In this document: in pieces, positions 1 to 64,000 of the stretch
Position numbering within the stretch: the stretch's first letter is position 1
Layout: each line of letters begins with the position of its first letter
Assembly: GCA_947178475.1 (NCBI GenBank)
Contig: CAMWYM010000004.1
Coordinates: 1-64,000, forward strand
DNA length: 64,000 nucleotides
Origin: an uncultured Clostridium sp.
Lineage (GTDB): Bacteria; Bacillota; Clostridia; Lachnospirales; Lachnospiraceae
Direction of reading: 5' to 3'
Position numbers and translations under genes: made by a program
The notes under the pieces: model-generated
What the model was told of the DNA's origin: nothing
The model's database searches: none
The model's input: the letters and a program-made list of their open reading frames with translations, nothing else

Positions 1-1560
1 ATCCAGACCAACACCTCGTCCGGATACATCGGAAATCTTCGCTGCGGTAGAAAAGGCCGGACGGAATAACAAATCAATTGCCTCTTTCTCAGACATCATA
101 TCCGCCTGCTCTTCTGTAATATGTCCCTTTTTGATAGCTGATGCCTTTACCTTTTCTACATCAATTCCGGCACCGTCATCAATAACCTCAATCGTTACAT
201 TATTACCATCCTGATATGCATTCAATTGAATAGTTCCAACCTGAGGCTTTCCGATTTTTAAACGATCAATAGTCGACTCCAGTCCATGATCAGCAGAATT
301 TCTCAACATATGCATTAAAGGGTCACCAATCTCATCAATAACCGTTCGGTCAAGCTCTGTATCCTCACCGGTCATAATCAGCTCCATCTCCTTGCCAAGC
401 TTCTTAGACAAGTCACGAATCATACGCGGGAAGCGGTTAACAACACTCTCAATTGGTACCATTCGTACTTTCATTACCGATTCATGCAGATTAGTGGTAA
501 TCCTCTCCAGATATTCAATCTGATCATTAAAGCCCTGTATAGAGGTCTTACTATCCTCCTGATTGCTGACAGACACCAGACCATTTTTGGCAATAATCAA
601 CTCACTTACTAAATTCATTAACACATCCAGCTTCTCAATATCAACACGAACAGAACGGTTTGCCACCGGTTTGCTGTTCGTCTTAGCAGGAGCAGTCTTT
701 TTCTTAGTCTCTTCCTTTTTCTCCGGTGCTTTTTCTTCTTTCTTCTGAACAGAAGTCACCACTTCAACATCTCCAGGGATATCATAATTTTCAATAATTA
801 CTTCTTTGATTTCTGAAACACTGGCAATAACCTTCTTCACTTCCTCCAAGGATTTTTCAGAAATAATCAGCATAGAAAAATCAAATTCAAATTTCTCATC
901 TTCAATATCCTGAACAACCGGGACAGATTTAATCACCTCTCCGATTTCTTCCAGACCCTTAAACACCAAAAATGCTCTTGCAGCCTTCAATATACAATTC
1001 TCATCAATATATACGGTAGCACCATATACATTCTTTTTCTGTGACTTGGCCTCCATAATTGCAGTTTTTTCAAAATCAGCGATACTGATATGCAAAAACT
1101 TACGTTTCTCTTCATCACTCAAAGAAGCCTCCTCTGGCTGCTTTTCCTGTTCCTTTGGCCCGGCCTGTGACTCCCCTTCCGACGCAAGGCATGCATTCAA
1201 CAAACCGATAATCTCTTCATTGTCATTATCGCCTTCATCTGAAGTTTCCACAATACAGCCCAGATATTCTTCAATGGCATCCAAGCATTTAAACACCACA
1301 TCCACCAAATCCGGTGTTACACTCATTTTGCCATTTCTCACCTCTGAAAATACATTTTCCATATCATGGGTTAAACGCTGCATACGTTTAAATCCCATCG
1401 TACCCGCCATGCCCTTAAGGGAATGAGCCGCACGGAAAATCTCATTGACAGTATCAATATTATCCGGTTCCGCCTCCAACACCAACACCTGGTCATTCAA
1501 GGTCTGTAAATGCTCTTTTGTTTCATCAATAAAAATCTCAAGATATTGACTTAAGTCCAT
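1..1560 (-). CDS. cheA: Chemotaxis histidine kinase CheA (N-terminal part, runs off window start)
   Basis: Reverse translation from 1560 gives MDLSQYLEIFIDETKEHLQTLNDQVLVLEAEPDNIDTVNEIFRAAHSLKGMAGTMGF (Hpt/P1 domain with HSLKG); the window edge encodes ISDVSGRGVGLD, typical of the CheA ATPase domain. Start overlaps the cheB stop region. Confidence 0.95.
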   Translation of the reverse strand, partial: MDLSQYLEIFIDETKEHLQTLNDQVLVLEAEPDNIDTVNEIFRAAHSLKGMAGTMGFKRMQRLTHDMENVFSEVRNGKMSVTPDLVDVVFKCLDAIEEYLGCIVETSDEGDNDNEEIIGLLNACLASEGESQAGPKEQEKQPEEASLSDEEKRKFLHISIADFEKTAIMEAKSQKKNVYGATVYIDENCILKAARAFLVFKGLEEIGEVIKSVPVVQDIEDEKFEFDFSMLIISEKSLEEVKKVIASVSEIKEVIIENYDIPGDVEVVTSVQKKEEKAPEKKEETKKKTAPAKTNSKPVANRSVRVDIEKLDVLMNLVSELIIAKNGLVSVSNQEDSKTSIQGFNDQIEYLERITTNLHESVMKVRMVPIESVVNRFPRMIRDLSKKLGKEMELIMTGEDTELDRTVIDEIGDPLMHMLRNSADHGLESTIDRLKIGKPQVGTIQLNAYQDGNNVTIEVIDDGAGIDVEKVKASAIKKGHITEEQADMMSEKEAIDLLFRPAFSTAAKISDVSGRGVGLD

Positions 1561-1561
1561 G

Positions 1562-2158
1562 TTAAGACACCCCCACTTTTTTGTTAATTTCTTTTCCAAT
1601 TTCATCCAACGGTAAAACAATATCTGCCATGCCATTTTCCACGATCGCTTTAGGCATGCCATACACTACACAGGTTTCTTTGTTCTGCGCAATGGTATAT
1701 ATGGATTGTCGTTCCTTCAACGCTTTAATCCCCTTATAACCATCCGCTCCCATGCCGGTAAGTACAACACATATAACGGATTCAATGGATAAAGCCGCCA
1801 AACTCTCAATCGTTATATTGGCACACGGTTTTAATCCATTAACCGGTTCCCGGTCTACCTCAGACAAAAATAAATGTCTGTGTGTATCTCTTTTTAATTG
1901 TAAATGTGTTCCTCCTTTAGCAAGATACACATGTCCCTTTTCAAGAACCTGACCGTCCACAGCCTCACTGACACAAATTCCACTGACATCATTCAGACGC
2001 TCTGCCAGAGAAGCCGTAAAGCCTTTTGGCATATGCTGTACAACCACAACCGATGCGTCCAGAGTTGGTTTCAGAGTCGGAATCAAGTTATGAAGGGCCT
2101 TCGGTCCGCCTGTAGAGCTGGCAATCATCACAAGCTTATTCGTTATGTTCGCAGCCAT
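1562..2158 (-). CDS. cheB: CheB-type protein-glutamate methylesterase, catalytic domain only (no receiver domain)
   Basis: 198 aa; SSTGGPKAL, QHMPKGFTASLAERL and LTGMGADG catalytic motifs; no N-terminal response-regulator domain. Confidence 0.9.
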   Translation of the reverse strand: MAANITNKLVMIASSTGGPKALHNLIPTLKPTLDASVVVVQHMPKGFTASLAERLNDVSGICVSEAVDGQVLEKGHVYLAKGGTHLQLKRDTHRHLFLSEVDREPVNGLKPCANITIESLAALSIESVICVVLTGMGADGYKGIKALKERQSIYTIAQNKETCVVYGMPKAIVENGMADIVLPLDEIGKEINKKVGVS

Positions 2159-2238
2159 ATTTTTTCACTCCGTCATTTTCTATTCTTATATTATACCAAA
2201 AATCAACTGCACATAAGTGCATAATAACCTTTCGCTGT

Positions 2239-2979
2239 CTAAATTTTCCCCAGCTGTTGGGACCGATTCTTTCTCTGTTGCTCAAAAATATAGCGAATGA
2301 TCTTTTCCCTCTTATGATGCTCCATCCTCCAGAACTGGATATGATGGTCATAAATCGTCGGTTTGTTCTGATTGCGTTCTACCCGCATTATCTTCGCATA
2401 GGAATACACCACTGTTCCTTTATTTCCCAGAACAATATTAAACCGCACCTCAACCATGGCTCCATTATTCTCCGCAACATCAGCAACAAAATAAATCCCA
2501 CCACCACTCAGATCCAGCATAATTGCATTTTTCCATTCCAACAGTGCATCATCCGGCTTGTAAGTATCTCCTGCTTCTATTATTCCCAATTCCGGCTCAT
2601 CAACTATACGATAATCTATACGCGTCCGGCAAGGAAAACGGAAATATTCTCTCCGCTGCACTTTTTTAAGGATATCCTGAGGTTCAAGCTCTACCATGAA
2701 CAGATTATCCTTTTTGTAACGTCCTATCACCTTCACCTTGCAGCGCAAAAGTCCTGTCTGCTTTGTATAAAAGGTTGCAGTAAACATCTGGTCAACCCCC
2801 AGAGGAATCATTCTCCCCTCCTGTATGGGCATCGCTGCAAGAATGTTATCATATTCTCCTTCATCCAGCACCTGACTTACATATACAGTCGATTCACTGT
2901 CGGGGTTTACTGCCAGACGAGTATCAATTTTTACCAATTCAAGCTTATCGCCAATTGCAATTCTGTTATCCATACACAC
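2239..2979 (-). CDS. PilZ-domain flagellar brake protein, YcgR-like
   Basis: 246 aa; QRREYFRFPCRTRIDYRI and LDLSGGGIYFV (PilZ RxxxR / DxSxxG motifs) after a YcgR-like N-terminus; located in the fla/che operon. Confidence 0.88.
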   Translation of the reverse strand: MCMDNRIAIGDKLELVKIDTRLAVNPDSESTVYVSQVLDEGEYDNILAAMPIQEGRMIPLGVDQMFTATFYTKQTGLLRCKVKVIGRYKKDNLFMVELEPQDILKKVQRREYFRFPCRTRIDYRIVDEPELGIIEAGDTYKPDDALLEWKNAIMLDLSGGGIYFVADVAENNGAMVEVRFNIVLGNKGTVVYSYAKIMRVERNQNKPTIYDHHIQFWRMEHHKREKIIRYIFEQQRKNRSQQLGKI

Positions 2980-3873
2980 CTACCTATTACTCTTTTTTGA
3001 TTTAATAAAATTAAGTAGTACCTTAGCAATCCCCGTTTTACTTTCCTCCTCAGCAGAAATATCCAACAGCCGGTTACAGATACTGCTTAACCGGTTCGTT
3101 GTTTCGCTGTTTGGTGCACTCAGGGAAACTGGTTTTTGCTCAATGACAGAAGCTGTCATCTTTTTATCCTGTGGAATATAACCTAAATACTCCAATTCAA
3201 TATTCAGGAACTTAGAGACAACTATACGAATTTTATCATAAATCTCCTGTCCTTCCCGTTCTGAATTTACCCGATTGGTAACCACCTTGATCGCCTTCTG
3301 CTTCCTGTCAAAATTCTTCTTACGATTCACTGCCTTTAGCAAGGAATATGCATCAGTAATGGAAGTCGGCTCCGGTGTCACCACCAGCACTACCTCTGGT
3401 GAACTCAACACAAATTCAATAACCGAATCTGCAATCCCTGCACCGGTATCCACAATCACCACATCATACATCCCGTCTAATTTTACCAGCTTGGCAATCA
3501 GATTCTGAATTTTCTCCTTGTCAAGATTCACTAATTCCTGTACACCAGAACCACCCGAGATAAATCCAATCCCCATCGGTCCCTCTGTGATAATCTCCTC
3601 GATTGATTTATTTTTATAAATCAAATCAGTCAAATCATACCTTGGACGGATTCCCAGCATAACCTCAACATTTGCCAAACCAAAGTCTGCGTCAAGAATG
3701 ACAACCTTTTTTCCCTGTAGCCTGAACTGCAGTGCCAGATTCACCGAAATACTGGTTTTTCCCACACCGCCCTTTCCACTGGTAACGGCAATTACTCTGG
3801 CAGAAGGCATCTCACTTTTTAGCAGCTCCACCTTCTCACGTAACTTATCCGCCTGATCCATAACCGTCACCAC
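2980..3873 (-). CDS. flhG: MinD-like ATPase FlhG (YlxH)
   Basis: VIAVTSGKGGVGKTSISVNLALQF deviant Walker A; adjacent to flhF. Likely start is an internal Met (MDQADKLREKVE) near 3861. Confidence 0.92.
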   Translation of the reverse strand: MVTVMDQADKLREKVELLKSEMPSARVIAVTSGKGGVGKTSISVNLALQFRLQGKKVVILDADFGLANVEVMLGIRPRYDLTDLIYKNKSIEEIITEGPMGIGFISGGSGVQELVNLDKEKIQNLIAKLVKLDGMYDVVIVDTGAGIADSVIEFVLSSPEVVLVVTPEPTSITDAYSLLKAVNRKKNFDRKQKAIKVVTNRVNSEREGQEIYDKIRIVVSKFLNIELEYLGYIPQDKKMTASVIEQKPVSLSAPNSETTNRLSSICNRLLDISAEEESKTGIAKVLLNFIKSKKSNR

Positions 3874-5155
3874 CTCCTAACACTTGCTTGGCAATGATTT
3901 GAGGATTCATCACATCAATATCCTCCGGTACATTCTGTCCATATGAAATATAAGACAACGCTCTGCCAGTATCTAATTTAATGTTTAATATATTACCGAT
4001 TGCATCTGTTTCATCTAATTTAGTGAAAATAAGACTATAATCCGTAATATCCTCATACAGTGCTGTAATCCTCTTTAAATCTTTATATTTCGTAGTAGCA
4101 CTGAGCACCAAATAAGTGAGAATACTATATTTTGAAAAAACATCAAACAAGTTTTTCAAATCATCTACCTGTTCCTTATTCTTATGGGAACGACCTGCCG
4201 TATCCACTAACAGATAATCGCAATCCTTATATTTAGGCAAAATATTCTCCAAATCCTTGCTCTCGTATACAACCTCCACCGGGATTGACAAAATATTTGC
4301 ATAGGTCTTAATCTGCTCCACTGCCGCAATACGATATGTATCAGCCGTTACAATAGCAATCTTTTTCTTCTCCTCCAATATGAGCTTGGAAGAAAGCTTG
4401 GCAATCGTCGTGGTCTTACCCACACCTGTCGGTCCCACAAAAAAAATCACCTTTGGTCTCTTATCTCCGTCATCAAAGGAAATAGGCTTTGTCTGACCCA
4501 GCTTCAAGACGATTTTCTGATAAACCAATGACAGCATCTCATCCAATGTCCGGATACTTCCGGAGCTTGTAATCTCATCCATAATTTGCTTGGCATAATT
4601 ATAGGTCACCTCATTATTGGTCATCTGTTCCATAATCAAATCAATAGATTTATCCTTGAGACTTGCACCTTCTTCCTTAGCAGAAGTACTATCCTCTGCC
4701 TCCGAATCAGAAGCACTCTTATCCGCCTCCTTGTCAATTGCCTCCTCTACCGCCTTGGTCGAAGACGTCTCCTCTGATTTTTTGCCCTCTTTCTTCTGAC
4801 TCTCTATCTGCTGTTCCAGCAGCATTGCCAGATTATTTAATTTTTCCTCCAGCTCCTTGGCTTCCTTAGCTTCCTTAGTTTCCTCTGTTTTCGTTCTTTC
4901 TGGATGAAGCTTTTCATCAATCTGCGCATTAAACTGTGTAGATGACTTGCTCTCGGGCTTTTCCTGACTGCTCTCTTTTTTGCTGACCTCGTCAATCGCC
5001 GCAGTAACCTCTACCTTTGTCCTCCGGAATATTTTAAATAATCCCTTAGGCTTTATGGTTTTTATATTCATCACTATAGCATCCTTGCCAAGGTCATCCT
5101 TAGCCAGCATAATCGCTTCTGTCTCTGTATTTGCTTGAAATTTTTTAATTATCAT
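3845..5155 (-). CDS. flhF: Flagellar SRP-like GTPase FlhF
   Basis: VIFFVGPTGVGKTTTIAKLSSKL, VTADTYRIAAVEQIKTYA, DTAGRSHKN, TKLDET; long acidic N-terminal linker. Confidence 0.95.
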   Translation of the reverse strand: MIIKKFQANTETEAIMLAKDDLGKDAIVMNIKTIKPKGLFKIFRRTKVEVTAAIDEVSKKESSQEKPESKSSTQFNAQIDEKLHPERTKTEETKEAKEAKELEEKLNNLAMLLEQQIESQKKEGKKSEETSSTKAVEEAIDKEADKSASDSEAEDSTSAKEEGASLKDKSIDLIMEQMTNNEVTYNYAKQIMDEITSSGSIRTLDEMLSLVYQKIVLKLGQTKPISFDDGDKRPKVIFFVGPTGVGKTTTIAKLSSKLILEEKKKIAIVTADTYRIAAVEQIKTYANILSIPVEVVYESKDLENILPKYKDCDYLLVDTAGRSHKNKEQVDDLKNLFDVFSKYSILTYLVLSATTKYKDLKRITALYEDITDYSLIFTKLDETDAIGNILNIKLDTGRALSYISYGQNVPEDIDVMNPQIIAKQVLGGGDGYGSGG

Positions 5156-7211
5156 TTATCGTCACCACCCCAATTGATTGTAACTCTACATCCGATTCAA
5201 TCTCATTATATGATATTACGATTAAATCTTTAAAATAATCTTTTGTCAACTTCTTAAAATACATTCTCACAATCGGAGACGTAATTATAATCGGTGCCTT
5301 TCCCTGATTTTCCAGTTTTTTCAATTCCGCCTCTACAGAGCTTAATATCTGCTTAGTAACAACCGGGTCTAATGTAATATATGCACCCTGCTCTGTCTGT
5401 TTGATAGAATTCATAATATCCTGTTCAATTTTCGGGTCTAAGGTCACCACTGTGGTCATCTCACTGTCTGTAAAATACGTATTGGATATCGCACGTTTCA
5501 GACGCTGCCGCACATATTCTGTCAATACATCCGTATCCCGTGTAGTGGCTGCATAATCTGCCAGTGTCTCAAAAATGGTAACTAAATCCCTGATAGAAAC
5601 ACCCTCCGACAGAAGATTCTGCAATACCTTCTGAATCTCACCAACACCAAGCAGCTTTGGTACCAGCTCGTCCACCAGTGTTGTATTTGTCTCTTTCACA
5701 TTGTTGATTAAGTTTTGTACATCCTGTCTTGTCAGCAGCTCGTCCAAATGACTCTTGATAATCTCGGTCAAATGGGTCGCAATAATGGACGGCGGGTCAA
5801 CAACTGTGTATCCCATAGACTCCGCTCTCTCCCTCTGTGCTTCAGTAATCCAGATTGCAGGCAGATGGAAAGATGGTTCAAAGGTTGGAATACCAGTAAT
5901 CTCCTCCTCGACATATCCCGGATTCATGGCCATATAATGGTCAAACAAAATCTCACCTTCACTAATCTGAATACCCTTTATCTTAATGATATACTGATTC
6001 GGATTCAACTGAATGTTATCCCGCAGACGAATAATCGGGACAACCGCTCCCAGCTCCAACGCTATTTGCCGCCTTATCATTACGACTCGGTCTAACAGGT
6101 CACCGCCTTGATTTACATCCGCCAAAGGAATAATACCATAACCAAACTCCAATTCAATAGGATCAACCTGCAACAGAGCATTGACATTCTCGTGCCGGCG
6201 AATTTCGTCTGCCTGTACTTCCTCCTCCTGCACCTCTTCCTCAATAGCAGCAACCTCTTCCGTATGGGCAATCAACCTTCCGACAACAATAATACCAAGC
6301 CCCATAGCCAGATAAATCAAAATTCTTCCCTCGCTGCGAAGAGGGGTAAAAATACCAAGGAAGCTAAGTGTTGCACCAACCATATAAAGCACCTTTGGCA
6401 CATGAAACAGCTGACCAATCATGATATCCCCAATATTGCTGGATTTAGAGGCCTTGGTTATCAAAATACCAGTTGCCAGTGAAATCAGCATAGAAGGAAT
6501 CTGTGATACCAGACCGTCACCGATGGTCAGGATAATGTAGTAGGAAATAGCCTCAGAAATTTCCATGCCCTGCAAGACAACACCTAATATAATACCACCC
6601 ACTACATTAATTAAGGTAATGATCAAACCTGCAGTTGCATCTCCCTTTACATATTTGGTAGCACCATCCATAGAACCAAAGAATGCGGATTCCTGCTGAA
6701 TCTTTTCACGACGTTCAATGGCCTCTTTATCTGTAATGGCACCCGTGTTTAAGTCGGCATCAATTGCCATCTGCTTACCGGGCATAGCATCCAATGTAAA
6801 ACGCGCCGTTACCTCAGATACACGCTCGGAACCTTTATTGATAACAACCATCTGCACAATAACCAGCACAATAAAAATAATTGTACCGACAACCAGATTA
6901 CCTCCACCAACAAAGTTACCAAAGGTTTTGACAACAACACCCGGGTCACCTGTTAACAGAATCAATCTGGTGGATGACACATTCAGAGAAATTCTAAAAA
7001 ACGTAGTAAACAGCAAAATTGTCGGAAAACTCGACATTGACAGCGTTTCCTCGGCAAACAGGCAGTTAAAAAGAATAATCAATGCCACCATGATGTTGAA
7101 GGAAATCAATACATCCAACAGTAAAGAAGGAATGGGAATTATGAAAAAGATAACAGCAGCCAGCAAGTATAAGCCTACAAATACATCGCCACGAAAGCTA
7201 ACCTGTTTCAT
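5145..7211 (-). CDS. flhA: Flagellar export apparatus protein FlhA
   Basis: 688 aa; multi-TM N-terminus, FHIPEP-type segment (KQMAIDADLNTGAITDKEAIERR), conserved C-domain. Confidence 0.97.
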   Translation of the reverse strand: MKQVSFRGDVFVGLYLLAAVIFFIIPIPSLLLDVLISFNIMVALIILFNCLFAEETLSMSSFPTILLFTTFFRISLNVSSTRLILLTGDPGVVVKTFGNFVGGGNLVVGTIIFIVLVIVQMVVINKGSERVSEVTARFTLDAMPGKQMAIDADLNTGAITDKEAIERREKIQQESAFFGSMDGATKYVKGDATAGLIITLINVVGGIILGVVLQGMEISEAISYYIILTIGDGLVSQIPSMLISLATGILITKASKSSNIGDIMIGQLFHVPKVLYMVGATLSFLGIFTPLRSEGRILIYLAMGLGIIVVGRLIAHTEEVAAIEEEVQEEEVQADEIRRHENVNALLQVDPIELEFGYGIIPLADVNQGGDLLDRVVMIRRQIALELGAVVPIIRLRDNIQLNPNQYIIKIKGIQISEGEILFDHYMAMNPGYVEEEITGIPTFEPSFHLPAIWITEAQRERAESMGYTVVDPPSIIATHLTEIIKSHLDELLTRQDVQNLINNVKETNTTLVDELVPKLLGVGEIQKVLQNLLSEGVSIRDLVTIFETLADYAATTRDTDVLTEYVRQRLKRAISNTYFTDSEMTTVVTLDPKIEQDIMNSIKQTEQGAYITLDPVVTKQILSSVEAELKKLENQGKAPIIITSPIVRMYFKKLTKDYFKDLIVISYNEIESDVELQSIGVVTINDN

Positions 7212-7294
7212 ATGTTTTCCACACCTCCTTTTCTTTCCGTAATACTAACATAAATATATACATAAATAAAATGGTAATTTCAGATAAAATCCCT

Positions 7295-8434
7295 TCAGCT
7301 TACCTTGTTGTGAAGCTGATATACATAAGCCAGTACCTCTGCCACAGCCTGATACAGCTCTGGCGGAATCTCTGCATCCAATTCAACATTATAATAAAGC
7401 ATTCTGGCCAGTGGTTTATTCTCCACAATATCCACATTATGCTCCTTAGCAATCTCCTTAATACGACCTGCCAGAAAATCCGCACCCTTCGCTACCACCA
7501 CAGGTGCCTGAGACTTCCCGGATTGATAAGACAGCGCCACTGCAAAATGTGTCGGATTGGTGATAACCACGTCCGCCTCCGGAATTGCCGACATCATACG
7601 GCGCATTGACGCCTGCTGCATTCTCTGCCGCTGTTGTCCTTTTACCTTCGGATCACCCTCCTGATTCTTAAACTCATCCTTAACCTCTTGCTTGGTCATC
7701 TTATTATCTTCTTTAAATTTCCACCTCTGATACATAAAATCTGCTGCTGCAATAAACACAAACAGAAAGCATATCTTCAGCAAAAGCTCCAAAACAATAT
7801 CATACATCAGCAAAAGGCACTGATTCACAGACATGTCATATAACAGGTAAATCTCGTCCACATGCTCCTTAAACACACCATATGCTATATAGGTGATAAA
7901 GACAATTTTAACAATGGATTTTAAGAGTTCTATCACAGTATTCAGTGAAAATATCCTTTTAAATCCGCTAATTGGATTCAATTTGTTGAATTTAGGCTGC
8001 AATGGCTTGGTTGTTATCTGAAACTTGAACTGCAAAGAATTTCCATAGAAGGAAACAATCAGTCCCACCAGCAAAAAAGGAGCAATAATCAAGGCAACAC
8101 TCAATATTCCCCTTAATAGCAGATATGAAACACCTGCCACATCAACGCCATCCTGCGTATATCTGGGAATTAAAGTATAAAATGTAGAAAATCCCTTAAT
8201 CAGCTGACGTCCAATAAACCCCACCGCAAACCTCAGACAAAAATACAGTGCAAATAATGTTGCCGCTGTCACAATCTCCCGGCTCTTTGCAACACTACCC
8301 TCTTTTCTTACATCCTTTAACTTCTTGGAGGTAGCATCCTCTGTTTTTTCTCCTCCCGGACCCTCCTTTGCAAACATCTGAAGATCCAATGGTATTAGAA
8401 TCGTATATTGATATTCCTGTTTCACAAATTCCAC
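7295..8434 (-). CDS. flhB: Flagellar export switch protein FlhB
   Basis: 379 aa; [28 protein letters not shown] and NPTH autocleavage motif ([14 protein letters not shown]). Confidence 0.97.
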
Positions 8435-8456
8435 CTCAATCGTTTGTCATGTCCGC

Positions 8457-9236
8457 CTAATAAAATGCCTGCAGCACATTCATGACAATTTTCTGCATCT
8501 GTTCATAGACATATCCTGTTATATTCGACAAAAACGGTATTGTCACCACCAAAATGCCAAAGCCGACAAATATCTTTAACTGTATACCAATAACAAACAT
8601 ACTCATCTGTGGAGCAGTCTTCGCCAAAACACCCAGAATCACATTCAGCAAAACTATGGCAATCATAATAGGCAGACCAATTCTCAGTGCAATCAAAAAA
8701 TAATCCACCATATACTGAAGCATTGTATCATATATCCTTCCACTGTCCAGCTTTACATTTCCAATGGGAATCAGGACAAAGGAATCCGACAATGCCGATA
8801 ATATATAATAATGCAAATTTGACACAAGCATAATTACCCTGACCAGCATGGAATAAAACTCTGCAGTGATGGTTGTATCGGTATTAAAGCTCTGGTCAAA
8901 TGCGGAAACCATGGAAAATCCCATCTCCCGGTCAATAAACTGACCGGCCATACCAATAATGGTAAGGGTGATATTGGAGACAAAGCCAATACTTAACCCC
9001 ACAACCAGCTCCTTCAACAGCAAAATCGTATATTCCAAAAAGGAGTTGTAATTTAACGGAACATAGGGATTTGCCGCAAATATTGCAAACGCTGCTGCAA
9101 TGCTTAGCAATATACGCACTCTTCTCGTCACTGTAACATTACCAAAAATGGGGGCAAAGGCCATTGCTCCCATCACCCTGACAACAATCGCCAGAAAATA
9201 TTCCAGATGATAAATGGAAAATGATTGCTCAAGCAT
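8457..9236 (-). CDS. fliR: Flagellar biosynthesis protein FliR
   Basis: 259 aa multi-TM; gene order fliP-fliQ-fliR-flhB; IDREMGFSMVSAFDQ motif. Confidence 0.95.
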   Translation of the reverse strand: MLEQSFSIYHLEYFLAIVVRVMGAMAFAPIFGNVTVTRRVRILLSIAAAFAIFAANPYVPLNYNSFLEYTILLLKELVVGLSIGFVSNITLTIIGMAGQFIDREMGFSMVSAFDQSFNTDTTITAEFYSMLVRVIMLVSNLHYYILSALSDSFVLIPIGNVKLDSGRIYDTMLQYMVDYFLIALRIGLPIMIAIVLLNVILGVLAKTAPQMSMFVIGIQLKIFVGFGILVVTIPFLSNITGYVYEQMQKIVMNVLQAFY

Positions 9237-9243
9237 ATAACAG

Positions 9244-9513
9244 CTACCTCACATAAGTAGAAAAATTCTCAAACAACCGTTCCATAAAGGTTACAATATT
9301 ATTCATTATCCAGCCACCACATAAAATCAAGGTAATAAAAATACTCAGTATCTTCGGGACAAAAGTCAAGGTCTGCTCCTGAATAGAAGTAACCGTCTGA
9401 AAAATACTGATCAGCAGACCTACTACCAAAGATATAAGCAGCAGAGGTGCAGCAGATTTAATGATCAGCCATAAAGCTTCTCTTGCAATATCCATTACCA
9501 ATTCTGTTGTCAT
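9244..9513 (-). CDS. fliQ: Flagellar biosynthesis protein FliQ
   Basis: 89 aa, two TM; VGLLISIFQTVTSIQEQTLTFVPKI. Confidence 0.95.
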   Translation of the reverse strand: MTTELVMDIAREALWLIIKSAAPLLLISLVVGLLISIFQTVTSIQEQTLTFVPKILSIFITLILCGGWIMNNIVTFMERLFENFSTYVR

Positions 9514-9552
9514 ACACTCACATCCAATCTCAACAATTGTACCGATTCATCG

Positions 9553-10416
9553 TCAATAATTAAAGCTTTTCACCAGCTCACCTATCACCAGATTCCAGCC
9601 ATCAGCCATCACGAATAGCAAAATCTTAAACGGCATAGAAATTGTTGTCGGTGGCAGCATCATCATACCCATAGCCATCAGGGTAGAAGCAACTACCATA
9701 TCAATAATAATAAACGGAATATATATCATAAATCCAATAATAAACGATTTGCGAAGCTCACCCATAATAAACGAGGGTATCAGCACAGAGCTTGGAATAT
9801 CCGATATCTCTTGCACATCATCAATCCTTGCCAAATCTAAGAAAAAGTTTACATCCTCCGGCTCCACATTATTAATCATAAAATCCCTAAGCGGCTCCAT
9901 ACAGGCCTTCAGACCATCCTCCTGAGTAATCTCTCCGGCAGAAAGAGGCTTGATTCCCTCCTCGTTGATCCGCGACAATGTAGGTGACATGATAAAAAGG
10001 GTTAAAAACAACGCTAGCCCTACCAATACATTATTCGGAGGCGTCGATTGAGTACCTAGAGCCGTGCGCAAAAAATGAAACACCACTACGATTCTGGTAA
10101 ATGACGTCATCATCACAACGATTGATGGAGCTATTGAAATAACAGTAATCACCAAAAGCATCTGAAGTGTACCTGCAAGAGTACCCTCATCATTAGAAGT
10201 ATCCACTGTTACTCCTAATGAAAAAGGGACATCATTTTCCAGGTTTGTCAGTCTTTCCGTTTCATCATTAATATTGTCCTGAACACCCATAGCATATACC
10301 TGATGCCCTACACATAAAATCATAAAAATGATAACATAAGCAATTATGAACTTTTTAATATGAATATGTTGTATAATTCGTCTTTTATTTTTGTTTGTCA
10401 TGATCTTTTTTTTCAT
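9553..10416 (-). CDS. fliP: Flagellar biosynthesis protein FliP
   Basis: 287 aa; MMTSFTRIVVVFHFLRTALGTQSTPPNNVLVGLALFLT. A second in-frame Met (MTNKNK) may be the start. Confidence 0.96.
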   Translation of the reverse strand: MKKKIMTNKNKRRIIQHIHIKKFIIAYVIIFMILCVGHQVYAMGVQDNINDETERLTNLENDVPFSLGVTVDTSNDEGTLAGTLQMLLVITVISIAPSIVVMMTSFTRIVVVFHFLRTALGTQSTPPNNVLVGLALFLTLFIMSPTLSRINEEGIKPLSAGEITQEDGLKACMEPLRDFMINNVEPEDVNFFLDLARIDDVQEISDIPSSVLIPSFIMGELRKSFIIGFMIYIPFIIIDMVVASTLMAMGMMMLPPTTISMPFKILLFVMADGWNLVIGELVKSFNY

Positions 10417-10771
10417 TTTTAATCTTATCCAATATATTCTTAAAATTCATCGGTTCTAATGACACTTCCTGCTCATTAATCTCTGTTTCCTCTAATTGTG
10501 TCAGCACAGTTACACTGTCCTTACAGACAGCAAGAGCAAGATACTGATTGCCTATTTTCACAATCTCTATCACTTTATTATTGGATAACCGAAACACCTC
10601 GATTACTCTTATATTGCTGCGCTTATTTAATACATTGGATTGAAAACTTCCAGTAATCCGAGCCGCCAAATAAGCCAATACTAAAACAAATATAAATAGC
10701 AAAATAGTACATATCAGCTGGGCAATGCTATCCAAACCAGAAGTCTCACGAATTAAAAACATATTAACCAA
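10385..10771 (-). CDS. fliO: Flagellar biosynthesis protein FliO/FliZ
   Basis: 128 aa; one TM, small basic C-terminal domain; position between cheY and fliP. Confidence 0.8.
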   Translation of the reverse strand: MVNMFLIRETSGLDSIAQLICTILLFIFVLVLAYLAARITGSFQSNVLNKRSNIRVIEVFRLSNNKVIEIVKIGNQYLALAVCKDSVTVLTQLEETEINEQEVSLEPMNFKNILDKIKNEKKDHDKQK

Positions 10772-11126
10772 GAGCCTTCTGTACTGCTTCTAATACTCTA
10801 TCCGGCTGGAATGGCTTAACAATAAAGTCTCTTGCTCCGGACTGAATACTTTCAATAACCATTGCCTGCTGTCCCATAGCAGAACACATAACAATGCTGG
10901 CATTCGGGTCAGACTCCTTAATTTTCTTAAGTGCCTGAATACCATCCATCTCTGGCATGGTAATATCCATCAGCACAAGGTCTGGCTGAGTCTCAGCATA
11001 TTTCTCAACCGCCTTTGCACCATTCTCTGCCTCTCCGGCAATGGTATAACCATTCTTAACCAGAATGTCTTTAATCATCATTCTCATAAAAGCTGCATCA
11101 TCACAAATTAAAATACTCTTTGCCAT
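10764..11126 (-). CDS. cheY: Chemotaxis response regulator CheY
   Basis: 120 aa receiver: SILICDDAAFMRMMIKDIL, DLVLMDITMPEMDG, KPF. Confidence 0.95.
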   Translation of the reverse strand: MAKSILICDDAAFMRMMIKDILVKNGYTIAGEAENGAKAVEKYAETQPDLVLMDITMPEMDGIQALKKIKESDPNASIVMCSAMGQQAMVIESIQSGARDFIVKPFQPDRVLEAVQKALG

Positions 11127-11152
11127 ATCATATTCTCCATTTCATAAAAACT

Positions 11153-12325
11153 TTATTCTTTAATGATATCAGTTACTCTGATACCAAAACTCTCTTCAAT
11201 TACAACAACCTCACCCTTGGCAACCAGCTTGCCGTTTACCAATACATCTATCGGTTCACCGGCTATGTTATCCAACTCGATAATCGTACCTGGAGCAAAC
11301 TCCAATATCTCTTTAATGGATTTGCTTGTCCGTCCAAGTTCCACAGTGACCTCCAGCGGAACATCCATAATCAAATCAATGTTTTCCTGCTGGGTAATAG
11401 GATTAACTGCCGCATTAAACGGCTGGAACTGAACCGGTTGGACATTAACATCCTGCATAGGTGGTGCATAAGCATATTGCGGCATCCCCATCATTGGCTG
11501 TCCCATCATTGGTTGTCCCTGCATCGGTTGTCCCTGCATTGGCGGTGCCTGATACATAGCAGCCTGTGGTGCCGGTTCAGGCACAGGTGGCGGTGATGTC
11601 TGTGGTGCTGGTTCCTCCTTCACTTCTTCAACAGATGAAGCCTGATTAGAGTTAAACTGATCATATAAATCCTTTGCCAAATCAATCGGATACAGCTGCA
11701 TGATATTGCTGTCTACAAGGTCTCCTATTTCCATTCGGAATAAAACCTTAACAAAAGCATTATCATGAAATATTCCCAGCTTTCCTTCGTCTATATCATC
11801 TGCCAAGTCTACCAGTTCTGCTGACGGCGGTGAAATATCAACCATCTTATTCAGCATTGTTGATAATGATGTGGCTGAGGACCCCATCATCTGGTTCATC
11901 GCTTCACAGATTGCACTCAAATGCAGGTCAGACAACTCGTCCACTAGATTTGTTCCGTCTCCACCCATCATTAAGTCTGTTATTACTTTAACATCATCTT
12001 CGCGAAGAATCAAGAGATTCTTACCATCAATTCCTTCTTTATATGAAATATTGATAAAAACACAAGGTTTTTCATAATCTGTCGTCAACTCTTCCCATGT
12101 GGAAATTGATACCGAAGGGGTGGTAATCGTAACTTTCTGGTTAACCAGCGAATAAAGCGTTGTCGCTGCTGTTCCCATACAGATATTAGAAATCTCACCA
12201 ATTGCATCTTGTTCCTGTGTCGTTAAAGTATCCACTGAGGCAGAAGCCGGGGCTCCATCGCCGCCATTGTCATCCATGTTTCCTAACAACGCATTGATTT
12301 CTTCCTGTGATAACATTCCGTCCAT
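11153..12325 (-). CDS. fliY: Flagellar switch/phosphatase FliY (CheC-like N-domain plus FliN C-domain)
   Basis: 390 aa; N-terminal FliM/Y signature MLSQEEINALL, CheC-like motif, Pro/Gln/Met linker, C-terminal FliN domain (IMDVPLEVTVELGRTSKSIKEIL). Confidence 0.95.
   Translation of the reverse strand: MDGMLSQEEINALLGNMDDNGGDGAPASASVDTLTTQEQDAIGEISNICMGTAATTLYSLVNQKVTITTPSVSISTWEELTTDYEKPCVFINISYKEGIDGKNLLILREDDVKVITDLMMGGDGTNLVDELSDLHLSAICEAMNQMMGSSATSLSTMLNKMVDISPPSAELVDLADDIDEGKLGIFHDNAFVKVLFRMEIGDLVDSNIMQLYPIDLAKDLYDQFNSNQASSVEEVKEEPAPQTSPPPVPEPAPQAAMYQAPPMQGQPMQGQPMMGQPMMGMPQYAYAPPMQDVNVQPVQFQPFNAAVNPITQQENIDLIMDVPLEVTVELGRTSKSIKEILEFAPGTIIELDNIAGEPIDVLVNGKLVAKGEVVVIEESFGIRVTDIIKE
11493..11552 (-). 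repeat. 15-bp tandem repeat encoding the GQPM(Q/M)-type FliY linker
   Basis: ATTGGCTGTCCCATC / ATTGGTTGTCCCTGC / ATCGGTTGTCCCTGC / ATTGGCGGTGCCTGA read directly; protein QGQPMQGQPMMGQPMMGMPQ. Confidence 0.85.
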
Positions 12326-12329
12326 GTCC

Positions 12330-13307
12330 CTACTCCTCTCTTATAATTTCTGTCACCTTAACGGCATAGCTCTCTGTGCCGGAACCAGGTAACGCTTTAA
12401 ATTTAACAATATTACCAACAAAGACACTCAACTCTTCATCTACATGAGAATCCAGTTTAATAATATCGCCAACTTGCAGATTAATAAAATCCATAACTGA
12501 AATACTACTCTTACCAAGCAATGCTTTAATCGGAATCTGCGCCTTATTAATAATTGTTTCAATCACTTCATCATAAGAAGCCTCATCCTTACTCTGCATA
12601 GTAGAAAACCAATACTTTGTATTCAGCTTATCCATAATGTCCTCTAATGTCATAAAAGGAAGACAAATGTTCATCAACCCCTCAACATTCCCAATTGCCA
12701 TATTAATTGTAACAATGGCAATCATTTCACTAGGGGAGATAATCTGTGCAAATTGCGGATTTGTTTCTATACGCTCCAATCTAGGGTGTATGGAAAGCAC
12801 ATTTTCCCATGGTTCTCTAAGCAAATCCACCAAGATAGTGAAAATTCTTTCCAAAACACTCAGCTCAATCTCGGAGAAATCCCTGGGCTTATCCAAAGGC
12901 TCCCCCAGACCTCCTAGCATACGGTCAATTATGGTAAATCCAAGATTGGATGCCAGTTCAATAAGTACACTTCCATTTAGCGGAGCAAAATCCACAATTC
13001 CTAATAATGCCGGATTAGACAATGCATTAGAAAACTCCGAATAGGTAACCGCTTCTGAATTCATTACATCTATTTGCACATTTTTCCGCAGATATGCTGG
13101 AAAATTATTGGCTACCAATCTGCCGAAATGTTCAAATATAATCTCCAAGGTTCTCAGATGCTCTTTAGAAAACTTGGCAGGTCTGGCAAAATCATACTCT
13201 TTAATTTTAACAGCGGGCTCATCGTTCATCTCGTCAACATCTAATTCACCTGAGCTAAGCTGTTTCAGCAACGCATCAATCTCATTTTGAGACAATACAT
13301 CTGCCAT
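12330..13307 (-). CDS. fliM: Flagellar motor switch protein FliM
   Basis: 325 aa; LSQNEIDALL, FARPAKFSKEHLRTLEIIFEHFGRL, C-terminal SpoA domain. Confidence 0.97.
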   Translation of the reverse strand: MADVLSQNEIDALLKQLSSGELDVDEMNDEPAVKIKEYDFARPAKFSKEHLRTLEIIFEHFGRLVANNFPAYLRKNVQIDVMNSEAVTYSEFSNALSNPALLGIVDFAPLNGSVLIELASNLGFTIIDRMLGGLGEPLDKPRDFSEIELSVLERIFTILVDLLREPWENVLSIHPRLERIETNPQFAQIISPSEMIAIVTINMAIGNVEGLMNICLPFMTLEDIMDKLNTKYWFSTMQSKDEASYDEVIETIINKAQIPIKALLGKSSISVMDFINLQVGDIIKLDSHVDEELSVFVGNIVKFKALPGSGTESYAVKVTEIIREE

Positions 13308-13353
13308 ATTCTCACCTCCAACAGTCTCTACAATTCTTCATAAACAGATAAAA

Positions 13354-13881
13354 CTATTGGACTGTAAATTTACTAAACGATACACTGTAGATACATTGTG
13401 TCCCATACTTTTCCTGCAGACCCTCAAGAATCTGTTTCTTAATATCATTCTGTACTTCCTGACTCTTAATCTCTTCAAAGGTATAATTCTGGATAATATT
13501 GCGAGCCACATCAAATACTGAACCGGCAGACAAAACAGCATTCAAGTCATCATAATCCTTAGAAGACCCATCTAAGCCTAGGGTTAACCCCAGCTGTACG
13601 TAATGACTTTCAGCTTCCTCCCCGTCTGCTGTCGCATCGCTGCTATCCTTCAGATTCACAACCTGAGCCTCCACATCATAGGTTTGCATATCCTTCAACG
13701 CCACCTTAGGCTGATCCTCACCCTTACTCTCCAATTCCAGATTCAAAACCGAAGCAATCTCCGTAATCAAGTTATTAGTCTTCTTGGCTGAAGGCATACA
13801 CACAAACACAAGCATTACATTTAATATTAGGTTCACCACACAAAGTGCCAAGATAATTACTGTAATCAAATTCTTTTTCAT
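13354..13881 (-). CDS. fliL: Flagellar basal body-associated protein FliL
   Basis: 175 aa; N-terminal TM, position between motB and fliM. Confidence 0.85.
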   Translation of the reverse strand: MKKNLITVIILALCVVNLILNVMLVFVCMPSAKKTNNLITEIASVLNLELESKGEDQPKVALKDMQTYDVEAQVVNLKDSSDATADGEEAESHYVQLGLTLGLDGSSKDYDDLNAVLSAGSVFDVARNIIQNYTFEEIKSQEVQNDIKKQILEGLQEKYGTQCIYSVSFSKFTVQ

Positions 13882-13890
13882 GTTCTTCTC

Positions 13891-14853
13891 CTACTCCTCC
13901 ATCTGTGTTTCTGAATTCAACGGGTTATATATCTTAATGGATACCCTTCTGTTTCTGGCACGCCCCTCTTCACTGTCATTGGAAGCCACCGGACGGCTTT
14001 CACCATATCCTGCCACCTTCATATTTCTATCTTCCAGATTGACCTGCTCCATAATATAATCATACACCTTATTGGCTCTCGCCGTTGACAGATAGCGATT
14101 GCTTTCATACAGGGAACTGTGTATCGGTACATTGTCCGTATGTCCCTCAATTTCTATGATACAATCACGGTACTTTTCCAAAATCGCTGCAATCTTCTGC
14201 ATGAAAATTCTGGCATCTCCCCGCAAATCCGCCTGTCCTGCATCAAACAAAATCGCTCCGTTTAAATCCATAGAAACATACTGTGAATTATAATCAAGTA
14301 TTATCCTGTCATCTATGCTGTAGGATTCTGTCATCTGTGCAACTTCATCATACATCTCAGCAGATTCCTTGAGTCCCTCCTCTGTCATCTGCTCCTTTAA
14401 TTCCTGTTGAGAAAAAGCGCTTGTTGGTTTCTTGGTAGATTCCATCGTCTCAGATATTTCCTGACCGGCAATTTCCATGCTGTTTTCTACACTATCCGGC
14501 TGATCCGAGGCATCATTTTGACCATCGTCTGCTCCTGTAGCAGATAAATTCTCATTATCTCCTGCCACCTCAGAGGATACTCCAATATATTCCAGTATAG
14601 ACTCAATGCCCGGAAGCTGTGTTACACCACCGGAAACAATATCACCCTCCACTAAGGATACTGCTCCTGCTTCCAAAATACTAAAGCTCATATTATTGAA
14701 AGAAGCAGCAATCCTCTGAATTTTGCCCTGATCCACAGAAGAGCTGGCAAACAGCAAAACGAAGAAACACAGCAGCAAATTCATCAAATCACTAAAGGTT
14801 GCCATCCACGCCGGAGACCCCTCCTCAGGTGGTTTTTCTTTTCTCTTTGCCAT
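13891..14853 (-). CDS. motB: Flagellar motor stator protein MotB
   Basis: 320 aa; PAWMATFSDLMNLLLCFFVLLFASSSVD (plug/TM with conserved Asp), OmpA-like domain IEGHTDNVPI. Confidence 0.96.
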   Translation of the reverse strand: MAKRKEKPPEEGSPAWMATFSDLMNLLLCFFVLLFASSSVDQGKIQRIAASFNNMSFSILEAGAVSLVEGDIVSGGVTQLPGIESILEYIGVSSEVAGDNENLSATGADDGQNDASDQPDSVENSMEIAGQEISETMESTKKPTSAFSQQELKEQMTEEGLKESAEMYDEVAQMTESYSIDDRIILDYNSQYVSMDLNGAILFDAGQADLRGDARIFMQKIAAILEKYRDCIIEIEGHTDNVPIHSSLYESNRYLSTARANKVYDYIMEQVNLEDRNMKVAGYGESRPVASNDSEEGRARNRRVSIKIYNPLNSETQMEE

Positions 14854-15665
14854 TATTCTTCACCGCCTTCAGATAAATTTTCCCTAATATTTGGTGCAAG
14901 GAAAGACTTAAGCTTTTCTTCAATAACTCTGGGATTCTCGCCGGCCTGAATAGATAACAGACCCTCTATCATAATTTCTTTTAACTGCATTTCAGCATCA
15001 TTAAAGCTTCCAAGCTTGGTGGCAACCGGTGCACTTATCCAGTTTGCCAGCACCGAACCATAATATGTAGTAATCAGCGCCACCGCCATATTCGGTCCAA
15101 TAGAATCCGGATCTGACAGGTTTTTAAGCATCAGCACCAGTCCAATCAGCGTACCAATCATACCCCATGCCGGTCCCATCGCTCCAATCATCTTCCAAAA
15201 TTCAATATTTTTCTGATGTCTTGCATCAGTGTTCACCATCTCAGCTTCCAATATCCCTCTGACCAGCTCCGGGTCAGTACCGTCTACAATCAACAGTATT
15301 CCTTTTTTCATAAAGGGTTCTTCCAGTGCATTGGCCGATTCCTCTAAGGCAAGAAGACCTTCCTTTCTTGCAACATTAGATAAATCAATAATTTGCTTAA
15401 TCGTTCCGATAGTGTCCAGACTAGGCACTTTGAAAACCAATGTTATAGACTTAAGACCGGCAATGAAATCCGGCACTGTATTACTGGCAAGCACCGCAAA
15501 TAAAGTTCCACCAAAGGTAATCAAGATCGACTGTTTGTCAACAAACCATCCTGCTGCGGTCCATCCAAAATCACCGGTAACCATGGCCATAAGCATTAAT
15601 GCAAACGCTGCTACTAATCCAATTATTGTTGCTATATCCACAACTTCCACCTCACTAATCGACAA
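14853..15665 (-). CDS. motA: Flagellar motor stator protein MotA
   Basis: 270 aa; GPAWGMIGTLIGLVLMLKNLSDPDSIGPNMAVALITTYYGSVLAN. Confidence 0.97.
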   Translation of the reverse strand: MSISEVEVVDIATIIGLVAAFALMLMAMVTGDFGWTAAGWFVDKQSILITFGGTLFAVLASNTVPDFIAGLKSITLVFKVPSLDTIGTIKQIIDLSNVARKEGLLALEESANALEEPFMKKGILLIVDGTDPELVRGILEAEMVNTDARHQKNIEFWKMIGAMGPAWGMIGTLIGLVLMLKNLSDPDSIGPNMAVALITTYYGSVLANWISAPVATKLGSFNDAEMQLKEIMIEGLLSIQAGENPRVIEEKLKSFLAPNIRENLSEGGEE

Positions 15666-15718
15666 GTAAATTAAGTGTTCTTTTCTTTTGGGAATACCCT
15701 TTCTAAAAACACTACGAT

Positions 15719-15748
15719 ATTATAACACAAAATTTTGATATATGCCAC
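15719..15748 (-). promoter_or_regulatory. Candidate sigma-A promoter upstream of motA
   Basis: Minus strand GTGGCA-N18-TATAAT with an extended -10 (TGTTATAAT). Confidence 0.4.
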
Positions 15749-15765
15749 TAAATTTTACAATATTT

Positions 15766-15948
15766 TTAGTGGTATATTGCTCTTTTGTAAGAAATCACTA
15801 AATCTGTCACTTCCTGCCGGCTTTCTTTTACGATAATTTTCTTTCCGGTAGTCAAAGTAATCACTGTATCCGGTGTCTCCTCTACAAACTCAATAATATC
15901 CGCATTAACGGTAAATTTCAAGTCGTTATACCTTGTTAACTCAATCAT
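15766..15948 (-). CDS. flbD: Flagellar protein FlbD (SwrD-like)
   Basis: MIELTRYNDLKFTVNADIIEFVEETPDTVITLTTGKKIIVKES; the ORF track extends the start to 15978 but the conserved MIELTR start is at 15948 with GGAGG upstream. Confidence 0.92.
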   Translation of the reverse strand: MIELTRYNDLKFTVNADIIEFVEETPDTVITLTTGKKIIVKESRQEVTDLVISYKRAIYH

Positions 15949-15996
15949 ACACTTCCTCCCGGCAGCCTTATCTGTCACTACAGCACATTTTCTACT

Positions 15997-16026
15997 ATTA
16001 TACTCCTCATACCCCCAGCTTGTCTA
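15997..16026 (-). promoter_or_regulatory. Candidate sigma-A promoter for the flbD-motAB-fliLM... unit
   Basis: Minus strand TAGACA-N18-TATAAT located between the flgE terminator and flbD. Confidence 0.6.
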
Positions 16027-16108
16027 CGGTATTTTTCCAAAAGAAAAAAATGCCAAAAAAGGGATTACTTTTCACCACTTGACCAGCCGGATGCTCTAGC
16101 AAAGTACA

Positions 16109-16143
16109 CACAACAACAAAAGGTGCACAGTTTCCTGTGCACC
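16109..16143 (-). terminator. Rho-independent terminator after flgE
   Basis: Minus strand GGTGCACAG-GAAA-CTGTGCACC (perfect 9-bp stem, GAAA loop) followed by TTTTGTTGTTG. Confidence 0.8.
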
Positions 16144-16164
16144 CTTCCTGTATTCACTATTCTA

Positions 16165-17556
16165 TTATCTCTTCAGATTAACCAATTCCTCAATCAGTGT
16201 ATCAGAAACCGTAATGATTCGGGAATTAGCCTGAAAACCTCTCTGTGTAACGATCATCTCTGTAAACTCTAAGGAGAGGTCAACATTCGACATTTCCAAC
16301 ACACCCTGTGTCATCGTTTCACCTACACTGTCAATAGACTGACCAACTCCATCAAACTCACCGGATGCATTAGTCTCCTTATATAAGCTGTTACCGATTG
16401 CCTCCAGACCTGCCGGATTGACAAAGTTTGCTATAGCGATCTGACCCAGCAGCTTGGTGATACCATTATCATAAACACCATAAATCATACCGGATGTTTC
16501 AATGGTCACATCGGTAAGCTTACCAACCTTACGTCCGCCGCCTTCACCCTCGGTAGAGCCCCTATGAATCTCATAGGTACATTCCTTAGTCTTAGAATAC
16601 ATTTTCAAATTAGAGAAATCAAATTCAACACCGGTTACCGGCTCACCATTGATTATACTCTGGAATACATTACCTTTATCACTAGTTCCTTTAGGTGTAA
16701 TTTGCAAGGTAGCAGATGTAGAGCCTGCAGCGCCCACATACTGAAAAGTACCTGAGTCTTTGTTAAATTTGACGGTAACCATTGGGTTTACCGTTGCGGT
16801 TCCATCCGGAGCCGTTCCTGAAAATCCATAATCATAATCACCATTAATATCGTTATTATTGGCATCCTTAATGGAGACAATATTGACATCATATTCTCCC
16901 TCATTCCCATTCTCCCTGAATGTCATTTTAACCGTATATGCGTTACCAAGGTTATCATAAATAGATACCGTTCTTGGCACACCGTCGGCGGTTCCCAAAT
17001 TTGGATCCGTTGAGGCAATACCACCGGATAAATATGCCTTTGATGTCATTTCTGGCTCTGCAGTCTGGTTCTCCTCAGCCTCCGGTCTCAACGCAGACAC
17101 GGTATCCTTCCGAATCTGAGTCGGGTCATCCGGGTCTACCTGCCAGCCCATTACCAGCTCACCGTTACCGGTAACCAGATTACCTGCATCATCTGTATTA
17201 AAGGCACCTACCTTAGTGAAGTAATTCATCCCCTCTCTGCTGACAATGAAGAATGAATTACCGTTAATCATTAAATCATATGGATTGTTTGTGGACTGTG
17301 CAGAGCCTGCCTTATGGGACACGGTTATCGTTGCTGTTGTTGTACCCAAACCAATCTGCTTAGCATTGGTACCACCGCTTCCCTCTGTATTTGCTCCGGT
17401 TGCCCGTTGTGTTGTCTGATATAACACATCCTTGAATAATACCTGACTGGATTTGAAGCCTACGGTATTTACATTTGCAATATTATTACCAATTACATCC
17501 ATTTTGGTCTGATGTGTCTTAAGTCCTGACACGCCAGAGTAAAGTGATCTCATCAT
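16165..17556 (-). CDS. flgE: Flagellar hook protein FlgE
   Basis: MMRSLYSGVSGLKTHQTKMDVIGNNIANVNTVGFKSSQ; C-terminal SNVDLSLEFTEMIVTQRGFQANSRIITVSD. ORF track start 17604 is over-extended; 17556 fits the family. Confidence 0.96.
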   Translation of the reverse strand: MMRSLYSGVSGLKTHQTKMDVIGNNIANVNTVGFKSSQVLFKDVLYQTTQRATGANTEGSGGTNAKQIGLGTTTATITVSHKAGSAQSTNNPYDLMINGNSFFIVSREGMNYFTKVGAFNTDDAGNLVTGNGELVMGWQVDPDDPTQIRKDTVSALRPEAEENQTAEPEMTSKAYLSGGIASTDPNLGTADGVPRTVSIYDNLGNAYTVKMTFRENGNEGEYDVNIVSIKDANNNDINGDYDYGFSGTAPDGTATVNPMVTVKFNKDSGTFQYVGAAGSTSATLQITPKGTSDKGNVFQSIINGEPVTGVEFDFSNLKMYSKTKECTYEIHRGSTEGEGGGRKVGKLTDVTIETSGMIYGVYDNGITKLLGQIAIANFVNPAGLEAIGNSLYKETNASGEFDGVGQSIDSVGETMTQGVLEMSNVDLSLEFTEMIVTQRGFQANSRIITVSDTLIEELVNLKR

Positions 17557-17634
17557 AATTAATGACCTCCTATAATTTCCATTGATGTTCTCCCCTTCTG
17601 TCATTCAGGGGAAACTAGCCTCCAAAAGGTCCGG

Positions 17635-18039
17635 CTATACGATTACTGCTCCATCAATATTTGTAAACACATTACTATCATTTGTATCCTGATCCATTGC
17701 GGTTACAACTGTATTATTCTTGACATTAACAATAAACGCTATATTGTCCATCATAACAAGCGATTCTTTAATGCTCTTTTCCTTCGCCTGCAATACTCCT
17801 TTGTTCAAACGATTCATCTGTTCATCATTCAAATTAATATTCCGGCTGGCAAGCCGTTCATTTGCATGCTTGGAAAAAGTAAGACCTGACAGTTCTTTTA
17901 CTCCTGTCTGTTCTAAAACCTCCCGAAATGAAAATCCCTGTTCATTCACCATTTCCTTTTGGCCGGTCTTTTTCTCGCTATTCAGATATGTATCCGCCAT
18001 CTGGTCAATGGATATAAATGAACCCTGTAAACGTTCCAT
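17635..18039 (-). CDS. Flagellar operon protein of the TIGR02530 type
   Basis: 134 aa; FSKHANERLASRNINLNDEQMNRLNKGVLQAKEKSIKESLVMMDNIAFIVNVKNNTVVTAMD, between flgD and flgE. Confidence 0.85.
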   Translation of the reverse strand: MERLQGSFISIDQMADTYLNSEKKTGQKEMVNEQGFSFREVLEQTGVKELSGLTFSKHANERLASRNINLNDEQMNRLNKGVLQAKEKSIKESLVMMDNIAFIVNVKNNTVVTAMDQDTNDSNVFTNIDGAVIV

Positions 18040-18062
18040 GTTATCGCCCCTCTTCCTTAAGG

Positions 18063-18647
18063 TTATTCTCCTTCAGCTCCGTCTGTTCCTTCGCCATTAC
18101 CGCCATTTTCACCGTTACCTTCACCCTCACCTGTACCTTCACCATTACCAGCGGCATCCTGATTAGCATTGTTAATCAAATGCTCCAGATAATCAATGCT
18201 CACTACAGAATCCAGATACTGGGATGGATAATACTCCTCACCAATGTGAAGATAGGTTGTGCCATCCTTAAGTGTCACATAATCCACAAGACCGCTCACC
18301 TGCTTAACATTACCTGCTGAATCCGGTACATTCAAAATTACATACTGCCCGGTCAGGTTCAGGCTCTGACTGTTTGTCATAGATGTACTCAGATTCTGTA
18401 ATTCCTCAACCACCGAGAACTGAGCCAGCTGAGCCATATATTCCGTGTTACTGGTGGGTTCCAATGGGTCCTGATACTGCATCTGAGTTACCAGCAGCTT
18501 CAAAAAAGCATCTTTGTCCAGCTGACTACCGTTTTTTTCGGTTTGCGGTGTTGTCGCTGTTGCTACCTTTGAAGTATCAATTCCTATTCCTGCCATTTCT
18601 CTTACCTCCTTTTTATTATACATAATTTGTATCGGATAAAAAGTCAA
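18063..18647 (-). CDS. flgD: Flagellar hook-cap assembly protein FlgD
   Basis: 194 aa; DKDAFLKLLVTQMQYQDPLEPTSNTEYMAQLAQFSVVEELQNL; Gly/Glu-rich C-terminal tail. Confidence 0.94.
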   Translation of the reverse strand: MTFYPIQIMYNKKEVREMAGIGIDTSKVATATTPQTEKNGSQLDKDAFLKLLVTQMQYQDPLEPTSNTEYMAQLAQFSVVEELQNLSTSMTNSQSLNLTGQYVILNVPDSAGNVKQVSGLVDYVTLKDGTTYLHIGEEYYPSQYLDSVVSIDYLEHLINNANQDAAGNGEGTGEGEGNGENGGNGEGTDGAEGE

Positions 18648-18659
18648 AACACTTTAGCC

Positions 18660-20225
18660 TCAGGCGCTATAGCTAACACTACTGCCCGCTGCCCGCATTT
18701 TTTCGACCTCTATCGCCTCTTCATCAACTGCATCATCCTCTAGTTCTGACAAATCTATTTTCTTTCGGTTTTTTGATGCTCTATTCTCTGCTGCGGAATC
18801 TTTTTCCGCATCGCCACGTTCAAATCCGGTAGTAGATACCATAACCTCGATAGCTTCAACCTTCAAATCCTGTTGCTGCATAGCTTCCTTCAAATTGGTA
18901 AGTCCGCCTTCAATCGCCTGCTTTGCAGCCTCATTCTCTGCAACGATTCTGGCCGTCATAACACCATCTTTCGATACCACATTAATCTGGATTCTTCCCA
19001 GATGTTCCGGATAAAGCTGCATTTCCATTGATGTCGTACTCTGGCTCATATGGACCTTTACCTGCTCCACTATCTGCTGAATCACCTCAACCTGACGTAC
19101 CGGCTGTGCCTCTGTTTCCCCAAGTGTACTTGTCTGGTCAATGGCATCTTCAATCGCTTGTAGAATAGGATTTTGAAAAAGCTCCTGCTTCTTCGTTTCT
19201 GAACGTTCCACATTGCTGTTGCTATCCATATTCCGATGCTCGGATAATCCCTCTGACTCATGCTCTTTAGAAGCTGTTTGGTTCCCCTTGCTCTCAGAAT
19301 GCCTTTCGTTTGTTACAATTACCTCCGGTTCTTCCGTTATTTCCTTGACGACCTGCTGTTCCTGAGGTTCTTCCTCCTCCACTTCCGGCACTTCTCCAAC
19401 CGGTGCATTTGACCGAACATACGGAACCTCCTCAACTACTTCGGTTATCTCCGCTGGCTCCTGTACAATCGATAGTGCTTCAACCAGCAAATCCTCCATC
19501 TGCTGTTCTGGTAGAACTTGCGGCAACTCACTGTCTATCTGCTGTAGAAGACTATCTGCCTCAGCAACAAATGACTGCAAATCCTGATTCAGAACTTCGT
19601 CTACGATTAAATCCGAGACCTCCGCAGAATTCATCTGCAGGAAAAATTTTTTCAACCCTTCCTCAGACAATAAATCTTTCGGCTCCATATCAAATTCTTT
19701 CAGCTTATCTGTCAGTTCCTGTACAGGAAACTGAAACTGCTCTGTCACCGTCTGCAGCAAACTGCCAAGAATTTCTAAGACACTCTCCATTTCTTCGTCA
19801 GACAGCTCAGGAATCTGTATGACTGCTTCTTCAACCAGCTCTGTCTCACCAAAATCAGTCATCTGCTCTGCAGTCTCCACATCAGACACATTCGCATCAT
19901 CCGGTACTGTTTCAGACATCCCGTTATCTACAGTCTGATTGTCAACAGCTTTATTGTCAACAGCTCTGTTATCAACATTCTCAGTCTGACCCTTGCCTTG
20001 TGCATTATATGCCTTAGAATCCTGATTTTGAGACTTCTGCACTTCAGCGTTCTGAGATTTTGAATCCTTCACATTAGTTCCGGCAATGGCATTGTTGTTC
20101 TGTGCCTTATCGAAATAGTCTGCAAAATTAGCTACATTATTCACATCTGGCTTAACAGCAGATATATCCATTCCCGCCCCTACCAGTAAAAGATTCGCCG
20201 CATTTACGCTTTCCTTTACCTGCAT
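18660..20225 (-). CDS. fliK: Flagellar hook-length control protein FliK
   Basis: 521 aa; low-complexity middle, C-terminal MQLYPEHLGRIQINVVSKDGVMTARIVAENEAAKQAIEGGLTNLKEAM (Flg_hook domain). Confidence 0.93.
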   Translation of the reverse strand: MQVKESVNAANLLLVGAGMDISAVKPDVNNVANFADYFDKAQNNNAIAGTNVKDSKSQNAEVQKSQNQDSKAYNAQGKGQTENVDNRAVDNKAVDNQTVDNGMSETVPDDANVSDVETAEQMTDFGETELVEEAVIQIPELSDEEMESVLEILGSLLQTVTEQFQFPVQELTDKLKEFDMEPKDLLSEEGLKKFFLQMNSAEVSDLIVDEVLNQDLQSFVAEADSLLQQIDSELPQVLPEQQMEDLLVEALSIVQEPAEITEVVEEVPYVRSNAPVGEVPEVEEEEPQEQQVVKEITEEPEVIVTNERHSESKGNQTASKEHESEGLSEHRNMDSNSNVERSETKKQELFQNPILQAIEDAIDQTSTLGETEAQPVRQVEVIQQIVEQVKVHMSQSTTSMEMQLYPEHLGRIQINVVSKDGVMTARIVAENEAAKQAIEGGLTNLKEAMQQQDLKVEAIEVMVSTTGFERGDAEKDSAAENRASKNRKKIDLSELEDDAVDEEAIEVEKMRAAGSSVSYSA

Positions 20226-20254
20226 ATTCTTCCTCCTTTCCTATAGTTAAGCGG

Positions 20255-21013
20255 CTAATAGGGCATCAGCTTCTTTGTAATATTAGCTGCGAAAGCCGGG
20301 TCCATCTGACCAATGACCTTCGCTCGGCTGTCAGCCTTCATCGCCCCAAGTATCGTTGCCACTGTATCCAGATTGTCACTCATTTTTTCCAATACAGCAG
20401 CCGCCTCTGCCGGTTTCATATTCTCATAGGTCTTAGCCAAATCCTTTAAATCTGCATTCGTAGAGCCTGACGAAACGACCTGTCGATATATTGCTTCCGC
20501 ATTGGCTGGATTGATACTTTCATACCACTCTTTATATGTATCGGCATCCGGAGCATTTTCTCCATAGACTATTTCATTATAAAATTCTTCTTTTTGCCGC
20601 TGAAATTCACTCTGACTCTCCTCAAAAGCTTTCAAGCGCTCCACTTCACTGGCTAAATCCGCATTTTCTTCCTTAAGAGATTTATTGGATGAACTAAGGT
20701 CTGAGTTTTCCTTCTCAAGCTGACTAATCATTTCCTTCGCCTGAGACAGAGTGGCAATCTGGTTCTCGTCACCGGATTCCTCCGCCTCCTGAGCTAATTG
20801 TTTCTCTGACGGTTCGGGTAAAACCTTATTCACCACCGGTACATCCTTCAAAATCGGGCGCAGTACATTATTGCCAAATCCACCGATATCCAGCTTAATC
20901 AACGCAATGATAATAGCAAGCCATACCAGAATAATTAATATTACAAAAAAGACTGATAAAATTTTGCTTCCTAAACTTTCCCCATCATCTTCATTTCTAT
21001 TTCTTTTTGCCAT
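20255..21013 (-). CDS. MotE-like flagellar protein (MgtE-N-like domain)
   Basis: 252 aa; N-terminal TM, coiled coil, C-terminal KTYENMKPAEAAAVLEKMSDNLDTVATILGAMKADSRAKVIGQMDPAFAANITK. Confidence 0.85.
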   Translation of the reverse strand: MAKRNRNEDDGESLGSKILSVFFVILIILVWLAIIIALIKLDIGGFGNNVLRPILKDVPVVNKVLPEPSEKQLAQEAEESGDENQIATLSQAKEMISQLEKENSDLSSSNKSLKEENADLASEVERLKAFEESQSEFQRQKEEFYNEIVYGENAPDADTYKEWYESINPANAEAIYRQVVSSGSTNADLKDLAKTYENMKPAEAAAVLEKMSDNLDTVATILGAMKADSRAKVIGQMDPAFAANITKKLMPY

Positions 21014-21018
21014 GGATT

Positions 21019-21471
21019 TTATACCTCCTCTGAACTGCCATTATATTGATAACTAACCAATTGGTCAATTTCTTTTATCTCTTCTGCGTTTAACTCCTGC
21101 TTAAACACCTCAAACTGATTCTCTTTAAGCTTTTCATGAATCTTTCTTTCTTTGACCGCTTCATTCATGAGCCGGATTGCCTCCTCAAGCTCCCGTTCAA
21201 TCTGTTCAATTACCATTTGTTGGTTGATAATATAATCTCCCATCAAAAGAATTGCATTTTTGCACTGTTCAATCTCCAAAACCACAAGCTGCTCGGATAC
21301 CAGCCCCATATATTCCTGCATATACTGCTGTCTGCGGCTTTCTAACCGTTCCAGTTCCTCCTCTGCTTCGTTCAATCGAGACCGCACTGTCATATAATTC
21401 TGCTTCGCCTGCTCCTCCAGCTTGTATTTAATATCCAGTATATTCTGCATTCGATAGAGAAATTTTGCCAA
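21019..21471 (-). CDS. fliJ: Flagellar export chaperone FliJ
   Basis: 150 aa all-helical; FLYRMQNILDIKYKLEEQAKQNY; follows fliI. Confidence 0.9.
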   Translation of the reverse strand: MAKFLYRMQNILDIKYKLEEQAKQNYMTVRSRLNEAEEELERLESRRQQYMQEYMGLVSEQLVVLEIEQCKNAILLMGDYIINQQMVIEQIERELEEAIRLMNEAVKERKIHEKLKENQFEVFKQELNAEEIKEIDQLVSYQYNGSSEEV

Positions 21472-21504
21472 TCTAAAAACCTCCCTTTTTCACAAAGCTC
21501 TGCC

Positions 21505-22818
21505 CTAGTCAAATATTCCAGTCATCATGGCAACCTCTTCATCAAACTGATATTTGGTCTCCACATCCTGCATCAGAAAATCATTCACCTGATGAATCTT
21601 GGAAATCGCAAAATCAATATCCGGATTAGAACCGGCTTTATATGCGCCTATATTAATCAAGTCCTCTGCTTCATTATAGGTTGCCAGTACGTTTTTGATC
21701 TTACCTGCAACCTGCTTGTGCTCATCCTGTGCAATTCCGCTCATACACCGGGAAATGCTCTGCAAAACATCAATAGCAGGATAATGATTTTTGTGTCCCA
21801 GTTTTCGGGAAAGAATAATATGACCATCCAAAATTCCCCTGGCCGTATCAGAAATCGGTTCGTTAAAATCATCACCATCCACCAAAACAGCATACAGCCC
21901 CGTAATAGACCCTTTCTCAGAATTACCTGCACGCTCTAACACCTTTGGCAGTTCAGAATACACAGACGGCGGATACCCTCTTGTCACAGGAGGCTCTCCA
22001 GACGCCAGTCCAATCTCCCGTTGTGCCATACAGAAACGGGTCATATTATCCATCATCAGCAAAACATCCTTACCCTGATCCCGAAAATATTCCGCAATCG
22101 CTGTTGCTGTTTTTGCTGCTTTATTTCGGATTAACGCCGGCTTATCCGAAGTGGCAATCACCACCACCGAACGTTTTAGACCTTCTTCCCCCAAATCCCG
22201 CTCAATAAATTCGCGAACCTCTCTTCCACGCTCTCCAATCAGGGCAATCACATTTACATCCGCCTTAGTGTTTCTTGCGAACATACCAAGCAGTGTAGAC
22301 TTACCGACACCCGACCCGGCAAAGATACCTATACGCTGCCCCTTGCCGACCGTAATCATCCCATCTACAGCCTTTACACCCAACGGAAGCACCTCAGAAA
22401 TAAGTTTACGCCGCAAAGCATCCGGTGGCGGTGCCTCAATGGGATAAGTTTCACTTAAGTTCAGCTCCTTCCCATCCATAGGCCTGCCCAGTCCGTCTAA
22501 AGACCGACCAAGCAGCTCCTCACCTACATGAACCTGCAGCGGTTCTTTTGTATTCTCTACAATGGCACCTAACCCGATACCCTCCACACTTTCAAAAGGC
22601 ATCAGTAAAACACGGCTATCACGAAAGCCCACTACTTCCGCCATAACCTCCTGTGTACCGTCCTTAGATGTGATTTTGCACAAATCATTTAATTTACAGG
22701 TAGGACCCACTGATTCCACAGTAAGTCCTACTATTTTTGCCACTTTTCCTAACTCCTTAACATAAGAACCATTCGCCAGAGAAAAGTACTGCTCATAATT
22801 AATTTCCAAAGAAATCAC
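21505..22818 (-). CDS. fliI: Flagellar export ATPase FliI
   Basis: 437 aa; GIFAGSGVGKSTLLGMFARN, VALIGERGREVREFIE. Confidence 0.97.
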   Translation of the reverse strand: MISLEINYEQYFSLANGSYVKELGKVAKIVGLTVESVGPTCKLNDLCKITSKDGTQEVMAEVVGFRDSRVLLMPFESVEGIGLGAIVENTKEPLQVHVGEELLGRSLDGLGRPMDGKELNLSETYPIEAPPPDALRRKLISEVLPLGVKAVDGMITVGKGQRIGIFAGSGVGKSTLLGMFARNTKADVNVIALIGERGREVREFIERDLGEEGLKRSVVVIATSDKPALIRNKAAKTATAIAEYFRDQGKDVLLMMDNMTRFCMAQREIGLASGEPPVTRGYPPSVYSELPKVLERAGNSEKGSITGLYAVLVDGDDFNEPISDTARGILDGHIILSRKLGHKNHYPAIDVLQSISRCMSGIAQDEHKQVAGKIKNVLATYNEAEDLINIGAYKAGSNPDIDFAISKIHQVNDFLMQDVETKYQFDEEVAMMTGIFD

Positions 22819-23736
22819 CTATTCCTCTTCCTTAATCATCAGCTTTAAGGAGGTCAGCAGATTATCCAGCTGAACATCCAGACTGACATCTACAATGCCG
22901 TGGTCTGTCTCAATCAGGCACTGCATCGGTGCAAGCTTTGCATCCGCAAATATTTCTATCTTAATACTCGGGTTCAACGCCCCATATATTGCATCCTTTT
23001 GCTGTAAAAGCGCTTCATAATCCTCATCAGATACCTTAATCACAAACTGTTTACTGTTATCCAAATCCTGCATCGCACAATTAATCATATAAAGCAATAC
23101 ATCTCTTTGCTGCTCAATCACTACACCGGTAACCGATGGAATCAGACGACATAATATATCTACCATCTTACTCTCGGTGTCCTTTAAAAGAGCCTTTTCT
23201 TTATCTGCAAAATCCGATTCCAAATCCTGCATACGTTGCTCAAATTTATCTGTCTGTGCCTTAATCGCTTCCTCGGCAGCAGCCATCCCCTCATTGTAAC
23301 CTGCTTGATATCCCTCTTCCTTAGCCTGTTGCTTAATCTGTTCCACGTCATCATAAGCAGCGGCACGCATCTGTTCCGCATCGTCGTGAGCCTGACTTAC
23401 AATGGACTCCGCCTCACTTTTAGCAGACCGGATCACCTCGTCTGCAACCTTTTTCAGTTCTATAGACATCCCTGCAGCATCGGATAAATCAGAAGTGTCC
23501 ATGGTCAACAAATCATCGCCAAAATCCACACCCTCTAATTCTGCATCTCGCAACATTGTCGCCGCCAATGCCTCCTCCATAGAAAGAGACGCTTCCTCCG
23601 CTGCATCATCAATCGCTTTTATAATTTTGCTTTCATTCGCATCAATGACAAGTGTGTTATCTTGAGAAAATGCAACAAAACCGGATTTAATCAAATTAGA
23701 CAATAATCTCGTCACCTCCACCACGGGAAATAACAA
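22819..23736 (-). CDS. fliH: Flagellar assembly protein FliH
   Basis: 305 aa; EEGYQAGYNEGMAAAEEAI heptads, C-terminal FliH domain; between fliG and fliI. Confidence 0.92.
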   Translation of the reverse strand: MLFPVVEVTRLLSNLIKSGFVAFSQDNTLVIDANESKIIKAIDDAAEEASLSMEEALAATMLRDAELEGVDFGDDLLTMDTSDLSDAAGMSIELKKVADEVIRSAKSEAESIVSQAHDDAEQMRAAAYDDVEQIKQQAKEEGYQAGYNEGMAAAEEAIKAQTDKFEQRMQDLESDFADKEKALLKDTESKMVDILCRLIPSVTGVVIEQQRDVLLYMINCAMQDLDNSKQFVIKVSDEDYEALLQQKDAIYGALNPSIKIEIFADAKLAPMQCLIETDHGIVDVSLDVQLDNLLTSLKLMIKEEE

Positions 23737-24712
23737 TCTCGCCAGTATCCTCTAATTTTCTTACAATATTTACAATCTTCTGCTGTGCATCCTCTACATC
23801 CTTTAACCTTATCGGTCCCATATATTCCATGTCCTCTTTGATCATAGCAGACAGACGAGAAGACAAGTTGCTGAAAATACAGTTCTGAACCTCCTCGTTG
23901 GCATTTTTGAGCGCAATAGCAAGCTCGCTGTTGTCCACCTCTCGGAGAACCGTCTGAATGGCACGATTGTCCAGCGTAAGGATATCCTCAAATACAAACA
24001 TTTTACGACGAATTTCATCCGCAAGTTCTGGTTCTTCCACTTCAAGAGTTTCCATAATATGCTTCTCAGTACTACGGTCTACCGTATTCAAAATAGCCAC
24101 AGTAGCATCTACACCACCCACAATGGTATAATCCTGATTGACCAGTGAAGACAATTTTCTCTCCAATACTTTTTCCACCTCTTTGATGACATCTGGACTG
24201 GTACGATCCATCAGCGCAATACGCTTTGCAACCTCAGCCTGCTTCTCTGGCGGAAGGGCACTCACCACTGCCGCAGCCTGACTAGAGGGCAAATATGCCA
24301 AAATCAAAGCAATCGTCTGCGGATGCTCCTCCTGTATAAAGTTAAGCAGCTGGGACGGCTCAGCCTTACGAACAAACTCAAAAGGTCTAACCTGCAAGGA
24401 TGCCGTTAATCTTCCAATAACATCCTTTGCCTTATCCTCACCAAGAGACTTGTCAAGCAACTCCTTTGCATAGCCAATACCACCCTCGGAAATATATTGC
24501 TGGGCCAGACAAACCTCATAGAACTCCTCCAATACCTGTTCCTTCAAGTCAGGAGGAACTCCTCTGGTATTAGCAATTTCCAGCGTTAAAGATTCAATCT
24601 CATCCTCTTTTAAGTGTTTAAAAATATTTGATGACTTCTCAGGTCCCAAAGAAATTAATAATATTGCCGCTTTTTGCAATCCTGAAATATCATCTCCAGC
24701 ATGCGCTGCCAT
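23696..24712 (-). CDS. fliG: Flagellar motor switch protein FliG
   Basis: 338 aa; GLQKAAILLISLGPEKSSNIFKHL, EHPQTIALILAYL. Confidence 0.97.
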   Translation of the reverse strand: MAAHAGDDISGLQKAAILLISLGPEKSSNIFKHLKEDEIESLTLEIANTRGVPPDLKEQVLEEFYEVCLAQQYISEGGIGYAKELLDKSLGEDKAKDVIGRLTASLQVRPFEFVRKAEPSQLLNFIQEEHPQTIALILAYLPSSQAAAVVSALPPEKQAEVAKRIALMDRTSPDVIKEVEKVLERKLSSLVNQDYTIVGGVDATVAILNTVDRSTEKHIMETLEVEEPELADEIRRKMFVFEDILTLDNRAIQTVLREVDNSELAIALKNANEEVQNCIFSNLSSRLSAMIKEDMEYMGPIRLKDVEDAQQKIVNIVRKLEDTGEIVISRGGGDEIIV

Positions 24713-24739
24713 ACAATCGCCTCCATTTATATCAATGTG

Positions 24740-26359
24740 TTAATCCCAATCATCATTTAACCAATTTCGCAAAAGAAGGGCAACTTCTTGAGGATTCTCA
24801 TCCACAAACCGTTCAATCTGCTGTCTGGTCGCCGATTTATCACTAAACTCAATATCCTCCAAAGTCTGGTTCTCCTTTGTCGTTGCAAGCAATGCCTCTA
24901 CAGAAAGCTCCGGCTCTAACTCTGTCACCTCTACCGGCTTCATTCCCTTAAACACAACAAAGCAGAGCAGTAAAACAATCAACAAAGCAAGGAAGAATTG
25001 AAGATAATTTGCAGCTACATCAATGGCACTTGTCTCCCGCGGATAAAAAAGCGGAACCTCGTATGCCTGAATCTGTATATTTTCAGTACTGATACCTGTT
25101 GCCTTTTCCACCAATGCATAAGTCTCAGCATCCACCTCAACCGGGGTACGCTCATCATTTTCTTCCTGAAAAGCCTCAAAATTTGTACCTCTAAGCTGTC
25201 CGGCCTTTTTCATCTTAGCCTCATCATAGATAATATATTTACTAAGTACAAGTGCAATTGTAGAATTTGCAGTATTAACTGTCCCTACAGACTGCTCTGT
25301 CACCGTTCGAGTCACGCTGTCATGATAGGTCTGCTTTACCACATTTGCATTACTATTCGCATTAGTACCATTTAAAATCTCATAGTCATTGACCGTTGCA
25401 TCATTGGAATCCGTTCCCGGTATTCCAACTGTACCGTCATTATTTTCCGCCGAATATGTATACTGTTCCACCAGAGGACCTGTATCCTCTTCCTCGTCGT
25501 CAGTATAATGATGCTCATCCTCTACAGTTGTCTTATTCAAATCCACATCCAGATTTGCCTTTACCTCTGCATCGTTATAAATTCCTGAATTGACAAACAG
25601 ACTTCTAACCTGATTCTGTACATTTTCCGTTACCTGCTGCTTAATTTTCATTGTTTGGGCAGCTGAACCAGATGCCGTGGAGCTGTCATTATCCCCTCCA
25701 AACAGAAGTTTTCCCGACTGATCCACAATACGAATAGAGTTGGTTGTCTTGTTGCCTAATGATGTTGCCACCACATTGGCAATACCTTCTACTCGCTCCT
25801 CCTCCAGCTCCTCTGTAGTGATCAACAGAACACTGGCAGTCGCCTCCTTATTCTCAGACAACAGCGAATTGGTTGAATCCGGAATATCAATCTGCACATT
25901 CGCCTGTTTAACTCCCTGAATCAATTCCAATTCCTTTACAATTTCATTCTGTGTATAAATCTTATTTTTCAGCTGTCTCTCACTGTCCGTTGTAGACATA
26001 CTGTTATCAAACAGCCAATCACGGTCTGTATCCTTATTCGTAGCAATATTATTCTCACCCAAAACAAGCCTTGCACTGGATTCATCCTTTTCATCAATAG
26101 TAATGGTCAATCCGTTACTTGATACAGAATAGGACGTAATTCCCGCCTCATCCAATACTGATTTTGCCGAAGCCGCATCTGTGGTATTATCAAAGGTAAC
26201 CAATTCTACATATTGCGAACGGTTCAACAACCAGATAAGCGCTACCAATGTCAATATCACTCCTGCAGATATTGATACAATTAATGTTTTCTGTTTACTT
26301 GTAAACCGATTCCAAAACTCAACAAGCCGAGTCTGAATGTCTTTTAATCTGTCTAACAT
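24740..26359 (-). CDS. fliF: Flagellar MS-ring protein FliF
   Basis: 539 aa; YcsC-like periplasmic domains, two TM, FliG-binding C-terminus ending VALLLRNWLNDDWD. Confidence 0.96.
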   Translation of the reverse strand: MLDRLKDIQTRLVEFWNRFTSKQKTLIVSISAGVILTLVALIWLLNRSQYVELVTFDNTTDAASAKSVLDEAGITSYSVSSNGLTITIDEKDESSARLVLGENNIATNKDTDRDWLFDNSMSTTDSERQLKNKIYTQNEIVKELELIQGVKQANVQIDIPDSTNSLLSENKEATASVLLITTEELEEERVEGIANVVATSLGNKTTNSIRIVDQSGKLLFGGDNDSSTASGSAAQTMKIKQQVTENVQNQVRSLFVNSGIYNDAEVKANLDVDLNKTTVEDEHHYTDDEEEDTGPLVEQYTYSAENNDGTVGIPGTDSNDATVNDYEILNGTNANSNANVVKQTYHDSVTRTVTEQSVGTVNTANSTIALVLSKYIIYDEAKMKKAGQLRGTNFEAFQEENDERTPVEVDAETYALVEKATGISTENIQIQAYEVPLFYPRETSAIDVAANYLQFFLALLIVLLLCFVVFKGMKPVEVTELEPELSVEALLATTKENQTLEDIEFSDKSATRQQIERFVDENPQEVALLLRNWLNDDWD

Positions 26360-26461
26360 AGTACTCCCTGCCGGATGTTATCATCCGTTTTTATTCATAT
26401 ATACAACCGCCAAACATTTTGCCATATTCTGCCAATACATTTGCCGGTAATGTATTTATTC

Positions 26462-26776
26462 CTATAACTGCATGTTCATAAGTTCCTTATATGCCTCTAA
26501 CGCCTTATTTGTTACACTAACCGTATACTGCAAGGAAATATTTGCCTTTTGCTGTGCAACCGCAAGGTCGTGTGTGCTGGTAGCATACCCCAAAGCAAAA
26601 TTCATTTCTGAGGTCTCTGCCGCATTCTGCAAATCGTCAGCTTCCTTATACATACTGATTGCCGAATTAAGTAAATTATCAAAAGCAGATTTGCTATCAG
26701 TTGTAACCTTTGCTGCATTCCTGTTATACAACATCGCATCGTTTTGTACGATATCATGAATCGAAGAAATTCCCAT
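26462..26776 (-). CDS. fliE: Flagellar hook-basal body protein FliE
   Basis: 104 aa; C-terminal QQKANISLQYTVSVTNKALEAYKELMNMQL. Confidence 0.94.
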   Translation of the reverse strand: MGISSIHDIVQNDAMLYNRNAAKVTTDSKSAFDNLLNSAISMYKEADDLQNAAETSEMNFALGYATSTHDLAVAQQKANISLQYTVSVTNKALEAYKELMNMQL

Positions 26777-26799
26777 TTTTTATCACCTGTCCATTTCCG

Positions 26800-27243
26800 T
26801 TAATCAAATAATTCTAAGCCCTTCATCGCCATTGACTTTGCCGCATTAAATGCCGTTGCATTTGCTTCATAGGATCGGCTGGCGTCAATCATATTGGTCA
26901 TCTCCGTCACCGTGTTGACATTAGGCAATGTTACATATCCATTCTCGTCTGCATCTGGATGCATCGGGTCATAAACCATAGCTCCTTCCGTTGTATCCTC
27001 AACAATCGCTGCAATCTTAACGCCCTTTGCATCGTAAGTCTCCAGCTTATTACTCAAAATATGATCAAAAGAAGAATTAGAATTCTCCCTAAACACAACA
27101 GTCTGTCTTCTGTAAACCCTGCCATATTCATCTCTTGTCGTATTTACATTGGCAAGATTCTGAGAAATAATATCCAATCTGGTTCTCTGCGCTGTCATTC
27201 CCGAAGCTGCAACATCCATCGCATTAAAAATACCACTAGCCAT
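26800..27243 (-). CDS. flgC: Flagellar rod protein FlgC
   Basis: 147 aa; FNAMDVAASGMTAQRTRLDIISQNLANVNTT. Confidence 0.96.
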   Translation of the reverse strand: MASGIFNAMDVAASGMTAQRTRLDIISQNLANVNTTRDEYGRVYRRQTVVFRENSNSSFDHILSNKLETYDAKGVKIAAIVEDTTEGAMVYDPMHPDADENGYVTLPNVNTVTEMTNMIDASRSYEANATAFNAAKSMAMKGLELFD

Positions 27244-27257
27244 CTTTCATCCTCCTA

Positions 27258-27665
27258 TCACTTTGATAATACCATTTTATATCTTGCAAATTCCTGTCCA
27301 ATCTGATCTAATAATGCATTATATCGTATCTGATTTTCTGCTAATGCTGCATTCTCCGTATCAATATCTACATTATTACCATCCAGCCTGTACGACAATG
27401 TCGAGGAATCCGTATAGATAAGTCCTCCAAAATCGGACAAGTGAGTATTAACCCCTGCCACTCTCTCATCCAGTGATTCATTGCCCATTAGTGCCATTTC
27501 CAAATAACTCTGAAAAGATACATCCTTGCGCTTATAATTCGGTGTACCTACGTTGGCAATGTTGTTGGAAATGATTTCATTTCTGGAATTTGCCGCATCT
27601 GCAGCTTTGTCCAATACGTTGATATAATTGTAAATATTGGTATTGATCATACCCATACCTCCCAT
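27258..27665 (-). CDS. flgB: Flagellar rod protein FlgB
   Basis: 135 aa; LDKAADAANSRNEIISNNIANVGTPNYKRKDVSF. Confidence 0.95.
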   Translation of the reverse strand: MGGMGMINTNIYNYINVLDKAADAANSRNEIISNNIANVGTPNYKRKDVSFQSYLEMALMGNESLDERVAGVNTHLSDFGGLIYTDSSTLSYRLDGNNVDIDTENAALAENQIRYNALLDQIGQEFARYKMVLSK

Positions 27666-27767
27666 CTTTCTGAATCTAATGTATTAATTTGTATAAAATA
27701 TTTGTTAACAGCAAGAACAGCAAAGGAATTCAAATAGAAATCACAAATCCGTTTGCCATTCTAAATC

Positions 27768-28541
27768 CTATACTCTATGCAGTTTATCTAACTCTTCAAA
27801 TATCAGGTCATTTAAAACCTTGATATATGTTCCCTTCATTCCTGCCGACTTTGTCTCAATAACCCCTGCACTCTCAAACTTCCGAAGTGCATTGACAATG
27901 ACAGAACGAGTAATACCTACCCTGTCAGCAATTTTGGAGGCTACCAGAATGCCTTCCATTCCATTCAACTCATCAAACACATTGACGATTGCCTCCTGCT
28001 CTGAATTGGATAATGTGCCGATTGCAGAACGAACGATAGCCAGCTTTCTGTTCTCCTCCTCTGATTCCTCATTGACACTACGCATCATCTCTAATCCCAC
28101 AACGGTAGTCCCATATTCGCTGACAATGATATCATCAATCGTATATTGTTCATTCTCTTTATACATAAAGACGGTTCCTAACCGCTCACCGGCAATATCA
28201 ATCGGAGAAATAATCGCCTGATAGTGTTCCAAATTATCAAATTCAAATCCCAATGTTGCCAGATTCACATTCTCCTTTGTGGACAGCACACCCAGTAGCC
28301 TTTCATTCAGCATCCTGTCAATAAAGCCACCCACATCCGGAACAATCAACTCTGTTATTTCACTGATATCCGAACGGTTTCTCAGCCCCAGAACCTTTCC
28401 TTTTCTGCTGATCACCATGATATCAGATTCTAAAATTTCACTTAAAACTTTGCAAATATCATTAAAGACAACCTTATGAGAACTGCTATTATGTAAAAGC
28501 TGGTTGATTTTTCTCGTTTTATCTAATAACTGTACACTCAT
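27768..28541 (-). CDS. codY: GTP-sensing global regulator CodY
   Basis: MSVQLLDKTRKINQLLHNSSSHKVVFNDICKVLSEILESDIMVISRKGKVLG; C-terminal HTH ASKIADRVGITRSVIVNALRKFESAGVIE. ORF track start 28628 over-extended. Confidence 0.97.
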   Translation of the reverse strand: MSVQLLDKTRKINQLLHNSSSHKVVFNDICKVLSEILESDIMVISRKGKVLGLRNRSDISEITELIVPDVGGFIDRMLNERLLGVLSTKENVNLATLGFEFDNLEHYQAIISPIDIAGERLGTVFMYKENEQYTIDDIIVSEYGTTVVGLEMMRSVNEESEEENRKLAIVRSAIGTLSNSEQEAIVNVFDELNGMEGILVASKIADRVGITRSVIVNALRKFESAGVIETKSAGMKGTYIKVLNDLIFEELDKLHRV

Positions 28542-28631
28542 AGGCTCCCTCCAATCGCATATATTGATTCTAACACAATTTTGAAACAATAACAACAATT
28601 TTATGAAAAGGAGGGAGCAAAAATGCATTCC

Positions 28632-30704
28632 TTATTTTTCCATAGGCTTTTCACACACATATCCACAGCCCTCATTACTGCACACAAGCTTGTTTCCCTT
28701 TTCCAACATAATATGGTCACATTTTGCGCATTTTACGGTTGACGGCTTCTGCCAGGACATAAAATTACATTCCGGATTATCAATACATCCGTAATATCTC
28801 CTGCCTTTTTTTGTCTTCTTTAACACAATATCCTTACCACAATTTGGACAAGGGACACCTGTTTTTTCATAATACGGCATAGTAAAGCGACACTCTGGAA
28901 ATCCCGGACAGGCCAAAAATTTACCATGTGGACCATATTTCACCACTAAATTCCGTCCACACTCCTGACAGATTTCCTCTGTCACCTCATCTTCAATCTT
29001 AATATTCTCCAGCTCTTTATTAGCTGCCTGCACCGCCGCATCCAAATCCGGGTAGAAATTCTCTACCACTGTTTTCCACGGTATTGTTCCCTCTTCAATT
29101 TTATCTAAAAGCGACTCCATATTTGCCGTAAATTCCGTATCCACAATAACCGGAAATCCCTTTATCATAATCTGATTCACTGCTTCACCAAGCTCTGTTA
29201 CATACAGATTGCGGTTTTCCTTCACGATATATCTTCTCGCTAAAATAGTAGATATAGTCGGTGCATAGGTGCTCGGTCTTCCTATTCCCAGTTCCTCCAG
29301 CTGTTTCACCAATGAGCCCTCAGTGAAGTGAGCCGGGGGCTGGGTAAAATGCTGTTTATCCACAAACCGATCCACTACAAGCTTTGTCTCTTTATCAATC
29401 TCCTTAAACAAATTCTTCTGCTCATCATTCTCATCCTCTATCGCATATACTGCCATAAATCCTTCAAAGAGCAGCTTCGTAGACACCGCACCAAACTCAT
29501 ATCCCTTTGCTTCCAGCTTCAGGGAAGTACTCTCGTACCGGGCAGACTCCATACAGCTTGCCAAAAAACGATTATAAATTAATTGATAAAGACGGAATTG
29601 GTCTCTGGACAACTGATCCTTAACCTGTACCGGAGAAAGTGTTACATCTGTCGGGCGTACTGCCTCATGAGCATCCTGTATTTTCTTACCGGTACCACCC
29701 TTGGGATTACCTGCTCCCACATACTCTTTTCCATACTTATCTGCAATATAATCCACCGCTGCGCTGTGTGCCTCTTCCGAAATACGAACAGAGTCGGTTC
29801 TCAAATAAGTGATCAGTCCCACACTGCCTCTTCCCTTTATATTGACACCTTCATAAAGCTGCTGAGCAATCCTCATTGTCTTACCCGTAGCAAAATTCAG
29901 CTTCTTTGATGCCTCCTGCTGCAGAGTAGATGTGGTAAAAGGTAATGGCGCCTTTTTGGTCCGGGGAGATTTTTTCAAATCTTTAACCGTCAGACCTGCG
30001 CCCGACAAATCCTCCAAAATCTGGTTCATCTGTTCCCTGGAATTAATCTCGGCCTTACCTTTAGGCGTTCTCTGAAGCTTTGCCAAAAAGGACTTCTTAC
30101 TTCCCTCAGCAGTAACCTCCGCCTCCAATGTCCAATATTCCTCCGGAATAAAATTATTGATTTCCTCTTCCCTGTCACAAATCAACCGAAGTGCTACAGA
30201 CTGTACCCGTCCCGCACTTAATCCACGTTTAATCTTAATCCACAAAAGAGGACTGATTTCATAGCCCACCAAACGGTCTAATGCCCGTCTTGCCTGCTGT
30301 GCATCTACCAAGTTCATATCAATATCTCTGGCATTTTTCAGAGAATTTTTCACAGCATTCTTGGTAATTTCATTAAATGCAATACGCTTAAATTTTTTAT
30401 CTTCTAATTTGAGTGCTTTAGATAAATGCCACGAAATGGCTTCCCCTTCCCGGTCCGGGTCAGTTGCAAGATAGACTTTATCTGCCTTTTTCACTTCCTT
30501 GCGAAGCGATGCCAGCAAATCACCCTTTCCTCGAATGGTAATATACTTTGGTTCAAAACCATGCTCTACATCAATACCCATCTGAGATTTAGGTAAATCC
30601 CGAACATGTCCGTTAGATGCTACAACTTCATAGCTGTTTCCCAGAAATTTTTTGATTGTTTTGGCTTTCGCCGGTGACTCCACAATTACAAGGTTCTTTG
30701 CCAT
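28632..30704 (-). CDS. topA: DNA topoisomerase I
   Basis: 690 aa; KNLVIVESPAKAKTIKKFLG, YLRTDS active site, C-terminal 4-Cys zinc motifs. Confidence 0.98.
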   Translation of the reverse strand: MAKNLVIVESPAKAKTIKKFLGNSYEVVASNGHVRDLPKSQMGIDVEHGFEPKYITIRGKGDLLASLRKEVKKADKVYLATDPDREGEAISWHLSKALKLEDKKFKRIAFNEITKNAVKNSLKNARDIDMNLVDAQQARRALDRLVGYEISPLLWIKIKRGLSAGRVQSVALRLICDREEEINNFIPEEYWTLEAEVTAEGSKKSFLAKLQRTPKGKAEINSREQMNQILEDLSGAGLTVKDLKKSPRTKKAPLPFTTSTLQQEASKKLNFATGKTMRIAQQLYEGVNIKGRGSVGLITYLRTDSVRISEEAHSAAVDYIADKYGKEYVGAGNPKGGTGKKIQDAHEAVRPTDVTLSPVQVKDQLSRDQFRLYQLIYNRFLASCMESARYESTSLKLEAKGYEFGAVSTKLLFEGFMAVYAIEDENDEQKNLFKEIDKETKLVVDRFVDKQHFTQPPAHFTEGSLVKQLEELGIGRPSTYAPTISTILARRYIVKENRNLYVTELGEAVNQIMIKGFPVIVDTEFTANMESLLDKIEEGTIPWKTVVENFYPDLDAAVQAANKELENIKIEDEVTEEICQECGRNLVVKYGPHGKFLACPGFPECRFTMPYYEKTGVPCPNCGKDIVLKKTKKGRRYYGCIDNPECNFMSWQKPSTVKCAKCDHIMLEKGNKLVCSNEGCGYVCEKPMEK

Positions 30705-30797
30705 GATTGGCCCCTCCAGTTATATTAATATCAAGCTGCAATATGATATACACTACGCTGTCTGTTCACATATGCTGCACATCATACAGTACCTCTG

Positions 30798-31907
30798 TCA
30801 TATCCTGACTGCATAATAATTTCTTGCAGTTTCTTCAATAACATTCAAAATCACCAGATGATTCAGTGCCATACACACCTCCTGCGGTGCAATTCCTGCA
30901 TCCCGAATAATATCATCCACGTATTTTGCTTCATCAACCCGTAAGCAACTATACACCATTTTTTCATTGGGTGCAAGAGCGTTTTTTGCAAAATTTTCTT
31001 CTATGCTATATTCAAGCCTCCTGCAATCTGACTTATTCTCTACCTGAAGAATCTCTAAAACATCCTCCACTCCTGTGACTATATGTGCTCCCATTCTTAC
31101 TAAATTATTACATCCCAGACTTTTGGAATCAGTGATTCGTCCGGGTATTGCCAAAATTTCCTTTCCCTGCTCCAGCCCTTGGTCCACAGTGATAAAGGTT
31201 CCACTTTTTTCCATTGCCTCCACCACCAAAACTCCATCTGCCAGACCTGCAATCAGACGATTTCTCTCCGGAAACAATCCCGCTGACGGCTTAATACCGA
31301 TGTTATTTTCTGATAGTATTCCTCCTTTTTCTTCCATTTGCAGAAACATCCGATAATTCTCTCTTGGATATACAACATCAATGCCACAGCCCAGTACGCC
31401 CATAGTATATCCCTCTGCCTCCAATGCACCGCAATGTGCCATTCCGTCAATCCCTCTGGCCAGTCCGCTGATTATTGAAACTCCACACCGTGCCAGCTCC
31501 CGTCCGAAAAAACGTGCCATTTCACTCCCGTATCGCGTACACTGCCTTGTTCCAATAATCGCAACCGCCTTTTGTCTCTCCGAAGGAAGCTTTCCCTTTA
31601 CATACAATCCCACAGGTGCATCAGGAATATTACGCAGACGTTCCGGATATTCCTTTGATTCAGGATGAATAAAAGAGATACCCTTCTCTCCCAGTCTCTG
31701 ATAGCTGCTTAAAATCTGCTTTTTATCCTTAGAAATGCTGAAGCCTTCCCTTTGCGGTATTCTGTTCAGAAACTTTATTATCTCCCGTTCCTCTGCATGA
31801 TATAATTTTTCTGGAGAACCAAATATATCCAGCATCTTATGACATGTTATGCGCCCAATCCCCGGAATATTATTAAACCAATACCAATAATAATCTTCTT
31901 TGTTCAT
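30798..31907 (-). CDS. dprA: DNA-processing protein DprA/Smf
   Basis: 369 aa; VAIIGTRQCTRYG, SGLARGIDGMAH, PERNRLIAGLADGVLVVEA. Confidence 0.96.
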   Translation of the reverse strand: MNKEDYYWYWFNNIPGIGRITCHKMLDIFGSPEKLYHAEEREIIKFLNRIPQREGFSISKDKKQILSSYQRLGEKGISFIHPESKEYPERLRNIPDAPVGLYVKGKLPSERQKAVAIIGTRQCTRYGSEMARFFGRELARCGVSIISGLARGIDGMAHCGALEAEGYTMGVLGCGIDVVYPRENYRMFLQMEEKGGILSENNIGIKPSAGLFPERNRLIAGLADGVLVVEAMEKSGTFITVDQGLEQGKEILAIPGRITDSKSLGCNNLVRMGAHIVTGVEDVLEILQVENKSDCRRLEYSIEENFAKNALAPNEKMVYSCLRVDEAKYVDDIIRDAGIAPQEVCMALNHLVILNVIEETARNYYAVRI

Positions 31908-33439
31908 TGCACTCCTCCCCCCTGATAAAATTCAGGCATACGATAGGAAAGTGCTTCTAATATATGGCTGCATTTCACTGCTTCTGAAGCCTCCATATCC
32001 GCAATGGTACGGGCAACCTTTAAAAGCTTTGATGCACCTCTTGCCGAAAGGTTATACTGTTCAAAAACCTCTCTCCTTAACTGATCCTCCTCTTTTCCCA
32101 ACTGACAAAATCCGTCCAAAAGATTGACCGGGATTTGTGAATTAAATCGAATGCCATAGGGCTCCAGCCTTCTCTGCTGTATTGCCTGTGTTGCCGTAAC
32201 ACGTTTCTTAATCGTTTCTGAGCTCTCTGTCTTTTCCTGTCCATATAATTCCTCATAATTCATTTTTTTAACCGAAATATTCATATCTATTCTGTCTAAC
32301 ATCGGTTCTGATACCTTTTTCAGGTAACGGTCAACTTGAGGTCTGGTGCAGTGGCACCTTTTGAGGTCCGGATAATACCCACAGGGACATGGATTCATCG
32401 CAGCCACCAGCATAAATTCACAGGGAAAGGTATAACTGCCCTGAAGTCGTGATATCGTAATCTTTCCATCTTCTAGAGGCTGCCTCATCATCTCAATGAT
32501 ATTTTTCTGAAATTCCAAAAATTCATCGAGAAACAATACACCATGATGTGCCAGACTAATTTCTCCCGGTTTGGGTATCTTACCCCCACCAATCAGTGCA
32601 TGTCCGGTAATGGAATGATGTGGTGTGCGGAAGGGTCTGCGTCTAATTAAACCTTCCTCCGAATCCAACAGACCATTCACACTATATATCTTTGTTAGTC
32701 CGATACTCTCCTGATAGGAAAGTTCGGGCATAATTGTGGGAATCCGTTTGGCTGCCATGGATTTGCCTGCCCCTGGTGGTCCTAAATAGAGAATATTGTG
32801 CATACCTGACACGGCAATTTCCGTTGCTCTCTTCATTGCCTTCTGCCCTTTTATATCGGCAAAATCCACAGAAAATGAGTCTGCATGATTTGCCTCTGGC
32901 TGACGGACTTCCTCTGGAGCAAGCTGCACTCCTCCCGTCAGGTGTTCCACCACCTGTTTAAGATTCTTCACCCCAAGAATATCCACTCCTGGTACAAAGG
33001 AAGCTTCTCTTCTATTATCATAAGGAAGAATAATCGTATTTACCCCCATCTTCTGTGCGTAATCAACAATAGGGAGAATCCCTCTAACTGCCCGCACATC
33101 ACCATTTAAGGACAACTCACCAATCATCAAAATCCCCTCTAATGACTGCACAGGGATATAGCCATATGCCGACAGCAGCGCAATGCTGATGGGTAAATCA
33201 TAGACAGAACCTTCCTTACGGACATCTGCTGGTGAAAGATTAATGGTAATTCGTTTTGGTGGAATCTGGTAACCCGAGTTTTTCAGAGCTGTCCGCACCC
33301 GGTCACTCGCCTCACGTACTTCAGATGCTAAGAAGCCTACCATATTAAATACTGGCAGCCCCTCGCTTACATCGGCCTCTACCGTGATGAGTCTGCCTTC
33401 GACCCCATGTAAAGTACCGCTAAGAATTTTGCTATACAT
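31904..33439 (-). CDS. comM: YifB/ComM family Mg-chelatase-like ATPase
   Basis: MYSKILSGTLHGVEGRLITVEADVSEGLPVFNMVG; LGPPGAGKSMAAKRIPTIMP; ORF track start 33490 over-extended. Confidence 0.95.
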   Translation of the reverse strand: MYSKILSGTLHGVEGRLITVEADVSEGLPVFNMVGFLASEVREASDRVRTALKNSGYQIPPKRITINLSPADVRKEGSVYDLPISIALLSAYGYIPVQSLEGILMIGELSLNGDVRAVRGILPIVDYAQKMGVNTIILPYDNRREASFVPGVDILGVKNLKQVVEHLTGGVQLAPEEVRQPEANHADSFSVDFADIKGQKAMKRATEIAVSGMHNILYLGPPGAGKSMAAKRIPTIMPELSYQESIGLTKIYSVNGLLDSEEGLIRRRPFRTPHHSITGHALIGGGKIPKPGEISLAHHGVLFLDEFLEFQKNIIEMMRQPLEDGKITISRLQGSYTFPCEFMLVAAMNPCPCGYYPDLKRCHCTRPQVDRYLKKVSEPMLDRIDMNISVKKMNYEELYGQEKTESSETIKKRVTATQAIQQRRLEPYGIRFNSQIPVNLLDGFCQLGKEEDQLRREVFEQYNLSARGASKLLKVARTIADMEASEAVKCSHILEALSYRMPEFYQGGGVQ

Positions 33440-33500
33440 AAAATGGAACTCCTCTTCCATTTTTAAATACGAACAAACATATTGTATCAAATCAGATACA

Positions 33501-33536
33501 AAAAAGCAAGCCTTTTACTAAAAAAGCTTGCTTTTT
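33501..33536 (-). terminator. Terminator after nrdR (symmetrical, could act both ways)
   Basis: AAAAAGCAAGC...GCTTGCTTTTT 11-bp inverted repeat between nrdR and comM. Confidence 0.75.
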
Positions 33537-33579
33537 CGTATGTCATGATAAATTTGATTGCTAACAGCTCTAAAAATCA

Positions 33580-34029
33580 CTAATTCAACAATTTTTTCAA
33601 CTCATCCATAAAGATATTGACATCCTTAAATTCGCGATATACAGAAGCAAAGCGCACATAAGCTACCTGATCAAGTGTCTTTAACTCTTCCATGACAAGC
33701 TCGCCAATTATGGAACTGTCAACCTCCTTTTGTTCTAAATTAAATATTTTAGTCTCTACCCGGTCAATGCACTTTTCAATATCATCTACAGAAATCGGAC
33801 GCTTATGACAAGATTTGATAATCCCAGCCTCCACCTTTGAGCGGTCATAGGTCTCCCGAATTTTATCTTTTTTAATGATAATAAGCGGAATGGTCTCTAT
33901 CTTTTCATAAGTGGTAAACCGTTTCCCGCAGTCATCGCATTCCCTTCTCCTGCGAATGGAGCTGTTATCGTCCGCTGGTCTCGAATCAATTACTCTCGTG
34001 TTATCCTCTCCACAAAATGGACATTTCAT
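33580..34029 (-). CDS. nrdR: Transcriptional repressor NrdR
   Basis: 149 aa; [42 protein letters not shown] zinc ribbon plus ATP-cone. Confidence 0.98.
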
Positions 34030-34127
34030 ATCTGTATCCTCCTATGTATTTCTATAACTGATTTTGTCACTTTTCATCAGTTGCTCTGTGCATCACATAT
34101 ATAACATTCTCGTGTATCCTGTACCGC

Positions 34128-34388
34128 CTATTCTTCCTTCATTATCACGTTATCCAGACACACATCCACCAATATAATATCCGGTCCGATCCGGACCACA
34201 TCACAAAACTTTATGTAATATCGCTCACATCTTCCAAAACATGAGAAAAAGCGCACCGGAACCGGTACAATCAGACCACAAATCTGACCGCTGCAGGGAT
34301 CAAACTCCATGTCAGCTACACAGCCGATCCTCTTACAATCCTTGCAGTTAATCACTTCCTTCTGCCTTAAGTCCAAAAACGTCATCAC
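34128..34388 (-). CDS. YlmC/YmxH family sporulation protein (PRC-barrel)
   Basis: 86 aa; LDLRQKEVINCKDCKRIGCVADMEFDPCSGQICGLIVP. Confidence 0.85.
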   Translation of the reverse strand: MMTFLDLRQKEVINCKDCKRIGCVADMEFDPCSGQICGLIVPVPVRFFSCFGRCERYYIKFCDVVRIGPDIILVDVCLDNVIMKEE

Positions 34389-34536
34389 GGCACCAAATCA
34401 ATCTTATTATAACAATATATGCCGTTTTTCCGTTAAAAGACACGAAAATTGAACTTTACATAATCTCTTTACCTTTCGATTATACAATATCTGTCAAAAA
34501 AAAGCTACTAAAATTATGAACATTTTGCAAAAAACT

Positions 34537-34565
34537 TTTAACTTCCACCTCTGATATGCTATAAT
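34537..34565 (+). promoter_or_regulatory. Candidate promoter with extended -10 for the 34601 gene
   Basis: TTTAAC-N17-TATAAT with TG extension (TATGCTATAATGT). Confidence 0.5.
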
Positions 34566-34600
34566 GTCACCAACGTTATATACAAATAAGGAGACTTTTT

Positions 34601-35476
34601 ATGTCAAACACAGATAACAAGCCAAAAGAACCCCAAAAAACAGTTGCCAGTGAGAATACCTCAACTACGGAGCAGCACAAATCAGAAAATAGCACCACCG
34701 GTGAAAACAAAAAAACGAATGAGGAAAAAAAACTGGATTTATATGCTGAGGATTCTCTTGCGCTAGCCGGTCTGTCTTTTAAGGAAAAAACTGCTTATAA
34801 ACGCAGCTTATACAAAAAACGCATTGCTGACATGGATACCAAAGATAAAATCAGTTACACATTTGTATACTATAAATGGCATTTTTTATTCTTTGTCTTT
34901 CTGCTCGTCATCGCAGGCTGGTGTATACGAACCGCCTACCGCACTACCCTTCCAACAGTACTGAGTGTCGCCATTTTAAACGACCCTTATAACCACACTG
35001 CCGCTGACTATATTCCGGAAGCATTCCGGCAATATCATCAGCTTGACAAAAAGAACTTTTTTAAGGTATATACTGACCTTTTTGTTTCCTCCACAGAAGA
35101 TAAAGAACAACTCGGTACTACAATGACCGACTACCAGAAAATTGGTTATTACAATATGTACGATATGCTGGACGCAATCATCGGCGATGAGGAAGCGCTG
35201 ACTCTCTATGCTACCTCCGATGATACTACCGGTATTGATTTAAGTATGGACGAAGCCCTATATAAAAAAATCAAAGATCATGTTATCACTATGTCCGACC
35301 CTACCGGCATAAAAAATGACGGCAAGCCATATGCTGCCGCCATTGATATCAGTGATACTGAATTCGTAAAAAATTGTGGGATTTCCTATGACAAGGTATA
35401 TCTGATGATTCCCAGCACCAAATACACGGATAATCAAGGAACCATCGATTTAATCAAGCTTATTTTCTCCCTGTAA
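34601..35476 (+). CDS. Uncharacterised single-TM protein with disordered cytoplasmic N-terminus and extracytoplasmic domain
   Basis: 291 aa; good RBS (AAGGAGA), Lys/Glu/Thr-rich N-terminus, YYKWHFLFFVFLLVIAGWCI TM; no family recognised with certainty. Confidence 0.8.
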   Translation: MSNTDNKPKEPQKTVASENTSTTEQHKSENSTTGENKKTNEEKKLDLYAEDSLALAGLSFKEKTAYKRSLYKKRIADMDTKDKISYTFVYYKWHFLFFVFLLVIAGWCIRTAYRTTLPTVLSVAILNDPYNHTAADYIPEAFRQYHQLDKKNFFKVYTDLFVSSTEDKEQLGTTMTDYQKIGYYNMYDMLDAIIGDEEALTLYATSDDTTGIDLSMDEALYKKIKDHVITMSDPTGIKNDGKPYAAAIDISDTEFVKNCGISYDKVYLMIPSTKYTDNQGTIDLIKLIFSL

Positions 35477-36643
35477 AATAAGCTTTAACCGGCTGGTTCC
35501 GATTGCCGGTCTGCTCACTCCGAAATTATCAGCTATTGTTGCCCCAATATCTGCAAAGGTATCCAAGGTACCCAGATTAATCCCGCTCTTCATCTTTCGG
35601 TGATACATCAATACCGGAATATACTCTCTCGTGTGGTCACTTCCTCGAAAGGTGGGGTCACATCCATGGTCTGCATTGATAATTAGTAAATCATCATCCT
35701 GCATCCTTGCAAGTATTTTACCGAGCTCCTCATCGAAGGTCTCCAGTCCCTGAGCATACCCCTCTACATCTCTCCGATGTCCCCATGTCGAATCAAACTC
35801 CACCAAATTGGTAAAAATCAGCCCCTCTCGCTGGGTTTCCATAAAATCTGCGGTCTTTTCCATTCCATCCACGTTACTTTTGGTGTGCAGTGCATCTCCA
35901 ATGCCAACTCCGCCAAAAATATCCTCAATCTTGCCTACAGCCGTGACACGATATCCAGACTCCTTCAAATAAACCAGAAGATTATTTTCATCTGGTTTTA
36001 ACGAAAAATCTCTGCGGTTTGGTGTACGGACAAATTTATTCCCCTCTGTAATAAAAGGTCTGGCAATCACTCTCGCCACCGCATGTTCTCCCTGCAAAAG
36101 CTCCCGCGCTTCCTGACAGATTCCATATAACTCATTCAGTGCAATCACACTCTCATGAGCAGCAATTTGAAATACCGAATCAGCAGAGGTATAGACAATA
36201 GGATATCCTGTCTTTACATGGTCACCGCCAAGCTCATTGATAATCTGCGTACCGCTGGCCACAATATTGCCAAGGTATCCTTTGCAGCCTGTCCGTTTCA
36301 CGAACTCCTCCATAAGCTCTGCTGGAAAGCCCATTGGATATGTAGGAAATGCCTGCTTCGTTTCAATCCCTACCATCTCCCAATGTCCGATGGTGGTATC
36401 CTTTCCGTTAGACAGCTCCTTTGCCTTGCCATAGGCACCAACAGGCACTGTGTCTGTCTTTGGCAGTGTAGTTCCGTCAATGGAAAACAATCCCAGTTGT
36501 TGTAAATGCGGTACATTCAAATGTCCCCGTTTTCGGAATATATTGCCAAGAGTGTCTGCACCTGCATCGCCAAAGGCTTGTGCGTCTGGTGCTTCTCCAA
36601 TACCCACACTGTCCAGTACAATCCAAATTACTCGTTTAAACAT
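35450..36643 (-). CDS. deoB: Phosphopentomutase
   Basis: MFKRVIWIVLDSVGIGEAPDAQAFGDAGADTLGNI; NADHGCDPTFRGSDHTREYIPVL; start corrected from 36667. Confidence 0.97.
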   Translation of the reverse strand: MFKRVIWIVLDSVGIGEAPDAQAFGDAGADTLGNIFRKRGHLNVPHLQQLGLFSIDGTTLPKTDTVPVGAYGKAKELSNGKDTTIGHWEMVGIETKQAFPTYPMGFPAELMEEFVKRTGCKGYLGNIVASGTQIINELGGDHVKTGYPIVYTSADSVFQIAAHESVIALNELYGICQEARELLQGEHAVARVIARPFITEGNKFVRTPNRRDFSLKPDENNLLVYLKESGYRVTAVGKIEDIFGGVGIGDALHTKSNVDGMEKTADFMETQREGLIFTNLVEFDSTWGHRRDVEGYAQGLETFDEELGKILARMQDDDLLIINADHGCDPTFRGSDHTREYIPVLMYHRKMKSGINLGTLDTFADIGATIADNFGVSRPAIGTSRLKLILQGENKLD

Positions 36644-36682
36644 CCATACACCTCCGCTTCCGTCCATAGCCTGACAGAACCG

Positions 36683-37516
36683 TTAATCATCCTTCAATCT
36701 TAATGAACTATGCCCCGACTGATTATCAGTTTCTGGCTTATAATCATCCGCAACACCCATTCCAAGTCCATCGGCAGCAGAATGAACCTCACTGCCTAAA
36801 TCCATATCCCCAAAAGCACTTCTCGTTTCTGGCTGATATGTATCGGCATCATTTCTGACTACAGATTCCTGCCTGTCTGATGGACCGTTGGCAAACACAA
36901 CTTGATTTTTTCTCCTCTCAGATATAACAGGAATCACAACTATGGCAATTCCGATAAAAAGACATACGACACCAACCATAAGCTCCCAGCCCCAACCGTC
37001 ATAATTATCACATTTAATATAATACTCCAGAATCAGGCTGTTAATTTCACTGTCGGTAAATCCGATATCCCGCATATAATCCTGCAGATACCCCTTCGTC
37101 TCACCACTCATTTTCATGACTCTTCCCTTAAAGTGAACCGGTGTCGGCGATGTATCGGTCTCCCCCATCATATAGGCATATGTTGCGTCAGCCTGAGCAT
37201 TTAATTCTGACTCCTGAGAACTATTTAAATTCAACAGCCCCATATACTGTTTCTCGCCTACAGCAATCATATAATTATACTTTGAGTCTCCGGTCTTTAT
37301 CCCGTTTCTCGTTGTATAATTCTCCTCAAAGGCTCCCAGATTAGCATAGAGATCCCCTTCCACCAGTATGCCCTTTTCAAAATCTGCCTCCGTCATGGCA
37401 TTAAAATCTTCCGGGGTCTTCCTGCTATAAATAAAATCCCTGGCGCCCATAAAGCTAAGAACGGCACCTATACCAATCAAGGCAAATATCAACCTTCCCA
37501 ATACATTATTTCCCAT
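36683..37516 (-). CDS. Uncharacterised two-TM membrane protein
   Basis: 277 aa; TM near N-terminus, second TM (LMVGVVCLFIGIAIVVIPVI), hydrophilic tail. Confidence 0.7.
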   Translation of the reverse strand: MGNNVLGRLIFALIGIGAVLSFMGARDFIYSRKTPEDFNAMTEADFEKGILVEGDLYANLGAFEENYTTRNGIKTGDSKYNYMIAVGEKQYMGLLNLNSSQESELNAQADATYAYMMGETDTSPTPVHFKGRVMKMSGETKGYLQDYMRDIGFTDSEINSLILEYYIKCDNYDGWGWELMVGVVCLFIGIAIVVIPVISERRKNQVVFANGPSDRQESVVRNDADTYQPETRSAFGDMDLGSEVHSAADGLGMGVADDYKPETDNQSGHSSLRLKDD

Positions 37517-37546
37517 TTGTTATTCCCCTCCTGAATTTTCTTTCGT

Positions 37547-38578
37547 TTATAAAAGCTCTGCCATTTCCAGCAGCAATTTTTCCGATTTCTCCCAGCCGAG
37601 GCACGGATCCGTAATGGATTTACCATAACAGCCTGCCCCGATTGCCTGATTGCCGTCCTCAATATAAGATTCCACCATGACTCCCTTCACCAGCTTTGCC
37701 ACATCGGTACTGTGCCGCATACTGTGAAGGATCTCTTTCACTATACGTGGCTGCTCATCCCATTTCTTACCGGAATTATTGTGATTCGCATCCACGATAA
37801 CTGCAGGATTCTTAAGCTTTGGAAACTTCTCATAGGCCTCATGCAGCAAAATCAAATCCTCATAATGATAATTCGGCATCGAAACACCGTGACGGTTCAG
37901 AGAACCTCTAAGAATACAGTGGGTAAGTGGATTCCCATCTGATTTAACCTCCCAGCCGGCTGTCATAAAGGTGTGTCCTGACTGACCTGCAATACAGGAA
38001 TTCATCATGACAGAATAATCACCAGAGGTAGGATTTTTCATTCCCACAGGAACATCAATTCCCGAAGCAGTCAACCGATGGGACTGATTTTCAACAGACC
38101 TGGCACCTACTGCCACATAAGACAAAATATCGGACAGATATGGCCAATTATCCGAATAAAGCATCTCATCCGCCGCGGTCAGACCTGTTTTTGCAATGGA
38201 ATCAATATGCATCTTGCGGATTGCCTTTAACCCCTCCAAAAAATTTGGCTTTTCCTCAGGATTAGGCTGATGCAGCATTCCCTTATAGCCGGAGCCATTA
38301 GTCCTCGGCTTATTCGTATAAATACGCGGAATAATAATAATCTTATCCTTTATCTTCTCCTGTACCTTGGCCAAACGGCTGATATAATCTAAAACGGCCT
38401 CTTCATTATCCGCAGAGCACGGACCGATAATCGCAATAAACTTATCAGACTCACCGGTAAATACCTTTGCAATCTCCGCATCTCTTTCGGCCTTCACTTT
38501 TTTTAATTCATCCCCCATCGGAAACAGCTCTTTTATTTCCTCTGCTGATGGGACCTGTTCAATGTAATGTAAACCCAT
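37547..38578 (-). CDS. 3-deoxy-7-phosphoheptulonate (DAHP) synthase, class I
   Basis: 343 aa; IAIIGPCSADNEEAVLDYISRLAKVQEK, PRTNGSGYKGMLHQP, VIVDANHNNSGKKW. Confidence 0.94.
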   Translation of the reverse strand: MGLHYIEQVPSAEEIKELFPMGDELKKVKAERDAEIAKVFTGESDKFIAIIGPCSADNEEAVLDYISRLAKVQEKIKDKIIIIPRIYTNKPRTNGSGYKGMLHQPNPEEKPNFLEGLKAIRKMHIDSIAKTGLTAADEMLYSDNWPYLSDILSYVAVGARSVENQSHRLTASGIDVPVGMKNPTSGDYSVMMNSCIAGQSGHTFMTAGWEVKSDGNPLTHCILRGSLNRHGVSMPNYHYEDLILLHEAYEKFPKLKNPAVIVDANHNNSGKKWDEQPRIVKEILHSMRHSTDVAKLVKGVMVESYIEDGNQAIGAGCYGKSITDPCLGWEKSEKLLLEMAELL

Positions 38579-38695
38579 TTCTATAATCTCCTTTTCTATT
38601 GTAAATTATTATTTTCTTGTCTTTGCCGCAACAGCTGCAAGGCTGCTGCCCTACATGCACCACGTTTGACAGTTTAGCACGTTGAAGTGAAAAAA

Positions 38696-40015
38696 TCAAC
38701 CGTCTGCCAAGGAATAGCCTCCAAAAAACTTAAGTAAAATTCTTTTCAAAATATACTCATATGTAATTTTAGTACGTTTTTCCATAGAATACAATGGAAC
38801 AATTTTGTAAACCTCATCGTTAATCGTGATAGTCACCTCTCCTATTGTCTGTCCCTGCTCCACCGGAGCAGACAATGCCACCGGCAGCTTTACATTAAAA
38901 TTCACTTTTTCATCCTCCCGTAAAAGCAATGCAACAGCTTCCTGATTATAGGGAGTTATACTGCCACCCTCAATACTGTCAGCCACCGGAATCTGTTGAA
39001 AGGTAATTCCGGTCGGAAGAATTTCCTTTAAATTGTACTGTGATATGCCGTAATTCATCAAGCCTGCCGTATCCTTCCACTTATAGGTCTTATGGGGCGG
39101 CCACCCACAGGCAAGCACAACACTGACAAGACGCTTTCCCTCCCGGTCAACAGCTCCCACAAAACAGTAGCCGGCATTCCCTGTAAATCCAGTCTTTATT
39201 CCGATTGCTCCCTCATAGGAGGTCAAAAAGCGGTCCTTGTTATTAACAGTAAATGCTCTGCCGGTAGTCTGTTCATGAAAGCTATAGGATGGAGTCTGCA
39301 CAATCTGTAAAAAGGTTTCATTTTGAATGGCATAACTGGAAATCAGGGCTAAATCATAAGCAGTGGTATAATGATTTTCTGCGTCCAAGCCGTTAGGCGT
39401 AACAAAGTTCGTGTTATATGCCCCTAATTCCTGTGCCTTTTCATTCATCATAGCAGCGAAGCCCTCCACACTCCCCCCTACATGCTCAGCAATTGCCACA
39501 GCAGTATCATTATGGGATTCCAGCATCAATGAATACACCAAGTCTCCCAACCGGTATTGTTCATCTTTTCGTATATTAAGCTGGACATCCGGCATGGAGG
39601 CGGCATAGGCGGAGACCGTCACAATATCATCAAGATTTGCATTTTCAAGAGTAACCAGAAGGGTCATGATTTTTGTCGTGCTGGCCATAGGAGCCTGTTC
39701 ATAGCCTGATTTTTCAAATAACACCCTTCTGTTTGTAGCATCCATCAGCAGTGCATACTTGGCATTCAGATTGGGAAGGACTGCCGTATCCGTTACCGTG
39801 TTTACCAATTCCTGCCCTTCTTTTTCGTCTGGTATCAGGACACCATCACTTAACGATAGCTGATAGGTGTACATTTCATTGGTATCTCTTTGGCTGACAC
39901 GAATTTCCCCCTGATGAATAATCACGCATGATAATGCAAGAAAAAGCGCAAAGCTCCAAATAAAAAAAGAATCCTGTGTTGACTCATCCGTTCTGATAAA
40001 TTGAAAAAAAGACAT
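38696..40015 (-). CDS. D-alanyl-D-alanine carboxypeptidase (DacF-like)
   Basis: 439 aa; PMASTTKIMTLLVTLE (SxxK), KTGFTGNAGYC (KTG). Confidence 0.92.
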   Translation of the reverse strand: MSFFQFIRTDESTQDSFFIWSFALFLALSCVIIHQGEIRVSQRDTNEMYTYQLSLSDGVLIPDEKEGQELVNTVTDTAVLPNLNAKYALLMDATNRRVLFEKSGYEQAPMASTTKIMTLLVTLENANLDDIVTVSAYAASMPDVQLNIRKDEQYRLGDLVYSLMLESHNDTAVAIAEHVGGSVEGFAAMMNEKAQELGAYNTNFVTPNGLDAENHYTTAYDLALISSYAIQNETFLQIVQTPSYSFHEQTTGRAFTVNNKDRFLTSYEGAIGIKTGFTGNAGYCFVGAVDREGKRLVSVVLACGWPPHKTYKWKDTAGLMNYGISQYNLKEILPTGITFQQIPVADSIEGGSITPYNQEAVALLLREDEKVNFNVKLPVALSAPVEQGQTIGEVTITINDEVYKIVPLYSMEKRTKITYEYILKRILLKFFGGYSLADG

Positions 40016-40080
40016 ATTTTCACACTAGCACCTATTTGATACAAGTATATGAAACTGCCATTTTCTTTATCACATATTTT

Positions 40081-40665
40081 TTAATCCTTTACCGGTGCAA
40101 AGGACAGCTGTGCTTCCTCCATGGCCTGCTGCTTAAAGTCTTCAATCTTATCCGGTGTGATAATCGGCAGCTCATCGGTAGACTGTACACCAAAGCTTCT
40201 CAAAAAGTCATCGGTAGTCCCAAAAAGGATAGGTCGCCCTGCTGCTTCCAAACGTCCGACCTCCTGAATCAGATTATATTCCACTAATTTATTCACTGCA
40301 TGTACACAGGAAACACCTCGTATCGCTTCAATCTCCTGTCTGGTAATAGGCTGCTTGTATGCTACAATGGAGAGTGTTTCCAACAGCACATCGGTCAGTA
40401 TATGCTTCTTCGGAATATTGATTACTTTTACCAGGGTGTCATAATAGTCTGCCTTGGTACACATTTGAAATGCATCCTCCAGCTCAACAATCCTGACTCC
40501 GCGATTCACACCATCATATTTATCCATCATATTATGTATAATTTTTACCACTGTATCCACGTCTAATTCCAGTGCCTGGGCAATCCTCTCTCTTCCGACT
40601 GCCTCTCCCACCGAAAACAGTATCGCCTCGATTTTTCCTTCTATTACATTAATATCCTGTTCCAT
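40081..40665 (-). CDS. scpB: Segregation and condensation protein ScpB
   Basis: MEQDINVIEGKIEAILFSVGEAVGRERIAQALELD; the track start at 40776 reads through a repeat element; AGGAG lies just upstream of ATG at 40665. Confidence 0.94.
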   Translation of the reverse strand: MEQDINVIEGKIEAILFSVGEAVGRERIAQALELDVDTVVKIIHNMMDKYDGVNRGVRIVELEDAFQMCTKADYYDTLVKVINIPKKHILTDVLLETLSIVAYKQPITRQEIEAIRGVSCVHAVNKLVEYNLIQEVGRLEAAGRPILFGTTDDFLRSFGVQSTDELPIITPDKIEDFKQQAMEEAQLSFAPVKD

Positions 40666-40679
40666 ATTTACTCCTGTCA

Positions 40680-40795
40680 TTTGTAACCAATTTTGCTCTG
40701 CAAAATTGATTGCCTGCTTGCCCGCCATCACGGAGTGATTCTTAATGCGGGCAATTCCCGTCTCATAAATTTTCATAATCTACTTTACACTATCT
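40680..40795 (-). repeat. Structured intergenic repeat element, copy 1 (scpA/scpB junction)
   Basis: Contains CAATTTTGC-TCT-GCAAAATTG (40688-40708), TTGCCCGC...GCGGGCAA (40718-40754) and inner ATCAC-GGA-GTGAT; shares sequence with copies at 44670 and 57950. Confidence 0.85.
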
Positions 40796-41588
40796 TTTCA
40801 CCTGTAATATCTTCCTCTGTTGCCGCCGCCTCATCCCCAGTCTCAAGCTCATCCAGCGAATCAATCATTATCTCACCAAAGGTCTCCTCCTGACGGATAG
40901 CAATCGCACCAACCTTCATCAATTCCAAAATGGACATAAACGTGATAATAATATTCATTCTGGTAGGCTGGGTTTCCAACAATGTACGGAAATTAATTCC
41001 CCTCAGTCCCCGCAGCTCCTCTCGTACCTGAACCATACGATCCTCGATACTGATTTCCTCTTTTTCAATCGTTCCAAACTTCGAACGTATTGGATCGATT
41101 TTATCCACCTGCCTGCGCATAATAGACTTAAAGATATCATTAAGCATGGCAAGCGTCATACCATCCACCAGCTCTGCCGGGTCTATCTCCTCCTTGTAGG
41201 CTGTCACCTGCTGGGGAATGGTCGGTTTTTTGTAAAAATTTCGAGAGGCATCTAATTCCATATCCTTTAATTCCAGCGCTGCATACTTATACATTTTGTA
41301 TTCTAACAGACGTCTGACCAGCTCCTCCCTCGGATCTTCCTCCTCCTCTTCCTTTTCCTCTCTCGGAAGAAGCATCTTAGATTTAATCTGAATAAGCGTT
41401 GCCGCCATCACCAAAAATTCGCTCATGACGTCCATATTACGTTCCTGCATCTGACCCACATAGTCCAAATACTGCTCTGTAATAATCACAATGGGAATAT
41501 CATAAATGTCTACCTTATTCTTTTCAATTAAATGCAGCAACAAGTCAAGAGGTCCCTCAAACACCTGCAGTTTATATTCAATGTTCAT
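40785..41588 (-). CDS. scpA: Segregation and condensation protein ScpA
   Basis: 267 aa; YKLQVFEGPLDLLLHLIEKNKVDIYDIPI. Confidence 0.97.
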   Translation of the reverse strand: MNIEYKLQVFEGPLDLLLHLIEKNKVDIYDIPIVIITEQYLDYVGQMQERNMDVMSEFLVMAATLIQIKSKMLLPREEKEEEEEDPREELVRRLLEYKMYKYAALELKDMELDASRNFYKKPTIPQQVTAYKEEIDPAELVDGMTLAMLNDIFKSIMRRQVDKIDPIRSKFGTIEKEEISIEDRMVQVREELRGLRGINFRTLLETQPTRMNIIITFMSILELMKVGAIAIRQEETFGEIMIDSLDELETGDEAAATEEDITGEKIV

Positions 41589-41621
41589 AAATACGACTAT
41601 CCTTATCCGTAAATTCCTTCT

Positions 41622-42839
41622 TTAGTCCCTGAAATATAAATCTCTTGTATATACCTTATCCAACACATCCTCAAGCTCTTCACTATATCGGTTTGCCACG
41701 ATCACATCACTTATTTTCTTAAATTCATCCATTGAACGAATCACTCTGCTGTTAAAGAATGACTCCTCGGCAAGCGTCGGCTCAAAAATAACCACCTCAA
41801 CACCCTTCGCCTTAATGCGCTTCATTACGCCCTGAATAGAGGACTGCCTGAAATTATCCGAATTTGCCTTCATCGTAAGCCGATAGATTCCCACAACCAC
41901 ATTTTTCTTCTGTGGAAAGCCTGCCCTTCCAAGTATCTGCTCCGCTATAAAGTCTTTTCTTGTACTGTTTGCATCTACAATAGCCCCAATTATATTATTG
42001 GGTACATTCTCATAATTGGCAAGGAGCTGTTTTGTATCCTTAGGCAGACAATACCCTCCATACCCAAAGGAAGGGTTGTTGTAATGGGTACCAATTCTCG
42101 GGTCAAGTCCAATCCCTTCAATAATCTGCTTGGTATCCAAACCACGTACCTCTGCATAAGTATCCAGTTCATTGAAAAATGATACCCTCAAAGCAAGGTA
42201 TGTGTTGGCAAAAAGCTTTACTGCTTCTGCCTCAGTAGGATTTGTATATAAAATATCAATATTCTCTTTAATTGCTCCTCCTGCCAGCAATCCGGCAAAG
42301 GTATGGGCCGCCTGTACCAATCTCTCATCCTCAAGAGGCGCCCCCACAATAATACGGGACGGATACAAATTGTCATATAGTGCTCTTCCCTCCCTTAAAA
42401 ATTCCGGAGAAAAGATAATGTTATCACTCTTATATTTTTTTCTAACCGACAGTGTGTATCCGACAGGCACCGTTGATTTGATAACCATAACTGCATCCGG
42501 ATTAATCTTCATCACCTGTTCAATTACACTTTCCACGGATGAAGTATCAAAATAATTCTTTTTGGGATCATAATTGGTAGGTGTGGAAATAATAACATAA
42601 TCTGCCCCCCTGTAAGCCAGCTCTGCATCCGTAGTGGCTGTTAAATTAAGCTCTTTATTTGCAAGATAATCTTCTATCTCTGCATCTACCAGCGGAGATT
42701 TTCTATTGTTGATCATCTCCACCTTTTCCGGAATAATATCTACCGCATACACCTCATTATGCTGAGAAAGCAAAATAGAATTGGATAAACCTACATAACC
42801 TGTTCCTGCAACTGCAATTTTCATCATCATTTCCTCCAT
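41622..42839 (-). CDS. UDP-glucose 6-dehydrogenase family protein
   Basis: 405 aa; [40 protein letters not shown]. Confidence 0.93.
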
Positions 42840-42908
42840 AATTAAATATTAACTGGCTATCCAAGGTCTGCAGCAAAACTTCTGCAGCTACCCTGAACAG
42901 CTAACCTG

Positions 42909-43934
42909 TTATTTATCCCATATCATAATTGTCTTACCGATTAATTTGTGAATATCCATCTCAAATGCTCTTGCAATATCCTTGATTTCACGCACCTTAA
43001 TCTGTTCACCCACAATATTTTCCAGATAATCCACAACCTCAGGCCTCTCCTTATACAGTTCCACAAGATTTACAAAATCCTCTCTGCCGCTGCGACTGCT
43101 GCCAATTATGCGGAGTCCTTTTTCCAAGACCATCCGTGTATTAATAGGAGCCAGATCCTCGGTAACACCTAAAATAGCAATAGTGCCCTCCGGATTAATA
43201 TAATCAATAATCTGATTAATCGCTCTCGGTGCGCCGTTTCCCCCGACACATTCCAATGCATGATCTATATGAAATCCCTTCGGTATCTCATTAACGAGAT
43301 ATGTGCCATCTGCAAAGGTGAAATCATTAAGCTTTGACTCATTCACTCCCATAATATATACCTGTATCTCCGGATACAGACTCTTGAGCAGCAAAGAGGT
43401 GATATACCCAAGATTACCGTCCCCCCATACGCCAATCACATCTCTTCTGGCATGGGCAGTTTTCATAAACCGGTCAACCGCATGAAAGCTCACACTGACA
43501 ATCTCGGTAAACGCCGCAACTGCCAGATTAATGTTTTCCGGAAGCCTCACCAAACGGTCAGGAACCGTTTCCACATATTCCTGCAAAAAGCCGTCTGTTC
43601 CACTGGCTCGAAATCTTGAGCTTCTCAAATAATTCTCGGCAATCACATCATCCTCCTCACTGGGCAGGTTAGGTATCATAACCACATTATCTCCCACCTG
43701 AAACTGATGTGTCGGATCATATACCACTCTCCCAATGGCCTCATGGATTAACGCCATTGGCAGCTTCTGCTTCAGCACCTCCTCAGGACGATTCCCCTGA
43801 TAATAACGCTGGTCCGCATTACAAATCGATAAGTGTGTAGGTCTCACAATGACATGTTCCTGATCAAAGGTAATATCCTTAAAAACCAGTTCAAATTGTC
43901 TTGGACGTTTCAACTGATATACTGCATTTAACAT
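42909..43934 (-). CDS. tarJ: Ribitol-5-phosphate dehydrogenase-like (TarJ-type MDR alcohol dehydrogenase)
   Basis: 341 aa; MDR fold (GVWGDGNLGYITSLLLK), immediately downstream of a TarI/IspD-like cytidylyltransferase. Confidence 0.82.
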   Translation of the reverse strand: MLNAVYQLKRPRQFELVFKDITFDQEHVIVRPTHLSICNADQRYYQGNRPEEVLKQKLPMALIHEAIGRVVYDPTHQFQVGDNVVMIPNLPSEEDDVIAENYLRSSRFRASGTDGFLQEYVETVPDRLVRLPENINLAVAAFTEIVSVSFHAVDRFMKTAHARRDVIGVWGDGNLGYITSLLLKSLYPEIQVYIMGVNESKLNDFTFADGTYLVNEIPKGFHIDHALECVGGNGAPRAINQIIDYINPEGTIAILGVTEDLAPINTRMVLEKGLRIIGSSRSGREDFVNLVELYKERPEVVDYLENIVGEQIKVREIKDIARAFEMDIHKLIGKTIMIWDK

Positions 43935-43935
43935 A

Positions 43936-44652
43936 TTATACCCCTCCTAAAAGAGCCTCCGCAACCCTTAGGTCATAAGGGTATGTAATCTTAATATTGG
44001 ACTCCTCACCCTCCACCAGATGTACATTTTCACCCTTCATCACCAGTATTTTACAGGCATCTGTCAAAATCTTTTTCTCCTCCTCGGTAAGCGATTCATA
44101 AATCGTCTTTAAATGCTTTGCCTTAAAGGATTGTGGCGTCTGTCCCTGATACATCACAGAACGATCCGGAATATCACTAATCATCTGATGATCCTTGCTC
44201 TCCACAATGGTATCCGTCGCCGGAATAACCGTATCGCATGCACCATACTCCTTTGCATAACGAATATTTTCCTCCAAAATTCTATGGGTCACAAAAGGTC
44301 TTACCGAATCATGCGTTACGATAACCGTATTCTCTTCCAGCATTCCATTCCCTTCAATGTGTGAAATCGCATTCATAATGGTTTCATTGCGGGTATCACC
44401 GCCTTCAATCACCTGAATTCTGTCATCGGCAGGAATATATTTCCGAATTAAATCCTGCGTATGCTTAATCCATTGCTTTGGTGTCAACACAAGAATACCG
44501 CAAAATTCAGTATTCATGATAAATTTCTCTATCGTATGCACGATAATCGGCTTTCCGCCAAGCTCCATAAACTGCTTTGGTTTTTCTACATTCCCCATTC
44601 TGGTTCCCTTGCCTCCGGCCAGAATAACTCCATACACATTACTTTTTTCCAT
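43936..44652 (-). CDS. tarI: Ribitol-5-phosphate cytidylyltransferase (TarI; IspD superfamily)
   Basis: MEKSNVYGVILAGGKGTRMGNVEKPKQFMELGGKPIIVHTIEKF; start corrected from 44688 (track start lies inside the repeat); paired with tarJ-like gene. Confidence 0.85.
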   Translation of the reverse strand: MEKSNVYGVILAGGKGTRMGNVEKPKQFMELGGKPIIVHTIEKFIMNTEFCGILVLTPKQWIKHTQDLIRKYIPADDRIQVIEGGDTRNETIMNAISHIEGNGMLEENTVIVTHDSVRPFVTHRILEENIRYAKEYGACDTVIPATDTIVESKDHQMISDIPDRSVMYQGQTPQSFKAKHLKTIYESLTEEEKKILTDACKILVMKGENVHLVEGEESNIKITYPYDLRVAEALLGGV

Positions 44653-44669
44653 ACTGCTTCCTCCTGTTA

Positions 44670-44719
44670 TTTGTAACCAATTTTGCAAAGCAAAATTGAT
44701 TATCTGCTTTTCACTATCT
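44670..44719 (-). repeat. Structured intergenic repeat element, short copy 2 (upstream of tarI)
   Basis: CTCCTGTTATTTGTAACCAATTTTGC-AAA-GCAAAATTGATTATCTGCTTTTCACTATCT; shares both ends with copy 1. Confidence 0.85.
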
Positions 44720-45872
44720 ACTCAGCATTAAGTACATATCCGACAATCCGCTGTGTTGAATGTCCATCACATCCGCTCATATATTCTTTGCAAAAAGCAA
44801 CTATTCTATCCCTGTCAAACTGTTCAATCTGCCGAATTTCCCGCAGCAGCTCCTCTGTCGTGCGCACTATCGGTCCCGGCACAAATTCCTCATAGGGATA
44901 ATAAAATCCCCGTTCATCATAGTAATCCTCCAAATCATAGGCAAAAAATAACATTGGCTTTTGCAACAGCGAATACTCAAACACAATAGATGAATAATCC
45001 GTAATACAGATATCCGCCACCATCAACAATTCTTCAATGGACATCCTATCCCCAATCTCCATGCAGAAATCCCGAAAGGATTCTGGAATCTCTGTCCTTT
45101 CTCTGACAAAGGGATGATTCTTAATCAGTACCACATATTCCTGATGCAGACTATATAAGACAGATAAATCCAATTGGTCCGGAGCCTTCGCTCCCCGTAT
45201 AGTATCCCCCCGAAAGGTAGGCGCATACAAAATAACCTTCCGTCCCTTTATGGGAAATCCCAAATTCATCAGGTGAGAATGTGCCTCCTGCTTTTTTGAC
45301 TCCGTAAAATATACGTCTGTGCGGCTCACTCCCAGAGGCTTAACGATGTCCGGCTTGTCCTGCAAGCCAAATGCCTCAACATACGCCCAGCAAACAGCCT
45401 TACCGCTTACCGGAACAAGATTGTAATTTCTGTGCCCCGAATATGTGTCCAGCGCCTTTTGATCCTCACCGAAGGTTTTATCCACAACACTGTATCCCCA
45501 TTTTTTAAAGGCGCCGCAGGCGTGCCAAAGCTGTATCAGCCTTGTCTCCTCTCTCAGGTTAAATGCGCCAAAAACACTGTTTGAATCATTTATCAATACA
45601 CAGCTTGCAGCTGTCATGTCCCAAATAAGCTTAATCGTGCGAAAAACAATCTTTCCCCATGAAAAAATCGAAAGTCCAAGATAATGAATACGCACATCAC
45701 AATTTTCCCGTTTCAAATGCTCATATATCAGGATATAATCATCCGACAACTGCTCTCCATGATTCTCCACAAGGATAATTCTTTTTTTCTTGATTTTCCG
45801 TGGGCTTCCGGCATAGTAGCAGACAGGATATACCCATTTAAACACAACCCACTTGCAAATACGTCTAATCAT
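44718..45872 (-). CDS. CDP-glycerol/CDP-ribitol polyol-phosphotransferase (TagF/TarL family)
   Basis: 384 aa; QLWHACGAFKKWGYS, LYAPTFRGDTIRG, DICITDYSSIVFEYSLLQKPMLFFAYD. Confidence 0.9.
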   Translation of the reverse strand: MIRRICKWVVFKWVYPVCYYAGSPRKIKKKRIILVENHGEQLSDDYILIYEHLKRENCDVRIHYLGLSIFSWGKIVFRTIKLIWDMTAASCVLINDSNSVFGAFNLREETRLIQLWHACGAFKKWGYSVVDKTFGEDQKALDTYSGHRNYNLVPVSGKAVCWAYVEAFGLQDKPDIVKPLGVSRTDVYFTESKKQEAHSHLMNLGFPIKGRKVILYAPTFRGDTIRGAKAPDQLDLSVLYSLHQEYVVLIKNHPFVRERTEIPESFRDFCMEIGDRMSIEELLMVADICITDYSSIVFEYSLLQKPMLFFAYDLEDYYDERGFYYPYEEFVPGPIVRTTEELLREIRQIEQFDRDRIVAFCKEYMSGCDGHSTQRIVGYVLNAE

Positions 45873-46657
45873 TATTTCATAAACTCCTGATATTCCGCCA
45901 GAACCTCTGCCGGATTACCGATACGCTTAATCTCTCCATCATGCATCCACATTACTCTGTCACACAAACTCTGAAGAGTATCCTCATTGTGGGATACAAT
46001 AACCACAGTACGATCCTTATTTGAAATTAATTCCTTCATCTTCCGAAAGCTTTTTTTCTTAAACTTGGCATCTCCCACACTCAGCACCTCGTCCACTAAC
46101 ATAATCTCGGTTTCTAAGATTGCCGTGATAGAAAAGGCAAGCTTGGAATGCATACCACTGGAATAAGTTTTCACCGGCATATCAATAAACTTTCCCAGCT
46201 CGGCAAATTCAATAATCTCCGGCATTTTTGCCCGAATCTGTTCCTCTGAAAAGCCTAAAAGCATCCCGGACAGTAAGATATTCTCCCTTCCGGTAACCTC
46301 CTTTTGAAAGCCGACTCCAATGGACAACAGGGAAACTGAATGTCCCTTCAAATCTATGCTCCCGCTGTCCGGACAAAAAATTCCCGCCAATGCCTTCAGC
46401 ATCGTGGATTTACCGCTTCCGTTTTTGCCTATAATACCTAAGATTTCACCCTTCGTCACGGAAAAGGAAACATCCTTCACCGCCTGAAACTCTTCCACAT
46501 GGGCTTTTTTCAGCTTCAAAAGACTCTTTTTAATCGAATATGCCTGAATATTCTTATAACCAATCCGAAGATTTTTCACTTCAATGGCAATATCCCTGCC
46601 CTCGTTTACCATCTCACTTGTTTTTTCCTGTACTTCTTCTTTTAATTCTTCCATCAA
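45872..46657 (-). CDS. tagH: Teichoic-acid/polysaccharide ABC exporter ATPase (TagH-like)
   Basis: 261 aa; IIGKNGSGKSTMLKALAGIF, YSSGMHSKLAFS, LVDEVLSVGD. Confidence 0.9.
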   Translation of the reverse strand: MMEELKEEVQEKTSEMVNEGRDIAIEVKNLRIGYKNIQAYSIKKSLLKLKKAHVEEFQAVKDVSFSVTKGEILGIIGKNGSGKSTMLKALAGIFCPDSGSIDLKGHSVSLLSIGVGFQKEVTGRENILLSGMLLGFSEEQIRAKMPEIIEFAELGKFIDMPVKTYSSGMHSKLAFSITAILETEIMLVDEVLSVGDAKFKKKSFRKMKELISNKDRTVVIVSHNEDTLQSLCDRVMWMHDGEIKRIGNPAEVLAEYQEFMK

Positions 46658-47451
46658 ATCACCTTTACATAACTGTTTTCATTCTTATAAATCGTATGGA
46701 TACCAATCATCGACAATACAACAGCTACCACTCCCCAGATTGCCAGAGCGACCCAGTCCGGTCCCTGCCGATAGAGAAGAACATTACGCATATCCCGTAT
46801 CAGAAGTGCCATTGGATTCCCATAGGTCAAAAGCTTTGCCGCCATTGGATGCTCTGGTCCCAAGCGGGTGTCTATATTATATAATATACCTGTCATATAA
46901 AACAGAAGCTGCATCACAATATTAATTACATTCCCCAAATCCTCTATAAACACACCAAAGTGCATCAGATTCACCGAGATGGCAAAGGTAATCAGAAACA
47001 TGATCAGAAAAATCGGAATACAACAAACAACATAATAGGAAAGCTTCACCCGAAAAGCAATCATCATCATAATAACAATAACGCATGAAATGGTCATCTT
47101 AAACCCGTTTATCATCATATTGGATATTAGCAAAACAAATTTGGGAATATATACCTTTGATACAATCGGCTTATTCCTTTTAATCATTCTCACACTTTGC
47201 TGGACATTTTTGCTGAAAAATCCCCACATTGTCTGTCCAATAAACAAAAAGGGAATAAAATACTGCTCCTTAGCTTTAAAAATGATACCAAAAATCAGAT
47301 AGTAAATCATCATGGAAAGCAGCGGGTCCAGCACCCACCATATCCAGTTTAAATAGGAATTTGCCACCTCCGTCTTAAGAGAAGACTTAGCAGCTCTCAC
47401 CTCATATGCATTATATTTAATAATATCATCAAAAAATCGTTTCATTCTCAT
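46654..47451 (-). CDS. tagG: Teichoic-acid/polysaccharide ABC exporter permease (TagG-like)
   Basis: 265 aa, 6 TM; ABC2-type permease coupled to tagH by 4-bp overlap. Confidence 0.9.
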   Translation of the reverse strand: MRMKRFFDDIIKYNAYEVRAAKSSLKTEVANSYLNWIWWVLDPLLSMMIYYLIFGIIFKAKEQYFIPFLFIGQTMWGFFSKNVQQSVRMIKRNKPIVSKVYIPKFVLLISNMMINGFKMTISCVIVIMMMIAFRVKLSYYVVCCIPIFLIMFLITFAISVNLMHFGVFIEDLGNVINIVMQLLFYMTGILYNIDTRLGPEHPMAAKLLTYGNPMALLIRDMRNVLLYRQGPDWVALAIWGVVAVVLSMIGIHTIYKNENSYVKVI

Positions 47452-47529
47452 ATCTCCTCATTCGCTCATTGTATCATAGAATACCTAAATTCACAAGGCA
47501 TGTTATTCCTGAAACAAACAAGCCAAATA

Positions 47530-49302
47530 TCACTGCTGTTTGTCTAACAGACTGAGTATAAAGTCTGCCACACGCTCTGATGATTTCCCGTCTAAATCAT
47601 CAAAGAACCGGTGTTTAAAGTCCTTAATTTTATCCTGTCCGTATTCCCCGCTCTTAATGGAATCGGCAATATCCTCCTGAGTGCGGACAATTCTGCCTGG
47701 AACAAAATTCTTAAATGGATAATAGAAATCCCTGTTAACCACATATTCCTCTAAATCAAAAGCATAGAACAGCATCGGAATATTCAAAAGGGATGCCTCA
47801 AAAATGACAGAGGAATAATCGGTAATCAATACATCCGTGATAAACAGCAAATCATTAATCTCGGATTCCTTTGACAGGTCTAGTATCCGTTCTCCTATCT
47901 TATCGTCAACCGGATGAGTCTCCTTCACAAAGGGATGATGCTTAATAATCAGCACATAATCCTCACCCAATGTTTTAAGCAGCTTTCCCGTGTCAAATCT
48001 TTCAAAGGGGTAGTACGCCGTTCCCACACCGTTTCCCCGGAAGGTCGGTGCAAATAAAACAATTTTTTTATCCTTTAATACCGGATAGGTTTCATATAGT
48101 TTTTCTCTAATCGCTACTTTATATTCCTCTTTGAAGAAATCATCCGTTCTCGGTACTCCCAGTGCTTTGACATTTCTCTCGTCAATACCAAAACCCTCCG
48201 CATAAAAACGGCGGATTTCGGATGAACTGACCATCGCATAATCATAATTTCTGTGATTCCTGCTTGTCTGCTCCGGCCCACCATCCTTTCCAATTCTTGA
48301 AAATCCAAAGGTCTTAAATGCTCCGCAGGCATGCCAAAGCTGTACCAGCTTACGCTTCTTAAGTGCCCAGATTCCGTTTAATATCGGTGTAAAATCATCA
48401 ACAACTATCACCCTGCTTTTTGCAATCTTACTAGCGAGGGAAAAGATTTTGCCCATTTTGATGTACTTCGTCTTTCCTGGCTCTAACCAGAACAGCACAT
48501 CTGCATCCCTCTCCCTAAGCACCTCGTTAACATATGCGATATTTCCTGTCAAATCGTCCCTTCGTGACGACATGAATAATATGCTTTTCTTTCTTGAAAA
48601 CACAGATAAAAATGAAGCTGCCAGATTCAGAATCATATGCTTTATCGACGCTATGTTAATCCCCCATCTGCAAAAGTAAGAAAATCTCCATTTAGCAAAG
48701 AGAATCGTTCTCTTTAACTGGCTGCCTCCAAAACTCACCTCCATCTTCATCCTTCTGTTTCCAAGCACCACTACATAAAAGCTGTCCAGAAGAAACAATG
48801 GTATCAGCACTATTCCGATTAAAAATTCTATGATACGATAAATGCTGCAAAGAACAAACAAAATCCCGTTTTCTTTAACAGGTCTGACCGGCTTTTTCCG
48901 GCGTATCACAATCTGCTTATTCTCCAACAGACAGGCATATTCATTTTCCTCTTTTACCTGATTAAAATCCATATTATCGACAGTGACATCCACATACTCC
49001 CTGCCGTCATAGGCCTGAACGATCACTTTAAAATCATTCAAATCTCTATTCCAAAACACATTATCCAGCTCATAATCCAATACCGCATATCCGATGTAAT
49101 TTCCCTGCTCATCAAAGCTGGTATCCGTAATCGGCAAAGGCAGATATCTTAACTCAGATGAATTTTCAAATCGAACACACAGTTTAATTTCCACATTTTC
49201 CGGTTCCCCGGAAGTATTTTTTGCAATTGCTCCCAGTGTCATAACATTTTTTCTAATTGCAAGCCGGTCAATATTAACCTCGGTATCTACATTTAATCTC
49301 AT
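47530..49302 (-). CDS. CDP-polyol phosphotransferase (TagF/TarL family) with N-terminal beta-rich and TM region
   Basis: 590 aa; QLWHACGAFKTFGFS, LFAPTFRGNGVG, DVLITDYSSVIFEASLLNIPMLFYAFD. Confidence 0.9.
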   Translation of the reverse strand: MRLNVDTEVNIDRLAIRKNVMTLGAIAKNTSGEPENVEIKLCVRFENSSELRYLPLPITDTSFDEQGNYIGYAVLDYELDNVFWNRDLNDFKVIVQAYDGREYVDVTVDNMDFNQVKEENEYACLLENKQIVIRRKKPVRPVKENGILFVLCSIYRIIEFLIGIVLIPLFLLDSFYVVVLGNRRMKMEVSFGGSQLKRTILFAKWRFSYFCRWGINIASIKHMILNLAASFLSVFSRKKSILFMSSRRDDLTGNIAYVNEVLRERDADVLFWLEPGKTKYIKMGKIFSLASKIAKSRVIVVDDFTPILNGIWALKKRKLVQLWHACGAFKTFGFSRIGKDGGPEQTSRNHRNYDYAMVSSSEIRRFYAEGFGIDERNVKALGVPRTDDFFKEEYKVAIREKLYETYPVLKDKKIVLFAPTFRGNGVGTAYYPFERFDTGKLLKTLGEDYVLIIKHHPFVKETHPVDDKIGERILDLSKESEINDLLFITDVLITDYSSVIFEASLLNIPMLFYAFDLEEYVVNRDFYYPFKNFVPGRIVRTQEDIADSIKSGEYGQDKIKDFKHRFFDDLDGKSSERVADFILSLLDKQQ

Positions 49303-49330
49303 CTTTTACCCTACTCTTTCTAAATTACGG

Positions 49331-50554
49331 TTATTTCTCTCCATTGCTCTTCACTATTCCTCTTATCCGGTGATAAAGGGCTGTGAGCATAGCCATAAAT
49401 TTATAACGCTTTGTACTTTTGATATAGTTCAATTCTTTTTCTTTTTTCTGAAGCTCCTTTTTCTCATTCTGAAGCTCCTTTTTATCTCCCTGCAAGTCCT
49501 TTATTCTGCTGTCCTTATTTTTAATCAGATTATTCTTTCTGCCTATAGTATCCCGATACTCCCGGTTTTTTAAAAGCAGATATTGCTCGCAGGTATTTTC
49601 TAAAATCAATTGGAGATTGGTATATTCCTGAGGATTAAAATAATATTCCTTCTCCTGCACTTCAAAGCCCAGCTCCCTAAATCCCTCATCCTTAAACTTA
49701 TTATATAACTGCCGATATCCATTCAAATCAGACTGAATGTTTAGACTGTACAGCAATAGATTCAGTATTTTGTTATCCAGTGCGCAACGAACCACTGGAT
49801 TTTGAAGTAATCCTTTCGATTCAAGAGTGTGATGTACCTTAAGCATTGCCTCATAAGAGCAAAGCGGTGTTTCAGAGTATCTGGTGGTAAGATTATCCTT
49901 CTGGCATACCCTGTAATGAATCAACCGGCTTCTCTCTATAGTAATACGCTCCGCCAATATCAGGCACATTATCGAAAAGTACTGGTCATTTGCCCTTGCT
50001 ATTTCCTGAAAATCGATTCCCTGCTCAGTCAGAAAAGACCTTCTAACCATTTTATTCCACGGCACGCTGGTTGTAAAATAGAGAATATATTTCCCAATTG
50101 TTTCCTTTGAAAAGGGAAGCTCCTCCGGAAGAAATTTTTCCCTTAGATATTGAGGCTTATCTACATACTCCTTCTTTTCGGTATCGTACTGGTCTGCATT
50201 ACAGACACAGATATCTGCCAGGTCCCTCTTACAGGCCTCATACATTTTTTCTAACAGCTCCGGCTCAAACAAATCATCACTGTCCAAAAAAAGCACATAT
50301 TCCCCTGCTGCATACCGCAGTCCCAGATTTCTTGCAGCTCCTGCATTTGCCTTTGCCTGTTCAAACACCCTGACTCTGCTGTCCTTTTTCTCGTAATCCC
50401 TAAGAATATCAGCCGTACCGTCAGTGGACTCATCATCCACACAGATTATCTCAATATCCTTAAGCGTCTGCGCCAGAATATATCCCATGGTTTCTTCTAT
50501 ATAATCCCTTCCATTATGAAATGGCATGACCACTGACACCTTAATGTCACTCAT
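49331..50554 (-). CDS. Family 2 glycosyltransferase with C-terminal coiled coil
   Basis: MSDIKVSVVMPFHNGRDYIEETMGYILAQTLKDIEIICVDDESTDGTADIL; ATGAGTGA overlap with upstream gene fixes the start at 50554. Confidence 0.9.
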   Translation of the reverse strand: MSDIKVSVVMPFHNGRDYIEETMGYILAQTLKDIEIICVDDESTDGTADILRDYEKKDSRVRVFEQAKANAGAARNLGLRYAAGEYVLFLDSDDLFEPELLEKMYEACKRDLADICVCNADQYDTEKKEYVDKPQYLREKFLPEELPFSKETIGKYILYFTTSVPWNKMVRRSFLTEQGIDFQEIARANDQYFSIMCLILAERITIERSRLIHYRVCQKDNLTTRYSETPLCSYEAMLKVHHTLESKGLLQNPVVRCALDNKILNLLLYSLNIQSDLNGYRQLYNKFKDEGFRELGFEVQEKEYYFNPQEYTNLQLILENTCEQYLLLKNREYRDTIGRKNNLIKNKDSRIKDLQGDKKELQNEKKELQKKEKELNYIKSTKRYKFMAMLTALYHRIRGIVKSNGEK

Positions 50555-51734
50555 TATCCCGTTTTCCTCTCTCATCACAAATCCTCTCGGCAACCATCCG
50601 GCAGCATTCGCCTGTTTCATAGCTCCCCAAATGCTCTAAATGTTCATCTATCAGCATATCCGCTTCCTTTTGGTCATAAGTCCTGATTCTGTTTTCCAGC
50701 TCCTCCATACTTGCAGCCTGTGCAAAAGGCCACTTCTCTGGACCTACATAAAATCCAGTATTCGAGGTATACTCATCCTTATCCGGCACAAACAAAAAAC
50801 AGGGACGTTTCAAAAAAGCATAATCCCATACACAGGAAGAATAATCGGTAATCAGCATATCCGCTGCACCAAGCAACTCCTGCATATCCGGATAATCTAT
50901 CACGTCAATAATATGATTCCCCGTCACCCGGATATCCATACTCTCATCCTGATAACGGTGATAACGACACATAAAATACCATTTTTCAGTTCCCAGTGCC
51001 TCCGTTTTATCTAATATGTCAAGCAGATAGTCACTGTCCATAATAACCGGAACCGATGTCCTTCTATACGTAGGTGCATATAACACAATTCGCCCATTGT
51101 CCGGAATACCATACCGTTTTCTCACCCGGTCCGCCATGTCCCGAACCTCGCCCCGGACAATCCGGTCATTTCTCGGAGTACCAGCTCTTAATACCTCCCC
51201 CTTATACCGGTAGGTTGTCCGAATCATCTGTTTCTCCTGCTCTTTACAGCTTGCCAGAAACAAATCAATATTTGCTGCACAAAATTCTGCTCTTTTTCTT
51301 GTTGCCCAGTTGGCATCCGGTCGTTCGTTTTCCACCTTTTTATAAGCTCCGCCACCATGCCATGTATTAATGACATACTGATGTCTTCGAAAAGGAAACC
51401 ATGGTGCATATGATCCATTAGTTACTATAACTCCGGCAGTCAACAGCATCGGAAAAGACGATACGGTAAAATGCTTTATAAGCTTCACTCCTTCTTCCTG
51501 CAAAAAGCCATACTTCTTCTTATCACTGACCACCCAGACATACTCAAACTCCCCGGGGAAATGGTCCCTCATATACTCGTATAAGTATTTGGGATTACAG
51601 GAATAGTCATAGGCATTTCCTCCCGTAAGTCCGGTAAAAAGTATCCTGTTTTTCTTCACCGGCAGAATTCTGATAGGGTATGTCACAATCCGTACAATCT
51701 CAGAAAACACCACTTTTGCTAACGCCTTATTCAT
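50547..51734 (-). CDS. CDP-glycerol glycerophosphotransferase family protein (TagB/TarB-like)
   Basis: 395 aa; NTWHGGGAYKKVENER, LYAPTYRRTS, DMLITDYSSCVWDYAFLKRPCFLFVPD. Confidence 0.88.
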   Translation of the reverse strand: MNKALAKVVFSEIVRIVTYPIRILPVKKNRILFTGLTGGNAYDYSCNPKYLYEYMRDHFPGEFEYVWVVSDKKKYGFLQEEGVKLIKHFTVSSFPMLLTAGVIVTNGSYAPWFPFRRHQYVINTWHGGGAYKKVENERPDANWATRKRAEFCAANIDLFLASCKEQEKQMIRTTYRYKGEVLRAGTPRNDRIVRGEVRDMADRVRKRYGIPDNGRIVLYAPTYRRTSVPVIMDSDYLLDILDKTEALGTEKWYFMCRYHRYQDESMDIRVTGNHIIDVIDYPDMQELLGAADMLITDYSSCVWDYAFLKRPCFLFVPDKDEYTSNTGFYVGPEKWPFAQAASMEELENRIRTYDQKEADMLIDEHLEHLGSYETGECCRMVAERICDERGKRDNE

Positions 51735-51837
51735 CCGGAAATGCTCCTTCTGCCGCCACTATACGGCAATCTGACTAAATGCTCCAAACTCCCTTATTAC
51801 ATACTGATATATTATACTCAATACACCAAAATTTGGC

Positions 51838-51883
51838 AAGAAAAAAAGAAAACCCGCCAGCCCCTGTTGTCGGGACTGACGGG
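51838..51883 (-). terminator. Rho-independent terminator after spoIVA
   Basis: Minus strand CCCGTCAGTCCC-GACAACA-GGGGCTGGCGGG (12 bp, two G.U) followed by TTTTCTTTTTTTTC. Confidence 0.85.
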
Positions 51884-51889
51884 AGGCTT

Positions 51890-53380
51890 TCAGATAATGA
51901 TAAATACCATTCCGCCGTTGCTGTCATTAATGATTTTTTCCATGGTGTCCTGAAGACGAATCTGGGAGTCATCATTAATTTTGTTGGACTTGGAAATTAA
52001 TCCCTCCTCCACCATCTGTTCCACGGTTTTTCCAAAAATATTGATTTTCCACAGAGCCTCAGGAGAAGTTTTCAGCTGCTCCTTCATATTGGAAAGGAAA
52101 TCCTTTGCCTGATCCTCTGTTCCCACAATCGGTGCTATCTCTGTCGTGACGTTTGCCTTAATAAAGTGCAGCGATGGAGCATTCGCCTTAATCTTTATAC
52201 CATACTTCGTTCCATGCTTAATCAGCTCAGGTTCCGCCAGAGTAATGTTTTCCTTCTCTGGCATCACAAGCCCATACCCTTTCATCTGTACACTGTTCAT
52301 CGCATCCGCTACATGCTCATATTCTCTTCTCTTACCGGCAACCTCCCTTAACATGGTAAGGAAGTCGTATTCATTTTCTACCGGTGCTCCTAGAAGACTG
52401 GTGAGCATTTCGTAATAATAATTTTCCGGTATAGAGATATTCAGATTTACCGTTCCATCCTTTAAACTCAGATTGGCAATAAAGGCATTACTGATATATT
52501 CACTTTCCGGGTTAGGAATTTCATAGACATTCTTCATATCCGTAACAATTGTCATCACCTGCTTTGCATAGTCCACAACCGCCTGCTTAATCGGATGTGT
52601 ACATTCCAACGTCTCTGCCCATTTCGGGATACAGAAGCTGAGCTGGCTGATTGGAAATTCCAGTAAAATATTTTTAAGCACTTCTATGATGTCCTCTGCC
52701 TTTAACTGGTCACAGTTTACCGGCAGTACCTTCACACCATATTGACCGGTAAGCTCCTCTGCTAGGTCCTGGGTTTCCCTGCTGCCCGGCTTCATACTAT
52801 TCAAAATCACAATAAACGGCTTACCAAGTGATTTCATTTCCTCTACTAAATCCTTTTCTACCGGATAAAAGCTGTCACGATCAAGCTCTCCAAAAGAGCC
52901 GTCCCCCGTGATAATAACACCAATGATTGCATGATCGGTCATGACCTTTTTGGTTCCGATATGTGCCGCCTTTGTAAAAGGAATCTCGTAATCATACCAC
53001 GGTGTTTTTACCAGTCTCTCTTTATCCTCCTCCTCATGACCGGAAGCTCCGTCCACCATATAGCCCACACAGTCCACTAAGCGCACATTTATACTGGCTT
53101 CATCATTTAATGCTATCTTTGCGCCCTGCTTCGGGATAAATTTAGGTTCCGTTGTGGTAATGGTTCGACCTGATCCGCTCTGGGGGAGCTCATCTATCGT
53201 TCGCTCCTTCTCTGCACCGTCCTCCATTCCCGGCAAAACCAATGTTTCCATGAAACGCTTGATAAATGTTGATTTTCCGGTACGCACCGGTCCCACCACA
53301 CCTATGTACATATCGCCGCCGGTGCGCTCCTTTATATCCTGATATACATCAAACTGCTCCTTCATATAATCCTCCTTCAA
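51890..53380 (-). CDS. spoIVA: Stage IV sporulation protein A (spore coat morphogenetic ATPase)
   Basis: 496 aa; MYIGVVGPVRTGKSTFIKRFMETLVLP, SGSGRTITTTEPKFIP, VRLVDCVGYMVDGASGHEE. Confidence 0.98.
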   Translation of the reverse strand: MKEDYMKEQFDVYQDIKERTGGDMYIGVVGPVRTGKSTFIKRFMETLVLPGMEDGAEKERTIDELPQSGSGRTITTTEPKFIPKQGAKIALNDEASINVRLVDCVGYMVDGASGHEEEDKERLVKTPWYDYEIPFTKAAHIGTKKVMTDHAIIGVIITGDGSFGELDRDSFYPVEKDLVEEMKSLGKPFIVILNSMKPGSRETQDLAEELTGQYGVKVLPVNCDQLKAEDIIEVLKNILLEFPISQLSFCIPKWAETLECTHPIKQAVVDYAKQVMTIVTDMKNVYEIPNPESEYISNAFIANLSLKDGTVNLNISIPENYYYEMLTSLLGAPVENEYDFLTMLREVAGKRREYEHVADAMNSVQMKGYGLVMPEKENITLAEPELIKHGTKYGIKIKANAPSLHFIKANVTTEIAPIVGTEDQAKDFLSNMKEQLKTSPEALWKINIFGKTVEQMVEEGLISKSNKINDDSQIRLQDTMEKIINDSNGGMVFIII

Positions 53381-53477
53381 ATATTGTTATGTCCTCTCCC
53401 CCATGAAATATCATGAAAGGATTTTTCAAAAAATCATACTGGCAGGCTAATGATTTTTCTCATATCGTCTTAAAAAG

Positions 53478-53505
53478 AATATATGCAACAGCTTGATAAA
53501 TATGT
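53478..53505 (-). promoter_or_regulatory. Candidate sigma-E-like promoter for spoIVA
   Basis: Minus strand ACATATT-N13-CATATATT, close to the B. subtilis sigma-E -35/-10 pattern (ATA / CATACAnT), but spacing is about 1 nt short. Confidence 0.4.
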
Positions 53506-53513
53506 CTGTTTTC

Positions 53514-53547
53514 ATAAAAAAAGGAACACATTCATCATGTGTTCCTT
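53514..53547 (-). terminator. Rho-independent terminator after gpsA
   Basis: AAGGAACACA-TTCATCA-TGTGTTCCTT, perfect 10-bp stem with T run on the minus strand. Confidence 0.85.
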
Positions 53548-53554
53548 CTGTTCT

Positions 53555-54568
53555 CTATGCTTTCCATTCCAGATTTTCCGACTCCGAGGTTCTGTCTCTT
53601 AACAACAGCTGCATAGAAGCCTCTCTTGCATCTGCCCCATTAAACAGCACCTGATTTACGGCCTCTACAATAGGCATACTGACATTATGCTTTCTGGCAA
53701 GCTCCAAAGCCGCCTTGGCGGAATATACACCCTCTACCACCATCTTCACCTCATCCATAGCCTGCTGATAGGTCTTTCCCTGTCCCATCAGATATCCTGC
53801 ATTGCGGTTACGGGAATGCTTCGAGGTACAGGTTACAATTAAATCTCCGATGCCTGAAAGTCCGGCCAGCGTTTCGATATGACCTCCCATTGCCACCACC
53901 AAACGTCCAATTTCCGTGATGCCACGGGTCATCAACGCTGCCTTCGTATTATCTCCAAAACCAAGTCCGTCAACCATTCCAGCTGCCAAAGCGATAACGT
54001 TCTTCAGGGAACCGCCAATCTCTATCCCCACCACATCAGGACTGGTATAGACACGGAACACATCATTCATAAAGATATCCTGAATCCGCTCTGCCACCTG
54101 CTTATCATGGGAGCCTGCTACAATGGTCGTAGGAATTTTACGCCCCACCTCCTCGGCATGACTGGGTCCTGAAAGAATTCCTGTCTTCGCCTGTGGACAC
54201 TCCTCCTCTATAATCTCTGTCATCGTTTTGTATGTATTTTCTTCAATACCTTTTGCCACATCCACTACAATAGTGCCTGCCTGAATATATGCCGAAGCGT
54301 TCTTCATGGTAGAACGGACAAAGGGTGACGGCACAGCACAAACCACCAGTTCTGCATCTATTAAACCTGTCTCCATATCTGTTGTAAATTCAATAGTACT
54401 TGGAACCATGACTCCCGGAAGCTTATCCCGCTGTTCGCGATTTTCCTTCAACATTCTCACTTCTTCCGGGTCAATAGACCAGACAGTCACATCATGCCCA
54501 TTATTACACAGCAAAATAGCAAGTGCGGTTCCCCAGCTCCCTGCACCTAATACACAAATTTTACTCAT
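53555..54568 (-). CDS. gpsA: NAD(P)H-dependent glycerol-3-phosphate dehydrogenase
   Basis: 337 aa; KICVLGAGSWGTALAILLCNNGHDVTVW, GSLKNVIALAAGMVDGLGFGDNTKAALMTRG. Confidence 0.98.
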   Translation of the reverse strand: MSKICVLGAGSWGTALAILLCNNGHDVTVWSIDPEEVRMLKENREQRDKLPGVMVPSTIEFTTDMETGLIDAELVVCAVPSPFVRSTMKNASAYIQAGTIVVDVAKGIEENTYKTMTEIIEEECPQAKTGILSGPSHAEEVGRKIPTTIVAGSHDKQVAERIQDIFMNDVFRVYTSPDVVGIEIGGSLKNVIALAAGMVDGLGFGDNTKAALMTRGITEIGRLVVAMGGHIETLAGLSGIGDLIVTCTSKHSRNRNAGYLMGQGKTYQQAMDEVKMVVEGVYSAKAALELARKHNVSMPIVEAVNQVLFNGADAREASMQLLLRDRTSESENLEWKA

Positions 54569-54634
54569 TAAACAAACCTCCTGAATATTACTATGTAAAA
54601 CGGAAAAGATATATTCCCCGCTTAAATGCTATAT

Positions 54635-55336
54635 CTATTGGTCCTCTTCTTCATTCTCGGACACTTCGGGCTTCTTTGAAAAGATTTTATTTTCCTCTCC
54701 ATGTACCAGCCGCACAATATTCTCTTTATGGCGGTAAAATGCCAATGCCGCAAAGATAAAGATAACTACATAGCTCTCTGTCAATTCACCGCCGGCATAA
54801 GGTAAGTCCGTAATCGGATTGATAATACCGTCATGGTATCCCAAAAACAGGAAGGTTGCAAAAAACAGGACCATAACAATCAGAGAACCCAGACTGACAT
54901 ACCTTGTTATCACAACACAGAGAATGAACGCCACAAGACACACCACAATAATTCTTACATCTAAAAGTCCCAGAATCACTCCTGCCGTGGCAGCAATTCC
55001 TTTTCCTCCACGAAAATTCATATAAAACGGATAATTATGACCAATGACAACACCAAGACCTGCCCACAAAATCATCGGATACACTATTTCCGGATAGAAA
55101 GCAGCTCCTACCAGCCTTGCAATAACACAGGCTATAGCAGCCTTAAACAGATCACCTAAAAACACAATCAAACCTGCCTTTTTTCCTAGCACCCGCAACG
55201 CATTTGTAGTTCCGGAATTGCCACTGCCATGCTCCCGGATATCTATTCCATGAAGCTTTCCATATATATATGCAGTCTGAATAATTCCAAAAAAGTAACC
55301 CATTACAACACAAAGAATACGCACAATAATTTCCAT
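54635..55336 (-). CDS. plsY: Acyl-phosphate:glycerol-3-phosphate acyltransferase
   Basis: MEIIVRILCVVMGYFFG; IDIREHGSGNSGTTNALRVLGKKAG; GHNYPFYMNFRGGKGIAATAG; start corrected from 55402. Confidence 0.96.
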   Translation of the reverse strand: MEIIVRILCVVMGYFFGIIQTAYIYGKLHGIDIREHGSGNSGTTNALRVLGKKAGLIVFLGDLFKAAIACVIARLVGAAFYPEIVYPMILWAGLGVVIGHNYPFYMNFRGGKGIAATAGVILGLLDVRIIVVCLVAFILCVVITRYVSLGSLIVMVLFFATFLFLGYHDGIINPITDLPYAGGELTESYVVIFIFAALAFYRHKENIVRLVHGEENKIFSKKPEVSENEEEDQ

Positions 55337-55343
55337 ATATCCA

Positions 55344-56669
55344 TCAACCTTTCTCTTTTCTTTCCCGGATAATAAATTTAACAGGGGTTCCCCTGAATCC
55401 AAAGGCTTCTCTTATCCTGTTTTCAATATACCTTGTATAAGAGAAATGACTAAGCTTCTTATCATTTACAAAAATAACAAAGGTCGGAGGCTTAACGCTT
55501 ACCTCCGTCATATAATATAACCGCAGCTTCTTCCCTTTATCCGACGGTGGTTCCTGCATTGCCACCGCCTCTGTAAGGATTTCATTGAGCACACCGGTTC
55601 CCACCCGTAGTGCATGATTGTCAATGACGATATCAATAAGGTCAAAAAGCTTTGGCAGCCTTTGTCCCGTCTTTGCCGAGATAAATAAAATCTCAGCATA
55701 GGAAATAAAGGAGAGAATCCTCCTTATATTCTCCTCAAACTTATACACCGTCTTATCATCCTTTTCGATTGCATCCCATTTATTTACAGCAATGATAAGC
55801 CCCTTTCCTCTTTCATGGGCTACTCCGGCAATCTTAGCATCCTGTTCGGTTACTCCCTCTGTGGCATCAATGACCAATACACAGACATCTGCACGCTCTA
55901 CAGCAGTCACTGTCCGGATAATCGAGTATCGCTCCAGCTCTTCTTTAATCTTATTCTTTCGGCGAAGCCCTGCGGTGTCAATAAAAATGTATTGCCGACC
56001 ATCTCTTGTCACCTCTGTATCAATGGCATCCCTGGTGGTTCCTGCAATGTCGGATACGATAACCCGCTCCTCCCCCAACAGCTTGTTGATAATGGAACTC
56101 TTTCCCACATTAGGTTTGCCGATAACCGCTATTTTGGGGCGTTCATCCTCTTCCTCACCTGCCGCATCCTCAGGAAAATGAGATATCACCTCATCAAGCA
56201 TATCTCCGATACCGAGCTGTGAAGCCGCTGAAACCGGAACAGGGTCTCCAAGACCCAGATTATAGAACTCGTATACCTCAGGCATAAATTTATCAAAATT
56301 ATCTACCTTATTCACCACTAGCACCACCGGCTTATGGGAACGCCTCAACATATCTGCCACCTTATTATCTGAATCCACCAATCCCTGTCTGACATCCACA
56401 AGAAATATAATGACATCTGCTGTATCCATGGCTATCTGTGCCTGACTGCGCATACTTTTTAAAATTATATCTTCACTTTCCGGCTCAATACCGCCGGTAT
56501 CAATCATGGTAAAATGATAATCCAGCCAATCCACATCAGCATAAATCCGGTCTCTGGTCACCCCCGGAGTATCCTTTACAATAGATATTCTGGAACCAGC
56601 CAGTGCATTAAACAATGTAGATTTACCCACATTTGGTCTGCCCACAATGGCAACTATCGGTTTGCTCAT
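55344..56669 (-). CDS. der: Ribosome biogenesis GTPase Der (EngA)
   Basis: 441 aa; two GTPase domains ([32 protein letters not shown]). Confidence 0.98.
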
Positions 56670-56828
56670 ATATTTTCCTCCCTGTGCGAAACCCGCTGAC
56701 AGCCTCTCAATGATGATTGGAGAAAACGTCTTAATTAGTATATCACCCCAAAAATATCTCTGCTGATTACATTAATTATTTACAAGATGATATACTAGTT
56801 TACAATAGAGAATGATTTTTGTAAACAT

Positions 56829-57068
56829 TTATTTTGATACCGCTCTCGCTACGGCAATTAAGATACATGCACCGATTACCGAAATAATGATATTCCCGAT
56901 AATACCATGTCCCGATATTCCAATAATACCTAAAACAAAGCCACCCACGGCACCTCCTACAATTCCCAGAATCATATTTTTCAGCCAGCCGCCCTCTACA
57001 TGCATAATCTGACCGGCAATCCAGCCTGATGCCGCACCAACCAATAAGCTAACAATAAATCCAATCAT
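56829..57068 (-). CDS. GlsB/YeaQ/YmgE family small membrane protein
   Basis: 79 aa; GAASGWIAGQIM...GWLKNMILGIVGGAVGGFV. Confidence 0.85.
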   Translation of the reverse strand: MIGFIVSLLVGAASGWIAGQIMHVEGGWLKNMILGIVGGAVGGFVLGIIGISGHGIIGNIIISVIGACILIAVARAVSK

Positions 57069-57236
57069 ATTTTCCTCCTTTAAATTCCAGTTGGGTTTTG
57101 AAAAAATCTAAGCCTTATGTTATTTCCTCTCCCCTGCTGTTATGAACCCTAACAGGAGAAATGCTTGCGCGTCAGCGCAATTCATTATAACATGATTTTA
57201 AACAATTTTCTTGGTTATTCACAAAACAATGAGAAG

Positions 57237-57602
57237 TTATCTCTTCTCTTTATATGCATATCCAAAATCAATAGGTGGTGATGTTATTGAAATATATACA
57301 AATTCAGTATCTCCATCATTTAACAACCCATGAACATCTTTATCTGCAAATCGAACTACATCACCAGCTTTAAAATCTTTTTCTCGGTCGTCTGCTAGTA
57401 AAAGCTTTCCTGCACCCTGTGTAGCATACCAAATTTGTTCTGAAGCATCATGTGTGTGTCTTGGTTGACTTGCTCCTGCTTCTAAATGTACTTCTGTTAT
57501 TGTTACTCTTTGACTTGTAGAATTTTCAGTATTTAACAGTTGCCTTGATACAACCCCGGGATTTGCTAATTCCTTGATATCATTTTTCTCAATAAATTCC
57601 AT
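57237..57602 (-). CDS. Cupin-domain protein
   Basis: 121 aa; HLEAGASQPRHTHDASEQIWYATQGAGKLLLADDREKDFKAGDVVRFADKDVHGL. Confidence 0.85.
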   Translation of the reverse strand: MEFIEKNDIKELANPGVVSRQLLNTENSTSQRVTITEVHLEAGASQPRHTHDASEQIWYATQGAGKLLLADDREKDFKAGDVVRFADKDVHGLLNDGDTEFVYISITSPPIDFGYAYKEKR

Positions 57603-57798
57603 GTTTATAAACCTCCATAATTTCTATTTTCTGTACTTTTTATCAAATTACAGATTGTATTATCATTATACCTAATACATATTTTCAGTCAACAAACAAT
57701 ACAGGTGATATTCCCAAAAACACTCTCCCATACACAAAGGAGTAACATAGCACTGCTATGTTACTCCTCAATAACAAATATATCTAAGAATAATCTGC

Positions 57799-57933
57799 CT
57801 AATGGCATCCTCTGCACTTTGAACAGTCACCACCACATTGTAATGATTTTCCACTCCTCTTATCCCGAATCATGCTCCGGATACTAAGCGCAACGATACC
57901 GGCTAAAACCACACCAACTATAACTGTCCCCAT
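57799..57933 (-). CDS. FeoB-associated Cys-rich small membrane protein
   Basis: MGTVIVGVVLAGIVALSIRSMIRDKRSGKSLQCGGDCSKCRGCH; RBS GGAGG; track start 58011 lies inside the repeat element. Confidence 0.85.
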   Translation of the reverse strand: MGTVIVGVVLAGIVALSIRSMIRDKRSGKSLQCGGDCSKCRGCH

Positions 57934-57949
57934 TTTTACACCTCCATCT

Positions 57950-58092
57950 TTTGTAACCAATTTTGCTCCGCAAACTTCGTTTGTTGCGATAGTCGCTAAA
58001 TGTGTGTGCAAGCACCCACGCTTAGCTCGTTATTCGCACAAATTGATTACCTATTCACGTGCCATTACGAAGTGATTTTCATGCACGTGATA
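57950..58092 (-). repeat. Structured intergenic repeat element, expanded copy 3 (feoB/small Cys protein junction)
   Basis: TTTGTAACCAATTTTGC...CAAATTGATTACC plus outer stem TCACGTGC (58055-58062)/GCACGTGA (58083-58090), same layout as copy 1. Confidence 0.8.
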
Positions 58093-58107
58093 CCTTAAAC
58101 AAGAATT

Positions 58108-60480
58108 TTATACTGACAATTTTTTCATATCCACATTCAACGTCTTACTTTCGCTATAAGGTCTAAAAAGCAGATAAATAAATGCGATTACCAGCAGGAA
58201 CGCAATTGCCGTTCCGATACCAAAGATACCCGCCGCAATAAAAGTACCAATCTGATAAATACACAGTCCCACAATATAGGCAAGTATAGTTTGATAACCG
58301 ATTGCAAACCAGAACCATTTTACATTATTCATCTCTCTCTTTATTGCACCCATCGCAGCAAAGCACGGGGCACACAAAAGATTAAATACAAGAAATGCAT
58401 AAGCGGCAACCGGTGTAATAGCCGCTGACAGCTCACTCCAAATCTCCGCACCATCTTCCGCAACCTCCGCATATCCAAACAACACACCAAAGGTGGCTAC
58501 AACATTTTCTTTTGCAATCAAGCCTGTCACCGTTGCCACTGCCATTTTCCAGTCACCAAAGCCCAAAGGTGCAAAGATTGGTGCGATCACATTGCCAATT
58601 GCAGCAAGTAAACTCTGGTCAAGCTCTTCTGCTTCCAGCATTACAAGACCCCCATCCCAGGTAAAGCCCTGCAAAAACCATAAGACAATAGTTGAAAGTA
58701 AGATAATTGTACCGGCCTTCTTAATAAAGGACCAGCCGCGTTCCCACATGCTCCTCAAAACATTTCCGACAGTCGGCATATGATAGGCTGGCAGCTCCAT
58801 GACAAAAGGAGCCGGATCTCCTGCAAACATACGGTTTTTCTTTAATATGATACCTGAACAGATTATTGCTGCAATCCCGATAAAATAAGCACTCCATGAA
58901 ACCCAGCCGGAATTATCAAAAAACGCACCGGCAATTAAGGCAATAATCGGCAGCTTTGCCCCACAGGGAACAAAAGTAGTTGTCATAATGGTCATCTTAC
59001 GGTCTCTGTCATTTTCAATGGTACGGGATGCCATTATTCCCGGAACACCACACCCACTGCCAATCAGCATTGGGATAAAAGATTTACCTGAAAGACCAAA
59101 CTTACGGAAGATACGGTCCATGATAAATGCCACTCTCGCCATATAACCACATGCCTCTAAAAATGCAAGAAAAATAAATAATACCAGCATCTGAGGCACA
59201 AAGCCGAGAACCGCACCTACGCCGGCCACAATACCGTCCAGAATCAGGCTCTTTAATCCGTCTGCACAGTTTAACGCATCAAGTCCCCTTTCCACCAATA
59301 CCGGTATACCTGGAACCCATACACCATAATCTGCTGTATCCGGTTCTCCCGCCTCAATAATCTGCTGTGCCTGTGTTACAACGCTATCCGAAATATTAAC
59401 GGTTTCAATCACATTATCCTCTTCATCTACAATCTCTGCAGTAACAGCTCCCTCCTCCCAGGCAGCTACAATCTGGTCTGCCCGGCTAAAGTCTGCCGCA
59501 TCCTCCTCATAAGCTGATGTACCGATTCCAAGTAAATGCCAGCCATCGCCAAAAACGCCATCATTGGCCCAGTCGGTTGCCCATCCACCAACCGTGGTAA
59601 CCGATATATAGTATACCAAAAACATCACCACTGCAAAAATCGGTAAAGCCAGCAAACGGTTTGTCACAATTTTATCAATTCGGTCAGACACCGTCAACTT
59701 ATTTTCTCCTGCCTTTTTTACACAGTCACCGATAATAGAAGAAATATATACATACCGTTCATTGGTAATAATGCTTTCTGTGTCATCGTCAAACTCCTTC
59801 TCCAGAGCTTTAATTTCTGCCGAAACATCAACCGATGCATTTAATTGCTCAGCAATCTTATCATCCCGCTCAAGCAGCTTAATGGCAAAGAAACGCTTCA
59901 GTTCTTCAGAAACATCCAGTTTTCTCTCCACGTTCTGGATAGCCTCTTCCACCTTGGAACTAAATACAGGAGTCTGTGTCACAGCCTGTGCCTTTGCTGC
60001 AAGCTCTACTGCCTTAGCCGCCGCCTTTTCAATGCCGGTTCCCTTAAGCGCAGAGATTTCCACAACCTCACAGCCAAGTGCCTTACCCAGTTTATCTATG
60101 TATACCTTATCACCGCTCTTTTCCAATAGGTCTGCCATATTAACTGCCATGATAACCGGAATACCCAGCTCCATAATCTGCGTAGATAAGTACAGATTTC
60201 TTTCGATATTGGTTCCGTCAACAATATTGATAATGGCATCCGGTCTTTCTGAAATCAGGTAATTACGGGCAACCACCTCCTCTAAGGTATACGGTGACAG
60301 GGAATAAATTCCCGGCAGATCCATAATGGTAACTTCCTTATTCCCTTTCCACTTTCCTTCCTTTTTCTCTACAGTTACTCCCGGCCAGTTCCCTACAAAC
60401 TGGTTAGAACCGGTGAGTGCGTTAAATAATGTTGTTTTTCCGCAGTTTGGATTACCTGCTAATGCTATTTTTACTGACAT
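58108..60480 (-). CDS. feoB: Ferrous iron transporter FeoB
   Basis: 790 aa; ALAGNPNCGKTTLFNALTGSNQFVGNWPGVTVEKKEG; Gate/Nucleoside-recognition domains; GCGVPGIMASRTIENDRDR. Confidence 0.98.
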   Translation of the reverse strand: MSVKIALAGNPNCGKTTLFNALTGSNQFVGNWPGVTVEKKEGKWKGNKEVTIMDLPGIYSLSPYTLEEVVARNYLISERPDAIINIVDGTNIERNLYLSTQIMELGIPVIMAVNMADLLEKSGDKVYIDKLGKALGCEVVEISALKGTGIEKAAAKAVELAAKAQAVTQTPVFSSKVEEAIQNVERKLDVSEELKRFFAIKLLERDDKIAEQLNASVDVSAEIKALEKEFDDDTESIITNERYVYISSIIGDCVKKAGENKLTVSDRIDKIVTNRLLALPIFAVVMFLVYYISVTTVGGWATDWANDGVFGDGWHLLGIGTSAYEEDAADFSRADQIVAAWEEGAVTAEIVDEEDNVIETVNISDSVVTQAQQIIEAGEPDTADYGVWVPGIPVLVERGLDALNCADGLKSLILDGIVAGVGAVLGFVPQMLVLFIFLAFLEACGYMARVAFIMDRIFRKFGLSGKSFIPMLIGSGCGVPGIMASRTIENDRDRKMTIMTTTFVPCGAKLPIIALIAGAFFDNSGWVSWSAYFIGIAAIICSGIILKKNRMFAGDPAPFVMELPAYHMPTVGNVLRSMWERGWSFIKKAGTIILLSTIVLWFLQGFTWDGGLVMLEAEELDQSLLAAIGNVIAPIFAPLGFGDWKMAVATVTGLIAKENVVATFGVLFGYAEVAEDGAEIWSELSAAITPVAAYAFLVFNLLCAPCFAAMGAIKREMNNVKWFWFAIGYQTILAYIVGLCIYQIGTFIAAGIFGIGTAIAFLLVIAFIYLLFRPYSESKTLNVDMKKLSV

Positions 60481-60547
60481 TTTTATTCTCCTTCTTGTCT
60501 TAAAATAGAATTTACATACTATAATAATTTGTTATATCTATCTTGCA

Positions 60548-60566
60548 TTAGTTACACCTAACCTAT
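60548..60566. promoter_or_regulatory. DtxR/IdeR-like operator candidate between feoA and feoB
   Basis: TTAGTTACACCTAACCTAT, 14/19 match by eye to the DtxR consensus TTAGGTTAGSCTAACCTAA. Confidence 0.5.
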
Positions 60567-60578
60567 GTTTAAAAAAAA

Positions 60579-60800
60579 TTATTCCACCTCTATCATCTGT
60601 GCATCTGCCCTGCGCAGTGAAAGCTCGTATCCTCGCACCGTAACCTCCACCGGGTCCCCCAGCGGCGCAACCTTTCTCACAAAAATCTGCACCCCTTTTG
60701 TGATTCCCATATCCATAATTCTTCTCTTCACCGGACCCTCTCCGGAAAGCTTCTTCACTGTAACCGTTTCTCCAACGGAAACCTCCTTCAATGTTTTCAT
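60579..60800 (-). CDS. feoA: FeoA family protein (copy adjacent to feoB)
   Basis: 73 aa; MDMGITKGVQIFVRKVAPLGDPVEVTVRGYELSLRRADAQMIEVE. Confidence 0.93.
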   Translation of the reverse strand: MKTLKEVSVGETVTVKKLSGEGPVKRRIMDMGITKGVQIFVRKVAPLGDPVEVTVRGYELSLRRADAQMIEVE

Positions 60801-60903
60801 GATAAATCTTCCTTTCCTATATTACTCTTATTATTTTGAAATCAAATTGTAATCTGGCAACCCAAACTTTCCTCTCTTAAACAGTGTTATATAATAAAAC
60901 CCT

Positions 60904-61134
60904 TCATACCATAATCCGGTTCGCCATATCTCTCCCGATAGCTACTCTGGAGTCCTTTACATTGACAATCACATTTCCGTTGATTTCAGAAACAACTGTC
61001 ACAATTCCTCCGGTAACAAAACCAAGATTTTCCAAAAACTTTTTTGTTTCTTCTTTGCCTCCAACCCTCTTAATGGTATTGGGTACTCCTGTCTGAGCCA
61101 TAGTAAGTGGCATAAAACCAACTCCCTTCATCAT
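60904..61134 (-). CDS. feoA: FeoA family protein (second copy)
   Basis: 76 aa; MPLTMAQTGVPNTIKRVGGKEETKKFLENLGFVTGGIVTVVSEINGNVIVNVKDSRVAIGRDMANRI. Confidence 0.9.
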   Translation of the reverse strand: MMKGVGFMPLTMAQTGVPNTIKRVGGKEETKKFLENLGFVTGGIVTVVSEINGNVIVNVKDSRVAIGRDMANRIMV

Positions 61135-61162
61135 TAACTAAATTTAACACCTTTTTATAATG

Positions 61163-61181
61163 TTAGTATAATCTAACTTCC
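61163..61181. promoter_or_regulatory. Weaker DtxR-like TTAG-N6-CTAA operator candidate upstream of the feo locus
   Basis: TTAGTATAATCTAACTTCC (11/19 by eye to the DtxR consensus); flanked as GTTAG-N6-CTAAC. Confidence 0.35.
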
Positions 61182-61268
61182 ATTAGTTGTCAATAACATT
61201 TTTCGATTTTTATAGGGACACCAGTATTGTTTCAAACTAAAAGGTTTTCCTTTTTTTGATAATTATGC

Positions 61269-61274
61269 TATAAT
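61269..61274 (+). promoter_or_regulatory. Extended -10 promoter element for the DtxR-family gene
   Basis: TATGCTATAATGT; -35 not convincing. Confidence 0.45.
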
Positions 61275-61384
61275 GTATACAAATTTATCTGACAGCAACA
61301 ACATAATAACTCAAACCTCGCACATATCAAGTTGTATTCAGGGTTTAGGAAAATAATTTTAATAATTAATAAACGGAGGAAATC

Positions 61385-61756
61385 ATGGCAACAAGCGAAT
61401 CTTCAGAAAATTATCTGGAAACCATATTAATACTTAGCAAATCATTACCGGTAGTGCGTTCTGTTGATATTGCAACCGAACTGGGTTTTAAAAAATCCAG
61501 TGTCAGTATTGCAATGAAAAATTTGAGGGAAAAACAGTATATTACGGTTACTGATGCCGGCTACATCTACCTGACGGAGGCTGGCAGGGAAATTGCGGAA
61601 ATGATCTATGAACGGCATGAATTATTTACGAAATGGCTGGTGAATCTCGGTGTCGACGAAAAAACTGCATCAGAGGATGCCTGCAAAATGGAACACGTCA
61701 TCAGTAAGGAAAGCTTTGAAGCTATCAAAAAGCATATACCGGATTTTACCAAATAG
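61385..61756 (+). CDS. DtxR/MntR-family metal-dependent transcriptional regulator (short form)
   Basis: 123 aa; ENYLETILILSKSLPVVRSVDIATELGFKKSSVSIAMKNLREKQYI; YERHELFTKWLVNLGV; CKMEHVIS. Confidence 0.92.
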   Translation: MATSESSENYLETILILSKSLPVVRSVDIATELGFKKSSVSIAMKNLREKQYITVTDAGYIYLTEAGREIAEMIYERHELFTKWLVNLGVDEKTASEDACKMEHVISKESFEAIKKHIPDFTK

Positions 61757-61893
61757 TAATTTGTCCCGTCTATGGCGGATTAATCTAACAAAGGGGTGTC
61801 GCAGCTGCGACACCCCTTAAATATAGTACGTGCATATAAAAATCCATTTTTACCACTTATCATGCAATTATGGATAAAGAATATCAATGCAAC

Positions 61894-62877
61894 CTACGAT
61901 AATGCTGCTGTGATAATCGCCATAGAGTAGACCTCAGTGGCCGTACATCCACGTGAAAGGTCGTTAATCGGTGAATTCAGCCCGAGAAGGATTGGTCCGT
62001 ACGCCTCAAAGTTACCCATTCTCTGAGCAATCTTATACCCGATATTGCCAGCATTGATATCTGGGAAAATAAATGTATTTGCATGTCCGCCCACCTCGGA
62101 ATCAGGACATTTCTTTTTGGAAACAGACGGTGAAACCGCCGCATCAAACTGCATCTCTCCGTCAATCGGAACATCCGGATTGCGCTCCTTCGTCTTTCTC
62201 GCTGCATTGCGCATTTTATCCACATCCTCACCGCTGCCTGAACCATCAGTTGAATAGCTTAAAAAGGCAACCTTCGGGTCAACTCCAAAAATCTTTGCAC
62301 AACGTATTGTCTCTTCCGCGATCTCCACCAGTTCATCCTCTGTCGGTTTGATAATAATTCCACAGTCCCCCATTGCCAGCACCTCATTTCCACCTGTCGC
62401 AGAAGGTCTAACCAAAATAAAACATGAGGAAACAATAGAATTTCCCGGCTTGGTCTTAATCAACTGTAAAGCCGGTCTTACTGTATCCGCCGTTGAATAG
62501 GTTGCACCGCCAAGCAGTGCATCTGCATATCCCATTTTCACCAGCATGGTTCCAAAATAGTTATTCTCTAAAAGATATTTTCTTGCCTGTTCCGGTGTAA
62601 CTCCCTTGCTCTTTCTGAGTTCACAAAACTCCTCTACCATTTTGTCTATATCCTCAAAGTCCGCCGGATTAATAATCTCTGAACCTCTGATATTAAAACC
62701 ACTATCCTCAGCCGAATCATAAATTTCATCCGGATCACCAATCAGAATCGGATGTAAGAAATTACTTGCCAAAAGTCTTGAGGAAGCCTCCAAAATACGA
62801 GGATCTTTTCCCTCTGTCAGAACGATTTTCTTTGGATTTTTTTTCAGGATATCAATTAACTGTCCAAAACCAAACAT
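61894..62877 (-). CDS. pta: Phosphate acetyltransferase
   Basis: 327 aa; IVLTEGKDPRILEASSRLL, GGATYSTADTVRPALQLIKTKPG, PINDLSRGCTATEVY. Confidence 0.96.
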   Translation of the reverse strand: MFGFGQLIDILKKNPKKIVLTEGKDPRILEASSRLLASNFLHPILIGDPDEIYDSAEDSGFNIRGSEIINPADFEDIDKMVEEFCELRKSKGVTPEQARKYLLENNYFGTMLVKMGYADALLGGATYSTADTVRPALQLIKTKPGNSIVSSCFILVRPSATGGNEVLAMGDCGIIIKPTEDELVEIAEETIRCAKIFGVDPKVAFLSYSTDGSGSGEDVDKMRNAARKTKERNPDVPIDGEMQFDAAVSPSVSKKKCPDSEVGGHANTFIFPDINAGNIGYKIAQRMGNFEAYGPILLGLNSPINDLSRGCTATEVYSMAIITAALS

Positions 62878-63004
62878 TATTTACCCCTCCACTTTCTATA
62901 ATTGTATACAATATATGTTTTATTATATAGTTTTTTTTCAAATTCTCAAGACATTTTTAACAAAAAGTATTCCTTTTTTTGTCTTTTTTTATGTACAACC
63001 AAGC

Positions 63005-64000
63005 TTAAAAGCCCCTTCTCTTTAAATCTGCCACAAGCTGTACAAAAAATTCCCTCACATCAAAACCGTCAAAATTCTCACGATTTAAGTCAATCATATC
63101 TCCATGAGAAATCCCCCGTCTCCCCTCCACAGTCAGAAACTGAAAGCGCTCTCCCCATGAAACGGAGCCTTGTCCCACCAAACCGTCATTAGGTCCGTCA
63201 AAGGCATTCACCAGCTTATGGGAAAGATTTAAAGGGAAACGCCCTCCTGAGGCCACATTCAGCTTAGATCCCACACTCTGATAATATATTCCGGGTACAT
63301 CCTCCACCACTTCATTTCTCTTACTACAAGCCGATGCTGTCAGGTCCGTAACAGCCTCAATAAAATTCGGATCAGGGTCTCCCAGTTTGGCAAGTGCCGC
63401 ATTGTAGGTATTTGCCATCAAATCCTTTTGCTGCTGGGGTATCTTTGACAACAGATAATCAGCAAACTCGCAGCCTCTGTGAGGTGTATTAATTGTAGTC
63501 AGGGTTGCCACATATTTCCCTGCCCCAAGCATGGACAATGCATATCTGCTGTCCAGCCCGCCCTTGGAATGTGCAATAATATTTAGCTTTTCACACCCTG
63601 TTTCCTTTACAATCTGTTCTATTCTCTCGGCCAGTTCACGCCCGCACTCCTCTACCGAAGCTGCTGACTGATGATTACCGTAATAAATGACTGCACCGTT
63701 TTGCTCTAACTCCTTCGGAATCCTCCCCCAGTAATTCATATACCGGAAATCTCTGAAAAACACACCGTGCACCATCAAAATAGGATATTTTGTGGCACAG
63801 ATTCGCTGGTCACTGCGGGATTTATTCAACAGTATTTTACTGTTCTCAACTGAGACCTCTTTAGACACGGTTTTGATAATAATTCCCAGTACAATCAGAT
63901 GGGCAATAGGAATCCATCCACAGATAATACCTATTACACGCCAGCGTATGCCAAGCTGTCCGGAGGTAACATAAACCCTGATAATTCCATTCCAAAACAC
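63005..64000 (-). CDS. Alpha/beta-hydrolase lipase-like protein (truncated by window end)
   Basis: PILMVHGVFFRDFRYMNYWGRIPKELEQ; GXSXG-type NIIAHSKGGLDSRYAL; TLTTINTPHRG. Confidence 0.88.
   Translation of the reverse strand: MFWNGIIRVYVTSGQLGIRWRVIGIICGWIPIAHLIVLGIIIKTVSKEVSVENSKILLNKSRSDQRICATKYPILMVHGVFFRDFRYMNYWGRIPKELEQNGAVIYYGNHQSAASVEECGRELAERIEQIVKETGCEKLNIIAHSKGGLDSRYALSMLGAGKYVATLTTINTPHRGCEFADYLLSKIPQQQKDLMANTYNAALAKLGDPDPNFIEAVTDLTASACSKRNEVVEDVPGIYYQSVGSKLNVASGGRFPLNLSHKLVNAFDGPNDGLVGQGSVSWGERFQFLTVEGRRGISHGDMIDLNRENFDGFDVREFFVQLVADLKRRGF

What the first reader, a model, noticed from the sequence alone, without database searches (positions are those of the whole stretch)
40718..40754. 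Compensatory covariation in the outer stem of the repeat element
Copy 1 has TTGCCCGC-N21-GCGGGCAA (40718-40725/40747-40754); copy 3 has TCACGTGC-N20-GCACGTGA (58055-58062/58083-58090). The arms differ at four positions yet both are perfectly complementary. The enclosed loop is conserved (CATCACGGAGTGATTCTTAAT vs CATTACGAAGTGATTTTCAT) and includes an inner mini-hairpin ATCAC-GGA-GTGAT. Conserved loop with co-varying stem is the signature of selected secondary structure (RNA, or hairpin DNA recognised by a transposase).
Basis: seen in the sequence. Interest (0 to 1): 0.7.

Follow-up and report, generated by a model that had tools for sequence, protein, structure and literature searches.

The report
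Mobile hairpin repeat docked at ribosome-binding sites

Summary
The two window copies are TTGCCCGC/GCGGGCAA and TCACGTGC/GCACGTGA, and both stems are perfect. I collected copies from the host genome, congeners, Schaedlerella and other genera of the family. These show eleven fully complementary arm pairs, many one base-pair step apart, so the compensation is stepwise. In a tree-aware, R-scape-style null that I wrote, 7-9 of 18 proposed pairs covary (E<0.05 over the structure), and 9 of the 11 top-scoring column pairs are structural. Selected hairpin folding is therefore supported. A riboregulator of scpA-scpB is not. The repeats are patchily distributed and nearly identical at unrelated loci, and they form tandems, nest in one another and leave deletion derivatives. 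They behave as small non-autonomous mobile elements with two or three hairpins. Unexpectedly, 28 of 31 terminal copies in this genome run into a Shine-Dalgarno plus start codon within 10 nt, always in the sense orientation, even where long non-coding stretches lie upstream. A sister family docks instead at TGNTATAAT (-10-like) sites. Whether folded DNA or RNA is recognised is unsettled: wobble counts favour neither strand. No mobilising enzyme was found; a Y1/REP-type transposase is absent here and not associated. A new variant of a known kind.

The parts
40680..40792 (-). Copy 1 of the element (type A: H0 + H1 + H2), between scpA and scpB, sense strand = scpAB mRNA
   Evidence: 96-98% identical full-length copies elsewhere in the genome; boundaries from divergence of flanks among copies and from congeners lacking it
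40718..40754 (-). Hairpin H1: outer stem TTGCCCGC/GCGGGCAA with inner mini-hairpin ATCAC-TCC-GTGAT in sense (the reported feature)
40713..40717 (-). Linker GCAGG, a GYAG tag directly 5' of hairpin H2
   Evidence: conserved as GYAG[G/T] in most of the family
40683..40713 (-). Hairpin H2: GCAATCAATTTTGC-AGA-GCAAAATTGGTTAC, conserved T.G pair, covarying outer and inner pairs
40766..40783 (-). Hairpin H0 of the 5' module (GTAGAT..ATTTAT); covarying forms GTAGAT..ATCTAC, GTAAAT..ATTTAC, GTATC..GATAC in relatives
   Evidence: read by eye; helix in the RNA fold; covariation not tested statistically
40670..40675 (-). Shine-Dalgarno AGGAGT of scpB (start ATG at 40663-40665), 7 nt after GGTTAC
   Evidence: the same SD and start are present in congeners without the element
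44670..44702 (-). Copy 2: truncated copy keeping only H2, again abutting AGGAGG + start codon
57950..58098 (-). Copy 3 (type B element, H1 = TCACGTGC/GCACGTGA at 58055-58090) upstream of a 44-aa gene's SD
57975..58039 (-). 65-nt structured insert inside H2 of copy 3; the same insert sits at the same point in H2 of type-D elements

Best explanation
The feature is hairpin H1 of a small non-autonomous mobile repeat (about 75-150 bp; H0-H1-GYAG-H2) that proliferates in some bacteria of this family and lodges immediately 5' of Shine-Dalgarno sequences in the sense orientation. SHOWN by sequence: hairpin covariation, dispersal to unrelated loci, nesting, tandems, deletion derivatives, and SD docking. 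INFERRED: the folded single strand of H1/H2, rather than its letters, is what the mobilising machinery recognises. Arms can therefore drift as long as both sides change together, and each new subfamily is spread from a perfectly paired master copy while individual copies decay afterwards. At the insertion site the hairpins fold within the mRNA and leave the downstream SD unpaired, so insertion just before an SD is tolerated. No locus-specific regulatory role for scpA-scpB is needed.
For: (1) Eleven perfectly paired arm versions, with single-pair steps linking several of them (TTGCCCGC and TCGCGCGC are two pairs apart; TCGCGCGC - TCACGCGC - TCACGTGC are single-pair steps), from own genus, Schaedlerella and other genera; tree-aware covariation test. 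(2) Mobility: 52 BLAST matches in the genome; CM matches in 4-5 of about 25 species of the genus, in Schaedlerella (47) and in scattered other genera, most genomes none; type B found inside the H1 loop of type A; tandem copies; deletion derivatives; congeners lack it at scpA-scpB. (3) SD docking: 28 of 31 terminal copies in the genome, SD 4-10 nt after GGTTAC; 52 of 79 ends in all genomes against 207 of 5,000 random positions. (4) Folded mRNA leaves UGACAGGAGUAAAUAUGG unpaired. (5) No Rfam family.
Against: No mobilising enzyme or autonomous partner identified. No convincing terminal inverted repeat or target duplication for types A/B. Distant copies were found with a covariance model that rewards pairing, so unpaired copies may be under-sampled, although BLAST and the arm-blind pattern gave the same picture. 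The covariation test is my own script, not R-scape. Strand preference is not resolved.
Confidence: 0.62

Rival explanations
1. Cis-acting riboregulator: a shared RNA leader that controls translation of a regulon by folding next to the SD (or binds a protein or ligand), the covariation being selection on mRNA structure at each locus.
For: Fixed sense orientation and tight SD spacing; three-hairpin fold with free SD; stems diverge more slowly than unpaired sites among copies (A 0.017 v 0.077; D 0.024 v 0.044).
Against: Downstream genes look unrelated (for example a chromosome-segregation gene and ABC transporters); 96-98% identity at unrelated genes implies recent copying; absent from the same gene in congeners; truncated, tandem and nested copies sit at the same kind of place; no preference for G.U over A.C departures; no Rfam match.
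Confidence: 0.17
2. Arms stay complementary without selection: quasi-palindrome correction (template switching within the hairpin during replication) copies one arm onto the other.
For: Would produce compensatory changes in any imperfect palindrome; several multi-pair differences fall on single branches (about 29 two-sided changes against about 29 one-sided breaking ones).
Against: Predicts perfect homogenised arms, yet the T.G pair of H2 (38 of 44 cells) and the C.A at its second pair (17 of 44) persist uncorrected; copies with broken arms are common.
Confidence: 0.15
3. A REP-type element mobilised by a Y1 TnpA_REP (RAYT) transposase acting on the ssDNA hairpin with its GYAG tag.
For: GYAG directly 5' of an imperfect palindrome with a conserved mismatch resembles the GTAG tag and stem mismatch of E. 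coli REPs (PMC8266576); Y1 proteins occur in several element-bearing genomes.
Against: PF01797 is absent from this draft genome and from G070 (99% complete, 15 copies); 7 of 12 element-bearing against 6 of 14 element-free genomes have it; no element lies within the first 12 Y1 loci; GCAG, the commonest tag here, was barely cleaved by one studied TnpA_REP (PMC8266576).
Confidence: 0.08
4. A start-codon-docking translational-coupling element like mycobacterial MIRUs: the element carries a short ORF (MKIYETGIARIKNHFVMAGKQ...) that delivers ribosomes to the gene behind it.
For: Same-sense docking at a translation start; in copy 1 the ORF is open into scpB.
Against: The ORF is not conserved: MKK-stop in most Schaedlerella copies, frame-shifted or stopped early in many others, and no fixed relation to the next start codon.
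Confidence: 0.05

Closest known systems
REP/BIME palindromes and REPINs (TnpA_REP/RAYT)
   Same: Short dispersed extragenic palindromes, stem mismatch, tetranucleotide tag just 5' of a hairpin, tandem and mosaic arrays
   Different: Tag mostly GCAG; two or three different hairpins per unit; docks at SDs in one orientation; no associated Y1 gene found
Pneumococcal BOX/RUP/SPRITE repeats
   Same: Modular small repeats in a Gram-positive host, insert into one another, judged parasitic (PMC3049150)
   Different: No SD docking or fixed sense orientation found in the passages read; BOX mobilisation has been tied to ISSpn2-like TIRs, while no TIR was recognised here
Mycobacterial interspersed repetitive units (MIRU)
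   Same: Mobile repeats lodged at translation starts with little harm to the gene (PMC12548453)
   Different: MIRUs couple an internal ORF to the start codon; here the unit stops a few nt before the SD and its ORF is not conserved
MITEs / ERIC / Correia elements
   Same: Small non-autonomous, intergenic, hairpin-forming
   Different: No clear TIR; no TSD for types A/B; no parent IS found

Membership tests
REP/BIME (TnpA_REP-mobilised) | Conserved GTAG-type tetranucleotide immediately 5' of a palindrome | tested here: inconclusive
   GYAG (mostly GCAG, also GTAG) directly 5' of H2 in most copies
REP/BIME (TnpA_REP-mobilised) | Cognate Y1 transposase in the genome | tested here: not met
   No PF01797 match in this draft or in G070; no association over 26 genomes; no element in 12 Y1 loci
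MITE derived from a DDE insertion sequence | Terminal inverted repeats | tested here: not met
   Ends TAGTGTAAAG / ATTTGTAACC share only TGTAA
MITE derived from a DDE insertion sequence | Target-site duplication | tested here: not met
   None visible for types A/B at several loci; type D shows TG[A/T]TATAAT on both sides
MITE derived from a DDE insertion sequence | Autonomous parent element with the same ends | tested here: inconclusive
   5' modules in the single-contig Schaedlerella chromosome are followed by H2 within about 110 bp or, in five cases, by none within 1.5 kb; four of these run straight to a start codon; draft contigs of the own genome break at repeats
MIRU-type translational coupling element | Conserved internal ORF overlapping the next start codon | tested here: not met
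MIRU-type translational coupling element | Same-sense insertion at translation starts | tested here: met
   (at the SD rather than the start codon)
Known structured RNA family | Match to an Rfam model | tested here: not met
   (only a chance mir-19 match, 16.5 bits against a 50-bit cut-off)
Pneumococcal BOX | boxA-boxB-boxC sequence and ISSpn2-like ends | not tested
   BOX sequences were not compared

The most novel reading that the evidence does not exclude
These are expression-signal-homing mobile elements: one subfamily (GGTTAC end) is targeted to Shine-Dalgarno sequences and a sister subfamily (GGTGAC end) to extended -10 boxes (TGNTATAAT, duplicated on insertion), using hairpins read by shape. 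The H2 end would determine which gene-expression signal is chosen.
Probability: 0.3. Interest if true: 0.68.

Novelty: new variant of a known kind. Interest (0 to 1): 0.46.

Why it matters
It gives a clean natural data set in which the shape, rather than the sequence, of a hairpin is conserved in a mobile repeat. It also shows a repeat family that inserts at one precise place relative to translation signals, which makes a targeting question testable. Practically, it warns that ORF callers may start scpB inside the repeat and that such repeats can look like new riboregulators.

Tried and rejected
Y1/RAYT transposase as the agent: no association. Search for an autonomous parent by its 5' module in Schaedlerella: only short units. 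Plasmid and phage carriage: no match. Rfam: none. Conserved leader peptide/uORF: not conserved. Strand inference from G.U against A.C departures: neutral; the AC counter double-counts A-C cells, hand-corrected to about 19 A.C against 8 G.U outside the two fixed columns. Integron-like cassette site: rejected because scpA-scpB order is the same in congeners without the element. An over-permissive regex was discarded in favour of model-hit parsing. The D-type structure string was shifted and was corrected. Papers on repeats of this bacterial family: none found.

Full report
OBSERVATION. The sequence is as reported. Read on the minus strand, which is the scpA-scpB mRNA sense, copy 1 is GATAGTGTAAAGTAGATTATGAAAATTTATGAGACGGGAATTGCCCGCATTAAGAATCACTCCGTGATGGCGGGCAAGCAGGCAATCAATTTTGCAGAGCAAAATTGGTTACAAATGACAGGAGTAAATATG. 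It has three hairpins: H0, H1 (the reported one) and H2. A GCAG tag precedes H2, and the SD and start of scpB follow at once. The ORF list starts scpB at 40776, inside the element. Congeners and the SD place the real start at 40663-40665.

FAMILY. BLAST with copy 1 finds 52 places in the 3.1-Mb draft genome; BLAST with copy 3 finds 49. Types: A (H1 arm TTGCCCGC), B (TCACGTGC), D (TTGCGC-TGAT-GCGCAA, H2 ending GGTGACATAT), and a 65-nt insert found inside H2 of A/B and of D. Type B lies inside the H1 loop of type A in several contigs and in congeners, and tandems occur. A covariance model from seven A/B copies finds the family in about 4-5 of roughly 25 species of the genus, in Schaedlerella arabinosiphila (47 matches), Petralouisia muris (3), and scattered other genera. 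Most genomes have none.

COVARIATION. Two copies alone put all changes on one branch. With more copies the fully complementary arms are TTGCCCGC, TCACGTGC, TCATGCGC, TCGAGCGC, TCGCGCGC, TCACGCGC, GCACCCGC, GCACCCGT, GCATCTGC and GCAGACGC, each with its own complement, plus one G.U variant. I wrote an R-scape-like test: G statistic with APC; null made by re-placing each branch's parsimony substitutions at random columns on a FastTree tree. With 42 copies the six best of about 1,225 column pairs are all proposed base pairs. With 47 copies nine of the best eleven are, and 7-9 of 18 proposed pairs have E<0.05 over the structure. Under the stricter all-pairs E-value only one or two pass 0.05. Type D adds three compensated pairs. 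Caveat: distant copies were gathered with a model that rewards pairing. Sequence-only retrieval agrees, and so does a pattern with the 3' arm left open. Of the eight places that pattern found, one is a chance coding match (Haloferula). Among the other seven, one A copy has a deletion in its 5' arm and one B copy has lost its 5' arm; the rest are fully paired.

WHAT KEEPS THE ARMS PAIRED. Copies with broken arms are common. Departures from pairing do not favour G.U over A.C on the sense strand, so an mRNA-level constraint is not demonstrated. Stems still change more slowly than unpaired sites among copies, consistent with perfect masters being amplified.

DOCKING. Of 31 terminal ends in this genome, 28 have SD + start codon + ORF within 30 nt, with the SD 4-10 nt after GGTTAC. 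A 29th (L029) has an SD-like site missed by the rule. In all genomes 52 of 79 ends, including internal tandem/nested ends, satisfy it, against 207 of 5,000 random positions and 7 of 57 for type D. In 17 of the 31 a co-oriented gene ends within 60 nt of the element's other end. In others the nearest upstream coding end is about 75 to 800 nt away and the SD is still 5-10 nt off, so gap size alone does not explain it. Short deletion derivatives also abut the SD. Relatives lacking the element at scpA-scpB keep the same SD. Closest reading of the insertion...GGTGAAAAGATA | GTGTAAAG...GGTTACAAA | TGACAGGAG..., with no visible duplication (inference; no strain-level empty site was available).

TYPE D. 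Left flanks read TG[A/T]TATAATG and right flanks ATATG[A/T]TATA.., and the variable base agrees on both sides in most of 39 copies. This suggests insertion into extended -10-like sites with duplication.

AGENT. Not found. Y1 transposase (PF01797) has no association with the element. No parent element was seen, and there was no match on plasmids or phages.

KNOWN KINDS. It works like REP/BOX/MIRU-type small mobile repeats. It fails tested membership features of REP, MITE and MIRU (see table; BOX sequences were not compared), and no Rfam family fits. I file it as a new variant of a known kind. The covariation itself is what one expects of a hairpin-recognised repeat; the docking at SD and -10-like sites is the unusual part.

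Noticed in passing
L206-L225 and others (type D); Type-D hairpin repeats are flanked on both sides by TG[A/T]TATAATG-like sequence with the variable base agreeing: apparent target duplication at extended -10-like sites.
   Followed up: partly
57975-58039 (copy 3); L070-L086: A 65-nt insert sits at the same point (after CAATTT) inside H2 of A/B- and D-type elements and covaries too: GTGGGTGC/GCACACAC against GTAGATAC/GTATATAC with a conserved G.A mismatch.
   Followed up: partly
G000 contigs C9, C77, C145, C62, C25; L096; L187: Type-B elements nested inside the H1 loop of type-A elements; the composite has itself multiplied.
   Followed up: partly
L334, L340, L346, L348 (Schaedlerella): The 5' module GTGTAAAGTATCGTATGAAAA occurs without H1/H2, directly in front of a start codon.
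   Followed up: no
40081-40776: Mechanical ORF call extends scpB upstream through the repeat (37 extra residues); the true start is very probably ATG at 40663-40665.
   Followed up: yes
57800-58110: Copy 3 precedes a 44-aa Cys-rich protein gene that looks like a FeoB-associated membrane protein, with a putative feoB upstream (assigned from memory, not searched).
   Followed up: no
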